Source of the DNA: Clostridia bacterium
GTDB lineage: Bacteria; Bacillota; Clostridia; Oscillospirales; CAG-272
NCBI GenBank assembly: GCA_017461365.1
Contig: JAFTYG010000071.1
Span: forward strand, 1-49,392
Direction of reading: 5' to 3'
Length of the DNA stretch: 49,392 bases
Shown here: positions 1 to 49,392 of the stretch, one piece after another
Numbering within the stretch: position 1 is the stretch's first letter
Layout: each line of letters begins with the position of its first letter
The notes under the pieces: generated by a model
Databases searched by the model: none
The model's input: only the letters and a program-made list of their open reading frames with translations
Told to the model about the DNA's origin: nothing
Translations under genes and position numbers: made by a program

Positions 1-126
1 TATTTTTTGTTGCAAGCCAATGCAGAGTTTTCTTTTGGTTACTTTTCTTTTTTAAATTTAAAGAAGTCTGTATTTTTTGTTGCAAGCCAATGCAGAGTTT
101 TCTTTTGGTTACTTTTCTTTTTTAAA
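1..126. repeat. 56-bp direct repeat, two identical copies
   Basis: Positions 1-56 and 71-126 are identical and separated by 14 bp, giving a 70-bp period. Each copy ends in a T-rich arm reading GGTTACTTTTCTTTT. Only the second copy is followed by the complementary arm, so it completes a palindrome at 107-138. The window begins inside or at the edge of this array, so more copies may lie to the left. No coding potential is apparent. It looks like an intergenic palindromic repeat family; that class is an inference. Confidence 0.85.
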
Positions 127-138
127 AGAAAAGTAACC
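107..138 (-). terminator. 32-bp palindrome at the 3' end of the SIS gene
   Basis: Arms of 15 bp at 107-121 and 124-138 are perfectly complementary with two bases between them. The minus-strand TAA of the SIS gene (122-124) lies at the apex, so the last residues of the protein are encoded by one arm. The structure is A/T-rich on the distal arm and could end transcription of the mannosidase operon, but no clean U-run follows, so the terminator role is inferred. Confidence 0.5.
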
Positions 139-745
139 GCTCAACTTCGGCGCAGATAGCGTGATATACGGGAAGATGAAGCTCCTGAACACGGTAGGTC
201 TCTACCTCGGGAACACGGATAGTAATGTCGCAAAGCTCATAAAGCTTTCCACCGGACTTACCCGTAAGTCCTATCGTGCAAAGTCCCATAGCCTTTGCCG
301 CCGCTACGGCAAGAACTACGTTCTTCGAGTTGCCCGAGGTGGACATTCCGAGAAGAACGTCTCCCTTTCTGTGCATCGAATAAACGAGCTGAGCAAATAC
401 AGCCTCGGGTGCACAGTCGTTGGCAAACGCGCTGAGCACCGCGCACTGGTCGGGCAGAGATATAGCGCACAGACCGTCCTGCAAGGTGCTTGCATAGGGC
501 GCTATCTCGGGAACAGACAAAAGCTTTTCCCTGTTCTCCCCCTTGGGCTCGCGCTTGAGAATAAATCCCTTCAGAAGCTCACCTGCGATATGAGAGCTGT
601 CAGCGGCGCTTCCGCCGTTTCCGCAAAGCAGTATCTTTCCGCCGTCGTGATACATCTTAACGATAGCGTCGACAGCCGCCTGAACGTCGTCCTTACATTC
701 AGCAAGTACGGGATAATTTTTAACAAGATTTTCAACGTAGTTCAT
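122..745 (-). CDS. GmhA-like SIS-domain sugar-phosphate isomerase
   Basis: About 207 residues, the usual length of phosphoheptose isomerases (sedoheptulose 7-phosphate to D-glycero-manno-heptose 7-phosphate). The SIS fold is shown by CGNGGSAADSSHIAGELL near residues 41-58, a TSGNS phosphate-binding loop and a C-terminal HLPVYHAICAEVERL helix. I chose the ATG at 745 because GGAGG lies 8-9 bp upstream; an in-frame start at 814 would add 23 residues lying inside the preceding gene. It begins 1 bp after the beta-mannosidase stop, so it is the last gene of a three-gene operon. No other heptose genes are present, so a role on a mannose- or GlcNAc-type sugar phosphate is possible. The final RLLFF is encoded by a palindromic repeat, suggesting the natural C-terminus was altered. 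Confidence 0.8.
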   Translation of the reverse strand: MNYVENLVKNYPVLAECKDDVQAAVDAIVKMYHDGGKILLCGNGGSAADSSHIAGELLKGFILKREPKGENREKLLSVPEIAPYASTLQDGLCAISLPDQCAVLSAFANDCAPEAVFAQLVYSMHRKGDVLLGMSTSGNSKNVVLAVAAAKAMGLCTIGLTGKSGGKLYELCDITIRVPEVETYRVQELHLPVYHAICAEVERLLFF

Positions 746-746
746 A

Positions 747-3161
747 TTATTTGCCTCCAAAGCCTTCAAATTTTCCAAGATCATTCTTTTTGAGGAACTC
801 CATATAAGCCTCATAGGACGTTCCTCTGATATTCGTTACGTAGTGGTTCTTTCCGTAATTTCCATTCTCATCGCGCCATTCGATAAGCAAAAATTCGTGA
901 TCGTTCTCACCGCAAGGAGTCTCTCCGAGCTTTACAAGCCCGTCTCCGTCAATAAGTATCTTTCCCGCCATAAGCGTCTCATCGTCGGACATACGCGTAA
1001 CAGTAAAGCTTATTTCCGTATCCTCGCGTCTGTCGTTTGCCGCCCAAAGCGTGATCTTTCCGCCCTCGGGCTCGTCGAACATAAGACAAAGCGGCGCTTG
1101 CGAGCTCTTTATATACCAATAAGCAAGCTTCTTTACAAAATAGTAGTCAACAACGGCATCGGAGATCTGAGGCCAACCGTCAAGGATATTCCACCATATG
1201 ATACCGCCGCGAACGTCCTTGCGAATACGGAAACGCTCGATAAAATACTTGAACGCCTCAGCCTGAGAGATCTGGCTTGCCTTCGCGTATTCCGAAAGCC
1301 CCTCTTCGCCTTCTCCGAATATCTCGGAAAGTTGCTTTGCCGCAAAGATATTATCCTTTGTGGGCTCACCGAAGATCTCGGTGACCTGTCTGTTCATAAG
1401 ACCTATTCTGTATTCATATCCGCCCACACGGTCTGTCTCCATCGACGCCGCATGAACCGTCCAATCATCATTCGGGCGTCCGTTCTCAAGCATATTCGGC
1501 CAAAGATTTTCGGAAGATATATATTTTTTCAGCGAGTCGGGCGACGGACAGCCGTGATAGCCCGTCTCGGACGCAAACGCGGAAACAGCCTTTGCATAGT
1601 AATTTCCCTTGAAATAATCGCGCGGCCCCCACAGATGATCCTCCGACAAAGGAAGCTCAGACTTGAACGCATATTCATCTACATAGGGCGAGCTCGGCAG
1701 GAAGGTACGCAACGGATCGTGCTCTGCCACAAGCGAGGGCAGAAGCTTTCGCGTGAGTATATTCATGCTCGGATCTATCTTTTGAGACTTATAACGCCAA
1801 GCAATAGCAAGATCACATTCGTTGTCCCCCGCCCAAAGAGCAAGACAAGGGTGCGAACGCAATCTCTTTATGACAGCCTCGGCTTCGATAGCAAGAGCCT
1901 TTGAAAACTCCTCGGTCTGAGGATATACCGCACAACCCATTCCGAAATCCTGCCACACAAGTATTCCCTTTTCGTCGCAAAGGTCATAAAATCTGTCCTC
2001 CTCATATACGTTTCCGCCCCAACAGCGTATCATATTGCAGCCAATATCATCGACAAGCTCCATCGCCGCGTCAAGCCTCTTTGAGTTCTGCGAGGGGAAG
2101 GTATCGAGAGGCACCCAGTTCGTTCCGAGAATAAATACCTTCTCTCCGTTCACCTTGAATTCGAACTTACCGCCCTTTTCGGGATCTATAACCGACGTGC
2201 GGTCAAGCTCTACTGTGCGTATTCCGAGACGCGTCTTGTATGTGTCGCAAAGCTTGCCACATAAATAGAGCGCTACCTCAATATCGTAAAGCGCCTGCTC
2301 ACCTCTTCCGCGAGGCCACCAAAGGTAATAATCGTCAAGCGTTACAGTGGTAAGAGTATTCGCGCCCCACGGACGGAAGCTGTGAGAAAAGCTCTTGTCC
2401 TTGCATTTTCCCTTTATTACTACCTCATATCCGTCAAGAAGATCCTCCGATACCTCTATACGTACAAGCGCATTGAGGGTGGCTACCGTCTTTCCGAGCG
2501 TCTTACTAAATCTTATATCACGCGTTCCTATGTAAAATTCGTCAATGCGATCCTCTGCCTTTGAAATGAGAGAAACCGATTTCCATATACCGCCCGACAC
2601 AAAGCGCCCCATAATATCCCATCCGAACATATACGCCGCCTTGCGAACGTTTATGGTGTCGAAATTATAACGCTGAGCCGTGTTGATAGCGGCATTTTTG
2701 AACTTTCTTAATTCTATCGCCGTCGGCAGGATATGAACGAGCAGCTCGTTTTTTCCGACCTTCAATGAGCTTGCCGAGAATTCGTGAGAGATAAGCATAT
2801 TGTCGCATTTGCCGATAAGCTCGCCGTTGAGATATATCTCCGCATAAGTATCTATACCCTCAAACAAAAGATACGGCTCGCGCTCTCCGCCCGAGTATTC
2901 AAAGGTGCGGGCATACCACAGATGCTTGTTTTCCTCTTTCTGAGCAAGCAAAGGATTTGTACCGTAGAAAAGATCGGGCAAAAGTCCCGCTCTCTGCATA
3001 TCAAGCTCAAAATTTCCGGGAACAGAGCCGTCTATTTTGCAAAATCCGCTCTCTCCGAGCTCGGATGCGGTCGTTGGTTCAAAGCCCTTTTTCTTTACCT
3101 CTTTATTGGGCGCTATATAAAGCTCCCATATTCCGTCAAGTGTCAAGATCCTTTTATCCAT
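747..3161 (-). CDS. GH2 family beta-mannosidase
   Basis: 804 residues, cytoplasmic (no signal peptide). The GH2 layout is visible: N-terminal jelly-roll sugar-binding domain (about 1-200, with GIDTYAEIYLNG), an immunoglobulin-like domain (about 205-320, ending in RLGIRTVEL), and a TIM barrel from about 335. WAGDNE supplies the acid/base Glu448 and FASETGYHG the nucleophile Glu532; both are typical of beta-mannosidases rather than beta-galactosidases. Family knowledge: it removes beta-linked mannose from manno-oligosaccharides or the N-glycan core. It starts 1 bp after the ROK kinase stop and ends 1 bp before the SIS gene, implying translational coupling. Exact glycan specificity cannot be read from sequence. 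Confidence 0.9.
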   Translation of the reverse strand: MDKRILTLDGIWELYIAPNKEVKKKGFEPTTASELGESGFCKIDGSVPGNFELDMQRAGLLPDLFYGTNPLLAQKEENKHLWYARTFEYSGGEREPYLLFEGIDTYAEIYLNGELIGKCDNMLISHEFSASSLKVGKNELLVHILPTAIELRKFKNAAINTAQRYNFDTINVRKAAYMFGWDIMGRFVSGGIWKSVSLISKAEDRIDEFYIGTRDIRFSKTLGKTVATLNALVRIEVSEDLLDGYEVVIKGKCKDKSFSHSFRPWGANTLTTVTLDDYYLWWPRGRGEQALYDIEVALYLCGKLCDTYKTRLGIRTVELDRTSVIDPEKGGKFEFKVNGEKVFILGTNWVPLDTFPSQNSKRLDAAMELVDDIGCNMIRCWGGNVYEEDRFYDLCDEKGILVWQDFGMGCAVYPQTEEFSKALAIEAEAVIKRLRSHPCLALWAGDNECDLAIAWRYKSQKIDPSMNILTRKLLPSLVAEHDPLRTFLPSSPYVDEYAFKSELPLSEDHLWGPRDYFKGNYYAKAVSAFASETGYHGCPSPDSLKKYISSENLWPNMLENGRPNDDWTVHAASMETDRVGGYEYRIGLMNRQVTEIFGEPTKDNIFAAKQLSEIFGEGEEGLSEYAKASQISQAEAFKYFIERFRIRKDVRGGIIWWNILDGWPQISDAVVDYYFVKKLAYWYIKSSQAPLCLMFDEPEGGKITLWAANDRREDTEISFTVTRMSDDETLMAGKILIDGDGLVKLGETPCGENDHEFLLIEWRDENGNYGKNHYVTNIRGTSYEAYMEFLKKNDLGKFEGFGGK

Positions 3162-3162
3162 A

Positions 3163-4086
3163 TCAGCCCCCCATAGCTACGGCGATCGCCGCCATGTCTC
3201 CTATCGCCTCTCCGAGCTCTGCGGGCACTATCCTGCAAACGGCCGCCGAGGGCGACAGCGCCTCTTTTTGTATTACCTTTTCCATTTCGGGACGCAAAAG
3301 CTCTCCCGAACGCGCAAAAACACTTCCGATAACTATCGCCTCGGGATTGAGAATGTCTATTATCATCGAAAGCCCCATTCCGAGCCGCCTTCCCGACTCT
3401 CGCCAAACCTCCATGGCAATAGCGTCGCCGTTCTGCGCCGCCTCTGCGAGCAGCTTTGCGTCTATTTTTTCTATATCGTCAATATCCTTGCAGAAAGACA
3501 TAGGAGTGCCCTTAACGAGAGCCTCCTTTGCCGCTCTCTTGCCGAGCTTCGCAATACCTCCGCCCGAGCAAAAGCCCTCGAATGATCCCGCCTTTCCGTA
3601 GCCTACGGGACCGTCCTTTGCAAGCCTTACGTGTCCTACCTCGCCCGCGTTTCCGTTCGTTCCCGAGTAGAGCTTACCGTCGAGTATCAGCCCCGCGCCA
3701 AGCCCCGTTCCAAAGGTAAGAAACACCATATTCTTCGTCCCCCTGCCCGCTCCGAAGCGCCATTCCGCAAGAGCGCAGGCGTTAGCGTCGTTGCAGATAC
3801 GTGCAGGAACGCCAAACCGCTCTGTCAGCATATCCGTAATGTGAACATCATCCCATCCGGGGAGATTGGGCGGCGACATTATGATCCCCCTCTGCTCGTC
3901 GAGAGGTCCTCCGCAGGACACGCCTATGGCAGAGCACTCTCCCATAGAAGCCACAGCTTCAAATATCTTATCAAGAGTTTCCTGACACGATACGGTGGGA
4001 AATCTTACCTTATTTACCACCGCACCGCTGTCATCGGCATAGACCACTGCGCATTTTGTTCCGCCAATATCAATTCCTATATACAT
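3163..4086 (-). CDS. ROK family sugar kinase
   Basis: 307 residues. The N-terminal GIDIGGTKCAVV phosphate loop, NDANA with catalytic Asp100, TFGTGLGAGLILDG and GEVGHVRL (Glu149, His152) identify a ROK kinase, which phosphorylates glucose, mannose, fructose or N-acetyl-hexosamines with ATP. The usual zinc motif CxCGxxGC after the histidine is replaced by GYGKAGS near 162-168, so the three zinc-binding cysteines are missing. It is first in the operon with beta-mannosidase and SIS isomerase, so mannose or an N-acetyl-hexosamine released from a mannoside is a plausible substrate. AGGTGA precedes the ATG. No helix-turn-helix is present, so it is a kinase and not a NagC-like repressor. Confidence 0.85.
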   Translation of the reverse strand: MYIGIDIGGTKCAVVYADDSGAVVNKVRFPTVSCQETLDKIFEAVASMGECSAIGVSCGGPLDEQRGIIMSPPNLPGWDDVHITDMLTERFGVPARICNDANACALAEWRFGAGRGTKNMVFLTFGTGLGAGLILDGKLYSGTNGNAGEVGHVRLAKDGPVGYGKAGSFEGFCSGGGIAKLGKRAAKEALVKGTPMSFCKDIDDIEKIDAKLLAEAAQNGDAIAMEVWRESGRRLGMGLSMIIDILNPEAIVIGSVFARSGELLRPEMEKVIQKEALSPSAAVCRIVPAELGEAIGDMAAIAVAMGG

Positions 4087-4116
4087 AAGATCACCTCGAT
4101 GAATTACTGTAACATT

Positions 4117-4145
4117 ATTATAGCAGAAAACCGATAGATATTCTA
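4117..4145 (-). promoter_or_regulatory. Probable promoter of the ROK-mannosidase-SIS operon
   Basis: On the minus strand a perfect TATAAT (4117-4122) sits 30 bp upstream of the ROK start codon. The hexamer 17 bp further upstream (4140-4145) reads TAGAAT, a weak match to TTGACA, so activation by a regulator is possible. Confidence 0.5.
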
Positions 4146-4176
4146 TACATTATTTGCTCAATATTTGTAATATTTT

Positions 4177-4980
4177 CTACGATTTTTCGTCAATACACTT
4201 GGGTTTGCAGAAGATCATCACCGAAATTCGTCCCAAAGCGTAGACAAGAGTAAGAAGCGCAAGCGCCGAGCCGAACGCGGGAATATCGCCTCTGTTCCAG
4301 AAATAAACGACAGCACCGAGAGGAGCAAGCGACAAGACCGCGTCAATATAGTAAAGATCTCTCAGCGCAAGACGGAGCGCCACAAGAACACCGAAGCATA
4401 TGGCAATATTCCGAAACAGACTCATATCGGCTCCGTCGTACACCACAGCATAGTAAAGCAGCTTTTCAATGATAGATATATGCTCAAATTCAACGTTAGC
4501 TATATCCTTGGATATATATAGAATATAGAGGCAAAATCCCGCCGCCGCAAGTCCCATAATATCCACAGCCAAAGCCGAGCGCCTGCGTCTGTCACCTCTG
4601 TCTCTGCGTATGCACTCGAAAAGGCATCCGAATACGTGCAACGAAGAAAGAACTATCAGAAGCATCGGTCTTTCGTATATCTCGTCCGCGTCATACATAA
4701 TAATGATCTGTATCATCGGAAGCACGGAAACGGCAAAGGTCAACCACGGGAGCTTATGAAAAATGACAGATACGGCAAAGGAGATAAGCAGAAGCACAAG
4801 GAGCGTGAGATAATATCTGTATTCCCTTCTCGGCTCATTGGAAAAGAAATATTTGATCTTTTCCATAAAGCCCTCTATTTCCTTAAAGTCCATAGCCATA
4901 TATTGACAAAACAGGTACATAAATACCGAAAATGCGGCAAATGCGGCGCAAAAATCGCCAAAGCGTTTAACGTATCCCAT
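4177..4980 (-). CDS. Polytopic membrane protein of unknown function
   Basis: 267 residues with about seven hydrophobic segments (roughly 10-28, 58-78, 80-96, 105-122, 140-157, 190-208, 215-255). A short charged loop near 125-135 (RRDRGDRRRR) should face the cytoplasm by the positive-inside rule. I do not recognise a family. AAAGGAG lies 7 bp upstream of the ATG. It has its own promoter and is separated from the flotillin operon by a terminator, so it appears to be a single-gene unit. The downstream ROK operon also has its own promoter. Confidence 0.7.
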   Translation of the reverse strand: MGYVKRFGDFCAAFAAFSVFMYLFCQYMAMDFKEIEGFMEKIKYFFSNEPRREYRYYLTLLVLLLISFAVSVIFHKLPWLTFAVSVLPMIQIIIMYDADEIYERPMLLIVLSSLHVFGCLFECIRRDRGDRRRRSALAVDIMGLAAAGFCLYILYISKDIANVEFEHISIIEKLLYYAVVYDGADMSLFRNIAICFGVLVALRLALRDLYYIDAVLSLAPLGAVVYFWNRGDIPAFGSALALLTLVYALGRISVMIFCKPKCIDEKS

Positions 4981-5007
4981 AATATCTCCTTTCGGGGGTA
5001 TATGAAT

Positions 5008-5036
5008 ATTATACTACATCTGCCATATCTTTTCAA
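5008..5036 (-). promoter_or_regulatory. Promoter of the membrane protein gene
   Basis: Minus strand: -35 TTGAAA (5031-5036), 17-bp spacer, -10 TATAAT (5008-5013). It is 27 bp from the start codon at 4980 and fits a vegetative sigma-A promoter. Confidence 0.75.
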
Positions 5037-5080
5037 GTAAAATCGTAAAATTATAACAGGTTAAAGAGAATATTAAAACA

Positions 5081-5119
5081 ATATGCACCCCAAAAGTCAA
5101 ACACTTTTGGGGTGCATAT
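5081..5119 (-). terminator. Terminator of the flotillin operon
   Basis: A perfect 16-bp stem (5081-5096 with 5104-5119) around a 7-nt loop lies 27 bp past the flotillin stop. On the minus strand it is followed by TGTTTTAATA, a moderate U-rich tail. Confidence 0.85.
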
Positions 5120-5145
5120 CAAATGTCTAAGCGCTTTTTATACTA

Positions 5146-6555
5146 TTATTCAGCCTTGGTCTCTTCCGTCTCTGTCTTCTCACCGCCGTTTTCCTCTGTC
5201 TTAGTTCCGAGGATAGATGGCAACTGCATTCCCGCAAGAGAGAACACCTCGTCAAGAGGAGGAACGGACTTCATCATACCCGAGATAAAGTTCGCTGTAG
5301 ATGTCTTTCCGTCTGCGTTCTGTCCGCCGTCCCAAACAGTGACCTTATCGATCTTGATGTTCTTAACAGCATCGACCTGAACACGCATAAGCTCTTCGAG
5401 CTTGTCGGCAATAAGGAGCTTTAATGCCGCATCTGCGTCTCCGCCTGCGGACTTAACGATCTCAGCAAAACCTGCCGCCTGCTTTTTCAGTATCTCTTCC
5501 ATACCGCGAGCCTCAGCTTCCATCTTTGCGTAGATAGCGTCAGCTTCACCCTTTGCGCGTCTACGTGTCTGCTCAGCCTCTGCCTCAGCCGCAAGCTCCA
5601 TTTCCTTCTTCTTAGCCTCTGCGCGAACGATGATGTCAGCCTCGAGGGTAGCCTGCTCCTTGGTACGTCTCGCCTCTTCTGCCGCCTGCTCAGCCGCATA
5701 GGACTCTTCGAGTGCTCTTGCCGCTTGAATCTTCTCTGCCGTGGTAGCGATCTTCAACGCCTCTGCTTCCTTTTCCTTCAGAGCCGCCTCGGACATCGCT
5801 ATCTTCATCTTAGCCTCGTTCTCACCCTGAATTGCAATAGAGTTCGCCTCAGCCACCTTGATACGCTGATCCATACGCGCGTTGGACTCACCTATCGAAC
5901 CGTCGCGCTCCTGCTCAGCAACGCTCTTCTTTGCGTCGTTGATAGCCTTTGCAGCTGCTTCCTTACCGAGAGCCGCAATGTAGCCAGACTCGTCGCTGAT
6001 GTCGGTTACGTTTACGTTGATGAGGCGCAGACCTATCTTTTTAAGCTCGGTCTCAACGTTGCTGCTGACAGCCGCCAAGAACTTATCTCTGTCGGTGTTG
6101 ATCTCCTCAATATCCATCGTTGCGATGATAAGACGGAGCTGACCGAAGATAATATCCTTTGAAAGCTCCTGAATTTCAGAGAGCTGAAGTCCAAGAAGTC
6201 TTTCAGCCGCATTCTGCATTACACCGGGCTCTGTGGAGATACCTACTGTAAAACGCGAGGGAACGTCGATACGGATGTTCTGTCTTGAAAGCGCATTCTT
6301 CAGATCGACCTGAATAGAAATAGGCGTCAGGTCAAGGTACGAATAGGATTGGAACACGGGGATAACGAACTCAGCGCCGCCGTGGATACACTTTGCGGAG
6401 CGGTTCGTGCCGTCCTTGTTCTTACCGATAGAACCGTAGATTACCATGATCTTATCGGAAGGACATTTCTTATACCGTGTACATACCCACACGATAAAGG
6501 ACAGAGCGATAAGAGCTATCGCCGCGATCAAGATGATTACTTCTGGATGTTGCAT
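5146..6555 (-). CDS. Flotillin-like SPFH domain protein
   Basis: 469 residues: an N-terminal membrane segment (about 6-26), an SPFH/band-7 domain (about 30-210) and a long Ala/Glu-rich coiled coil (about 215-370) with repeats of the AEAEAEQTRRRAKGEADAIY kind, then a C-terminal tail. This is the architecture of Bacillus FloT (YuaG), a scaffold of functional membrane microdomains. GGAGG precedes the ATG. It follows an NfeD-like gene by 28 bp; the NfeD-flotillin pair is a conserved partnership. It is the last gene of its operon. Confidence 0.9.
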   Translation of the reverse strand: MQHPEVIILIAAIALIALSFIVWVCTRYKKCPSDKIMVIYGSIGKNKDGTNRSAKCIHGGAEFVIPVFQSYSYLDLTPISIQVDLKNALSRQNIRIDVPSRFTVGISTEPGVMQNAAERLLGLQLSEIQELSKDIIFGQLRLIIATMDIEEINTDRDKFLAAVSSNVETELKKIGLRLINVNVTDISDESGYIAALGKEAAAKAINDAKKSVAEQERDGSIGESNARMDQRIKVAEANSIAIQGENEAKMKIAMSEAALKEKEAEALKIATTAEKIQAARALEESYAAEQAAEEARRTKEQATLEADIIVRAEAKKKEMELAAEAEAEQTRRRAKGEADAIYAKMEAEARGMEEILKKQAAGFAEIVKSAGGDADAALKLLIADKLEELMRVQVDAVKNIKIDKVTVWDGGQNADGKTSTANFISGMMKSVPPLDEVFSLAGMQLPSILGTKTEENGGEKTETEETKAE

Positions 6556-6583
6556 TTGTTTTCCTCCAATGTATAAAATTTTT

Positions 6584-7240
6584 TTATTTTTTCTTTACTA
6601 CAAGAGTGGTCTGTCCGCTGACGCCTATGACGACCACCTCACTGCCCGTAGGTATCGCCTCGCCGTCATCGGTAACGGCGTCGCGTTCGATATAAGAGCC
6701 CTGAAGCATCAGATGGACCTTTCCCTCGCCGCTTCTGTTAGGCGGTATCATAAGGTGGACTCTTCCCGATACGCCTATCGCGTTTCGGTTATCGGTATTG
6801 CCGTCGTTTTTGAGCTTCATCACCCACTTGAAAAGCAGAGCGAGCAGGAGCATCATCGCAGCGCCGCAGACCGTCGCCACAAGCAGTGTGATCCACAGAC
6901 GAACGCCCGAATTATCCATAAGCACGCCCACCCAGCCGAATACCACGAAGAACGCAACGACACCGCGGACGGTAAATATCCGCAATCCCTCAAATCCTGC
7001 GCTGTCGGCAAGATCGACGATCCCGTTATCTCCGAAAATGCCTTCGGATACGTCGCCGTCGGGAATGTCGTCAGGCAGCTCGTCGGGAATATCGTCCCCG
7101 AGACCGTCGGCATCGGAGGAGCCCGCGCCGATAAGCATCATAACCGTCTGTATCAGCAATATGAGCGTCGCAGGCAGCGCAATGCAGGTAAATATCTGTC
7201 CCGCAAGATTCATAGACGTAAACCATTCTATTATAAACAT
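6584..7240 (-). CDS. NfeD-like membrane protein (YuaF type)
   Basis: 218 residues. A first transmembrane segment (about 15-38), an acidic Asp/Pro loop (about 42-75, DDIPDELPDDIPDGD), two further membrane helices (about 85-125) and a C-terminal OB-fold-like domain (about 140-215, ending TGSEVVVIGVSGQTTLVV). Family knowledge: short NfeD proteins are co-encoded with flotillins and are thought to act with them in the membrane. AAAGG lies 11 bp upstream of the ATG. It is followed by the flotillin gene and preceded by DUF1836 with a 34-bp gap. Confidence 0.85.
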   Translation of the reverse strand: MFIIEWFTSMNLAGQIFTCIALPATLILLIQTVMMLIGAGSSDADGLGDDIPDELPDDIPDGDVSEGIFGDNGIVDLADSAGFEGLRIFTVRGVVAFFVVFGWVGVLMDNSGVRLWITLLVATVCGAAMMLLLALLFKWVMKLKNDGNTDNRNAIGVSGRVHLMIPPNRSGEGKVHLMLQGSYIERDAVTDDGEAIPTGSEVVVIGVSGQTTLVVKKK

Positions 7241-7274
7241 AACTCAATTCCTTTCTTAAAATTCATCAAATTCA

Positions 7275-7826
7275 TCAAAGCGACGAAAATATTTCTTGGG
7301 CGTTTTTTCGCAATCTTCCTGCAAAATGCGCATAAGCCATGACCTGCAATATACCGCTTATCTGCTTTTTCGATACAGGAAGCCACTCCGCAAATTCCTC
7401 GGCAGTCGCGTCTGCCGCCGCCTCAACAGAGCTTCTGTCTCCTATATCTATCACGTTTGCGGCAAGCATATCCACATATTTGTGGTAAAGATCGTCATCG
7501 CTTATTATATCGTCTCTTTCATCGTTAAGCGTCACGGTAGTTATACTTATAAGCTCGCATATCTGATCTATCTGCAAGGATTCGCGAAGCATATTTATTA
7601 TTACTATCCTTGCAAATTGCTTTTGTGAATACATTCTTCTCATGGGTGACGAAACAAATCCCCGTTTAACCCAATTCTGTACAAGATACGGTTCAAGCCC
7701 CGTCATTATACACACCTGAGAAAGCGTAATACCGCCCGCAGTAAAAATACTGTCAAATATCTGCTTTGAGCACCCCTTTTCAAATTTTGAGACCTCTATT
7801 GTCGTCCCCGGAAAGGTCGTTGACAT
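7275..7826 (-). CDS. DUF1836 domain protein, probable MerR-like regulator
   Basis: 183 residues. The region LSQVCIMTGLEPYLVQNWVKRGFVSSP with following MYSQKQFARI resembles the winged helix-turn-helix core of DUF1836 proteins. No catalytic motifs are seen. It heads the NfeD-flotillin operon and begins with GGGAGGTGAGTGTATG, an unusually strong ribosome binding site. The position, together with inverted ATCAC/GTGAT elements over its own promoter, suggests it controls this operon; that is inference. Confidence 0.75.
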   Translation of the reverse strand: MSTTFPGTTIEVSKFEKGCSKQIFDSIFTAGGITLSQVCIMTGLEPYLVQNWVKRGFVSSPMRRMYSQKQFARIVIINMLRESLQIDQICELISITTVTLNDERDDIISDDDLYHKYVDMLAANVIDIGDRSSVEAAADATAEEFAEWLPVSKKQISGILQVMAYAHFAGRLRKNAQEIFSSL

Positions 7827-7863
7827 ACACTCACCTCCCTTTTCGATGTTTCATCTTGACATT

Positions 7864-7892
7864 ATTATATCACACGGTCACGTGATTGTCAA
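7864..7892 (-). promoter_or_regulatory. Promoter of DUF1836-NfeD-flotillin operon with inverted elements
   Basis: Minus strand: -35 TTGACA (7887-7892), 17-bp spacer, -10 TATAAT (7864-7869). The spacer holds the palindrome TCACGTGA, and ATCAC/GTGAT half-sites recur between 7868 and 7908. These are candidate operator sites for the first gene of the operon. Confidence 0.8.
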
Positions 7893-8022
7893 TAGTGGAT
7901 ATGTGATTTTTGCAGTTTTTCCGTTTTAGATAAATCTGCGTCTTTATTTTTAGTGTTTATATACAATTTTTGAGAGGCGATGTGATGTTCAAATTTGAGT
8001 TTATCTCCCTCATATGTACAAA

Positions 8023-8055
8023 ACAGCCTCGGTTCGTGATTTGAACCGAGGCTGT
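8023..8055 (-). terminator. Terminator after serA
   Basis: A 13-bp perfect stem (8023-8035 with 8043-8055) with a 7-nt loop lies 15 bp beyond the serA stop. The minus-strand tail is only TTTG, so it may end transcription weakly. The rest of 7893-8022 holds no gene that I can support. Confidence 0.65.
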
Positions 8056-8070
8056 ATTTTACTTTGTTAG

Positions 8071-9237
8071 TCAGATAACTCTAACCTTGATTATACCTTC
8101 AACAGCGGTAAGCTTTGCGGCAATGTCAGTGGGAACTGCACCCGTTACGTCGACCACGGTGTACGCGTTGTCGCCCTTGGACTTGTTGATCATATTTTCA
8201 ATGTTAAGTCCCGTCTCACCGATAACCGCGGTTATCTGAGAGATCATATTGGGAATATTTCCATGGAATACGCACAGACGTGCGTCACCGCTCATAGGCA
8301 TAGATACGTTCGGGAAGTTTACGCTGTTTCTGATGTTACCGTAGCGAAGGAACTCGTCAAGCTCCATAGCCGCCATAACAGCGCAGTTGTCCTCGGACTC
8401 TGCCGTGGACGCACCGAGGTGAGGGATAGCAACAACGCCGCTCACACCGATGACCTCTTCGGTCGGGAAGTCGGTAACGTATGCCTTTACCTTACCGTCA
8501 GCAAGAGCCTCCTTAAGGTCAGCCGCATTTACGAGATCAGCGCGCGCAAGATTGATTATTCTTACGCCGTTCTTCATTCCCGCAATGGTAGCCGCATTTA
8601 TCATTCCCTTTGTATTGGGTGTGGAGGGAACGTGAAGCGTCACGTAGTCCGCTACCTTGAATACTTCATCATAAGAAGCCGCCTTATGTACTCTGTGGTC
8701 GATGTTCCAAGCCGCCTCAACACTGAGGAAAGGATCGCATCCGACAACGTTCATACCGAGAGCCACAGCCGCGTTAGCAACAAGGCCGCCGATAGCGCCA
8801 AGACCGATAACACCGAGAGTCTTGCCCGCGATCTCAACACCCGCGAACTGAGACTTGCCCTTTTCTACTGCCTTTGCAACGTCTTCGGTGAGTGTCTCTG
8901 CCCACTTGATACCGCCGACAACGTCACGGGAAGCAAGCATAAGAGCGCAAATAGCAAGCTCCTTTACACCGTTTGCGTTTGCGCCGGGGGTATTGAATAC
9001 AACGATACCCTCCTTCGAGCAACGGTCAACGGGAATATTGTTTACGCCTGCGCCCGCTCTTGCGATAGCCTGAAGCTCGGGGCCGAACTCCATATCGTGC
9101 ATAGCGGCGGAGCGAACCATGATACCGACCGGAGCGTCAACGTCTGTTCCTACGTTGTAGACCGAACGGTCAAGCTTATCGGTACCGATAGCGGCTATTT
9201 TATTAAGACAAAGAATATTCTTCACGGTAAATACCAT
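8071..9237 (-). CDS. serA: D-3-phosphoglycerate dehydrogenase
   Basis: 388 residues. It oxidises 3-phosphoglycerate to 3-phosphohydroxypyruvate with NAD+, the first step of serine synthesis. Visible: the N-terminal segment with RAGAGVNNIPVD, the Rossmann loop GLGAIG (145-150), Arg232 in NLARADLVN, Glu260 and catalytic His273 in IPHLGAS, and a C-terminal ACT domain (about 318-388, starting LCVFHGNIPNMISQI). It is the shorter SerA form lacking the intervening ASB domain. It lies 61 bp downstream of serC, with an AAAGG site before the ATG, so both are probably one transcription unit with a hairpin between them. Confidence 0.95.
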   Translation of the reverse strand: MVFTVKNILCLNKIAAIGTDKLDRSVYNVGTDVDAPVGIMVRSAAMHDMEFGPELQAIARAGAGVNNIPVDRCSKEGIVVFNTPGANANGVKELAICALMLASRDVVGGIKWAETLTEDVAKAVEKGKSQFAGVEIAGKTLGVIGLGAIGGLVANAAVALGMNVVGCDPFLSVEAAWNIDHRVHKAASYDEVFKVADYVTLHVPSTPNTKGMINAATIAGMKNGVRIINLARADLVNAADLKEALADGKVKAYVTDFPTEEVIGVSGVVAIPHLGASTAESEDNCAVMAAMELDEFLRYGNIRNSVNFPNVSMPMSGDARLCVFHGNIPNMISQITAVIGETGLNIENMINKSKGDNAYTVVDVTGAVPTDIAAKLTAVEGIIKVRVI

Positions 9238-9258
9238 TTTAACCTTTCGTTTATCAAT

Positions 9259-9285
9259 AAGGGCAGAGGCTTATTCTCTGCCCTT
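9259..9285 (-). terminator. Hairpin between serC and serA
   Basis: A 10-bp perfect stem (9259-9268 with 9276-9285), loop of 7 nt. No U-run follows on the minus strand and no promoter fits in the remaining 21 bp before serA, so a partial terminator or mRNA-processing role is more likely than full termination. Confidence 0.45.
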
Positions 9286-9298
9286 TATATTTTTGCTT

Positions 9299-10390
9299 TT
9301 ACGCCTTGGGGTTCTCTGCGGCAAACTTCTTCATAAATTCTACAAGCGCAACAACGCCCTCGTAAGGCATTGCGTTGTAGATGGAAGCTCTCATACCGCC
9401 AACAGAACGGTGGCCTTTAAGATTTTTAAGACCTGCCTTTGCAGCCTCGGATGCAAACTTCTTGTCAAGGTCAGCATCGCCCGTAACGAACGTAACGTTC
9501 ATCATAGAACGGCTGTCTGCTTTTACGGGAGCTATGTAGTAGTCCTGACTGTCAAGATAATCGTAAAGAACCTTTGCCTTCTTTACGTTCTTTTCCTTCA
9601 TAACCTCAAGTCCGCCCATTCCGAGTATCCACTCGTAAACGAGCTTAGCCATATAAATGGTGTAGCAAGGAGGAGTGTTGTACATAGAGCCGTTCTCTGC
9701 CATTACCTTCCAATCGAGCATCGTGGGCATCTTGGGATCGCCGTATTCGAGAAGATCCTCGCGTACGATAACTAGCGTAAGTCCCGCGGGAGCCATATTC
9801 TTCTGCGCGCCTGCGTAGATAACGCCGAACTTGCTTACGTCAACAGGCTCGGAGATGATGCAGGAGGACATATCGGCAACAAGCGGAACATCTCCCGTAT
9901 CGGGAATGTAGCCGTACTTTGTGCCATAGATAGTATTGTTAAAGCAAACGTGAACGTAAGACGCGTCGGGGCTTACCATATCCTTTGTGATCGTGGGGAT
10001 GTGGTCGAAGTTATCTTCCTTGGTAGTAGCGATGCACTTTACGTCATAGCCCATCTTCTGAGCTTCCTTGAACGCCTTGCCCGAGAACTGACCGGAAACA
10101 ACGTAGTCAGCCTTACCCGTTCTTCCGATAAGATTGAGGGGCACTGCCGCAAACTGCGTGGACGCTCCGCCCTGAAGGAAGAGCACCTTATAGTTATCGG
10201 GAATGTTCATCAGCTCGCGAAGCATAGCCTCCGCGTCCTTGATGATAGCTTCATAATCCGGAGATCTGTGGGACATCTCCATAACCGACATTCCGGACTC
10301 ACCGTAGCAGACCAATTCTGATGCCGCTTTTTCGAGTACGTCTAAAGGAAGCATGGAAGGGCCCGCCGAGAAATTGTAAACTCTGTTCAT
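9299..10390 (-). CDS. serC: Phosphoserine aminotransferase
   Basis: 363 residues from the ATG at 10390, which has GGAGG 9 bp upstream; an in-frame extension to 10444 has no good site. The opening VYNFSAGPSMLP is the family hallmark, HRSPDY and GGASTQFAAVPLNL shape the active site, and Lys197 in YAGAQKNMAPAG binds pyridoxal phosphate. It converts 3-phosphohydroxypyruvate and glutamate to phosphoserine and 2-oxoglutarate. Paired with serA. No phosphoserine phosphatase gene is present nearby. Confidence 0.95.
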   Translation of the reverse strand: MNRVYNFSAGPSMLPLDVLEKAASELVCYGESGMSVMEMSHRSPDYEAIIKDAEAMLRELMNIPDNYKVLFLQGGASTQFAAVPLNLIGRTGKADYVVSGQFSGKAFKEAQKMGYDVKCIATTKEDNFDHIPTITKDMVSPDASYVHVCFNNTIYGTKYGYIPDTGDVPLVADMSSCIISEPVDVSKFGVIYAGAQKNMAPAGLTLVIVREDLLEYGDPKMPTMLDWKVMAENGSMYNTPPCYTIYMAKLVYEWILGMGGLEVMKEKNVKKAKVLYDYLDSQDYYIAPVKADSRSMMNVTFVTGDADLDKKFASEAAKAGLKNLKGHRSVGGMRASIYNAMPYEGVVALVEFMKKFAAENPKA

Positions 10391-10467
10391 TTTTATGAAC
10401 CTCCGTAAATAAATGAAACTTTCGCCGTTTTGCTTTACTGTCAAAAAACGATACGAATATAGATACT

Positions 10468-10496
10468 ATTATATATTTTTTTGTCAATCCCGTCAA
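10468..10496 (-). promoter_or_regulatory. Promoter of serC-serA
   Basis: Minus strand: -35 TTGACG (10491-10496), 17-bp spacer, -10 TATAAT (10468-10473). The leader before serC is about 70 nt and shows no riboswitch-like structure that I can recognise. Confidence 0.8.
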
Positions 10497-10608
10497 TACT
10501 TATTAAAATATTTTTAATTTGATTTGTTCAATTTCTACATTTTGCAAAATATTTTAATTTTTTGTTTAGCGATTTTATGCAAATTGTCAACCAATTAACA
10601 AGATATGC

Positions 10609-11229
10609 TTACTTTATGATTATAAGCTCCTGCGCATATGGCAACGAAGCTATCCAATCGCAATAGGTATGCCACTCGGCAAGCTTGTGCGACTTGCGGG
10701 CATAATACATATTTATGAGATTTTCGTAGTTCATCGACACTGTGCGCATCTGATTGTAGCTCGACGGAAGGAGCTGTATCATATTGTGCCAAGGCTGTCT
10801 GTCCTCCTTGTTTTCGCAGAATTTTATCCTTTCTGCTTCAAGAAAGGCAATAAGGCTGTCGAGAGCCTCAAGTCCCGCCCCGTCAAGCCTGTCGCAGGAA
10901 AAATCCTCGCGCTCAAAGGGCTTCGAATGTATCTTATGCATCGTACTCGTCGAGTTTGCAACAGTGCCCACCTTGTAGGTATCAAATTCTTTCCACCAAT
11001 AGAGGGGCGCGGTAATATCGACGGATACGAATATCTGACGGAGGAACTTTCTGTGGTCGCTTCCCGCCTTTGCCAGACGCTTGGCAAGATCAAGATCATT
11101 CTCCCCGAGAATATAATTGCCCTCGCTGTCGTATGCGCTGTCCATTCTTCCCCAGCTGTTCATAGGATTGCGCGCGCCTCTTATGGCATTCTCAAGGTTC
11201 ATTACCGATACGCGTTCAATTTTGATCAT
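10609..11229 (-). CDS. ThyX-like protein of uncertain function
   Basis: 206 residues. A central block (about 58-100) with DHRKFLRQIFVSVDITAPLY and WWKEFDTYKVGT then NSTSTMH resembles the core of flavin-dependent thymidylate synthase (ThyX) relatives. The canonical RHRxxSxNExSxRY signature is absent, so thymidylate synthase activity is doubtful. The C-terminal QLLPSSYNQMRTVSMNYENL helix fits the same fold. AAGGAG is 7 bp upstream of the ATG. It follows a Dabb-domain gene by 11 bp. The family link is from pattern memory and uncertain. Confidence 0.5.
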   Translation of the reverse strand: MIKIERVSVMNLENAIRGARNPMNSWGRMDSAYDSEGNYILGENDLDLAKRLAKAGSDHRKFLRQIFVSVDITAPLYWWKEFDTYKVGTVANSTSTMHKIHSKPFEREDFSCDRLDGAGLEALDSLIAFLEAERIKFCENKEDRQPWHNMIQLLPSSYNQMRTVSMNYENLINMYYARKSHKLAEWHTYCDWIASLPYAQELIIIK

Positions 11230-11240
11230 CGCCGCTCTCC

Positions 11241-11543
11241 TTATATCTCACAGTCGAGCACAACTCTCGTCTCGATAACTTTTCTTACGTACTGTGACAC
11301 CTTCAGGTGCTCAGGGTGCTCGGCATAGGTGGCAAGCGCCTCCATACTGTCAAACTCCGTAAGGAGCAAAAGATCCATCGACATATCGGTATGCTTTACG
11401 TCAAATCCTATCTCCATTCTCTTTATTTCGGGAATAATAGGCATAAGAGCGTAAAGATGCTCCCTTACCCATTCCATGTTTTCAAGCTTTGTCTTGCCCT
11501 CGGCTTCGGGCTTGAATTTCCACATTACAACGTGTCTTATCAT
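11241..11543 (-). CDS. Dabb-domain (stress-responsive A/B barrel) protein
   Basis: 100 residues. The opening IRHVVMWKFKPEAEG, a central MEIGFDVKHTDMSMDLLLLTEF strand region and the closing HPEHLKVSQYVRKVIETRVVLDCE are typical of the Dabb ferredoxin-like fold. Members are small dimeric proteins, mostly of unknown activity. The ATG at 11543 has AGAGGTG upstream; an in-frame start at 11630 would run through the promoter region. First gene of a two-gene unit divergent from trpS. Confidence 0.85.
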   Translation of the reverse strand: MIRHVVMWKFKPEAEGKTKLENMEWVREHLYALMPIIPEIKRMEIGFDVKHTDMSMDLLLLTEFDSMEALATYAEHPEHLKVSQYVRKVIETRVVLDCEI

Positions 11544-11586
11544 AAAATTGCACCTCTTTTTTATAAAATAACGATTATTTACAGTA

Positions 11587-11644
11587 ATGATACCACATTT
11601 TCGTTCAAAAGTCAATTGACTTTTCGGCATTTTTGTGTTATTAT
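11587..11644. promoter_or_regulatory. Divergent promoters sharing a perfect palindrome (Dabb unit and trpS)
   Basis: The 18-bp palindrome AAAAGTCAATTGACTTTT (11607-11624) contains both -35 boxes back to back. Plus strand: TTGACT (11616-11621), 17 bp, TATTAT (11639-11644) for trpS. Minus strand: TTGACT (11610-11615), 17 bp, TATCAT (11587-11592) for the Dabb gene. The trpS leader is only about 35-40 nt, too short for a T-box. Confidence 0.8.
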
Positions 11645-11685
11645 ATTTATTGAACTGTTTTTTATACTCTCGGAGGTATTTATAA

Positions 11686-12684
11686 ATGCTTAACGACAGA
11701 CTTGTTTCCTACTCGGGCGTACAGCCGAGCGGAAACCTTACCATCGGAAATTATCTGGGAGCTATCCGCAACTTCTCCCTTTATTCCGAAAAATACAAGA
11801 CCTTTTACTGCGTGGTCGACGAGCACGCCATAACCGTCCGTCAGAACCCCGCCGAGCTTCGCCGCCGCACCTATGAGACACTCGCGCTTTATATGGCATG
11901 CGGTCTCGATCCCGAAAAGAATACACTCTACGTTCAATCCCACGTCCACGAGCACGCGGAGCTTGCTTGGATACTCAACTGCTTTACTATGTTCGGTGAG
12001 CTGTCAAGAATGACACAGTTCAAGGATAAGAGCGCAAAGCACTCGGATAACATCAACGCAGGTCTTTTTACCTACCCCACGCTCATGGCGGCTGACATTC
12101 TGCTCTATCAGACAGACGTCGTTCCCGTAGGTATCGACCAGAAGCAGCACGTTGAGCTCTGCCGAGATATTGCCGAGCGCTTCAATCAGATACACCCGAA
12201 CACCTTCACCGTGCCCGAGCCCATTATTTCGCAATCGGGTAAGAAGATAATGTCCCTCGCAGATCCCACTAAAAAGATGTCGAAGTCGGACGAAAACGCA
12301 AACGCGGTCGTTTACATCCTTGACGACAAGGATACCATCATCCGCAAGTTTAAGAGAGCCGTTACAGACTCCGACACCTGCGTACGCTTTGCCGAGGGCA
12401 AGGACGGTATCAACAACCTTATGACGATCTACTCCTGCTTTACGGATAAATCATTTGAGGAGATCGAGCGTGAGTTTGAGGGACGCGGATACGGAGACTT
12501 CAAGATGGCTGTCGGTGAGGTATGCGCAGACGCGCTCGCGCCCGTTCAGGCTGAATTCGCGAGAAGGCTTTCCGACAAGGGCGAGCTTGAGGCTCAGATG
12601 AAGAGAGGCGCCGAGGAGGCTTCCTACTACGCGCGCCGCACACTCGGAAAGGTGCAGAAAAAACTCGGATTTGTAAAGATATAA
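11686..12684 (+). CDS. trpS: Tryptophanyl-tRNA synthetase
   Basis: 332 residues, normal for bacterial TrpS. The class I motifs are present: PSGNLTIGNYLGA (14-26, with TIGN as the HIGH-type signature) and KKMSKS (196-201). It charges tRNA-Trp with tryptophan using ATP. CGGAGG lies 10 bp upstream of the ATG. Monocistronic by appearance: its own strong promoter precedes it and another promoter starts the transketolase unit only 8 bp after the stop codon. Confidence 0.97.
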   Translation: MLNDRLVSYSGVQPSGNLTIGNYLGAIRNFSLYSEKYKTFYCVVDEHAITVRQNPAELRRRTYETLALYMACGLDPEKNTLYVQSHVHEHAELAWILNCFTMFGELSRMTQFKDKSAKHSDNINAGLFTYPTLMAADILLYQTDVVPVGIDQKQHVELCRDIAERFNQIHPNTFTVPEPIISQSGKKIMSLADPTKKMSKSDENANAVVYILDDKDTIIRKFKRAVTDSDTCVRFAEGKDGINNLMTIYSCFTDKSFEEIEREFEGRGYGDFKMAVGEVCADALAPVQAEFARRLSDKGELEAQMKRGAEEASYYARRTLGKVQKKLGFVKI

Positions 12685-12691
12685 ATACAGC

Positions 12692-12720
12692 TTGACTTAT
12701 TTCGGCTGTTGTTATATAAT
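12692..12720 (+). promoter_or_regulatory. Promoter of the transketolase operon
   Basis: TTGACT (12692-12697), 17-bp spacer, TATAAT (12715-12720). It begins 8 bp after the trpS stop. Confidence 0.85.
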
Positions 12721-12761
12721 ATTAAGTGACGAAAAAAATTTGAAAGGTATGGTCTATTTCA

Positions 12762-13589
12762 ATGGAACAGGCAAAGCTTAATCAACTGAAAAAAACCGCC
12801 GCTCAGATCCGCCTCGACATTCTCGAGGGTGTTCATGCGGCAAGCTCGGGACATCCCGGCGGCTCTCTCTCGATCGCAGAGATAATCACCTATCTCTATT
12901 TCGAGGAAATGAACGTTGATCCCAAAAATCCCAACTGGAGCGAGCGCGACCGTCTCGTTCTTTCCAAGGGACACACAGCTCCCGCTCTCTACGCGGCTCT
13001 TGCTGAAAAGGGATTTTTCTCCCGCGACGAGATCAAAAATCTCCGTCAGGTAGATTCCTTCCTTCAGGGACACCCCGATATGAAGGGCACTCCCGGTGTC
13101 GATATGTCCACAGGCTCTCTCGGTCTCGGATTTTCCTCTGCTTGCGGTATGGCTCTTGCGGCTAAGATCGACGGCAAGACTTGGCGCACCTACGCTATCA
13201 TCGGAGACGGTGAGAGTGAGGAAGGACAGATCTGGGAGGCTTGTATGTTCGCGGCTCACTATAAGCTCGACAACGTATGCGCTATCTTCGACTGGAACGG
13301 TCTGCAGATCGACGGTCCCGTAGCCGAGGTAATGAACCCCACTCCCCACGACACAAAGCTCGAGGCATTCGGCTTCCACGTTATCACCATCGACGGTCAC
13401 GATTTCGAGCAGATCGCAGCAGCTCTCGCTGAGGCAAAGACCGTTAAGGGCAAGCCCACCGCTATCATCGCAAAGACGGTAAAGGGTAAGGGCGTTTCGT
13501 TTATGGAAGATCAGGTAGGCTGGCACGGCTCCGCTCCCAATGACGAGCAGTACGCTCAGGCTGTAGCCGAGATCAAGGCAACAATGTAA
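12762..13589 (+). CDS. Transketolase, N-terminal (TPP-binding) subunit
   Basis: 275 residues. With the next gene it forms a split transketolase that moves two-carbon ketol units between pentose and hexose phosphates. Visible: SSGHPGGSLS (about 28-37), LSKGHTAPALYA, and the thiamine pyrophosphate motif GDGESEEGQIWEA followed by the Asn of FDWNGLQIDG. The ATG at 12762 has AAAGG 14 bp upstream, longer than usual; an overlapping out-of-frame ATG nearer the site opens only a 10-codon frame, so the chosen start still gives the family N-terminus. Confidence 0.95.
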   Translation: MEQAKLNQLKKTAAQIRLDILEGVHAASSGHPGGSLSIAEIITYLYFEEMNVDPKNPNWSERDRLVLSKGHTAPALYAALAEKGFFSRDEIKNLRQVDSFLQGHPDMKGTPGVDMSTGSLGLGFSSACGMALAAKIDGKTWRTYAIIGDGESEEGQIWEACMFAAHYKLDNVCAIFDWNGLQIDGPVAEVMNPTPHDTKLEAFGFHVITIDGHDFEQIAAALAEAKTVKGKPTAIIAKTVKGKGVSFMEDQVGWHGSAPNDEQYAQAVAEIKATM

Positions 13590-13602
13590 GGAGGCAGAAA
13601 AA

Positions 13603-14544
13603 ATGGCAGAAAAGATTGCAACAAGAGAAGCTTACGGCAACGCGCTTGCCGAGCTTGGCGAAAAATATGATTTTGTAGTTCTCGATGCTGACCTTGCGGC
13701 GGCTACAAAAACAGGTATATTCAAGAAGAAATTCCCCGAAAGATTTTTCGATTGCGGTATCGCTGAGGGAAATATGATGAGCGTTGCGGCAGGTATCGCA
13801 ACAACGGGTAAGGTAGTTTTCGCATCCTCCTTCGCTATGTTCGCGGCAGGACGCGCATATGAGCAGGTAAGAAACTCCATAGGCTACCCCCACCTTAACG
13901 TAAAGATCGGTGCAACTCACGCAGGTATTACTGTCGGTGAGGACGGCGCTACACACCAGTGTATCGAGGACTTTGCTCTTATGAGAGCTATCCCCGGAAT
14001 GACAGTTATCAACCCCGCTGACGCTACCGAGGCAAGAGCGGCTGTTGAGGCGGCTATCAACTTCAAGGGCCCCGTTTATATGAGATTTGGAAGATACGCA
14101 GTTCCGGTTCTCAACGACAAGGAGACCTACAAGTTTGAGCTTGGCAAGGGCGTACAGATGAAGGACGGCTCCGACCTTACCATAGTTGCTACGGGTATGA
14201 TGCTAAGCATGGCGCTCGAAGCGGCTGAGACACTTGCGGCTAAGGGAATTTCCGCGCGTGTTGTAAACATTCACACACTGAAGCCTATCGACAAGGATAT
14301 AATCCTCAAGGCGGCAAAGGAGACAGGCGCTATCGTTACGGCTGAGGAGCATTCGATAATCGGCGGTCTCGGCTCGGCTGTAGCCGAAGTAGTAGGCGAA
14401 GGATGCCCCGTTCCCGTGGTCCGTCTTGGCGTTGACGACAAGTTCGGTCATTCGGGTAAGGTTCCGCCCCTTCTTGAAATGTACGGTCTCACCCCTGCGA
14501 ATATCGTGGCAAAGGCTGAAGCCGCACTCGCGCTCAAAAAGTAA
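13603..14544 (+). CDS. Transketolase, C-terminal subunit
   Basis: 313 residues holding the pyrimidine-binding domain (about 1-165, with DADLAAATKT and DCGIAEGNMMSVAAGIA) and the C-terminal domain (about 185-313, with AEEHSIIGGLGSAVAEV). The acidic Glu of the GIAEGNM motif is the residue that activates the cofactor in this family. It begins 13 bp after the N-terminal subunit, with AAGGAGG in the gap. Split transketolases of this kind are common in Clostridia and archaea. DXP synthase is excluded by the split organisation and motif spacing. Confidence 0.95.
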   Translation: MAEKIATREAYGNALAELGEKYDFVVLDADLAAATKTGIFKKKFPERFFDCGIAEGNMMSVAAGIATTGKVVFASSFAMFAAGRAYEQVRNSIGYPHLNVKIGATHAGITVGEDGATHQCIEDFALMRAIPGMTVINPADATEARAAVEAAINFKGPVYMRFGRYAVPVLNDKETYKFELGKGVQMKDGSDLTIVATGMMLSMALEAAETLAAKGISARVVNIHTLKPIDKDIILKAAKETGAIVTAEEHSIIGGLGSAVAEVVGEGCPVPVVRLGVDDKFGHSGKVPPLLEMYGLTPANIVAKAEAALALKK

Positions 14545-14563
14545 TTTTATTTTGAATACAAAA

Positions 14564-14603
14564 GGAGCTGTCTCGCGTTCAATGAGACAGCTCCGTGTTT
14601 TTT
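14564..14603 (+). terminator. Terminator of the transketolase operon
   Basis: An 11-bp perfect stem (14564-14574 with 14584-14594) followed by GTGTTTTTT is a textbook intrinsic terminator 20 bp after the stop codon. Confidence 0.95.
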
Positions 14604-14604
14604 A

Positions 14605-14742
14605 CAAATTGGAGTTTATCGGGCGTTTGTATTGGTGGGCAAACTAACATTTAGCCTTCCCCCGCTGGGGAAGGCTTTTTGTTACTTTGCCACCGTTTGG
14701 AATGGTGCGAACATAGCAAACACACCGACAAACTCAAATTTG
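14605..14742. repeat. MITE-like element, copy A (138 bp)
   Basis: Terminal inverted repeats at 14605-14621 and 14726-14742 match at 15 of 17 positions. The ends match those of the larger element at 39091-39484, including the inner extension with CAAACACA next to the right end. No open reading frame or transposase is inside. The centre holds a strong hairpin. It lies directly after the transketolase terminator. Confidence 0.75.
14653..14680 (+). terminator. Hairpin with T-run inside repeat copy A
   Basis: AGCCTTCCCC (14653-14662) pairs perfectly with GGGGAAGGCT (14667-14676) and is followed by TTTT. It could act as a second plus-strand terminator behind the transketolase operon. Confidence 0.7.
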
Positions 14743-14766
14743 CAATTTCTATTTACACAAAGATAA

Positions 14767-14790
14767 GGAACTGCCAAATGAGGCAGTCCC
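14767..14790 (-). terminator. Terminator of the regulator-glycosyltransferase operon
   Basis: A 9-bp stem (14767-14775 with 14782-14790) pairs fully on the minus strand counting one G-U pair, 5 bp after the glycosyltransferase stop. An A-run precedes and CCTTATCTTT follows on that strand. Confidence 0.75.
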
Positions 14791-14795
14791 TTTTT

Positions 14796-15506
14796 TTATA
14801 TCTTCGTATTCTTTACGTTCTTCTTTATCCGCATAAGATCCCTGAGCATCTTCACCGAGTCGCGAAGGACGTTGACCTTCGACTCTCGGTGATTTATTAT
14901 CTTCACAGGCAGCTCGTCGATCGAATATCCAAGCCGTCCCGCCCACAGTATCGCCTCAAAATCAAACGCGAAGCCGTCAACGGCGCATCTGCCGAATATG
15001 TCCTTTGCCGCCTTAGCGCCAAACGCCTTGCAACCGCACTGCGAGTCGCTTAGCTTAAATCCGCCGATCATGCAAAGTATCTTTATGTATATCTTCGACG
15101 CGAGCTTGCGTATAAAGGTGTAGCCCTCATACCCGTCCTTACCGAGATTGCGCGAGCCTATCATCATGTCGGGATGCTTTTCGAGATAATGCTCATAATA
15201 AGTCCTTATAACGTCCGTTCCGTAAGCAAGATCGGCATCGGTGAACATTATCATATCCCCCTCCGCCTCCATAACTCCGCATCGCACAGCACTTCCCTTT
15301 CCTCTGTTTTGAGCGTACCCGACCACACTGACGTTTGGCAATGCAAGCGCCCTTACAGCGTCACCGCTTCCGTCCGTCGAGCCGTCGTCAGAAAAAAGTA
15401 TCTCATAGGACTCAAAATTTTCACTCATATATTTTGAAAGCGTCCTCGCCGTATCGGCAATTATCTTGCTTTCATTGTACATCGGTATTACTAAAGATAT
15501 TTTCAT
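14796..15506 (-). CDS. Family 2 glycosyltransferase (dolichyl-phosphate-sugar synthase type)
   Basis: 236 residues. The GT-A fold is seen in ISLVIPMYNES, the nucleotide-sugar aspartates FSDDGSTDGS, and DADLAYG as the DxD-type metal site. FKLSDSQCGCKAF near 155-168 and the lack of membrane helices resemble Alg5/DPM1-type enzymes that move a sugar from UDP or GDP onto polyprenyl phosphate. The ATG at 15506 has AGGAGA 6 bp upstream; an ATG at 15527 overlaps the preceding stop but has no site. Last gene of an operon with a two-component system and RlmA. Confidence 0.85.
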   Translation of the reverse strand: MKISLVIPMYNESKIIADTARTLSKYMSENFESYEILFSDDGSTDGSGDAVRALALPNVSVVGYAQNRGKGSAVRCGVMEAEGDMIMFTDADLAYGTDVIRTYYEHYLEKHPDMMIGSRNLGKDGYEGYTFIRKLASKIYIKILCMIGGFKLSDSQCGCKAFGAKAAKDIFGRCAVDGFAFDFEAILWAGRLGYSIDELPVKIINHRESKVNVLRDSVKMLRDLMRIKKNVKNTKI

Positions 15507-15523
15507 TTTTTCTCCTGAAAAAG

Positions 15524-16378
15524 TCATTCTTTTACATATACGGCTATCATCATATCCACCGCAGTGTCGAGACGCTCAAGCCCTGAGAGCTTTTCACTGT
15601 CGGAAGGGGACGTCCGCCAATAATAGGGCGTCATCGAAAAGAGCGCGAGTATGTCCGCGTTTCCCTCCACAGTAATATCAAACCGAACGCGCCTTTCTTC
15701 AAGAAGGCGCATATTTTTCGGCATATCCGCGCGCCCGTCGTTTTCCTTTGCCGTATCGTATATCGCCTCTTTAAGCCCCCAAAGGTGCTCAGGTCCCGCA
15801 TAGACCACCGCAAGGATACCGCAGTCTTTAAGCACACGGCAAAATTCATCCTCGGCGCAAGGGGCAAATATATTTGTAACTGCATCAGCCGAGCCGTCAA
15901 AGAGCGGGAGCCCAAAAACACTTCCGACGGCAAAAAGAGAATTATTCCCCACTCCGCTCACAGCCGCGCGCTTTGCCGCCGCATCCGCCGCAAATTTTGA
16001 TATATCCACACCTGCGGTGATAAATCCCCTTTCCGCCACGGCAGACGTGTAATATCCCTCTCCGCAGCCCGCGTCGATAACGAACGCACCGCGAGGAAGT
16101 CTTTCGGAAAGAATATCGGCAAGAGCGTCTGCGGCAGGCTTGTAATAGCCCTTTGAGAGAAAATCTCTCCGAGCTCTCACCGCCGCCTTGCCGTCTCCGC
16201 TCGCGCTGTGCCCGGGTGGCATAAGATTAACGTACCCCGAGGCGGAAAAATCGTAACAATGCTTCCGCCCACCGCCGCAAAACAGACTCGCGCCCGTATT
16301 TTCATCCATTAGCATAGCGCTTCCGCATATCGGACATTTTAATTTTTTTATGATCTCATTATCGGGTAATATTCTCAT
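15524..16378 (-). CDS. RlmA-like 23S rRNA (guanine-N1) methyltransferase
   Basis: 284 residues. An N-terminal zinc ribbon (CPIC at 15-18, then Cys34 and His40/Cys41), the family stretch GYVNLMPPGHSASGDG then RARRDFLSKGYYKP, and the AdoMet motif VIDAGCGEGYYTSAVA (about 99-114) match RlmA (RrmA), which methylates N1 of G745 or G748 in 23S rRNA. NIFAPCAEDEFCRVLK is the usual later motif. The product position cannot be told apart from sequence alone. It overlaps the kinase stop by 4 bp and is probably translationally coupled to it. Confidence 0.85.
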   Translation of the reverse strand: MRILPDNEIIKKLKCPICGSAMLMDENTGASLFCGGGRKHCYDFSASGYVNLMPPGHSASGDGKAAVRARRDFLSKGYYKPAADALADILSERLPRGAFVIDAGCGEGYYTSAVAERGFITAGVDISKFAADAAAKRAAVSGVGNNSLFAVGSVFGLPLFDGSADAVTNIFAPCAEDEFCRVLKDCGILAVVYAGPEHLWGLKEAIYDTAKENDGRADMPKNMRLLEERRVRFDITVEGNADILALFSMTPYYWRTSPSDSEKLSGLERLDTAVDMMIAVYVKE

Positions 16379-17958
16379 TTTGTATCTTCATCCTGTACTT
16401 CATAGTCAGCTTCTATATAGTATGACGCCCTTCCCGTCTCGGATTTTTTATATACGTCAAGCTCAAACCAGAAGATAGAGCCTACGCCAACGGTGCTCTG
16501 AACTCCGTAGCTTGCGCCGTGAAGCTCAAGAACCTCCTTGACGATCGAAAGTCCGAGTCCCGTACCGACCGTCGCACGCTTGTGTACCTTATCGACCTTG
16601 TAGTATCTGTTCCAGATAGAAGCAATCTGATCCTCGGCAATTCCCTCGCCCGTGTCGGTAACGCTCACCTTTACCTTGCCGTCCTTGACCGTCTGCGACA
16701 CAGATACCTTCTTATCCTCGCCCGTATAATTTATGGCGTTGTTTATAAGATTGTACACTACCTGCAATATCATTCCTCTGTCAGCCGAAACGTCTACGTC
16801 GGTGTCGGCGGTAAACTCTATGCTGTAGCCGTCCTGCATCGTAAGACGCTCGTATCTCTGCATAGTATCGCGCACCGTCTGCGTCAGGCTGAACACCTGC
16901 ATATCGGGCTTTCGCGTTCCCGCCTGTATCTTAGACAGATCGAGCATATCGTTTACAAGCTCGGAAAGCCTTGATGTCTCGTCAATGATTATCTGTATAT
17001 TCTCAGCTGTATTTTCCCCCGGAATATCGCGCATGACCTCTCCGTAGCCCTTTATCATCGTCAGAGGCGTACGCAGATCGTGAGATATATTGGAGATAAG
17101 CTCCTTTTGCAAATTGTCGGTCTTAGCAAGCTCACGCGACGCAAAGTTAAGACTGTCACCAAGCTCATCTATCTCGCGGTATCCGCTTACGACCGAAAAG
17201 TCGGCGTTGTACTCACCCTTTGCAAGCCTCTTCGCCGCTTCGTTCATCGTAACGATAGGCTTCGTGATCAGCTTAGACAAAAATACGGCAGTAAGCATAG
17301 CCGCGATAGCAAGGATAATACCTATCCATATAAACTGATTTTTTATAGTTCCGCCGACCGCGGAAACGGGAGTAAGCACCGTACTCTGTACGACCATATA
17401 AGAGGTATCCTCGGTCTCGTGCACCGTAACGTATATCGCCTGCAATCGGTCAGAGCTTCTGTACATATACGGAAATTCTCCGGTACTTCCGAAATTGTCC
17501 TTCACTATTCTGAGATTCTCAGACGAAGAGTATGTTCCGTGTGTAACGAGCGCGATATAGTTTCCCTCGTTGCTTATCGCCTTACTGTAAAGCGTACCGA
17601 AGTTCGCCACGATAGCATGGCTGATGTCGCCTGCCGTCGACTGCGCGAAAAGAGCTATTTTCGGCTTTCCGTCGACCACCTTGCATATCCAGATGTCCTC
17701 ATAATACTCAGAGGAATGTTCATTTGCAATATCCTCAAGCTGTGTGGCATCATCAAGCTCTCTTGAGATCAGAAGAGACGCATTTTCAAGCTCACCGAAC
17801 TTGGTCGCCTGATAGAAATACGAAACGGTCTGTATCTGAAAGAACCAGATAATTCCCAAAGCAACCCCGACAAATGCGATAAGTATGGCGTACATCTTCC
17901 ATCTTATTCCGTATCGGCTTCTCTTTATTCTGTTGTCATCCGCTCCCGAGCCGTTCAT
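16375..17958 (-). CDS. Sensor histidine kinase
   Basis: 527 residues. A cytoplasmic start, transmembrane helix 1 (about 23-42), an extracellular sensor region (about 43-207), helix 2 (about 208-228), a HAMP domain (about 229-282), a HisKA domain with His293 in SNISHDLRTPLTM, and an HATPase domain (N box NLINNAINYTG, G1 DTGEGI, G2 GTGLGLSIVKEV). It phosphorylates the response regulator gene that lies 3 bp upstream. The signal is unknown. GAGGG is placed 8 bp before the ATG. Confidence 0.95.
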   Translation of the reverse strand: MNGSGADDNRIKRSRYGIRWKMYAILIAFVGVALGIIWFFQIQTVSYFYQATKFGELENASLLISRELDDATQLEDIANEHSSEYYEDIWICKVVDGKPKIALFAQSTAGDISHAIVANFGTLYSKAISNEGNYIALVTHGTYSSSENLRIVKDNFGSTGEFPYMYRSSDRLQAIYVTVHETEDTSYMVVQSTVLTPVSAVGGTIKNQFIWIGIILAIAAMLTAVFLSKLITKPIVTMNEAAKRLAKGEYNADFSVVSGYREIDELGDSLNFASRELAKTDNLQKELISNISHDLRTPLTMIKGYGEVMRDIPGENTAENIQIIIDETSRLSELVNDMLDLSKIQAGTRKPDMQVFSLTQTVRDTMQRYERLTMQDGYSIEFTADTDVDVSADRGMILQVVYNLINNAINYTGEDKKVSVSQTVKDGKVKVSVTDTGEGIAEDQIASIWNRYYKVDKVHKRATVGTGLGLSIVKEVLELHGASYGVQSTVGVGSIFWFELDVYKKSETGRASYYIEADYEVQDEDTK

Positions 17959-17961
17959 AAA

Positions 17962-18651
17962 TTATCCCTCAAATCTGTATCCGACTCCGCGAAGCGTCAC
18001 TATAAGCCCCGAATATCTTCCGAGACTCTTACGGAGCAGCTTTATGTGCGTGTCGAGCGTGCGCACGTCACCGAAGAAATCATAACCCCACACGTCGCTT
18101 ATGAGCTTTTCGCGCGAGAGCGCCACGTTTCTGTTTTCAAGCATATAGAAGAACAGATCGTACTCCTTCGGAGACATATCGACACGCTCTCCGTCAATAA
18201 ACACGAGCCTTGCCGTAACGTCCGCCTTGAGTCCTCCGTTGTCTATCGATACGATCACGTTTTCCTTTTTGACGTTCTCGGAATAGTTCTTCCGAACCCT
18301 CTTCATAACCGCTTCTATCCTGAGCATAAGCTCCTTCGGAGAAAAGGGCTTGACAACGTAGTCGTCAATACCGAGCTCAAAACCGTTTATTCTGTCGTAC
18401 TCCTCACCTCTTGCCGAAAGCATTATTATCGGTACAGCCGATATTTTTCTTATCTCTCTGCAAGCCGAAAAGCCGTCAAGCTCGGGCATCATTATGTCCA
18501 TGATAACTATATCAAATTCCTGTGTGCGGCAAAGATGCACCGCCTCCATGCCGTCAGCAGCCTCCGTCACCGTATAGCCCTCAAACTCGGCGTATTTTTT
18601 TATTATCGAACGAATTCTCGCTTCGTCGTCCACCACCAATATGTGATACAT
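17962..18651 (-). CDS. OmpR/PhoB-type response regulator
   Basis: 229 residues. Receiver domain with DDE (8-10), phospho-acceptor Asp52 in VIMDIMMPELDG, and Lys101 in VVKPFSP; winged-helix DNA-binding domain from about 135 with RDKLISDVWGY-like recognition region (here REKLISDVWGYDFFG) and DTHIKLLRKSLG. First gene of the operon with the histidine kinase. GAGGAGG lies upstream of the ATG. No clear promoter is visible in the 84-bp gap behind htrA, so read-through from htrA may contribute. Confidence 0.95.
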   Translation of the reverse strand: MYHILVVDDEARIRSIIKKYAEFEGYTVTEAADGMEAVHLCRTQEFDIVIMDIMMPELDGFSACREIRKISAVPIIMLSARGEEYDRINGFELGIDDYVVKPFSPKELMLRIEAVMKRVRKNYSENVKKENVIVSIDNGGLKADVTARLVFIDGERVDMSPKEYDLFFYMLENRNVALSREKLISDVWGYDFFGDVRTLDTHIKLLRKSLGRYSGLIVTLRGVGYRFEG

Positions 18652-18697
18652 TCCCTGTCCTCCTCTTTTAAGTAAATATATGCCTTTATCAAGATAT

Positions 18698-18721
18698 AGC
18701 CTCCCTCTGCCGAGGAAGGCT
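18698..18721 (-). terminator. Hairpin after the HtrA gene
   Basis: A 10-bp stem with one G-U pair (18698-18707 with 18712-18721), 15 bp past the htrA stop on the minus strand. The U-tail is poor, so it may be leaky. Its sequence resembles the central hairpin of repeat copy A. Confidence 0.55.
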
Positions 18722-18735
18722 ATAAAGTCTTGTTT

Positions 18736-20076
18736 TTAATTATAGCCGTCCGCGATGGCCTTTGCCGCATCCCACGCAATATCTATGGGAATTGCAAAGC
18801 CCAAGCCCTCGATACCCGTATCCGATTGCTTCGCGTTTACTATGCCGATAAGCTCGCCCGCTCTGTTAAAAAGTCCGCCGCCCGAATTTCCGGGGTTTAT
18901 CGCCGCGTTTGTCTGCATAAGCGTCATCTGATGCCCGTCAACAACAACAGTTCTGTCAAGAGCGCTTATGATACCGTCAGTAACCGTACCGCCGAGAGAG
19001 CCCAAGGGGTTTCCGATGGCGACTACCTCCTGACCTACAACGAGGCTCTTACTGCTGCCCATTACAGCCGCCTTGAGTCCCGTCGCGTTTATCTTGATCA
19101 GAGCAATATCCTTTTCCGCGTCGCCGCCGATAAGCTTCGCTTCAAATTCGCTTCCGTCCGTAAGACGCACGTAAATGCGTTGCGCGCCGTCTATTACGTG
19201 ATTGTTGGTGATTATATACCCGTTTTCACTGATAATGACACCGCTACCCGCACCGCTCGTCACGTACTGACCGTAAAATCTGTCCGTCACCACGTTCGTC
19301 GTGGTTATCTCGACCACGGTGTCGGCAACAAGCTCAACGACCTGCGAGATCGACAGGCTGTCGGTATAACCCGTAGAGCCCAACTGCTCTGTCACGTTTA
19401 TGGTACCGTCGTTTTTTATTACGTTCATCTCACCCGAAGCTCCGCTGTCGGGCACGGTAGGCGACTTGACGTCATCCGACGAGTCACTGTTGCTGACCTC
19501 AATACTGAACAGACCGTCGATAATATTCCCAAGCCCCATAAATCCGTTCACAGCCAAAAGTCCCACGTTCATAAGAAGCGTCGGTAACACTGTGGTGACG
19601 ATCAGGGCAAGCGCAACAACGAGAGCCACCGTCACGGCTCCGAAAGATCTGCCGCTCTTTTTGCTTGTCCGAACGTTTTCTTTTTTTCTTTTCTTTCCGT
19701 ACTTTTTATCAGCCTTGCCGTCATTTCCGTTTTCGGTAAAATTCGGCGCATAGTAGGGCGGTTTATAACTGCAAGAGCGCTGAGCGTCGCTATTTATCTG
19801 CGACGTCTCTGCTTCATCTTCATCTTTTTCTTGATCGCCGCCTTCTTTTTCGCCAGCTTTCTTCTCTTGCTTACTATCTTCAAGCCCTTCTTCACAAGCT
19901 TCATTCTCTTGCGGCGTAAGAGCTTCTTCCTTCTCTTGGCGCTTTTCTTTATTTTCTTCTTCAGCTTCTTTCTGAATTTGTTCACCGCCAACAGTGTGCC
20001 TATTATTCCCATATTCTTTATCCTCCATATTCATATTATTGTCATCATACTCGGAATTGCGGAAACCATCACTCAT
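18736..20076 (-). CDS. HtrA/DegP-like serine protease without PDZ domain
   Basis: 446 residues. A charged cytoplasmic N-terminus rich in Glu/Lys (about 30-140), one membrane helix (about 146-172), then an extracellular trypsin-like domain with His293 (TNNHVIDG), Asp323 (KDIALIKI) and Ser398 (NPGNSGGG). The protein ends at ADGYN, exactly where the linker to the PDZ domain normally begins, and the 84 bp behind it cannot encode one. I used the ATG at 20076 because GGAGG is 8 bp upstream; a start at 20157 has no site. Family role: degradation of misfolded envelope proteins. Substrate presentation is expected to differ without PDZ. Confidence 0.88.
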   Translation of the reverse strand: MSDGFRNSEYDDNNMNMEDKEYGNNRHTVGGEQIQKEAEEENKEKRQEKEEALTPQENEACEEGLEDSKQEKKAGEKEGGDQEKDEDEAETSQINSDAQRSCSYKPPYYAPNFTENGNDGKADKKYGKKRKKENVRTSKKSGRSFGAVTVALVVALALIVTTVLPTLLMNVGLLAVNGFMGLGNIIDGLFSIEVSNSDSSDDVKSPTVPDSGASGEMNVIKNDGTINVTEQLGSTGYTDSLSISQVVELVADTVVEITTTNVVTDRFYGQYVTSGAGSGVIISENGYIITNNHVIDGAQRIYVRLTDGSEFEAKLIGGDAEKDIALIKINATGLKAAVMGSSKSLVVGQEVVAIGNPLGSLGGTVTDGIISALDRTVVVDGHQMTLMQTNAAINPGNSGGGLFNRAGELIGIVNAKQSDTGIEGLGFAIPIDIAWDAAKAIADGYN

Positions 20077-20206
20077 AGCTCTATCCTCCGATCGAATTTC
20101 TAATCCTATTATATAATTCCTTTGTGACAGTTTTTTGATGAATTCTACAACGAACACTGAATTTACCGAAATTATTCGAAAAGTGTCTCAAAAAACGTTT
20201 TTTCGG

Positions 20207-20235
20207 TTGTATTTCTCACAAAAATCTGTTATAAT
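20207..20235 (+). promoter_or_regulatory. Promoter of addB-addA
   Basis: TTGTAT (20207-20212), 17-bp spacer, TATAAT (20230-20235). The leader is about 165 nt. Confidence 0.75.
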
Positions 20236-20302
20236 AGACGTATCGCGGAGAACAGTCGGGACGCTTCGGGCTTCTCGGCTTCCATCTGCTTTTATTTTAC
20301 AC

Positions 20303-20330
20303 TAAAGTCTGCCGCTCTGTCAAGACTTTA
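20303..20330 (+). promoter_or_regulatory. Leader hairpin upstream of addB
   Basis: TAAAGTCT (20303-20310) pairs perfectly with AGACTTTA (20323-20330) around a 12-nt loop. It is in the addB 5' leader (20242-20408), which otherwise shows no known riboswitch motif. Function unknown. Confidence 0.35.
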
Positions 20331-20408
20331 TTCCATAATAACTAAAATATTTAAAAATTTCTACGCTATTATTCGATAATAAACGATTTTTTGAAAGGAG
20401 ACGTCACG

Positions 20409-23400
20409 GTGATCACATTTTTATACGGTACATACGGAAGCGGAAAAACGACCGCCGTTCTCGAGAAAATAAAAAAGGATACCGATATGGGGATACACAC
20501 CTTCCTCATAGTCCCCGAGCAGGAGGCGGTGCAGAGCGAACGCGCTACACTTCTTGCCCTCCCAAATTCCGCTCAGCTAAAGCTCGAGGTGCTCAGCTTT
20601 TCGCGCCTATATAACCGACTTTGCCGTGAATACGGCGGTCTGTCGTATAGGTATATCACCAAGCCCATCCGCCATCTGCTTATGTGGCAGAATATGCGTG
20701 AGCTTGCTCCTTTTCTTCTTGAATACAACACCTTTTCCGAAAGAGACTCATCCATATGCGATATTATGCTCTCGGCGATCTCTGAATGTAAATCCTGCGG
20801 TATTACACCCACCGAGCTTGAAGCGGCGGCAAAAAGATTGCCACAGGATGACAGACTTTCAAAAAGACTTACCGATCTGTCCCTCATCTACTCGAGCTTC
20901 GACCGCCTTGTAGCCGAGAATTACAGCGACTCCTCAGATGATATATCGAGGCTCTACGACATCCTCAAAAAAGAGGATTTCTTTGGCGGAGCTAACGTCT
21001 ATATAGACTCCTTTACCTCCTTTACAGCCGCCGAGCATCGGGTAATAGAAAGAATATTCGCGCAAGCCGATAACGTGACCGTCACCGTACCTATGCCCTC
21101 TCCCGAGTGCAAGGATATAAGCGTTGCAAGTATAAAGCATTCTCAAGAGCGCCTTGTGCGCTCGGCGTCGCTTCACGGCGGTCACAAAACGCACAAGCTC
21201 GGAGGCAACCGTAGGGCAAAATACGCATCTCTTGCGCACGTCGCGGAAAACCTCTGGCGGCTTGACGTTTCTGAGGGCGAGGGAAAGGTGCTCAACGACG
21301 GAAGCATCACAATGGAGGTCTGCGACACCCCCTACGCAGAGGCGGAGGCAGTGGCAAACCGTATATTGGAGCTTTTGCGACAGGGCGAGCGTTGCCGCGA
21401 TATGCTTGTGCTTATGCGCTCCCCCGAAAAATACAGAGGTATCATTGAGCCCGCTTTCGCAAAAAACGGCATCCCGTTCTACTTTTCGGAAAAGACAGAC
21501 CTGCGCTCTCTCCCACCCGTAAAGCTCCTTTTTTCTGCTCTGCGCATAAAACAGTACAATTGGCAGAAAAACGATATAATCACACACATAAAAACAGGAC
21601 TCTATTCATTCCCCCTGCGCTCCGCCGACCTTTTTGAGGAATATATCGAAACGTGGAACATCCACGGCGCGCGCTTTACCGAGGGGGACGGATGGACAAT
21701 GAACCCCGACGGATACGTCAGCGGCGAACCGTCACCGAGAGGAAAAGAGATACTTGCCGCCGCGAATGAAGTGAGAGGACAGCTTCTCCCCACGCTCGAA
21801 AAATTCTTTATTCTCCTTGACGCCGCAAAAAATATTCCCGAAATGTGTCGGGCGGTATATACGTATTTTACCGATATAGAGCTTGAGGACAGACTCCTGA
21901 CACTTGCCACAAACGAAGCGAGGCGCGGCAACGCCAAGGGAGCGTCAGAGCTCAGAGCAATATACGGCGTTATCCTCGAAAGCCTTGCGGATATAGCCGC
22001 GGCGCTCCCCGAGGAGGAAGCGACAGCCGAGGAATTTCTGCTTATCCTCCGCGCGGTATTCGACAAGACCGAGGTCGGAACTATCCCTACGTCGGTCGAT
22101 GAGGTCATGATAGGCTCTGCCGCCACAGCAAGAGCTTCAAATCAGAAATATACCTTCGTCATGGGACTTTGCGAGGGCGAGTTCCCCGCAACCGTCAACG
22201 ATACGGGCATATTTTCCTCGGCAGACAGAACCGCGCTGAAGGATATTGACATAGAGCTATCCTCCGACTCGGACACACGCTCCTCGGACGAGCTGATGTT
22301 TGCGCAAAAGGCTTTCGCCACCGCATCGCATGGGCTGTATCTCTTTACGTCCGCGGCGGAATTCAGCGGAAAAGCGCGTACGCCATCCATGCCTTGGAAC
22401 AGAACGCTCGCCCTTTTAAAGGAATATAAGCCGCACCGCTTTTCGGGAACAGACCTGTCTTATTCGGTAGGAAGCGCGCGCTCAGCCGCTACACATCTGA
22501 GAGCGCTTGAGGGAAAAGCCGAGGGAGAGGCGCTCAAGGAAGCCGTCTCCTGCTCCCTGCCCGACGCAAAGCGTCTTTGCGAGCTCCCGATCTCAGCCGA
22601 TGAAGCTCTGACCGTCTCTCCCGAGAGCGTTGAGCTTGCCATAGGCAAGAGTGCGCAGTTTTCTTCGTCAAAATTCGAAAAATACGTCAACTGTCCCCTT
22701 TTGTTCTACTGCTCAAGCGTCCTGAAGCTCAGAGAAAAGGTGAATTCGGATTTTCTCTCCTCGGATATGGGAACATTTGTCCACGCAATACTTGAACAGA
22801 TAATACGCTTCGCCACCACCGAGAACGAAAACGGAGAGCTCCCGACCGATGAGGAGATAACCGAAAAGACCGAAAAGGCAGTTCTCGAATATATCGACCT
22901 CGTCTCCCCCTCGGAGCTTAGAAGATCAAAGCGCCTCTCACACATATACGACAGACTCAAACGCTTGGCTCTCCTTATGGTTAGAAATATCATAACCGAA
23001 TTCAGACAAAGCGACTTTACCCCCGCATACTTTGAGCTTTCGATAGACGGTAAGAACGGAGCGCCAAAGCCTTGGAGAATAGTTCTTGACGACGGTAGCG
23101 CATCGGAATTTATTGGAAAGATAGACCGCGTTGACGTCTACAGAAACGAAAACGGTGTTTATATCCGAGTAGTTGACTATAAAACGGGAACTAAGGTATT
23201 CTCGCTTGACGACGTTGAGCACGGAATAAATACGCAGATGCTTCTCTACCTCTTTATGCTCTGCCGTGACAGCGGCTCGGAATTTTTGCGTGCGCTCGGC
23301 GTCAAGGAGGGAGAAAAGCCGATACCTGCGGGAGTGATGTACCTGTCCGCCGACATCCCAACGTTGCAAGCCACCGCTCATTACGATGCCGAAACCGCCG

Positions 23401-23711
23401 AGCGACTTGCCGAGGAAAAACTCAGAAGAAGCGGACTTGTGCTCAACGACGCAGAAATACTCAAAGCGATGAACCGTAACCTTTCAAGAAGATTTCTCGC
23501 GGGAGTATATCAAAAAAAGGACGGCGAGATAGTAGGCGACGCGCTCACGTCATCAGAGGATTTTGAAGGTCTCTACGCCGAAATAAACGACACCGTAAAA
23601 AAGATGCTCACCGAGCTGAGAAAGGGCAACGCGGGAGCGTCGCCTCTGCGCTACGGTGATAACGATCCGTGCGACTTCTGCAAGATGAAGCCCGTATGCC
23701 GCAAGGAATAA
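20409..23711 (+). CDS. addB: ATP-dependent helicase/nuclease subunit B (AddB)
   Basis: 1100 residues. The N-terminal GTYGSGKT loop (7-14) and VPEQEAVQSE identify AddB; the C-terminal RecB-type nuclease motif is VVDYKTGTK near residue 930, and four cysteines (NCPLLFYC and FCKMKPVC) would hold the iron-sulfur cluster. With AddA it processes double-strand ends for RecA-dependent repair. I chose GTG 20409 because AAAGGAG stands 8 bp upstream; an earlier in-frame TTG overlaps that site. It is followed by addA after 10 bp. Confidence 0.95.
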   Translation: MITFLYGTYGSGKTTAVLEKIKKDTDMGIHTFLIVPEQEAVQSERATLLALPNSAQLKLEVLSFSRLYNRLCREYGGLSYRYITKPIRHLLMWQNMRELAPFLLEYNTFSERDSSICDIMLSAISECKSCGITPTELEAAAKRLPQDDRLSKRLTDLSLIYSSFDRLVAENYSDSSDDISRLYDILKKEDFFGGANVYIDSFTSFTAAEHRVIERIFAQADNVTVTVPMPSPECKDISVASIKHSQERLVRSASLHGGHKTHKLGGNRRAKYASLAHVAENLWRLDVSEGEGKVLNDGSITMEVCDTPYAEAEAVANRILELLRQGERCRDMLVLMRSPEKYRGIIEPAFAKNGIPFYFSEKTDLRSLPPVKLLFSALRIKQYNWQKNDIITHIKTGLYSFPLRSADLFEEYIETWNIHGARFTEGDGWTMNPDGYVSGEPSPRGKEILAAANEVRGQLLPTLEKFFILLDAAKNIPEMCRAVYTYFTDIELEDRLLTLATNEARRGNAKGASELRAIYGVILESLADIAAALPEEEATAEEFLLILRAVFDKTEVGTIPTSVDEVMIGSAATARASNQKYTFVMGLCEGEFPATVNDTGIFSSADRTALKDIDIELSSDSDTRSSDELMFAQKAFATASHGLYLFTSAAEFSGKARTPSMPWNRTLALLKEYKPHRFSGTDLSYSVGSARSAATHLRALEGKAEGEALKEAVSCSLPDAKRLCELPISADEALTVSPESVELAIGKSAQFSSSKFEKYVNCPLLFYCSSVLKLREKVNSDFLSSDMGTFVHAILEQIIRFATTENENGELPTDEEITEKTEKAVLEYIDLVSPSELRRSKRLSHIYDRLKRLALLMVRNIITEFRQSDFTPAYFELSIDGKNGAPKPWRIVLDDGSASEFIGKIDRVDVYRNENGVYIRVVDYKTGTKVFSLDDVEHGINTQMLLYLFMLCRDSGSEFLRALGVKEGEKPIPAGVMYLSADIPTLQATAHYDAETAERLAEEKLRRSGLVLNDAEILKAMNRNLSRRFLAGVYQKKDGEIVGDALTSSEDFEGLYAEINDTVKKMLTELRKGNAGASPLRYGDNDPCDFCKMKPVCRKE

Positions 23712-23721
23712 GGAGGAAAGT

Positions 23722-26700
23722 ATGTCCGAAATAAAAGCAACAGAAAAAAAATGGACTAAAGGGCAGCTCGCCGCCATAAATATACGTGATAAGACACTGC
23801 TCGTCAGCGCGGCGGCAGGCTCGGGAAAGACCGCCACACTGACCGAGCGGATAATCCGAAGCCTTACCGATAAGGACTCACCCTCGGATATATCAAAAAT
23901 GCTCATAGTCACCTTTACACGCGCCGCGGCAACCGAGCTTCGGGACAGAATATTCAAGGCGCTTTCCGAGGAGCTTGCAAAGGATCCTCAGAACAGACGC
24001 CTTAACGAACAGCTCATAAAGCTCGGAAGCGCAAAGATATGCACCATCGACGCCTTTTATCTTGACATTATCAAGCAGAATTTCACCGCTCTCGGGATCT
24101 CCGCCTCCGCGCGTATTGCCGATTCCTCCGAGCTCGACATCCTCAAAAAGTCGACAATGGACGAGGTGATCGACTATTTCTACGATACCGACAGCGCGTT
24201 TCCCTCCTTTGCCGAGTGCTTTATACGAACAAAAAGCATTTATATGCTTGCAGAGCCTCTGCTTGACCTCTACGACAGCGTCCTGTCCTGCCCCGAGGGA
24301 ATAGAATTTCTGAAGAAAAGCGCGCAATATCTCCAAGACGCGGCAGACAAGGAGCTCAACTTTTTCGATACTCCTTACGGACAAAGCATACTTCGCGAGC
24401 TGAGAGCAAAATTCGAATATTTCCCAAGGGTTCTCGACGACGCGTACAAACACGCCGAGGACAACGCAGATATTATAGGAAAACGCTCTGCCTGCTACGC
24501 GTATGAGCTTGAATTTTCAAAAAACGTATATTCCGCGCTCATGCAAAACAGCGTTGAATACGACGGGATACGTGAGCTGTTCTTGTCCTACTCTCCGCCA
24601 AATCTCGGTGCTATAAAGCGAGGTGAGCAGGACAGCGAGGAAGGCATATTCTACAAAGAAAAGCGCAAAGAAATAAAGGATGATATAACCGCTCTGCGCG
24701 ATAAGATATTCTCACGAAGCAACGCTGATGTATGTGAAGAAATGCGTATGACGGCAAAGAACGTCGATATGCTCTACCGCGTTCTTTCCGAATTTTCCGC
24801 GCGTCTCAGAGAAGAAAAGCTCCGCAGAAACGTAATGGATTTCGACGACGTAAAGCGCTATACAATGAAGCTCCTTGTCAACGCGGACGGCACGCCCACC
24901 GAGCTTGCTAAAAAGTACAGCGAGCAGTTCACCGACATATACATAGACGAATATCAGGACGTCGATCTCGTTCAGGACAGTATCTTCTCATCAATATCGA
25001 AAAACAACCGCTTTATGGTCGGAGATATAAAACAGAGCATTTACGGCTTTCGCGGCGCTGAGCCCAAGGTCTTTGCAAGCTACAAGGAAAGGTTTTACAG
25101 CCTCGATACCGAGAACGAAGAAATACCGCCCGAGAACGTCCCCGAAGCGACCATCTTTATGTCAGAAAACTTCCGCTGTGACGAAAATATCATAAAATTC
25201 ACAAACACAGTATGCTCTCGGATATTCTGCGCAAGCGCCGAAAGCATCGGATATACCTCCGCAGACGATCTGCGATTTTCCAAGTTTCCGCCCAGAGGAG
25301 ATAACAAAGCGGAGGTCGCGGTTATTCTGACAAAAAACGCAGAGCCCGACGAGGACGAAAACGACACTGAAACCAAAAAGAAAAAAAGAAGACGCAAAAA
25401 GGCGGAAGACGCCCTCGACAAGGAAGAGCTTGAAGCCGAGTATATCGCGGAAAAGATAGCCTCGCTTGTCGGCAAGGAAAGGCTTGCCAACGGCGAGCTC
25501 ATAAAAGCGGGAGACGTCGCCATTCTCTACCGCTCAAACAAAATGGTAGCCTATCTTGTCGATGCTCTCGCAAAGAGAGGCATCCTATGCTCCGAGGGCG
25601 GCGGCGACAGCTATTTTGAAAGCCCCGACGTTCTTCTTGTGCTCTCTCTGCTCAACGTAGTGGACAATCCGCATAGGGATATACACTTGGCGGCAACGCT
25701 TTGCTCGCCTCTGTTCGAATTCACACTCGACGACCTTATAGCAATAAGAAAAAGCGCGCCCGACGCTTACTCACTGTACGACGCTACGGCAGAATACGGA
25801 AAAGGCGAGAGTGACCTTGCGAAAAAATGCAGAGACTTTGATGAAAAGCTCTCCGAGCTCCGCGCAAGCAGCCTATCCCTCCCCGTCGACAGATTTCTCC
25901 GTCTGCTCTTCGAATCCGACGTCTTTGCCGCATCGGGACTTCTCTCGGACAGAGACAGCTTCGGAGAGGGCGGAAACCTCCTACGCCTATACGACTACGC
26001 GCGCACCTTTGAAGCAGGCTCGTTCAAGGGACTTTATAATTTCATCGAATTTATAAACACTCTCATCGAAAACGGTAAAATGCTTGAGGTAGTCCCCAAG
26101 GACAGATGCGCCGAGCGCGTCACTCTGACGACCATGCACCACTCCAAGGGACTCGAATTCCCCGTTTGCTTTATCTGCGGAACTGGCTCAAAGAAAAATA
26201 TGAAGCAGCTCAACGGCAGTCTCCTTTACGAATATCCGACGGGAGTAGCGATGAAGCTGTCCGACAGCACGGGATTTTCACGCGTGAACACTCCGCTTCG
26301 TGAAGCGATAGCGAAGAACAAATTCATCTCCGAGATCGAAGAGGAGATGAGAATACTTTACGTTGCGCTCACGAGAGCAAGAGAGAGGCTATATATCACC
26401 GCCGCAATAAATTCCGACGCGGATAAAATAAAAACAGCCGCAAGGATGACGGCGCGTTACACCTGCCGATATACTCTTACGCACTGTATGTCATTTATAG
26501 ATTGGATACTTATTCCCTTTGAGGACAGCGCATCCGACGTTTATTCGTGCTGCACGTTGCGCTTTCTTTCAGCGGACGAGTGTGTAAAAGCACCCGAAGC
26601 CAACGAAAATACTCCCGACGAAACGCAAAAAACAGAACGCCCCGAGCCCGACAGAGCGCTTTGCGAAAGCCTCAAAGAAAAATTCGCGTACAGCTACGGC

Positions 26701-27432
26701 TACTCCGAGCTTACGCGCATCCCAGCAAAGCTGTCGGTATCCCGTCTCTCGCCCGATATACTTGACGAGAACGATACCTCCGCCGATCTCACTGTCGCAG
26801 AAAAAACAAGGATACCCGACTTTTTCATAACGGGAAAGCCCCACGCCGCTACCTCCGCCGAGCGAGGAACGGCAACGCATCTGTTCTTGCAGTTCTGCGA
26901 TTTCCGCCGCGCAAAGCAAACGGGAATTTCCGAGGAGATCGCAACGCTCACCGAAAAACGCTTTATCCCCGAAAATATCTCGGAGCTCATCTATGTCGAC
27001 GAGCTTGAAAGATTTCTTGAGAGTGAGCTTGCCGAGAGAATATATGCCGCCGACAGTATGATACGCGAACAACGCTTTAACGTGCTTCTCCCCGCCGCGG
27101 CATTTTCGGAAAGCAAGGATTTTCAAAAGCTGCTCTCCGACGAGTCCTTGGCAGTCCAAGGCGTTATCGACCTTATACTCATTGACAAAAACGGAGATGT
27201 CGAGCTTTACGACTATAAGACCGACAGGCTGACAAAGACTGAGCTTTCGGACTACGGCGCGGCTAAGGCTAAGCTTAACGCCGCTCACGGTCTGCAACTT
27301 TCATATTACGCGTACGCCGTCGAAAAGCTCTTTGAAAGAAAATGTACGCGCGTCTGCATTTATTCCACACATTCGGCAAGGCTTTATGACGTAGATATAA
27401 CTCCTCTCCGCCTTCCCGATACCGAAAAATAA
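23722..27432 (+). CDS. addA: ATP-dependent helicase/nuclease subunit A (AddA)
   Basis: 1236 residues, the usual AddA length. UvrD-type helicase motifs: Walker A SAAAGSGKT (Lys36), TFTRAAATELRDR, motif II YIDEYQDVD, GDIKQSIYGFRGAEP, TTMHHSKGLEFPV and VALTRARERLYI. The C-terminal nuclease motif is ELYDYKTDRL at about residue 1160. A lysine/arginine-rich insert KKKKRRRKK lies near 553. It unwinds and cuts DNA ends as part of AddAB. AAGGAGG is 5 bp upstream of the ATG. Confidence 0.97.
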   Translation: MSEIKATEKKWTKGQLAAINIRDKTLLVSAAAGSGKTATLTERIIRSLTDKDSPSDISKMLIVTFTRAAATELRDRIFKALSEELAKDPQNRRLNEQLIKLGSAKICTIDAFYLDIIKQNFTALGISASARIADSSELDILKKSTMDEVIDYFYDTDSAFPSFAECFIRTKSIYMLAEPLLDLYDSVLSCPEGIEFLKKSAQYLQDAADKELNFFDTPYGQSILRELRAKFEYFPRVLDDAYKHAEDNADIIGKRSACYAYELEFSKNVYSALMQNSVEYDGIRELFLSYSPPNLGAIKRGEQDSEEGIFYKEKRKEIKDDITALRDKIFSRSNADVCEEMRMTAKNVDMLYRVLSEFSARLREEKLRRNVMDFDDVKRYTMKLLVNADGTPTELAKKYSEQFTDIYIDEYQDVDLVQDSIFSSISKNNRFMVGDIKQSIYGFRGAEPKVFASYKERFYSLDTENEEIPPENVPEATIFMSENFRCDENIIKFTNTVCSRIFCASAESIGYTSADDLRFSKFPPRGDNKAEVAVILTKNAEPDEDENDTETKKKKRRRKKAEDALDKEELEAEYIAEKIASLVGKERLANGELIKAGDVAILYRSNKMVAYLVDALAKRGILCSEGGGDSYFESPDVLLVLSLLNVVDNPHRDIHLAATLCSPLFEFTLDDLIAIRKSAPDAYSLYDATAEYGKGESDLAKKCRDFDEKLSELRASSLSLPVDRFLRLLFESDVFAASGLLSDRDSFGEGGNLLRLYDYARTFEAGSFKGLYNFIEFINTLIENGKMLEVVPKDRCAERVTLTTMHHSKGLEFPVCFICGTGSKKNMKQLNGSLLYEYPTGVAMKLSDSTGFSRVNTPLREAIAKNKFISEIEEEMRILYVALTRARERLYITAAINSDADKIKTAARMTARYTCRYTLTHCMSFIDWILIPFEDSASDVYSCCTLRFLSADECVKAPEANENTPDETQKTERPEPDRALCESLKEKFAYSYGYSELTRIPAKLSVSRLSPDILDENDTSADLTVAEKTRIPDFFITGKPHAATSAERGTATHLFLQFCDFRRAKQTGISEEIATLTEKRFIPENISELIYVDELERFLESELAERIYAADSMIREQRFNVLLPAAAFSESKDFQKLLSDESLAVQGVIDLILIDKNGDVELYDYKTDRLTKTELSDYGAAKAKLNAAHGLQLSYYAYAVEKLFERKCTRVCIYSTHSARLYDVDITPLRLPDTEK

Positions 27433-27433
27433 A

Positions 27434-27477
27434 GCACGGGCTGTCTCATTCATAAGTGAGACGGCCCGCGCTTTTTT
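27434..27477. terminator. Bidirectional terminator between addA and GH92
   Basis: A 14-bp stem with few mismatches (27434-27447 with 27458-27471) is followed by TTTTTT on the plus strand and by TTTATTTTT on the minus strand. It can serve both convergent units. Confidence 0.9.
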
Positions 27478-27524
27478 ATATTTTTATTCCTTTTGAACTG
27501 CCGAAACGTAGGCTCTGCCATATG

Positions 27525-29696
27525 TCAGACGGTAACCGTTTTGTCAAGCGAAAACGGAAGCTGTCCGTCTCCGTGTTTTTGCCCCGACGGTGCGTCCGAC
27601 ATATAAAAGCAAAGCTCACCGCCGCTCATTATATCGCAGTGATCTACCGACGTTTTTTCAATGCGCTCACCGCAGAAGTGTATCTCCTTGCAGTAAAGCC
27701 TATCCTCTGCATACCCCTCTGCCCTGACCGTCAACACCTTTCCACGGGACAGATGAAGCCTTGCCGACCTTACCGACGGCGAAGCCAAAACGTACTCGCC
27801 CGTACCTTGACATACGGGATAAAATCCAAGCGCCGAAAAGATATACCACGCCGACGTAGAGCCCGTGTCCTCATCCCCGGGAAATCCCCCGTCATATGAA
27901 AACAGCTCGCGAACCGCTCTTCTCACCCAAAAGGCAGCGCTGTCTCTGTCGCCTATGCAGGAAAACAGATAGGGTATATGGAACGATGGCTGATTTGACA
28001 GCGCGCACTGCCCGAATTCGGGGTGCTCAGCCATCTCGGTCATTTCGTGTATCTCGTCGGAATATCCGCAAAGTCGGTAAAACGGAGGCTCGGCAAAAAG
28101 CGCGCAAAGTCTTTCGTGCAATTGCTCTTTTCCGCCCAAAAGCTCGGCATATCCGAGAATATCGTGACACGCCCCGAAGCTCGTCTGCATAGGTCCCGCC
28201 TCGGTATATTCTCCGCCCCAATCGTATTTCGAAAAATCTATCCGCATATTGCCCTCTCGGTCGCGTCCGCGCAGATACCCTGTTTCGGCATCGAAAAGCC
28301 GTCTGTAATTTTTCGAGCTCTCGCGCATATCTTCGGCAAGCGCGTCGTTTCCCAAAAGCTCTGCTATCTTAGAGATACAAAAATTTCCGTAGGAATAGTC
28401 GATAGTCTTGTTTACCGACTCGCAGTAAGCCGTCGAAACGTAACCGATGCTGTTAAAGTCCTCAATGCCATCTCTTCCGTACGCTGAGGAAAAAGACGCT
28501 TCCTTTGCGTGCCTGCAAAGAGCCGTGAGCATTTCCGAAAGCCTTTGTCTGTCGGTAATTATCCCCTTTACCGCGCCGTCCGCAAAAATATTGTCGACCG
28601 ACGTGCCGGGCATACAGTTTATCGGTACTCCCGCCATACATCTCGGCAAATATCCGCTGTGTCTGTAGTAGCTCATAAGTCCGTCGCAGATCTCGGCATA
28701 TCTGTCGGGAGCGATCACCGACCACAAGGGAAAGAGTGTGCGGTAGCCGTCCCATAGCGCCATATCGGTATAGAGCACGCCCTCGTACACCTCGCCGTTT
28801 TCGGGGTATCGGTAACGTGTCTTTCCGTCGGGACATGGCTCATGCAGAGGTCTCGGAAAGAGAAAGCAACGGTACATACAGCTGTAAAAAGTGCGCATCC
28901 GAGCTTCATCTGCATCTATCTCTATTTTGGAAAGCTCCTTTTCCCACGCGTCCGCACACTCCCCCCGAAGCTCGTCTGCCGATCTGCCCCATACCTCGCG
29001 TTCAAGCAAAAATTCTGCCTGCTCGAAGCCTATCATTGACGAAGCAAAACGTGCGACGACCGCTCCGCAGCCCTCTCCGAAAACGACCGACACCGAAAGC
29101 TCACCGCTCTCAACGTAAGCGCACGGAGCGTCAAGCTCGAAAACAGTGTACATAAAAAATTTTTCCGAGAGCCTGCTTGTGCCGTTTCGGAGCTTCAGAT
29201 AAAGTCTTTTTCCGTCATCTGAGACAGAAAGCTCCATATGTCCCGACGGGACAGAAAGCGATATTGCCCTCTTTCCCGACATAAATCCCGACGAGGCGAA
29301 ATCGGCTGTGAATATCCCCCCGTGAGGCGTGGGAACGACAGACAGATCGATGCCGTAAAGATTGAGATACGCGCAAATCCCCGTCGGCGTAAGGCGCGCG
29401 CTTCGTCTGCGATAGGTCGTGCGCTTATGCTTTTGGTAGTTGCCTCCACTCTCACTGATATAGGCGCTGAGCGTAAAGGTATTGTAGTCCTTGAGCCACG
29501 GGGAAAACTGATGCGTCAGACGAATTCCAAGAAACGTCACGTCATCGGGATGAAAAAATCGAAGTCCCTTCCTTGTCTCGGGAGAAAAATGAGCCGTTCC
29601 GAAAGGCACTGCCGCTATCGGCAAGGTCGCCCCCGAGGAGAACTCAACCGTCGAATTCGTCCCCATTTTTGTATTTACGTAGTCAATGTACTTCAT
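27525..29696 (-). CDS. GH92 family alpha-mannosidase
   Basis: 723 residues, no signal peptide, so likely cytoplasmic. The opening VNTKMGTNSTVEFSSGATLP, ALWDGYRTLFPLWS, MPGTSVDNIFADG and the late hallmark GDEDTGSTSAWY (about 607-618) then SALGFYPVCQG are GH92 signatures. The family uses calcium and inverts alpha-mannosides, often alpha-1,2 or alpha-1,3 in high-mannose N-glycans or yeast mannan. The usual GNDDxGQMSAW is here GDEDTGSTSAW, so substrate contacts may differ. It overlaps the preceding lipoprotein gene by 4 bp and ends the cluster. Confidence 0.9.
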   Translation of the reverse strand: MKYIDYVNTKMGTNSTVEFSSGATLPIAAVPFGTAHFSPETRKGLRFFHPDDVTFLGIRLTHQFSPWLKDYNTFTLSAYISESGGNYQKHKRTTYRRRSARLTPTGICAYLNLYGIDLSVVPTPHGGIFTADFASSGFMSGKRAISLSVPSGHMELSVSDDGKRLYLKLRNGTSRLSEKFFMYTVFELDAPCAYVESGELSVSVVFGEGCGAVVARFASSMIGFEQAEFLLEREVWGRSADELRGECADAWEKELSKIEIDADEARMRTFYSCMYRCFLFPRPLHEPCPDGKTRYRYPENGEVYEGVLYTDMALWDGYRTLFPLWSVIAPDRYAEICDGLMSYYRHSGYLPRCMAGVPINCMPGTSVDNIFADGAVKGIITDRQRLSEMLTALCRHAKEASFSSAYGRDGIEDFNSIGYVSTAYCESVNKTIDYSYGNFCISKIAELLGNDALAEDMRESSKNYRRLFDAETGYLRGRDREGNMRIDFSKYDWGGEYTEAGPMQTSFGACHDILGYAELLGGKEQLHERLCALFAEPPFYRLCGYSDEIHEMTEMAEHPEFGQCALSNQPSFHIPYLFSCIGDRDSAAFWVRRAVRELFSYDGGFPGDEDTGSTSAWYIFSALGFYPVCQGTGEYVLASPSVRSARLHLSRGKVLTVRAEGYAEDRLYCKEIHFCGERIEKTSVDHCDIMSGGELCFYMSDAPSGQKHGDGQLPFSLDKTVTV

Positions 29697-31885
29697 CCCG
29701 CGTTTTGCGCTTCCTCTGCGGCATACATATCATGTATAGCCTTATAATCGGGCAGTTTGTCTCCCTTGGGCTCATATTCACTCAGAATTATCTCGGTCGT
29801 CCCCTCGCCCATAACTATTATCTTCTCTACGTATTCAGCTTCATTTACGATATATTTGTTCGGCATATCCTGAAGCTTTGATCCCGTAAGAGCTATCAGA
29901 CGTTCAAAGAGATTGCTCGGATCGGGCCTCTGCCATCCGTATATCGTAACCGGCCAGAGCACCACGGGAGCCTCGATCATATCGTAAAGCTCTCTTGTAG
30001 CGCCCTCATATCCGTGGTGGGAATACTGAACGAAATCCGCCTTCAGCTCGGATGCGGGAATATTCTTCTCAACCACACGGCTTGCGCTCTCCATAATGTC
30101 TCCGAGGAACATCACAGTCTTTCCACCGAAGGTCATGCGAAGCACCGTAGACGTGTCGTTTACAACAGCCCCCTTGACGGGATATATGTCCTCATGTGTA
30201 AAGAGTACGTCAAACCTCGCGTCGGCAACGTAAAATGTCATTCCCGTGTGAAGCTTTCGATATATTGCCGCGCCCTTGTATTGCTTCATAAGCGAGCTTA
30301 TCGTATTCTCCCACGAGGACTCTCCGTAGCCCTCGGCGGCAAAATTGTAATAAAACGCCTTTACCGTGACCGCATCCTTATATTTAGGCGTAAACGCCTG
30401 AAGCGCTCCGAAATGGTCGCCGTGCGGATGTGTGATTATCCACGCCGAGATTACGGGTACTTCGTCGGCAGTATTTGCTTTGAGGTGGTTGTAAAGATTG
30501 TCCGCCTCTGTCTCGCTGTTATAACCGCCATCGATTATTACAAAGCTTCCGTCAGCAACCTTCATAACGTAGGACATACCTCCGTTTGTCGCCGTCGTCC
30601 TTACGTCAACGTACATCTGCCACATTGTAGGCTTGTACCCGTCGACGGTTGTGTACGCCGTCTGCTCGGACGAGGGATAAGAGGTAGCGCCCGTCTTTTC
30701 CGCGAACACTCTCATTTCCTCAGTCGCTGCAACGTAAGACACGTAAATATCCGCGACAGCGCCCGAAAGCCGTACGTATTTGTTCTCCGCTATACTGTAC
30801 TCATCCATTTTGGCATATCCCAACGAGGAAAGCAGCGACAGATATTCGCTCCGCGCGCCGTCACTGACCTTCTCATATACCATCACCAACGAGCCGTCGC
30901 CCACGTCATCTGTTCCGATAAGCTCACCCTCGGCAAGACGCGGAACACTTTCCATCCATTCATAAACGCACTTTTCAAATTTGTGATCCGACATAAGCAA
31001 ATATTCTCCCTTGTAAGTTCCCTTTACCATCGAATTTATATTACTGATAAAATCGGTTACGGCAATCGACAGCTTGTCTGTCATTCCCGCGCCTATAACT
31101 ATCTTCTTTCCCATTATGCACGACGTCATAGTTATAACGTCAATGCCGCCGTAAAGCTCCGCGCTTTCTTCTCGGCTCGTCTCGCCTATGAGAATCTCAT
31201 ATTCGCTCTCGGCGCAAACGTCCGACTTTGCCACTCCTACTTTACAATCAAGCGCCTTGGCTATGGCGCTCCGAATGTCCGAGGCAAGCTCTCGCTCACC
31301 GTTTGTATTGGCATCGGGATAGATTATCTGATACCGAAAATTTCCATCCGCGTCAACGAGAGAGCACATATCCGCCGCGCCGTCATAGGTCACTGACAGC
31401 GCGCTGTCTATCTTTAGCGTCGATCCATCGACAGTTGTATATTTTTCAAAAAGATCATCGACCGCCGCCTCAAGCATAGCGTCGTTCGAAGCAACGATAA
31501 CGAGCTTGTCTCCCACAAATTCCATTTTGTAGCCCGTAACGCCAAGTCCGTCAAGACAGCTCACCGTTGCTTCTCTTCCCGAAATACCTATCAGTATCTC
31601 ATATTGCGTTTCGGGATATTTTTGCGTGTTGTCAGTCTTTCGCGCAAGCTTTACCCCCGTAAGACGCTCGACTTTCTCCGAGATCGACTTCGCCAAGGTC
31701 TTTACGCTATCGGTGGCGCTCTCGCTCATAACTATCTCAAAAGCACTCTCCCCATCCGTTACGAGCTCTCTGTAGACAGCTTCTGTTTTGGTGTCGGTCT
31801 CACTTCCATCACCTCCGCCGTTCACACAAGCGCTAAAGGACAGAAGCGTTGCCAACACAAGAAAAATTGATAACAGCCTTTTCAT
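29693..31885 (-). CDS. Lipoprotein with metallo-beta-lactamase fold domain
   Basis: 730 residues from the ATG at 31885 (GAAAGGA upstream). A lipoprotein signal ends at Cys20 (FSAC). Two related modules follow, each ending in a YEILIG motif (near residues 95-100 and 229-234), like a duplicated accessory domain seen in clostridial glycan proteins. From about 435 comes a metallo-beta-lactamase fold with THPHGDHFGAL (His486, His488, Asp490, His491), FLGDI and QYSHHGYEG, closest to the ComEC/Rec2-type hydrolase domain. It should act on the outside of the membrane. Substrate unknown; the neighbour GH92 suggests glycans or glycan-linked phosphate esters, but this is inference. Confidence 0.8.
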   Translation of the reverse strand: MKRLLSIFLVLATLLSFSACVNGGGDGSETDTKTEAVYRELVTDGESAFEIVMSESATDSVKTLAKSISEKVERLTGVKLARKTDNTQKYPETQYEILIGISGREATVSCLDGLGVTGYKMEFVGDKLVIVASNDAMLEAAVDDLFEKYTTVDGSTLKIDSALSVTYDGAADMCSLVDADGNFRYQIIYPDANTNGERELASDIRSAIAKALDCKVGVAKSDVCAESEYEILIGETSREESAELYGGIDVITMTSCIMGKKIVIGAGMTDKLSIAVTDFISNINSMVKGTYKGEYLLMSDHKFEKCVYEWMESVPRLAEGELIGTDDVGDGSLVMVYEKVSDGARSEYLSLLSSLGYAKMDEYSIAENKYVRLSGAVADIYVSYVAATEEMRVFAEKTGATSYPSSEQTAYTTVDGYKPTMWQMYVDVRTTATNGGMSYVMKVADGSFVIIDGGYNSETEADNLYNHLKANTADEVPVISAWIITHPHGDHFGALQAFTPKYKDAVTVKAFYYNFAAEGYGESSWENTISSLMKQYKGAAIYRKLHTGMTFYVADARFDVLFTHEDIYPVKGAVVNDTSTVLRMTFGGKTVMFLGDIMESASRVVEKNIPASELKADFVQYSHHGYEGATRELYDMIEAPVVLWPVTIYGWQRPDPSNLFERLIALTGSKLQDMPNKYIVNEAEYVEKIIVMGEGTTEIILSEYEPKGDKLPDYKAIHDMYAAEEAQNAG

Positions 31886-31904
31886 TATTTTCTCTTTTCC
31901 TTTC

Positions 31905-31931
31905 AAAAAAGGGGCATTCAGCCCCTTTTTT
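31905..31931 (-). terminator. Internal terminator between small protein and MBL lipoprotein genes
   Basis: An 11-bp perfect stem (31905-31915 with 31921-31931), 5-nt loop, whose minus-strand right arm ends in TTTTTT. It begins 2 bp after the small protein stop and ends 20 bp before the lipoprotein start. No promoter fits in that gap, so it should reduce, not abolish, expression of the last two genes. Confidence 0.85.
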
Positions 31932-31933
31932 AT

Positions 31934-32071
31934 TTATTCGCTCCAATCCAAGGATGAAATATCCGTACCGTCGTCAAAGGAGCTGAGCAGTGACAACACA
32001 GACATAGTAACTATATCCTGAGTTTTAAGCATATCTGTTTTGCAAACAGGCGTATTATACGTTTTTCTCAC
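31934..32071 (-). CDS. Small protein of 45 residues, unknown function
   Basis: A GTG start at 32071 has AGGTG 6 bp upstream and opens a frame of 45 codons plus TAA. The product begins RKTYNTPVCKTDMLKTQDIV and continues TMSVLSLLSSFDDGTDISS, ending LDWSE. It lies 12 bp after the CBM9/GLUG gene and directly before a terminator, so it is in a real operon slot. There is no signal peptide or membrane helix. The YNTP opening followed by an aliphatic/acidic segment and a DGTD tail recalls short unnamed proteins in other Clostridia, from memory only. Role unknown; a modified peptide or secreted signal are both untested guesses. Confidence 0.7.
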   Translation of the reverse strand: MRKTYNTPVCKTDMLKTQDIVTMSVLSLLSSFDDGTDISSLDWSE

Positions 32072-32083
32072 AGCAGTCACCTC

Positions 32084-34147
32084 TCAATTCACATTCGTAG
32101 GCGCGGGCGTTACAAGATGCTCCACCGCACCGCTTACAGCCGTACCGTCGGTAAGCGTCCACACCGTAGTTACGTATATCTTATATTCGTTTGCTGCGTC
32201 AAGACCGTTGAGCGTAAGCGTGTATATAGCATTATCCTCTCCGTCAAGGATACCCGCATTAAGGTCTGTCGCTGTCTTTGTCTCACCGTTCGCAAGTACC
32301 GAATTGTACGCTACCTTTGCAAGAGCATACGCGTTACCGTTCTTGTCAGAAGCTCCATAGCCCCAGACCGCACTCTTGCCGTTCTTGTCGGTGATAGTCA
32401 CCTTGAAGTCCACGCTCTCATAGTTGAGCGACGCGATCTCTCCGAGAATACGTACGCCAAACTTACCGTCTGTCTCAACAGTTGTCTGCCAATAAACGGT
32501 CGAGAACATATCAGCAACGGCTACGGGAAGAACTCCCATCTCCGTATCTATCCATGCGCCTTCGTACTCACCTATTGTATTCGCTGCACCGTAGCGCGCT
32601 CCGAGAAGCGCTCCGCCGTTAGTTTTGTTGATAGTTCCCTCAAAGCTGTACGCTGTGTTGTGACAGATCACGTCGGTAAAGGTGATAGGCGTCTGAACGT
32701 TTCCGATGATACCGCCAACGGTACCGCCCGAAACAGTTCCCGCAAATACGACGTTCGTCATCGAAGAAGGATTTTTAGGACTGCTCCACGAGCCACCGAC
32801 AACGCCTCCCGTTTTCTTGCCGTCAATACCCAAAACGGTAACATTTTCACCGACGTAAATGTTCTCGAGAGCCGACGTGCCCGTGTGGAGCGTACCTACA
32901 ACAAAGCCGCCGTCCTTCGATGCCTTCGTCGTCATATATCCGTTGTCAAAGCGAATGTTCTTTATCGCGCCTCCCTTGAGGTGTCCGATAAGACCGAATT
33001 CGGTGTCATCGCTTTCGTTTACGTGATAAATTCCCTTTACCCAATGCCCCTGTCCGTCAAGCGTACCGTAGAAGCGGTTTATCGTTCTCCACTCCTGAGG
33101 TACGTCGGAGGTACCTGCGCTGAAGCTATCCCAATCAACGTTCGGATTGAGATCGATGTCATTTGTTATAAGGAAGGTCTTGCCCTCCGTAAGAGCCTTT
33201 GCAATACCGTCGTCCGTAACAGCCGCAAGCGCATAGGAAAGACCGAGAAGATCCGCCGCATCCTCTATGAGATACGCACCGTCCTCATTTGTCTTTGCAG
33301 AAGCAAAGGTCTTGTCGGTTATCGCCCAGTTTGCCATATCGGGCGTATATTCCATAAGCGTTACGGGATCGTGACCGTAGCGGTCGCCGTCAACTCCGCT
33401 TACGTTGTGATTGACGTGATAACCAAATCCCGTAGGATTGAATTTTACGCCTATCTCCTGTCCGGCATTCGGAGCCGTTCCGATAGCCGACCAAGGAATT
33501 ACCGTCTCCATTACGTAACCGTCAGACGTTTGTCTGCTGTATCCCGTTATTGCGGAATTTGCAACGTAGCCTCCCTTGTCAGACGGATATTTGATCTCTC
33601 TCGTTCTTACAAAGGAGCTTACCGTCTCACCGACTCCCGAAAGGTTGGGAGAAACAGCAACCACCAAGGAGGTAAGAGTGTTCGTCGATACGCTTGCGGG
33701 GAGCATGATATTGTAGCTTGATATGTCGCAATCCTTGCCGTTCGGGTTCCACGTGTATTCATTATTCCAGCTTGTTCCGAGCTCGTCTCCGATGTTATCG
33801 GCATACTTTCCGCCGTTGTCTACGGTCTGAAGAACGTACAGATTGTCCTCATCCCACATGAATTTCACAACGGCAACGTAGGCTATCGTCTCGTTGGTGC
33901 TTGTGTAAGTAGCGTTCTGCGCGTGGCGGTAGCCGAGAACGCTATCCCATGCGCTGTCGTCGATCGTGGGAGCAGCCTCTCCGCTCCAGTAGTAGGCATC
34001 AAGGCCTGTGGTGGTAGCGCTGTCCATCATCTCATAGGTATGCGTTACCGTCGAGGGTACGGAGGTATAAGCCGCCGTTACACTCAGCGACGCAAATACC
34101 GCAAGTGTCATACACAGCGCAAGCGCGGTCGCAATAATTTTTTTCAT
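32084..34147 (-). CDS. Secreted protein with CBM9-like domain and GLUG repeats
   Basis: 687 residues. A Sec signal peptide (about 1-26, ending SVTAA). Residues about 45-275 resemble a family 9 carbohydrate-binding domain (AYYWSGEAAPTIDDSAW, FMWDEDNLYVL, VIPWSAIG). FYGTLDGQGHWVKGIY (about 359-374) and FGLIGHLKGGAIKNIRF, GGVVGGSW, VGGIIGNV form four or so GLUG beta-helix repeats to about 530. A C-terminal fibronectin-like region closes the protein. There is no sortase motif. It lies 30 bp after the solute-binding gene and likely helps capture glycans at the cell surface. Confidence 0.8.
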   Translation of the reverse strand: MKKIIATALALCMTLAVFASLSVTAAYTSVPSTVTHTYEMMDSATTTGLDAYYWSGEAAPTIDDSAWDSVLGYRHAQNATYTSTNETIAYVAVVKFMWDEDNLYVLQTVDNGGKYADNIGDELGTSWNNEYTWNPNGKDCDISSYNIMLPASVSTNTLTSLVVAVSPNLSGVGETVSSFVRTREIKYPSDKGGYVANSAITGYSRQTSDGYVMETVIPWSAIGTAPNAGQEIGVKFNPTGFGYHVNHNVSGVDGDRYGHDPVTLMEYTPDMANWAITDKTFASAKTNEDGAYLIEDAADLLGLSYALAAVTDDGIAKALTEGKTFLITNDIDLNPNVDWDSFSAGTSDVPQEWRTINRFYGTLDGQGHWVKGIYHVNESDDTEFGLIGHLKGGAIKNIRFDNGYMTTKASKDGGFVVGTLHTGTSALENIYVGENVTVLGIDGKKTGGVVGGSWSSPKNPSSMTNVVFAGTVSGGTVGGIIGNVQTPITFTDVICHNTAYSFEGTINKTNGGALLGARYGAANTIGEYEGAWIDTEMGVLPVAVADMFSTVYWQTTVETDGKFGVRILGEIASLNYESVDFKVTITDKNGKSAVWGYGASDKNGNAYALAKVAYNSVLANGETKTATDLNAGILDGEDNAIYTLTLNGLDAANEYKIYVTTVWTLTDGTAVSGAVEHLVTPAPTNVN

Positions 34148-34177
34148 AGCATTTCCCTTTCTTTAAATATAAATTTT

Positions 34178-35683
34178 TTATTTTACGTTTACGCCGAAGA
34201 ATTTGTAAAGAGATTCAAGGTCGCTCTGATAGCCCCCTCTCTGTCCCTCATAATTCGACGTAAAATTAGCTCCGTTTCCGTACTCGTATATATTTGTCAG
34301 CAAGGAATAAGGATTTTTGCCGAGCACACTGTTATACGCCATAATAAAATCAACGTCTATCGTACGGCGCAACAGATCGAGCATATCCGAAAGCTGCTCG
34401 TTGACCATATAACGTCCGTCCATTACCACGTCGTAATACGTAGGTCTTACCTCCTGATAGGAGTACATCGCAAGCGCCTCGGTGATAAGTCCGACAAACT
34501 CGCTGTCCTTGATATTCTTGGGTATCGTCACACCGCTCACAGAGTCGCGCATTACAGTGTGATATTCAAGCTGAGAGTCATCGTACATCGGCAAAGGAAG
34601 CAGTCCGTAGCTGTTGCCCGTCTGCAGACCGTCGGCAATGCCTACCATCTCGCTGAGCTGCTGAGTGTAGAAAAGCACACTACCCTTGTTGAACATATCG
34701 GTCGCGTCCTTTTCTGAGATACCGCCTTTTCTGAAATACACCTGAGCATTGTTTCCGACAAAATCAAGGAAATCGTCGCCGAATGTCGTAGTACGCAAAG
34801 GAAGCACCTCGGGGAAGCTGTATATCGGGAACGCGCCCGACGTGTCAGCCTCGGTCAGCGATATTTCACAGGACGTTATAAAGCCTCTCGCCGCGTGTCC
34901 CTGAAGAATAACACCGTAATCGTCCTCGGTGGTGTGAGGTATCGCAAGAGAATATTTCTTGAAATTCTCCCACGTCCACTCGCCTTCCTCAACAAGCTCG
35001 TAAAAGTCTATCGGCTCACCCGTCGAATCCTTGATGTAATTGTTCGCAAGAGTCTCGTTGAAAAATACGACCTGCATATACTCGTAAAGCGTATATGCAA
35101 TATCGCCCACGGCTATGTAGAACTTGCCGTTTATCTGCGCATCCTCATAAAACTGCTTGCTCCACCATTCCTTTTCCATATCTAAGTATTCAATGTCGGT
35201 AAGGTCATAGGTGTAGCCGTTAACAACACAGGTCATCTGTACCGAGAAATGAGCGCTTACAAGGGAGTAAGGTGACCATCCGCTCTGAACGGTATTGAGA
35301 TACTTTTCGCTGAAATCCCCCATATCTCCCCAACCGCCGGGCGTCTCGTCGATGGCAAGCGTGACGTTGTATCTCGATCTCACCTGCTCGTTACGGGTGA
35401 ATATCGCATTCGAGAGAGTATCCCCCGAAACCTTTTCGGGATCAAACTCATATGACGTCGTCGTTCGGCTGAGAATTCTGTATTCCTTTCCGCCGTAGTC
35501 GACCGTCGGAAGCGTGTCGCCATCGTTTACCGTACTTTCGGTATTTGTCGAAGTCTCTGTAGCGTCGGTTACGTCTGTCGCTTTTCCCGAATCCTCAGTA
35601 TCGGGAGCTTCATTCTTGCATCCCACAAGAGCGGCAAGCAGGAAAAGTAAGACAAGAAGCATACACAAAATTCTTTTTTTCAT
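34178..35683 (-). CDS. Extracellular solute-binding lipoprotein (ABC family 1)
   Basis: 501 residues. The signal ends at Cys22 (ALVGC) and is followed by a Thr/Ser/Asp-rich linker (about 25-55). The body has the family 1 binding protein look: NEQVRSRYNVTLAI, DLTDIEY, VVFFNETLANNY, GEWTWENFKKYSLAI and FNKGSVLFYT. It would bind a sugar and pass it to an ABC importer, but no permease or ATPase gene is in this window, so it must use a partner elsewhere or act as a sensor. It is the first gene of the cluster, divergent from an AraC regulator. Confidence 0.85.
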   Translation of the reverse strand: MKKRILCMLLVLLFLLAALVGCKNEAPDTEDSGKATDVTDATETSTNTESTVNDGDTLPTVDYGGKEYRILSRTTTSYEFDPEKVSGDTLSNAIFTRNEQVRSRYNVTLAIDETPGGWGDMGDFSEKYLNTVQSGWSPYSLVSAHFSVQMTCVVNGYTYDLTDIEYLDMEKEWWSKQFYEDAQINGKFYIAVGDIAYTLYEYMQVVFFNETLANNYIKDSTGEPIDFYELVEEGEWTWENFKKYSLAIPHTTEDDYGVILQGHAARGFITSCEISLTEADTSGAFPIYSFPEVLPLRTTTFGDDFLDFVGNNAQVYFRKGGISEKDATDMFNKGSVLFYTQQLSEMVGIADGLQTGNSYGLLPLPMYDDSQLEYHTVMRDSVSGVTIPKNIKDSEFVGLITEALAMYSYQEVRPTYYDVVMDGRYMVNEQLSDMLDLLRRTIDVDFIMAYNSVLGKNPYSLLTNIYEYGNGANFTSNYEGQRGGYQSDLESLYKFFGVNVK

Positions 35684-35727
35684 TTTCTTTCCTCTCTTTC
35701 GGTATTTGTATTTTTAACTGCATACTT

Positions 35728-35757
35728 ATTTTACCACATCGAATTACACTTTGGCAA
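35728..35757 (-). promoter_or_regulatory. Promoter of the solute-binding/GH92 cluster
   Basis: Minus strand: -35 TTGCCA (35752-35757), 18-bp spacer, -10 TAAAAT (35728-35733). The 107 bp between this and the divergent promoter is A/T-rich and likely holds regulator sites. Confidence 0.6.
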
Positions 35758-35864
35758 TAATCTAATGCTATCAATGATTTCACTATTGCTCGATTTTCAC
35801 TTTTTTACTTTTTCATTATCTAAGGCTTTCTTTATTTTTTTATTGAATTTTTAGAAAATATATA

Positions 35865-35893
35865 TTGATTTTATCGACAATATACTGTATAAT
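35865..35893 (+). promoter_or_regulatory. Promoter of the AraC-type regulator gene
   Basis: TTGATT (35865-35870), 17-bp spacer, TATAAT (35888-35893), 85 bp upstream of the start codon. Confidence 0.8.
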
Positions 35894-35978
35894 ATGTACA
35901 ATAGACGTGTCGTTTTAATGCCTTTACAGATAACGAAAAATTCCACTTTTTACCGCAGATTTGTACAGAGGAGGTAAT

Positions 35979-36797
35979 ATGATCAAGCTCGAAGCCACCA
36001 TCCCAAAGCTCAAATATTGGGCTCATATAAATATCGCGCACCACATCCCCATCCATTGGCACCAATACTATGAGATAGAGCTCATCGCAGAGGGAACGGG
36101 AACGCAGATCATAAACAGTATCGAGGTTCCTCTGCGCCCGGGCTCGATAACGGTCATATCTCCCGAGGACTTTCACCGCCTCGAGCCCGATACCCCCTCG
36201 GGCTTTAAGGTAGTAAACTTCTGCGTAGTCCCCGAGGTGCTCTCAGAGGAGATACTGTCGCTTTTCAGAAAATATTCACCCCCATACATAATGACGGCGG
36301 ACGAGGCGCAGATGGCGGAATTTATCTCCGACCACGCCGATCTTCAGCATACCTCGGCAAAGGAGGGCGAGCTTACAGACGCCGTAATGCGCAGAAAAAT
36401 AGAGCTCATGCTTCTGAAGCTCATCCAACGTGCAGTGCAGACGGGCTCGTTAAATACGCAAAAGCAACTCGCTCCCCATCCGTCAAACGTGCTCCAACCC
36501 GTCCTGAGGTACATAAACGGGCACTATCACGAGTCCCTGCGGCGCGATCAGCTTGCCGAGCTCGTCCATCTCTCTCCGAGCTATTTCGGAGATATATTCA
36601 AAAAAAATCTCGGACTCTCGGTCGTAGATTATATAACCGATGTCAGACTTCGTAAGGCGCACGCTCTGCTGACACACACCGACGAGCCGATACAGAACAT
36701 AATCCGCAACGTAGGCTTTAATTCACCCTCTCTGTTTTACCGTAAATTTTACGAATATTACCGAGTAAAACCGTCGGATGTAGCAAAGAAAAGATAA
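35979..36797 (+). CDS. AraC family transcriptional regulator
   Basis: 272 residues. N-terminal cupin sensor (about 1-150, with HIPIHWHQYYEIELIAEG and the strand-rich SITVISPEDFHRLEP) and a C-terminal double helix-turn-helix (about 172-272: LRRDQLAELVHLSPSYFGDIFKKN then IQNIIRNVGFNSPSLFYRKF). The ATG at 35979 has GAGGAGG 6 bp upstream; an in-frame TTG at 35961 overlaps that site. It diverges from the solute-binding gene and probably activates the glycan cluster in response to a sugar. Confidence 0.9.
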   Translation: MIKLEATIPKLKYWAHINIAHHIPIHWHQYYEIELIAEGTGTQIINSIEVPLRPGSITVISPEDFHRLEPDTPSGFKVVNFCVVPEVLSEEILSLFRKYSPPYIMTADEAQMAEFISDHADLQHTSAKEGELTDAVMRRKIELMLLKLIQRAVQTGSLNTQKQLAPHPSNVLQPVLRYINGHYHESLRRDQLAELVHLSPSYFGDIFKKNLGLSVVDYITDVRLRKAHALLTHTDEPIQNIIRNVGFNSPSLFYRKFYEYYRVKPSDVAKKR

Positions 36798-36832
36798 AAA
36801 GAGCTCATTGGTTAGTCCAATGAGCTCTTTTT
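36796..36832. terminator. Bidirectional terminator between araC-type gene and alr
   Basis: A 16-bp perfect stem (36796-36811 with 36817-36832) with a 5-nt loop and T-runs on both strands. It overlaps the stop codons of both converging genes. Confidence 0.95.
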
Positions 36833-38028
36833 TATGTCAGATCTTCCTTATAAATACTGTCCTGCCATTCGGTTATTCTGCCGTCCTCAATAAAGGCTCT
36901 CGGCACGCGTTCCCCAATAGCGCAGACTATCTCATAGTTTATCGTGCCGTTCCGTCTCGCTATCGCATCGGCAGAGCATACGCTGTCAGCGCCGAATACG
37001 GTAACAAAGTCCCCCACTCTGCAATCAAGCTCGCTCACGTCAAGCATAAGCTGATCCATACATATTCTTCCGATAATGGGCGCATACTTTCCGTTCACAA
37101 GCATATAACAGTCGTTTGTGCCGTTGACACGCCAAAGACCGTCAGCGTATCCTATCGGAACCGTGGCAACAGTTGTGTTTCGGTTGGCAAAAAACGTCCT
37201 TCCGTAGCTTACCGTCTGTCCCGTACGAACCTCTTTTATGTGAGATACAACCGACTTTAGCGACATGATCGGTCGGAGAGGCGGCAACGCTCTCATCTTC
37301 TCCGAGGGCTTTAAGCCATAGAGCACCACGCCCGCCCGAACCATGTCAAGGTGGCTCTCGGGATGGTCAAAGATCGCCGCGCTGTTTGCGGCATGACGAA
37401 TGTCAAAGGTTATTCCCCTCTCCCCGAGCCGCTCAACGGCAGAGTTGAACAGCCGTAGCTGCTCCGCAGTAAATTCATCGCCGTCGGTGTTTTCGTCGGC
37501 AACGGCAAAATGCGTAAATATACCCTCAGGTATAAGACTCAGCTCACGGCATATCAAAGCCGCATCCGCGAGCTCGTCGTCTCCGCCCTCACGGCAAAGA
37601 AAGCCTATCCTTCCCATGCCCGTATCTATTTTTACGTGTATCTTTACCTTGACCGAAAGCCTCTCGGCAACCTCTGCAAGCCGTTTTCCGTAATCGTAGG
37701 AATAAACGGTCTGCGTGATATTATAAAGAGACAGCACGCCCGCGCACTCCTCGGGAGTATATCCGAGGATAAGCAAAGGCGTTTTTATGTTCTTTTCGCG
37801 AAGCTGTAAAGCCTCCTCTATGTTCGACACAGCAAGGTAGTCTGCGCCCATCTGCTCATAGAACGCCGCCATCCGCACAGCGCCGTGACCGTATGCGTTT
37901 GCCTTTATAACACAGCATATCTTCACACCCTCACCGACAGCATCCCTCACAGCCGTATAATTTTCCTTTGCTTTGTCAAGGTCGATCTCCGCCCACGTCC
38001 TGCGGCGTATTCCCCGAATATTGCTCAT
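36832..38028 (-). CDS. alr: Alanine racemase
   Basis: 398 residues from the ATG at 38028. VIKANAYGHGA holds the PLP-binding Lys42, TGMGRIGF and HAANSAA follow in the barrel, and SYGRTFFA plus GRICMDQ mark the C-terminal domain with its catalytic tyrosine. It interconverts L- and D-alanine for peptidoglycan. The site is GAGAGG at short spacing; a further 13 codons upstream lie inside ddl. It begins 7 bp after the ddl stop, so ddl-alr is a two-gene operon for D-Ala supply. Confidence 0.95.
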   Translation of the reverse strand: MSNIRGIRRRTWAEIDLDKAKENYTAVRDAVGEGVKICCVIKANAYGHGAVRMAAFYEQMGADYLAVSNIEEALQLREKNIKTPLLILGYTPEECAGVLSLYNITQTVYSYDYGKRLAEVAERLSVKVKIHVKIDTGMGRIGFLCREGGDDELADAALICRELSLIPEGIFTHFAVADENTDGDEFTAEQLRLFNSAVERLGERGITFDIRHAANSAAIFDHPESHLDMVRAGVVLYGLKPSEKMRALPPLRPIMSLKSVVSHIKEVRTGQTVSYGRTFFANRNTTVATVPIGYADGLWRVNGTNDCYMLVNGKYAPIIGRICMDQLMLDVSELDCRVGDFVTVFGADSVCSADAIARRNGTINYEIVCAIGERVPRAFIEDGRITEWQDSIYKEDLT

Positions 38029-38035
38029 TTTCCTC

Positions 38036-39001
38036 TCATTTCCGATCTTTTTCGTCGAAATTTTCAACTGCGTAAGCCACTATCATCTCAACCAGCTTTT
38101 CAAACGGCACACCCGCGTACCGTGCCGAATCGGGAAAAAGACTCATTTCAGTCATACCGGGGAGATTGTTTATCTCTATTATCATCGGTCCCCGCACTTT
38201 GTCAAGTATCATATCTATGCGCGAAAGCCCGCGGCATCCGAGCACCCTGTAAGCCTTTTTGCCTATCTCGGATATACGCTCTGCATCCTCCGCCGAAATA
38301 CGCGCAGGGATGATATGATGGCACATTCCCTCGGTATATTTCGACTCATAGTCGTAAAATTCGTTCTCCGACGTGATCTCAATAGCGGGAAATACCGTCA
38401 GCTCTTCATTTCCGACAATTGGCAAAGTAAGCTCGACACCGTCTATAAACTGCTCGCAAAGAAGCGCGTCGCCATACTTGAATATCTCGCCTATGTATTT
38501 TTCGACCTCGAGCGCGTCCTTTACGATATAAACGCCTATGCTCGAGCCCTCGCAGGGAGATTTGAGCACCATCGGAAGCCCTATCTTCTCAGAGAGCCTC
38601 TTCGCCGTCGCCTCTCTGTCGGCACACTCGTCCTCGGTGAGCGTAACAAAGCGAGGAGTGGGAAGTCCCACGCGGTCAAGAAGCTCCTTTGTGCGTATCT
38701 TATCCATGCATGATGCGCTCGCAAGCACACCCGAGCCTGTATAAGGTATGCCCAAAAGCTCAAGCATTCCCTGAATACAGCCATCCTCGCCTCCCTTTCC
38801 GTGAAGCGCGAGGTATGCGACGTCACAGGAAAGAGACGAAAGCTCGCCTATATTTTCGCGTGTAAGATCAAAGAGCCCGACGTTTTTAAATCCGCCGCGT
38901 CTGAGAGCTTCATACACCGCCTTACCGCTTCGCAGAGAGACCTCGCGCTCCGACGAGATCCCACCGTATATTACCGTTATTTTTAAATCTTTAATATCCA
39001 T
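38036..39001 (-). CDS. ddl: D-alanine--D-alanine ligase
   Basis: 321 residues. It joins two D-alanines with ATP to make the pentapeptide terminus. Motifs: VIYGGISSEREVSLRSG at the N-terminus, LHGKGGEDG and the EGSSIGV loop, and the closing RIDMILDKVRGPMIIEINNLPGMTEMSLFP. The ATG at 39001 has GGGGAGA 6 bp upstream; an extension to 39064 has no site and would run into a leader hairpin (39016-39036). The promoter is not clear. The repeat element B begins about 90 bp upstream. Confidence 0.95.
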   Translation of the reverse strand: MDIKDLKITVIYGGISSEREVSLRSGKAVYEALRRGGFKNVGLFDLTRENIGELSSLSCDVAYLALHGKGGEDGCIQGMLELLGIPYTGSGVLASASCMDKIRTKELLDRVGLPTPRFVTLTEDECADREATAKRLSEKIGLPMVLKSPCEGSSIGVYIVKDALEVEKYIGEIFKYGDALLCEQFIDGVELTLPIVGNEELTVFPAIEITSENEFYDYESKYTEGMCHHIIPARISAEDAERISEIGKKAYRVLGCRGLSRIDMILDKVRGPMIIEINNLPGMTEMSLFPDSARYAGVPFEKLVEMIVAYAVENFDEKDRK

Positions 39002-39090
39002 ACCATTCTCCCCTTGCGTATTACTAAAAAATACGCGGGATGCGTTTATTTTATTCAATGACAAATCTTTTTGAAACTATTTGTCAACTC

Positions 39091-39484
39091 TTCAAATTGG
39101 AGTTTGTCGAGGAGTTGAAGTTACATTTTACAGGCTAATACCCGTTTTTCGTGGTAATCCATTCGTTCTTTTTTTCTAAGGTAAATTTTGCTTGCGCAAA
39201 AAAGATCCTTCACATGGCTTGCAAGGTAGCAAGCCGTTCAGGATGACAGATAGTGGATGTTTGGCGATGAACGTATGCATAAGCCTATAATAAGGTTCCC
39301 GTAATAAACTTTGGCATAAACCTATTTATTTTATCTCAACTAACCTGTCATCCTGAGCCCGAACCGCTTATGGGGGCATCCTCGGAAACATTCGAAGGAT
39401 CTTGCGACGAAGTCGCTTTACTGCACTGTGTTCATTGGGAATAAAATTACACATACCAAACACATCGATAAACTCCAATTTGAA
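39091..39484. repeat. MITE-like element, copy B (394 bp)
   Basis: TTCAAATTGGAGTTTGTCG (39091-39109) is inverted at 39466-39484 with 18 of 19 matching. The ends and the inner CAAACACA next to the right end match copy A at 14605-14742. The element fills the space between the ddl leader and the araB stop. It has no reading frame that I can support. The centre carries a second inverted repeat pair. Confidence 0.8.
39202..39403. repeat. Nested inverted pair of a smaller repeat
   Basis: A 48-bp unit (39202-39249) runs from AAGATCCTTC to AGGATGACAG. A 59-bp unit in the opposite orientation (39345-39403) runs from CTGTCATCCT to GAAGGATCTT. The unit ends match exactly while the middles differ. This is an end-defined dispersed repeat present twice inside copy B. 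Confidence 0.75.
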
Positions 39485-39489
39485 GGTAG

Positions 39490-41127
39490 TTAAATATTTT
39501 TCAAGCGCTTCAAAACGTCATTTCCGCCACGCCCGAAGTAATCATGAAGCTTCAGATATTCGGCATAAAGTCTGCCGTACGCCTCGGTATTCTCGGGTAT
39601 AGGCTCGTACAGCCTGCCCGAACGCACTCCGAGCGCGTCGGACGCCTCTATCACATCCTTATATATACCCGCCGCCACAGCCGCATAAATAGCGCTGCCC
39701 TTGGAGGCTGACAGCTTCACGTCCGAAACGACGATCTCACGTCCGAAAACGTCAGCGCATATCTGCATAAACATATCGTCCTTTTCGGCAATTCCGCCCG
39801 ACGCAACTATCTTGTTTATCCTTATTCCGTTCGCCTCGAAATTGTCAAGGATGACCTTTGCGCCGAAAACAGTGCCCTCTATCATCGCTCTGTATATCTC
39901 CTCGGGACGCGTTTGCAGAGTAAGCCCGAACAGAGCGCCCGTCAGATCAAGATCGGTAAGAATACTGCGATTTCCGTTCTGCCAATCAAGATAGATAAGT
40001 CCGTTCTCACCCACACGTAATTTCTTTGCCTTCTCGCGCAGATATTTGTGTATTCCAATCCCCTCAGCCTTCGCCGCCTCTGTGTAGGACGCGGGCAGAG
40101 CGTTCCTTATGTACCAATCGAGATGATCGCCGCAACACGCCTGACACGCCTCATAGGTGTAAAGACCGTTCATAACGCCTTCTGTAACGTATCCGAATAT
40201 ACCGCCAATATTCCTTTTCTCCTTGCAATGAACAAGGTGCACCGCCGACGTGCCGAGTATCATCATAAGAGTACCGTCCTCGGTAAGTCCCAAGGCCGGC
40301 ATTGACGCGTGTGCATCGAGCACGGGCGTTGCCATCGGAATACCGACGGGAAGTCCCGTAAGGCGCGCGCCCTCCTCACTTATATAACCAGCGGCGGATG
40401 AAACGTACACCATATTATCGGGTATTTTCGTACCGATAATATCCTTCATTTCGGGACAGAGCTTTTCAAAAAACTCCCGACTCGGAAAACCGTCCTCCTC
40501 ACTCCAAAGCTCCTTTGCCTCTGCAATGTTTACGCTATGCGTGATCTCACCCGTCAAAAGGTAAGTTACCCAATCGGCAGAATTGAGGAACAAATGTGTT
40601 CTCTCATATATTTCGGGAGCTTCTCTCTGTATCTGCAATATCTTTGCAAACATCCATTCGGCAGAGGTCTTGCCTCCGTGCGCGTAAAGCCATTTTTCCC
40701 CTCTCTCAGCGGCAAGGCTGTTTATATCATCGCCTTCCTTCGTTGCGCTGTTGTGCTTCCAAAGCTTAACGTAGGCGTGGGGCTCATCCTTATATTTTTC
40801 ATCAAACATCAAAGGGCGCATATTCTCATCTACAGGAAGCATAGTACAGCCCGTAAAATCAATACCAATGCCTACCACCTGACAGGGATCCGCCTTTACC
40901 TCTGCCATAACGGCTCTGAGCGTAGTTGACAGCACCTCCGTATAATCCGAAGCATCCTGAAGGGCGGTTCTTGGCGGCAATCGCTTTCCCGATGGTAATT
41001 CTCTGTCTATAACTCCGTGCTTATACTCGCACACAGAAGTCGCCGCTATCTCTCCGCTTTCGACATCCATCAGAACGGCTCTGCCCGAAAGAGTACCGAA
41101 ATCTATTCCAACCGTATATTTTTTCAT
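39490..41127 (-). CDS. araB: Ribulokinase
   Basis: 545 residues. FGGY-type kinase with VGIDFGTLSGRAVLMD (phosphate loop), VGIGIDFTGCTMLP, the sugar-binding NSADWVTYLLTGEI, a phosphate-2 region MMILGTSAVHLVH and FEACQACCGDH-like YEACQACCGDHLDW. Length and the GTLSGRA opening fit AraB, which phosphorylates L-ribulose for arabinose use. No araA or araD is beside it. It follows the DUF2344 gene by 10 bp, so it is the last gene of an operon unrelated by function. Confidence 0.9.
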   Translation of the reverse strand: MKKYTVGIDFGTLSGRAVLMDVESGEIAATSVCEYKHGVIDRELPSGKRLPPRTALQDASDYTEVLSTTLRAVMAEVKADPCQVVGIGIDFTGCTMLPVDENMRPLMFDEKYKDEPHAYVKLWKHNSATKEGDDINSLAAERGEKWLYAHGGKTSAEWMFAKILQIQREAPEIYERTHLFLNSADWVTYLLTGEITHSVNIAEAKELWSEEDGFPSREFFEKLCPEMKDIIGTKIPDNMVYVSSAAGYISEEGARLTGLPVGIPMATPVLDAHASMPALGLTEDGTLMMILGTSAVHLVHCKEKRNIGGIFGYVTEGVMNGLYTYEACQACCGDHLDWYIRNALPASYTEAAKAEGIGIHKYLREKAKKLRVGENGLIYLDWQNGNRSILTDLDLTGALFGLTLQTRPEEIYRAMIEGTVFGAKVILDNFEANGIRINKIVASGGIAEKDDMFMQICADVFGREIVVSDVKLSASKGSAIYAAVAAGIYKDVIEASDALGVRSGRLYEPIPENTEAYGRLYAEYLKLHDYFGRGGNDVLKRLKNI

Positions 41128-41137
41128 ACTGCCCTCT

Positions 41138-41875
41138 TTATCTGAAAAGCGTCATATCGGCACGTCGCACCGACGTCCTCATTATTGTGTAACATTCCTT
41201 TGTAGGATCTCCCGAAAGGATACCGCACTTCTGCTTCAATCCCGTAATAAGAAGCTCGGGATTGAGAAATTCTCCGACAGATGCCGAAAGCGTGGCCGAC
41301 ATTATAATTTTTCCATCGGCAAATCCGACGTCCGCAGACTTTATCAGAGGAACTATATCTATATCCTTCTCGCCCGACTTGGTCTTTTTGGTAAGCATCA
41401 GAGGAGAGGTCGTAAGAACGGATCTTATCTGCTCCGCCGTCTCCTTTGTCGCACCCTCTGTGCATATGTTTATGTCGTAGGTCGCATAAGCTATCTCGGA
41501 AAAATCCGAGGTCGGAATGTACGCGTCGGTAATGCACAGCTCGTCTGTAAGCTCGGCGTTTAGCCTCCTCATTATCTCCTCGGGAGACATATCTCTGTCT
41601 ATGCGAAGATCAAGAAATTCATACTCGCTCTCGCTTCCGACACTCAAAGGCGTTGAGAAAACGAGCTTTGCGTGAGGATTAAAGCCCTTTGTGTACCACG
41701 CGGGAATGCAAGCACGAACGATAACACGCATAAAAGTTCTTTGCAGATCAAGGTGCGAGATGTATTGCAGCTTTCCCACCTTTCGAAATTTCAGTCTGAC
41801 CGTCCACGGACGCTCAAGGGGGGGCAAGGATGCAAGCCTTTTCTTTTCATTCAATTTTTCAAATTCGGACAGCAC
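41138..41875 (-). CDS. DUF2344 radical-SAM-linked protein
   Basis: 245 residues. WTVRLKFRKVGKLQYISHLDLQR and PAWYTKGFNPHAKLVFSTPLSVG are signatures of the TIGR03936/DUF2344 family, which is always found with a TIGR03960-type radical SAM protein, sometimes fused to it. The start is GTG at 41875, with GGAGGTG 7 bp upstream, inside the 3' end of the radical SAM gene (25-bp overlap). Function unknown; the pairing suggests a shared modification task on tRNA or protein. Confidence 0.9.
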   Translation of the reverse strand: MLSEFEKLNEKKRLASLPPLERPWTVRLKFRKVGKLQYISHLDLQRTFMRVIVRACIPAWYTKGFNPHAKLVFSTPLSVGSESEYEFLDLRIDRDMSPEEIMRRLNAELTDELCITDAYIPTSDFSEIAYATYDINICTEGATKETAEQIRSVLTTSPLMLTKKTKSGEKDIDIVPLIKSADVGFADGKIIMSATLSASVGEFLNPELLITGLKQKCGILSGDPTKECYTIMRTSVRRADMTLFR

Positions 41876-43710
41876 GCTCTCTCACCTCCCAATTTATTCG
41901 CTCCGCATCCGCTGCATTTTTCACGGCAGTGGGGCGTTGTTGTCTCACCGTAAGCCTTGTCGCGCTCGCGGCGCATAAATTCCTTGCTTACGCCGCAGTC
42001 GATAATATCCCAAGGCAGTACCTCGTCAAGCCCGAAGGCGCGGTTTGCGTAGAACGCGGGATCTATACCCGTACGCTCAAATACAGAGATCCATTTGTCG
42101 TAGTCAAAGCACTCATCCCATGCGTCAAACATAAAGTTCTCCTCGCAGGCAAGCGCCAAAGCCCTCGAGAGCTTTCTGTCTCCTCTCGCAAGCACAGCCT
42201 CGATGCGGCTGACCTTCGCGTCGTGGTGGGTATATCTTATCTTCCTGTCGGTTATCTTGCTTGCAAGATACGCCTGCTTTTCCTCAAGCATCTCAAAGGT
42301 GTCCTGAGCCTCCCACTGGAACGGGGTAAAGGGCTTCGGGATAAAGCAGGAAACACTTATAGTCACCTGAGGCTTCTTTACCTTTCTGCCTGCCGCGCAC
42401 TTGTAATATTCATCTATAACGCTCTCCGCAAGCTTTGCAATTCCCTCAATATCGTCAAGCGTCTCGGTGGGAAGTCCTGACATAAAGTAGAGCTTTACCG
42501 TGTTCTTTCCCGCGTCAAACGCCACGCGAACAGCGCGCAAAAGATCCTCCTCACGCACGTTCTTGTTTATAACGTCACGCAACCTCTGCGTGCCCGCCTC
42601 GGGAGCAAAGGTCAAGGATGACGAGCGAACGGTGGCGATCTTATCCATCAGCTCCTTTGTAAAGCTGTCGACACGCAAAGAAGGCAGAGACAGACTCACC
42701 ATATTCTCATCCGTCCATTCAAGCAGATCGTCTGTAAGCTCCTCAAGATGCGTGTAGTCACTGATAGAGAGCGACGTAAGCGATATTTCATCATATCCCG
42801 TCGCCTCGTAAAGACACTTCGCCTGCTCGTTCAGCACCTCGGGCGACTTTTCACGGACAGGTCTGTATATCATTCCCGCCTGACAGAAGCGGCATCCGCG
42901 TATGCATCCTCTGAATACCTCAAGCATAACTCTGTCGTGTACCGTTTCGATATAAGGCATTACAAACTTTTTCGGGAAATACGCCTTGTCCATATCGGTG
43001 ATTATCCGCTTCGTTATCTTTGTGGGTATGTCGTCATATATAGGCGTGTAAGCCTTTACCGTACCGTCGTCATTGTAGGTAACGTCATAAAAGGACGGAA
43101 CGTAAACACCGCCTATAGTCCTTGCCGCCTCGTGAAGATACTCAGCCTTTGTGTATCTTCCCTCGTCCTTCATTTTTATGTACAGACGGCAAAGCTCGGG
43201 AAGAAGCTCCTCGCCCTCTCCAATATCGAAAAGATCGAAAAAGTCAGCCACAGGCTCGGCATTGTACGCACAAGGGCCTCCGCCGATAATTATGGGAAAG
43301 CTGTCGTCTCTGTCCTTTGCGTAAAGCGGTATCCCCGCAAGCTTCAGCATATTGAGCACGTTTGTGTAGCTCATCTCATATTGAAGCGTAAAGCCGACCA
43401 TATCAAATGCGGTAAGCGGATCTCCGCTCTCGCAGGCGGTAAGAGGAATATTGTACTCCCTCATTTTCTCCTGCATATCCACCCACGGATCGTACACCCT
43501 CTCGCACCACACGTCGGGCTCCTCGTTAAGCACACCGTAAAGTATCCTCAAGCCGAGGTTCGACATTCCTATCTCGTATGTGTCGGGAAAGCAAAAAGCA
43601 AATCTCGCCTTTACCTCCGACTTATCCTTTATTATCTGTCCGTACTCGCCGCCCGCGTATCTTCCGGGCTTTGAAACGGCTTTTAATATATTGCTTATAT
43701 TTTTGTTCAT
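41851..43710 (-). CDS. TIGR03960-type B12-binding radical SAM protein
   Basis: 619 residues. An N-terminal B12-binding-like domain (about 1-200), then the radical SAM centre CIRGCRFCQAG with Cys269, Cys273 and Cys276 in a CxxxCxxC. Later ISDYTHLEELTDDLL, SLPSLRVDSF and FYMSGLPTETLDDIEG-like KLYFMSGLPTET follow the barrel. A C-terminal cysteine cluster (HCREKCSGCG and ACCPN) is present. The reaction is unknown. It overlaps the P-type-like gene stop by 4 bp and DUF2344 by 25 bp. Confidence 0.9.
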   Translation of the reverse strand: MNKNISNILKAVSKPGRYAGGEYGQIIKDKSEVKARFAFCFPDTYEIGMSNLGLRILYGVLNEEPDVWCERVYDPWVDMQEKMREYNIPLTACESGDPLTAFDMVGFTLQYEMSYTNVLNMLKLAGIPLYAKDRDDSFPIIIGGGPCAYNAEPVADFFDLFDIGEGEELLPELCRLYIKMKDEGRYTKAEYLHEAARTIGGVYVPSFYDVTYNDDGTVKAYTPIYDDIPTKITKRIITDMDKAYFPKKFVMPYIETVHDRVMLEVFRGCIRGCRFCQAGMIYRPVREKSPEVLNEQAKCLYEATGYDEISLTSLSISDYTHLEELTDDLLEWTDENMVSLSLPSLRVDSFTKELMDKIATVRSSSLTFAPEAGTQRLRDVINKNVREEDLLRAVRVAFDAGKNTVKLYFMSGLPTETLDDIEGIAKLAESVIDEYYKCAAGRKVKKPQVTISVSCFIPKPFTPFQWEAQDTFEMLEEKQAYLASKITDRKIRYTHHDAKVSRIEAVLARGDRKLSRALALACEENFMFDAWDECFDYDKWISVFERTGIDPAFYANRAFGLDEVLPWDIIDCGVSKEFMRRERDKAYGETTTPHCREKCSGCGANKLGGERACCPNLKN

Positions 43711-46595
43711 TTGTCTTTCTTCCTGTTTTTTAATGTTTGCGACCGCTCGGCATCCTCACGCTCAAGCTCAGCCACCGAAAAATAATTCTTTTTCGGCAAA
43801 TATCCGAGCGTTATAAACAACAGCGCGCCGATGACCGCGAGTATGTAGAAAAGAAGCAGATATTGCATAAAGAAGGGCACCGCGGCAAATACCGAAACAA
43901 GTATGACCGCCAAAGCTCCGAGTCCCAAGGAGACATAAAGTACAATATCGTTTATCTTCTCTATTTTGCAGAGCCTTGCGCACCATACGACAGCCTCGGC
44001 AAGCTTCAGACGCGAGGAGACCGCGAGTATTCCGTGGTCCGAACGCTTCTTTGCCTTGCTTGCAATGCGGTTAATATCCGCCGCATTCTTGTGAACGACA
44101 CTTACGGGAGCTCTGCCCGCCTTGCGTTGCTTTGCCACAAAAGAAGTATTTATCATCGGATCGTAGGTCTCGATAACGCAGTGAATACCCTCCTTCGATA
44201 ACCGCTCGATGATCATATCGAAAAACGGCTCTACACAGTAAGCGGCAGTCAGCTTTGCCGTCGCTCTGCCGTCGAGAGATATATACAAAACGGCATTTTT
44301 GTCCGCTCCGATACCCTTGAGTCCCGCCTCCGAGCGAGGAAATTCAATTCCATATCTTCGCAAGAATTCAACGTCACCCACCACAAGCGTGTGGCTCTTG
44401 TCGACCACCGCCTCGATACCGCTTCTCGTTATCCTGCGGATGCGTATGCTCTTCGCCATGCAATCGTCGGGGATATTAGCAAATATCTCGCCCATAGGAC
44501 CTCCGATACGCGAATAAAGGATATTCAGCGCCGCAAGAACGTTCTTCATTTGCAGCTTTTCGTAGCAAACAAATCCAACGCGCTTCGGATCGCACTTTTT
44601 GAACAGATGCAGATCGTTGAATACTATCGCGTGCTCTGAGCCGTATTTTCTGATCATTTCTCGGCCCGTAAGAGCTATTCCGCGCTTTTTGAGGCGAAGC
44701 CCCGATAAGGACAGAGGCAGTGCGATAGCGGGAACCGCCGTCACAGGCAAAAGAGTCATTACAGCCGACATCGCGGCGATCGCGCCCTCCTCAAGCGTAT
44801 GCCCTGCTATCATAAGCGCGATGCACAAAAGAACACCCACGCCCACCGATAAAAGTATAAGCGACATAAATATTCCGTTTCCGAGAGCTCCGTCCTCACG
44901 TACCGCCTCCGAAAATCCCTTGGGAGAGGACACGGGAGAGAGCGAATATACCTTCTTGTCCTTGGAAAATCCGCCGCTGTACATCTTTTCGCCGATGGAG
45001 TCCTTGGATTTATCGTAAGAAAGCGTAAATCTTGCCACGTCGGTCGTAGAATAAAGATCGAACGCGCTCGCCTCCCTTATGCGCATAAGAAATTCATAAA
45101 GCGCAATTCCCGTAAGCACGGTACCGCAAATAAAATGGAAGGTCGGAGTATCAAACGGCTTGTAGCTGCCCGTTATAAAGAACACAACGTCGTAAACTAT
45201 GTTCGAGCAGACCATCACCACCGCCATTGAATATACGTTCGGATATACGGTAAGCAACCGCTTTATTCCGTCCCACATAGGTCTCCACAAGCATACCGCG
45301 CATATCAGAAGAAGCTGCGTGCCTATGATAACGTACGCCCCGGGGTAAAGAACGTAATCGGTAAGCCCCATAAACTCAACGTCAAATACGGGAAGCAGAT
45401 CGTAAAAGAACATAAAGACCGTCATAATAGCGCACGCCGTGAGCTTGAGAGCGGATATAACTATTCCCTTTTTGTAATCGTCGCGCTTCTTTTCCACCGC
45501 CTCGGCAGAAAAGCTCTCGTCCTTCTGCTCGCTCTCACCGCCAAACTGCCCGTATATGTCTCCGATGTCCTCCGCCGAAATATTTTCAAGCTCGTCCTCA
45601 CATCCGAGAGATGTCATCAACTTGCGTACCGAATTGTTTATTCTGTCCTCCTCGGTAGGAGAGTCGTCCGCAAAATCAGAGAGTATATCCCCAACGTCGG
45701 GAGTATCCTCCTCTTCGACCTCCTCAGGCTTTTCCTCCTCTATCGCCTTGGGAGACGGAATGGGATCGGGCTTGCCGTAATCCATCATAAGGGCCTTAAA
45801 GCTCTTCGGCTTCTCTTTTACTTCGAACGACGCCGCATAAGCATCAAAAGCGGACTTTTCCTCTTTTTCAGCCTTCTTGGGATCTTCTTTTGACTCTTCT
45901 TTTTGCTCTTCTTCGGGCGCTTCTTCTGTAATCTCAGCCCCGCTTTGCTCTTCGGACTCTTCTTCGAGGTGCTCATCCTCGGGCTCTTTTCGGGGCTCTT
46001 CATTTGGCGCTTTTTCAAAAATATCTTCCGCAAGTCCGTCTCCGAGCTCCTCTTGTGTAAGCTCACCTAAAGGCTCACCGTTCGACTCCTCTTTAAGAAG
46101 CTCGTCAAATATCTCATCTGCCTCATCATCAAGCACTTCAAAAGCCTCTTCCCCGTCGTTCTCTTCGACGGTCTCCTCTTCAACAACGTCCTCTTCGAAA
46201 AGCTCCTCTTCGACAGTCTCCTCTTCGACAACGTCCTCTTCGAAAGCCTCTTCCTCGACTTCCTCGGCAGACGACTCCTCCTCGAGCTCAAGAGTAGCAA
46301 CAGGCGATAAATAACGCAAGCGTAAGCCTTCATCCTCGACGGCGACTTCATCCTTTATCGCCTCCGAAAACTCGGCAAGAAAGTCGCTGTCGAGATCATA
46401 TGTACCGTCGCTTTCGTGCTTACCCGAAGCCCCGTCCGAAAAATAACGCTCTTCGAGCTTTTTTTGCAGATCCTCCGTGGAAATATCGGCGTTTTCGCTG
46501 TCGAGATCATTCAAGACCGCGTCGCTGTCCGATAGATTATCTACCGATTCTTGTAACGATCTCATCATCTCATAAAGATTTTGTTCGTTACTCAT
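43707..46595 (-). CDS. P-type-ATPase-like membrane protein lacking the catalytic Asp
   Basis: 962 residues. Residues about 100-310 are a Glu-rich, low-complexity cytoplasmic tail. About eight membrane helices follow: roughly 376-398, 416-437, 454-475, 484-504, 573-597, 604-630, 883-905 and 908-930. The loop after helix six reads LLPVTAVPA then RKYGSEHAIVFNDLHL (649-664), which aligns with the P-type pattern ending in VFDKTGTLT, but the phospho-acceptor DKTGT is replaced by NDLHL. Residues 768-812 (VLYISLDGRATAKLTAAY, then IHCVIETYDP) align with the hinge ending in TGDN, again without the key residues. This suggests a fold without ATPase cycling. I infer regulatory or binding function; the substrate is unknown. 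Confidence 0.6.
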   Translation of the reverse strand: MSNEQNLYEMMRSLQESVDNLSDSDAVLNDLDSENADISTEDLQKKLEERYFSDGASGKHESDGTYDLDSDFLAEFSEAIKDEVAVEDEGLRLRYLSPVATLELEEESSAEEVEEEAFEEDVVEEETVEEELFEEDVVEEETVEENDGEEAFEVLDDEADEIFDELLKEESNGEPLGELTQEELGDGLAEDIFEKAPNEEPRKEPEDEHLEEESEEQSGAEITEEAPEEEQKEESKEDPKKAEKEEKSAFDAYAASFEVKEKPKSFKALMMDYGKPDPIPSPKAIEEEKPEEVEEEDTPDVGDILSDFADDSPTEEDRINNSVRKLMTSLGCEDELENISAEDIGDIYGQFGGESEQKDESFSAEAVEKKRDDYKKGIVISALKLTACAIMTVFMFFYDLLPVFDVEFMGLTDYVLYPGAYVIIGTQLLLICAVCLWRPMWDGIKRLLTVYPNVYSMAVVMVCSNIVYDVVFFITGSYKPFDTPTFHFICGTVLTGIALYEFLMRIREASAFDLYSTTDVARFTLSYDKSKDSIGEKMYSGGFSKDKKVYSLSPVSSPKGFSEAVREDGALGNGIFMSLILLSVGVGVLLCIALMIAGHTLEEGAIAAMSAVMTLLPVTAVPAIALPLSLSGLRLKKRGIALTGREMIRKYGSEHAIVFNDLHLFKKCDPKRVGFVCYEKLQMKNVLAALNILYSRIGGPMGEIFANIPDDCMAKSIRIRRITRSGIEAVVDKSHTLVVGDVEFLRRYGIEFPRSEAGLKGIGADKNAVLYISLDGRATAKLTAAYCVEPFFDMIIERLSKEGIHCVIETYDPMINTSFVAKQRKAGRAPVSVVHKNAADINRIASKAKKRSDHGILAVSSRLKLAEAVVWCARLCKIEKINDIVLYVSLGLGALAVILVSVFAAVPFFMQYLLLFYILAVIGALLFITLGYLPKKNYFSVAELEREDAERSQTLKNRKKDK
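46161..46250 (-). repeat. 45-bp tandem repeat coding the Glu-rich tail
   Basis: Two adjacent near-identical 45-bp units (46161-46205 and 46206-46250) encode FEEDVVEEETVEEEL twice. They explain part of the acidic stretch and are a likely site of length change. Confidence 0.8.
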
Positions 46596-46622
46596 CTCAC
46601 AAATGCCCTCCGATCATAAATT

Positions 46623-47447
46623 TCATTTCACTCTGTGCTGTCTCGAGATCTCCGCCATAAGCACCGATGCTGCCGTCGACACGTTAAAGGAATTGACGTG
46701 TCCGTACATGGGTATCGAAACTATAAAATCAGACTTTTCCTTTATCAGATGCGAAACTCCGTCTCCCTCGCTGCCCATAACGAGAGCGCAAGGACAGTCA
46801 AAATCGGTGTCGTAATAAGCCTTGCCGCCCGCCTCAGCCGCAAATATCCATACACCCTGCTTCTTCAGCTCCTCAATAGTCGAAGCAAGATTTGTGACCT
46901 TGGCTATGGCAAGATGCTCGATAGCTCCGCAGGACGCCTTCGTCACCGCAGGGGTAAGTCCTACCGCGCGGCGCTTGGGGATAATAAGTCCGTGAGCCCC
47001 GACACCCTCCGCGCAACGTATGAGGGCGCCGAGATTGTGCGGATCGGTTATACCGTCAGCGATAATGATAAAGGGCTTTTCCCCTCTCTCACGTGCGATT
47101 TCAAGAATATCCTCGACCGAGCAATATTCCTTTTCCGCCGCCATCGCAACGATTCCCTGATGAACGGCAAAATCGGTCATCTTGTCAAGCTTTGCGCGGT
47201 CGGTTTCGATGATCGGTATATGTCTCTCAACAGCCTCGGCAACGAGCACAACTATAGAGCCCTCGCGCTCGCCGCGCTGAACGTATATCTTGTCAACGGC
47301 TCTGCCCGACTTCAAGAGCTCTCTTACGGCGTTTCTGCCTATAACAAGCCCCTCAGAGACCTCACCGTCTCTGTTTTCCCTTTCGCGTACTCCGCGGTCG
47401 GGAATGCGTTTTTTCTTATCGTTAAAGTTCTTTTTTCTGTTTTCCAT
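46623..47447 (-). CDS. rlmB: 23S rRNA (guanosine 2'-O)-methyltransferase
   Basis: 274 residues. A basic N-terminal extension (about 1-35), an L30e-like substrate domain (IGRNAVRELLKSGRAVDKIYV), then the SpoU/TrmH domain with motif 1 DPHNLGALIRCAEGVG, motif 2 LVMGSEGDGVS and motif 3 IPMYGHVNSFNVSTAASVL. It methylates a guanosine ribose, G2251 in the E. coli enzyme. GAGG lies 5 bp upstream of the ATG. It is first in a five-gene minus-strand run with the P-type-like protein, 27 bp upstream of it. Confidence 0.93.
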   Translation of the reverse strand: MENRKKNFNDKKKRIPDRGVRERENRDGEVSEGLVIGRNAVRELLKSGRAVDKIYVQRGEREGSIVVLVAEAVERHIPIIETDRAKLDKMTDFAVHQGIVAMAAEKEYCSVEDILEIARERGEKPFIIIADGITDPHNLGALIRCAEGVGAHGLIIPKRRAVGLTPAVTKASCGAIEHLAIAKVTNLASTIEELKKQGVWIFAAEAGGKAYYDTDFDCPCALVMGSEGDGVSHLIKEKSDFIVSIPMYGHVNSFNVSTAASVLMAEISRQHRVK

Positions 47448-47484
47448 TTCATCCTCAAGCTCAAAACAAAATTATTCACTTTAT

Positions 47485-47513
47485 ATTATAACATAAAAAT
47501 CGGATTTTGTATA
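47485..47513 (-). promoter_or_regulatory. Promoter of the rlmB operon
   Basis: Minus strand: -35 TATACA (47508-47513), 17-bp spacer, -10 TATAAT (47485-47490). Confidence 0.65.
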
Positions 47514-47554
47514 TAAGCCTTTGATAATTTGTTTCAAATTTCATCGAAATTTAC

Positions 47555-47584
47555 TCATTTTCTTCGTCCGAGAGCTCATACAAT
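47555..47584 (+). promoter_or_regulatory. Sporulation sigma-E-like promoter of cwlD
   Basis: TCATTTT (47555-47561), a 15-bp spacer and CATACAAT (47577-47584) resemble the Bacillus sigma-E consensus (-35 kmATATT, -10 CATACAnT, spacing 14-15), with one mismatch in the -35. No competing vegetative promoter is evident. In B. subtilis cwlD is under sporulation sigma control, which fits. Confidence 0.6.
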
Positions 47585-47614
47585 TTATGTAAATTCCTTT
47601 TTTGGAGGCAAAAA

Positions 47615-48361
47615 ATGAAAACCACCGTCACCGACAGATACAGATATATCGCCCTTTATCTCCTTTTTTCGCTTTTGCTCTGCTCCCTGTTGTCTCTCAT
47701 GTTGATCGTAGGATACAAAACGAATGAAAAAGATCGCTCAAAAAGCGCCGACGCCGAGCCGAAAGGAGACGTCCTCCCCGTAGTTGTCATCGATGCGGGA
47801 CACGGCGGAGAGGACGGCGGAACAGTAGGACAAAACGGAGCTTATGAAAAGGACATAAATCTGTCTATCGCCCTGATGCTTTCCGATATGCTTAGAGCGA
47901 ACGGCATCGAGACCGTCCTGACAAGAAGCGATGACATCTTGCTTTACGACAAAAATTCAAATTATCACGGACAAAAGAAAATACAAGACCTCGCAACAAG
48001 GCGAAAAATTGCCGAGAGCTATGAGAACGCCGTGTTCGTAAGCATTCATATGAATTCCTTTCCCGAGGAAAAATACAGCGGCTTGCAGGTCTATTACTCA
48101 AAAAATGACGAAAGCTCAAAATTCCTCGCCGAGAGCATACAAAGTCTGACAAAAGAAAAGCTCCTGCCTGATAACACGCGAAAATGCAAGGCGGCAGATA
48201 GCAATATCTACCTTCTTGACCGCCTTTCCTGCCCCGCCATACTTGTCGAGTGCGGCTTTCTTTCAAACCCACAAGAGTGCGCTCGGCTCTCCGACAGCAC
48301 CTACCAAAAACAACTCGCCCTCTGCCTTTGCAAAGCGCTGACGGAGTATGTGGCAAAGTAG
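47615..48361 (+). CDS. cwlD: N-acetylmuramoyl-L-alanine amidase (CwlD type)
   Basis: 248 residues. An N-terminal signal anchor (about 12-33) and an Amidase_3 domain with zinc ligands His63 (DAGHGG), Glu78 (NGAYEKD) and His145 (SIHMN), and catalytic Glu212 (VECGFLSN). The short single-domain layout with the anchor fits CwlD, which with PdaA makes muramic-delta-lactam in the spore cortex. GGAGG is 6 bp upstream of the ATG. Its sporulation-like promoter supports a spore role; generic cell-wall amidase is the alternative. Confidence 0.9.
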   Translation: MKTTVTDRYRYIALYLLFSLLLCSLLSLMLIVGYKTNEKDRSKSADAEPKGDVLPVVVIDAGHGGEDGGTVGQNGAYEKDINLSIALMLSDMLRANGIETVLTRSDDILLYDKNSNYHGQKKIQDLATRRKIAESYENAVFVSIHMNSFPEEKYSGLQVYYSKNDESSKFLAESIQSLTKEKLLPDNTRKCKAADSNIYLLDRLSCPAILVECGFLSNPQECARLSDSTYQKQLALCLCKALTEYVAK

Positions 48362-48370
48362 CCTCAATCC

Positions 48371-48502
48371 ACCTCCTACATTCAAAATTCTTTCAAAAAA
48401 GTGACAGGTTTTCTGAATTTTTTTGAAAAATCTTCCACAAAGTTTTTCGCGCATATTTGTAGTTACTGTCAATTGACAAAGCGAATATGACCTGATATAA
48501 TG
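48371..48502 (+). repeat. 132-bp promoter-bearing repeat, copy 1
   Basis: This stretch recurs at 49206-49338 with only scattered differences. It contains TTGACA (48473-48478), a 17-bp spacer and TATAAT (48496-48501), a strong promoter for the following gene. The flanking GTCAATTGAC overlaps the -35. Confidence 0.9.
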
Positions 48503-48570
48503 TGAACAAGGCTATACGATAAATATATTTTTCGTCAGTAACTTTCAAATTGAAATGAGGTATAATAAAC

Positions 48571-49173
48571 GTGAAATGCAAGGCAATTCTTTTTACAATA
48601 ATTTCAGTATGTCTCGTTTTTGCGATATGTGCTGTTTTGCTCGTCACCTCCTCGCCGTTTGGCGTTTGGATAAACGGAATATCATATATAGCGGATCACA
48701 CCGACAAATATGATCATTCGTATTCCGTGATAGATGATACTGTAGAATTCAGCGTAAATTTACAGGATCCTTCCTCTAACGTAGGCAAGGTCATTTATCA
48801 AAAAGACGGTTGCAGAATAGAAATATTTGACGTAGACGAATGTACGGACAATTACAGAATATTCTTCAAATCGTACGGTGACTATTCTGTCAGATCTGCT
48901 ACGTTAATCAGCGGAGTGAGGCACAGCGCAACAGAAAAAAACACTTTCACATACGACTGCGTAACGGCTCTCAAATTAAAAAGCGCCGATGAGCTGTACG
49001 ATTGTAGCGTTGCGGGAGAAAGCGGTATAAATCACAAAGGCGGAGATATATTCGGTTATTATATTTTCAACAACGATTATCTGAGTCAGCAAAATTCGGA
49101 TAGAACGGATAATACCTCTGAGGTGATTTTATCTCTGTCCGGATTTATAAAAAATGAATGGAAAATAAAGTGA
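48571..49173 (+). CDS. Hypothetical protein with N-terminal membrane anchor
   Basis: 200 residues from GTG 48571, with TGAGG 11 bp upstream. A hydrophobic segment at about 5-27 is a signal peptide or anchor, so the rest should be outside. The body is rich in Tyr, Asp and Ser, with two Cys pairs possibly able to form disulfides. No family recognised. It lies in a unit that starts with the 132-bp repeat and whose second repeat copy begins 33 bp after its stop, so a related gene may follow beyond the window. Confidence 0.7.
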   Translation: MKCKAILFTIISVCLVFAICAVLLVTSSPFGVWINGISYIADHTDKYDHSYSVIDDTVEFSVNLQDPSSNVGKVIYQKDGCRIEIFDVDECTDNYRIFFKSYGDYSVRSATLISGVRHSATEKNTFTYDCVTALKLKSADELYDCSVAGESGINHKGGDIFGYYIFNNDYLSQQNSDRTDNTSEVILSLSGFIKNEWKIK

Positions 49174-49205
49174 CGGAATACAAGAAACCGTTCCCTGTCT
49201 TTTTT

Positions 49206-49338
49206 ACCTACTACATTCAAAATTCTTTCAAAAAAGTGACAGGTTTTCTGAAATTTTTTTGAAAAATCTTCCACAAAGTTTTTCGCGCATATTTGTAGTT
49301 ACTGTCAATTGACAAACGGCATATGATTTGATATAATG
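49206..49338 (+). repeat. 132-bp promoter-bearing repeat, copy 2
   Basis: A near-identical copy of 48371-48502 (one base longer), with TTGACA (49309-49314), a 17-bp spacer and TATAAT (49332-49337). It should drive a transcript that leaves the window at the right edge. The last 54 bp (49339-49392) hold no start codon with a good site that I can support. Confidence 0.9.
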
Positions 49339-49392
49339 AAATCGAAGATAATACTTAAAGAGCGCTCGTATGTATTATCGTGTAGGTAGGAA

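Follow-up and report, generated by a model that had tools for sequence, protein, structure and literature searches.

A conserved family of P-type-ATPase-like membrane proteins without the catalytic motifs, encoded next to rlmB in one order of Clostridia

P-type ATPases are a textbook family of pumps, in the active members of which DKTGT is the phosphorylation motif and TGDN and GDGxND are hinge motifs; active pumps of the P1B type carry TGE in the actuator domain, a CPC/CPx metal site in M4, and HP in the N-domain. The protein described here, hereafter PAT, aligns with the P1B-type (CopA-like) ATPases (TIGR01525; PDB code 3rfu) along the plan of both the membrane region and the P/N headpiece, but it differs from them in having no DKTGT, GDGIND/GDGVND, N-domain HP, or CPC, with TGE present in a single one of 69 family members. 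A retained fold, lost catalysis, and a conserved family are also features of pseudoenzymes in general (for reviews, PMC5106787 and PMC10211241); the difference is that we found no described P-type ATPase example among these in the literature. Nor did the literature, taken without most subscription journals, yield a description of a conserved family of dead P-type ATPases. As far as this literature shows, PAT would be an undescribed conserved bacterial family of pseudo-P-type ATPases, one that offers a clean test of the role of a pump scaffold without pumping and, in a peptide shared by the tails of its members, a direct handle on its partner.

The window, i.e., the whole stretch of 49,392 nucleotides that was analyzed, encodes PAT on the minus strand at positions 43707 to 46595 as an open reading frame of 962 aa with an ATG start. 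It is preceded on the same strand by rlmB, the gene for the 23S rRNA (guanosine2251) methyltransferase (46623 to 47447; TIGR00186, E = 5.9e-69), the end of which lies 27 nt from the PAT start, and is followed by a TIGR03960 radical SAM gene (41851 to 43710, minus strand; E = 5.1e-282) that overlaps the PAT stop by 4 nt and then by a TIGR03936/DUF2344 radical-SAM-associated gene (41138 to 41875, minus strand). Upstream of rlmB, a promoter-like match (47485 to 47513, minus strand; 10/12, with TG before the second hexamer) is a match to the consensus only, and such matches in this region show no excess over shuffled sequences (6 found, 7.1 expected). The sole minus-strand terminator-like match between rlmB and the later genes lies inside the PAT gene; for the two strands together, 9 terminator-like matches compare with 6.2 expected.

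Searches with PAT as a single sequence returned only faint traces of its kinship: the NCBIfam model TIGR01525 matched at E = 1.8e-4, far under its cut-off (exceeded by two further proteins of the same genome), the best PDB match had an E value of 0.11, and Pfam offered no fitting model (best E = 0.2). Family profiles were far more decisive. A profile-profile comparison of the PAT family with 14 genuine P1B ATPases by hhalign gave a probability of 99.96 (E = 6e-39) over 562 columns, and the family profile matched the copper efflux ATPase of PDB code 3rfu at E = 1.5e-37 over profile positions 198 to 472, with weak extra matches flanking the main one in collinear order. Two regions account for the large gaps in the hhalign alignment, namely, the actuator domain up to and over the TG of TGES and the segment of the P-domain with GDGIND. 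The hydropathy peaks and the hhalign alignment are, at the level of sequence, in line with the eight-helix 2+2+A+2+PN+2 plan and the three-domain fold, and one hydrophobic pair (44694 to 44861, minus strand) corresponds to M3-M4 of the P1B pumps, with Pro617 present and no CPC. Given these family profiles, and notwithstanding the weak single-sequence matches, the P-type kinship of PAT is judged not to be due to chance, and PAT is classified on the alignments as a full-length relative of the P1B-type (copper) ATPases. The order of fold elements that an earlier note had read from the window agrees with the profile alignments.

To delimit the family, we used genome samples with one genome per species. 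With an order-wide profile at a threshold of E <= 1e-48, PAT is found in 241 of the 247 genomes sampled from its order, representing 136 of 137 genera, and it is thus kept near-universally across one order of Clostridia. In a sample of the class (293 genomes), the same order has 15 genomes, of which 14 gave full-length PAT matches (E <= 1.5e-91; the remaining one, G122, reached only 9.8e-23), and the 278 genomes of other orders have none at E <= 1e-48, their best match being partial (8.6e-44). Likewise, the 197 genomes from outside the order in a phylum-wide sample of 199 have no PAT at this threshold (best, 7.7e-43); by absence we mean that nothing matched at E <= 1e-48, and a strongly diverged member could be concealed among the matches to pumps. 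The best 24 matches from outside the order (L153 to L176), when translated, all have DKTGT. The single-sequence search was coarser: it matched 28 of 40 genomes, including the window's own, and at least one of these matches (L028, in G030) is a true pump; within the genus it matched 21 of 25 genomes, the four misses being 55 to 77% complete. In a tree of 40 rows, the 23 sampled PATs fall together in a single clade (100/100), although the branches are long and the program warns of false joins; this clade points to a single origin of the PATs.

Motifs were counted in 69 aligned PATs (including 14 from the window's genus), these being the 71 rows of the alignment minus two true CopA matches (L112 and L136) that were excluded and serve as controls, with DKTG, TGE, and GDGxND all present. 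None of the 69 PATs has DKTG at the phosphorylation site. The position of the phosphorylated Asp is occupied by Asp in 22, Thr in 10, Arg in 9, Ser in 8, Lys in 6, Ala in 5, Asn in 4, and other residues in 5, and where it is Asp, KTG never follows; the DKTG string of one member (L089) lies elsewhere in its frame, with DAKDLF at the phosphorylation site. In the window, NDLHLF (residues 660 to 665; 44601 to 44618, minus strand) is placed at the DKTGTI position by alignment with genuine CopA proteins, where the earlier note had located N660-D661. The same alignment places TYDP (residues 810 to 813; 44157 to 44168, minus strand), again as read before within ETYDP, at the TGDN position with the Thr and the Asp retained; no Gly was found among the residues counted at the second position of this motif in the aligned PATs. 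GDGIND or GDGVND occurs in none of the 69. The actuator region is about 65 residues shorter in PATs, the stretch corresponding to window residues 500 to 600 comprising 83 to 117 residues as against 162 to 163 in the two controls, and the lone TGE in this short region (L111) looks like chance. The N-domain HP is missing around residues 698 to 700 in all 69, four of which have His alone at position 698; CPC is likewise missing in all 69, with Cys before Pro617 in four, after it in one, and on both sides in none. The loss of these motifs would argue against ATP-driven transport by PAT. The view that a pump scaffold has been kept without its catalytic residues is supported by the family profiles, by the constant absence of DKTGT from all 69 members, and by retention in 241 of 247 genomes, and the search for homologs with an intact DKTGT at this site, which could have overturned it, recovered none among the 69.

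Ahead of the pump-like body, PAT has an N-terminal tail (residues 1 to 370; 45486 to 46595, minus strand) that is 36% Asp plus Glu (133 D/E and 31 K/R); no hydrophobic segment was found in these 370 residues, the first one starting at residue 376. The long Glu-rich tail with a 45-bp tandem repeat (46161 to 46259, minus strand; 2.2 copies, 88% matches, 15-bp subperiod) noted earlier is present in the window's PAT, but strong Glu richness does not extend beyond the genus, outside which the tail is usually long and less acidic. Within the genus, the Glu-rich tails are highly repetitive (e.g., window positions 46161 to 46259 and loci L033 and L034). In several assemblies, a contig ends between rlmB and the PAT core, and such repeats are perhaps the cause.

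The extreme N terminus (residues 1 to 20; 46536 to 46595, minus strand) carries a short amphipathic peptide that, across the family, has the form [FY]S[ILV]DDILxE or a related one. The strict pattern occurs in 30 of 58 PAT N termini as against 0.9 expected from shuffles, and many of the other 28 have a looser DELL/DDLL form by eye; among 934 neighborhood open reading frames it occurs in 19, all of which are PATs. Variants include NIDDILKLL in sister species and the YSVDDILAE type in other families, and the peptide of the window's own species (NLYEMMRSL) is degenerate, with no match to the peptide profile in its genome at E <= 0.005.

Near-universal retention behind rlmB without the pumping parts probably implies a structural or regulatory job for PAT. 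A sensor, regulator, or structural partner, as the earlier note proposed, would be of this kind, and among such roles we tentatively place first, as nearly an even call, that PAT could be a scaffold that sits in the membrane without pumping and docks by its tail. The former pump body would anchor it in the membrane; the remodeled P/N headpiece, with its near-constant Asp812 and a new xDxxLF motif, would offer a surface for binding instead of an active site; and the tail, which is long and begins with the amphipathic DDIL-type peptide, would dock on a cytoplasmic partner, which might recruit other envelope proteins bearing such a peptide. Expression would be borrowed from the housekeeping gene rlmB via cotranscription. 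The P1B homology, the motif losses in 69 members, the constraint on Asp812, Asp661, and Phe665, the single clade, the linkage to rlmB, and the recurrent peptide speak for this reading; the degenerate peptide of the window's species and the 28 N termini lacking the strict pattern speak against it.

The residues that the headpiece has retained or newly fixed could be read differently. The TGDN Asp (Asp812) is kept in 66 of 67 PATs (two further rows have a gap), and glycines 726 and 740 of the N-domain are invariant in a 37-row alignment; at the former DKTGT site, position 661 is Asp in 54 of 69 PATs, position 663 is Asp, Glu, or His in 62, and position 665 is Phe in 61, the common form being xDxDLFP and that of the window's genus xDLHLF. 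Asp812 and the glycines could make up a ligand site and PAT thereby a sensor rather than a scaffold: a membrane transceptor, the dead headpiece of which would bind a metal ion, a nucleotide, or another ligand via Asp812 and the xD-x-(D/E/H)-LF site and signal through the tail. The recurrence of acidic residues and His at these positions speaks for this reading, but both the HP of the N-domain and the CPC are gone from all 69 members, and clustering of 34 loci brought out no recurrent output domain or regulator gene beside PAT, so that we consider it unlikely.

Returning from the scaffold to its genomic setting, the most constant feature is rlmB, which lies directly upstream on the same strand in 65 of the 69 PAT loci; in the remaining four (L033, L040, L106, and L124) the PAT frame leaves the contig. 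Among the matches listed, with coordinates from two genome searches (seven of the PAT coordinates being from the class sample), rlmB is directly upstream of PAT in 94 of 98 genomes. In the four exceptions (G085, G075, G151, and G216), rlmB and the PAT match are on different contigs; three of these (G085, G075, and G151) are explained by the end of the contig, near which rlmB lies with a PAT-type peptide immediately behind it. Six genomes were counted as being without PAT, and five of these are without rlmB as well (Fisher P = 1.7e-8); one genome so counted (G050) has a PAT-type peptide right behind rlmB. Of the two genes that the earlier note placed in one operon with PAT, rlmB is the neighbor kept across the order, and TIGR03960 is not: the stretches fetched for the 69 PAT loci include the TIGR03960 and TIGR03936/DUF2344 genes in 20 cases (18 of 34 by a cruder clustering). 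Nineteen of these loci, the window among them, are of the window's own family and one (L129) is of another, and TIGR03960 was discarded as a general partner of PAT. When the 34 loci were clustered by BLAST, no neighbor cluster besides rlmB was in more than 18 and none beyond rlmB, PAT, radical SAM, and DUF2344 in more than 6. In two genomes, rlmB is in unusually long frames of 682 and 863 aa (G030:C7:60273-60995 and G112:C27:13633-14355), possibly fusions.

This linkage, together with the lack of any comparably frequent neighbor and the shared absence of both genes, would be accounted for if PAT were a ribosome-linked factor acting with RlmB, e.g., by keeping nascent membrane proteins or the assembly of ribosomes close to the membrane; basic C-terminal tails in several members of the genus point the same way. 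But these tails are confined to that genus among the 69 PATs, the others stopping at most 8 residues past the reference column, which weakens a ribosome tether via such a tail; the joint absence of two adjacent genes can reflect one deletion or assembly gap, and cotranscription with rlmB may have no functional meaning. We regard a role of this kind as rather improbable.

The old membrane domain could, finally, have stayed in use as an ATP-independent channel, carrier, or lipid-contact protein. The window's PAT has the hydrophobic segments, and the M4 proline (Pro617) is retained in 56 of 69 members, but CPC is in none, and the columns of the order-wide alignment that are invariant or almost so (726, 740, 786, and 812) are in the headpiece and not in the membrane segments; this makes such a function distinctly improbable. 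That PAT is a decaying pump gene or an annotation artefact has a negligible probability, the lost catalytic motifs and two frames split in two (L041 and L134) notwithstanding, given that its retention in 241 of 247 genomes argues against decay of the family and that its members have new motifs in common.

For the scaffold with a docking tail, the distribution of the peptide in other proteins is of interest. Its profile found 50 matches in 44 of 157 genomes, 38 of them beside rlmB or a PAT core on the same contig, 11 elsewhere, and one (G142) that could not be placed. Of the 11, all of which were read, four resemble VanW/PG_binding_4/G5 proteins (Pfam confirms two, L198 and L200), one is a signal peptidase II (LspA) with the peptide at the C terminus, one is an ABC-2 permease, one (L203) is a membrane protein with the look of a signal peptidase, a C-terminal peptide, and no firm Pfam match, and one (L201) is a fragment without identity; a further two, the HTH-like L197 and L202 (MazG-like by eye), have the appearance of chance matches. 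A peptide of the DDIL type ends N- or C-terminal tails of membrane proteins (LspA, signal-peptidase-like, ABC-2 permease, and VanW-like) at L196 (404 to 1357, plus strand), L203 (1830 to 2708, minus strand), L187 (247 to 1557, minus strand), L198, L200, L204, and L205. A short peptide of this sort can be common to proteins by chance or composition.

The last of the 11 represents a second dead P-type ATPase. Two genomes of genus g46, which belongs to the same order as the window, were found to encode it (L199/L206, G058:C9:39537-41588; L207, G161:C23). It shares with PAT the N-terminal peptide type and the loss of the phosphorylation Asp, the site reading NKTGT in L199 and SLSGT in L207; unlike PAT, it has an intact TGDN, and in G058 it does not share a contig with the copy linked to rlmB. 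In the tree it groups with Zn/Cd-type P1B pumps, and so it apparently had an origin separate from that of PAT. Among 12 loci read, only those of G058 and G161 have this protein, and nine others have DKTGT. The remaining locus encodes a P1B-like protein (L208, G235:C1:1092972-1094153) in which the usual motifs are replaced by DKTGV, TGDK, and GDGVAD.

A broader proposal, which we hold to be something of a long shot, is that the DDIL-type peptide might be a code by which this order gathers envelope proteins on one cytoplasmic hub, with the rlmB-linked dead pump either anchoring this hub in the membrane or being the most general of its clients; dead pumps would have been born at least twice independently with the same tag, and, the peptide resembling the C-terminal peptide of the order's FtsZ, the hub may be a reader of FtsZ tails in the divisome. 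A small score matrix of FtsZ C termini, the ends being placed by rules of our own (which favors a match) and those of the window's genus being left out, put 26 of 58 PAT N termini above the level that 95% of shuffles stay below, where about 2.9 would be expected; 10% of 493 other genes also exceeded it. In the window's genus, the FtsZ copies end differently (GFDVDDFF and LDDFFG), so that peptide and FtsZ tail do not go together there. Two neighboring ftsZ genes with different C-terminal ends were observed at G000:C55:8359-10509 (L225) and also in G010, G059, and G129.
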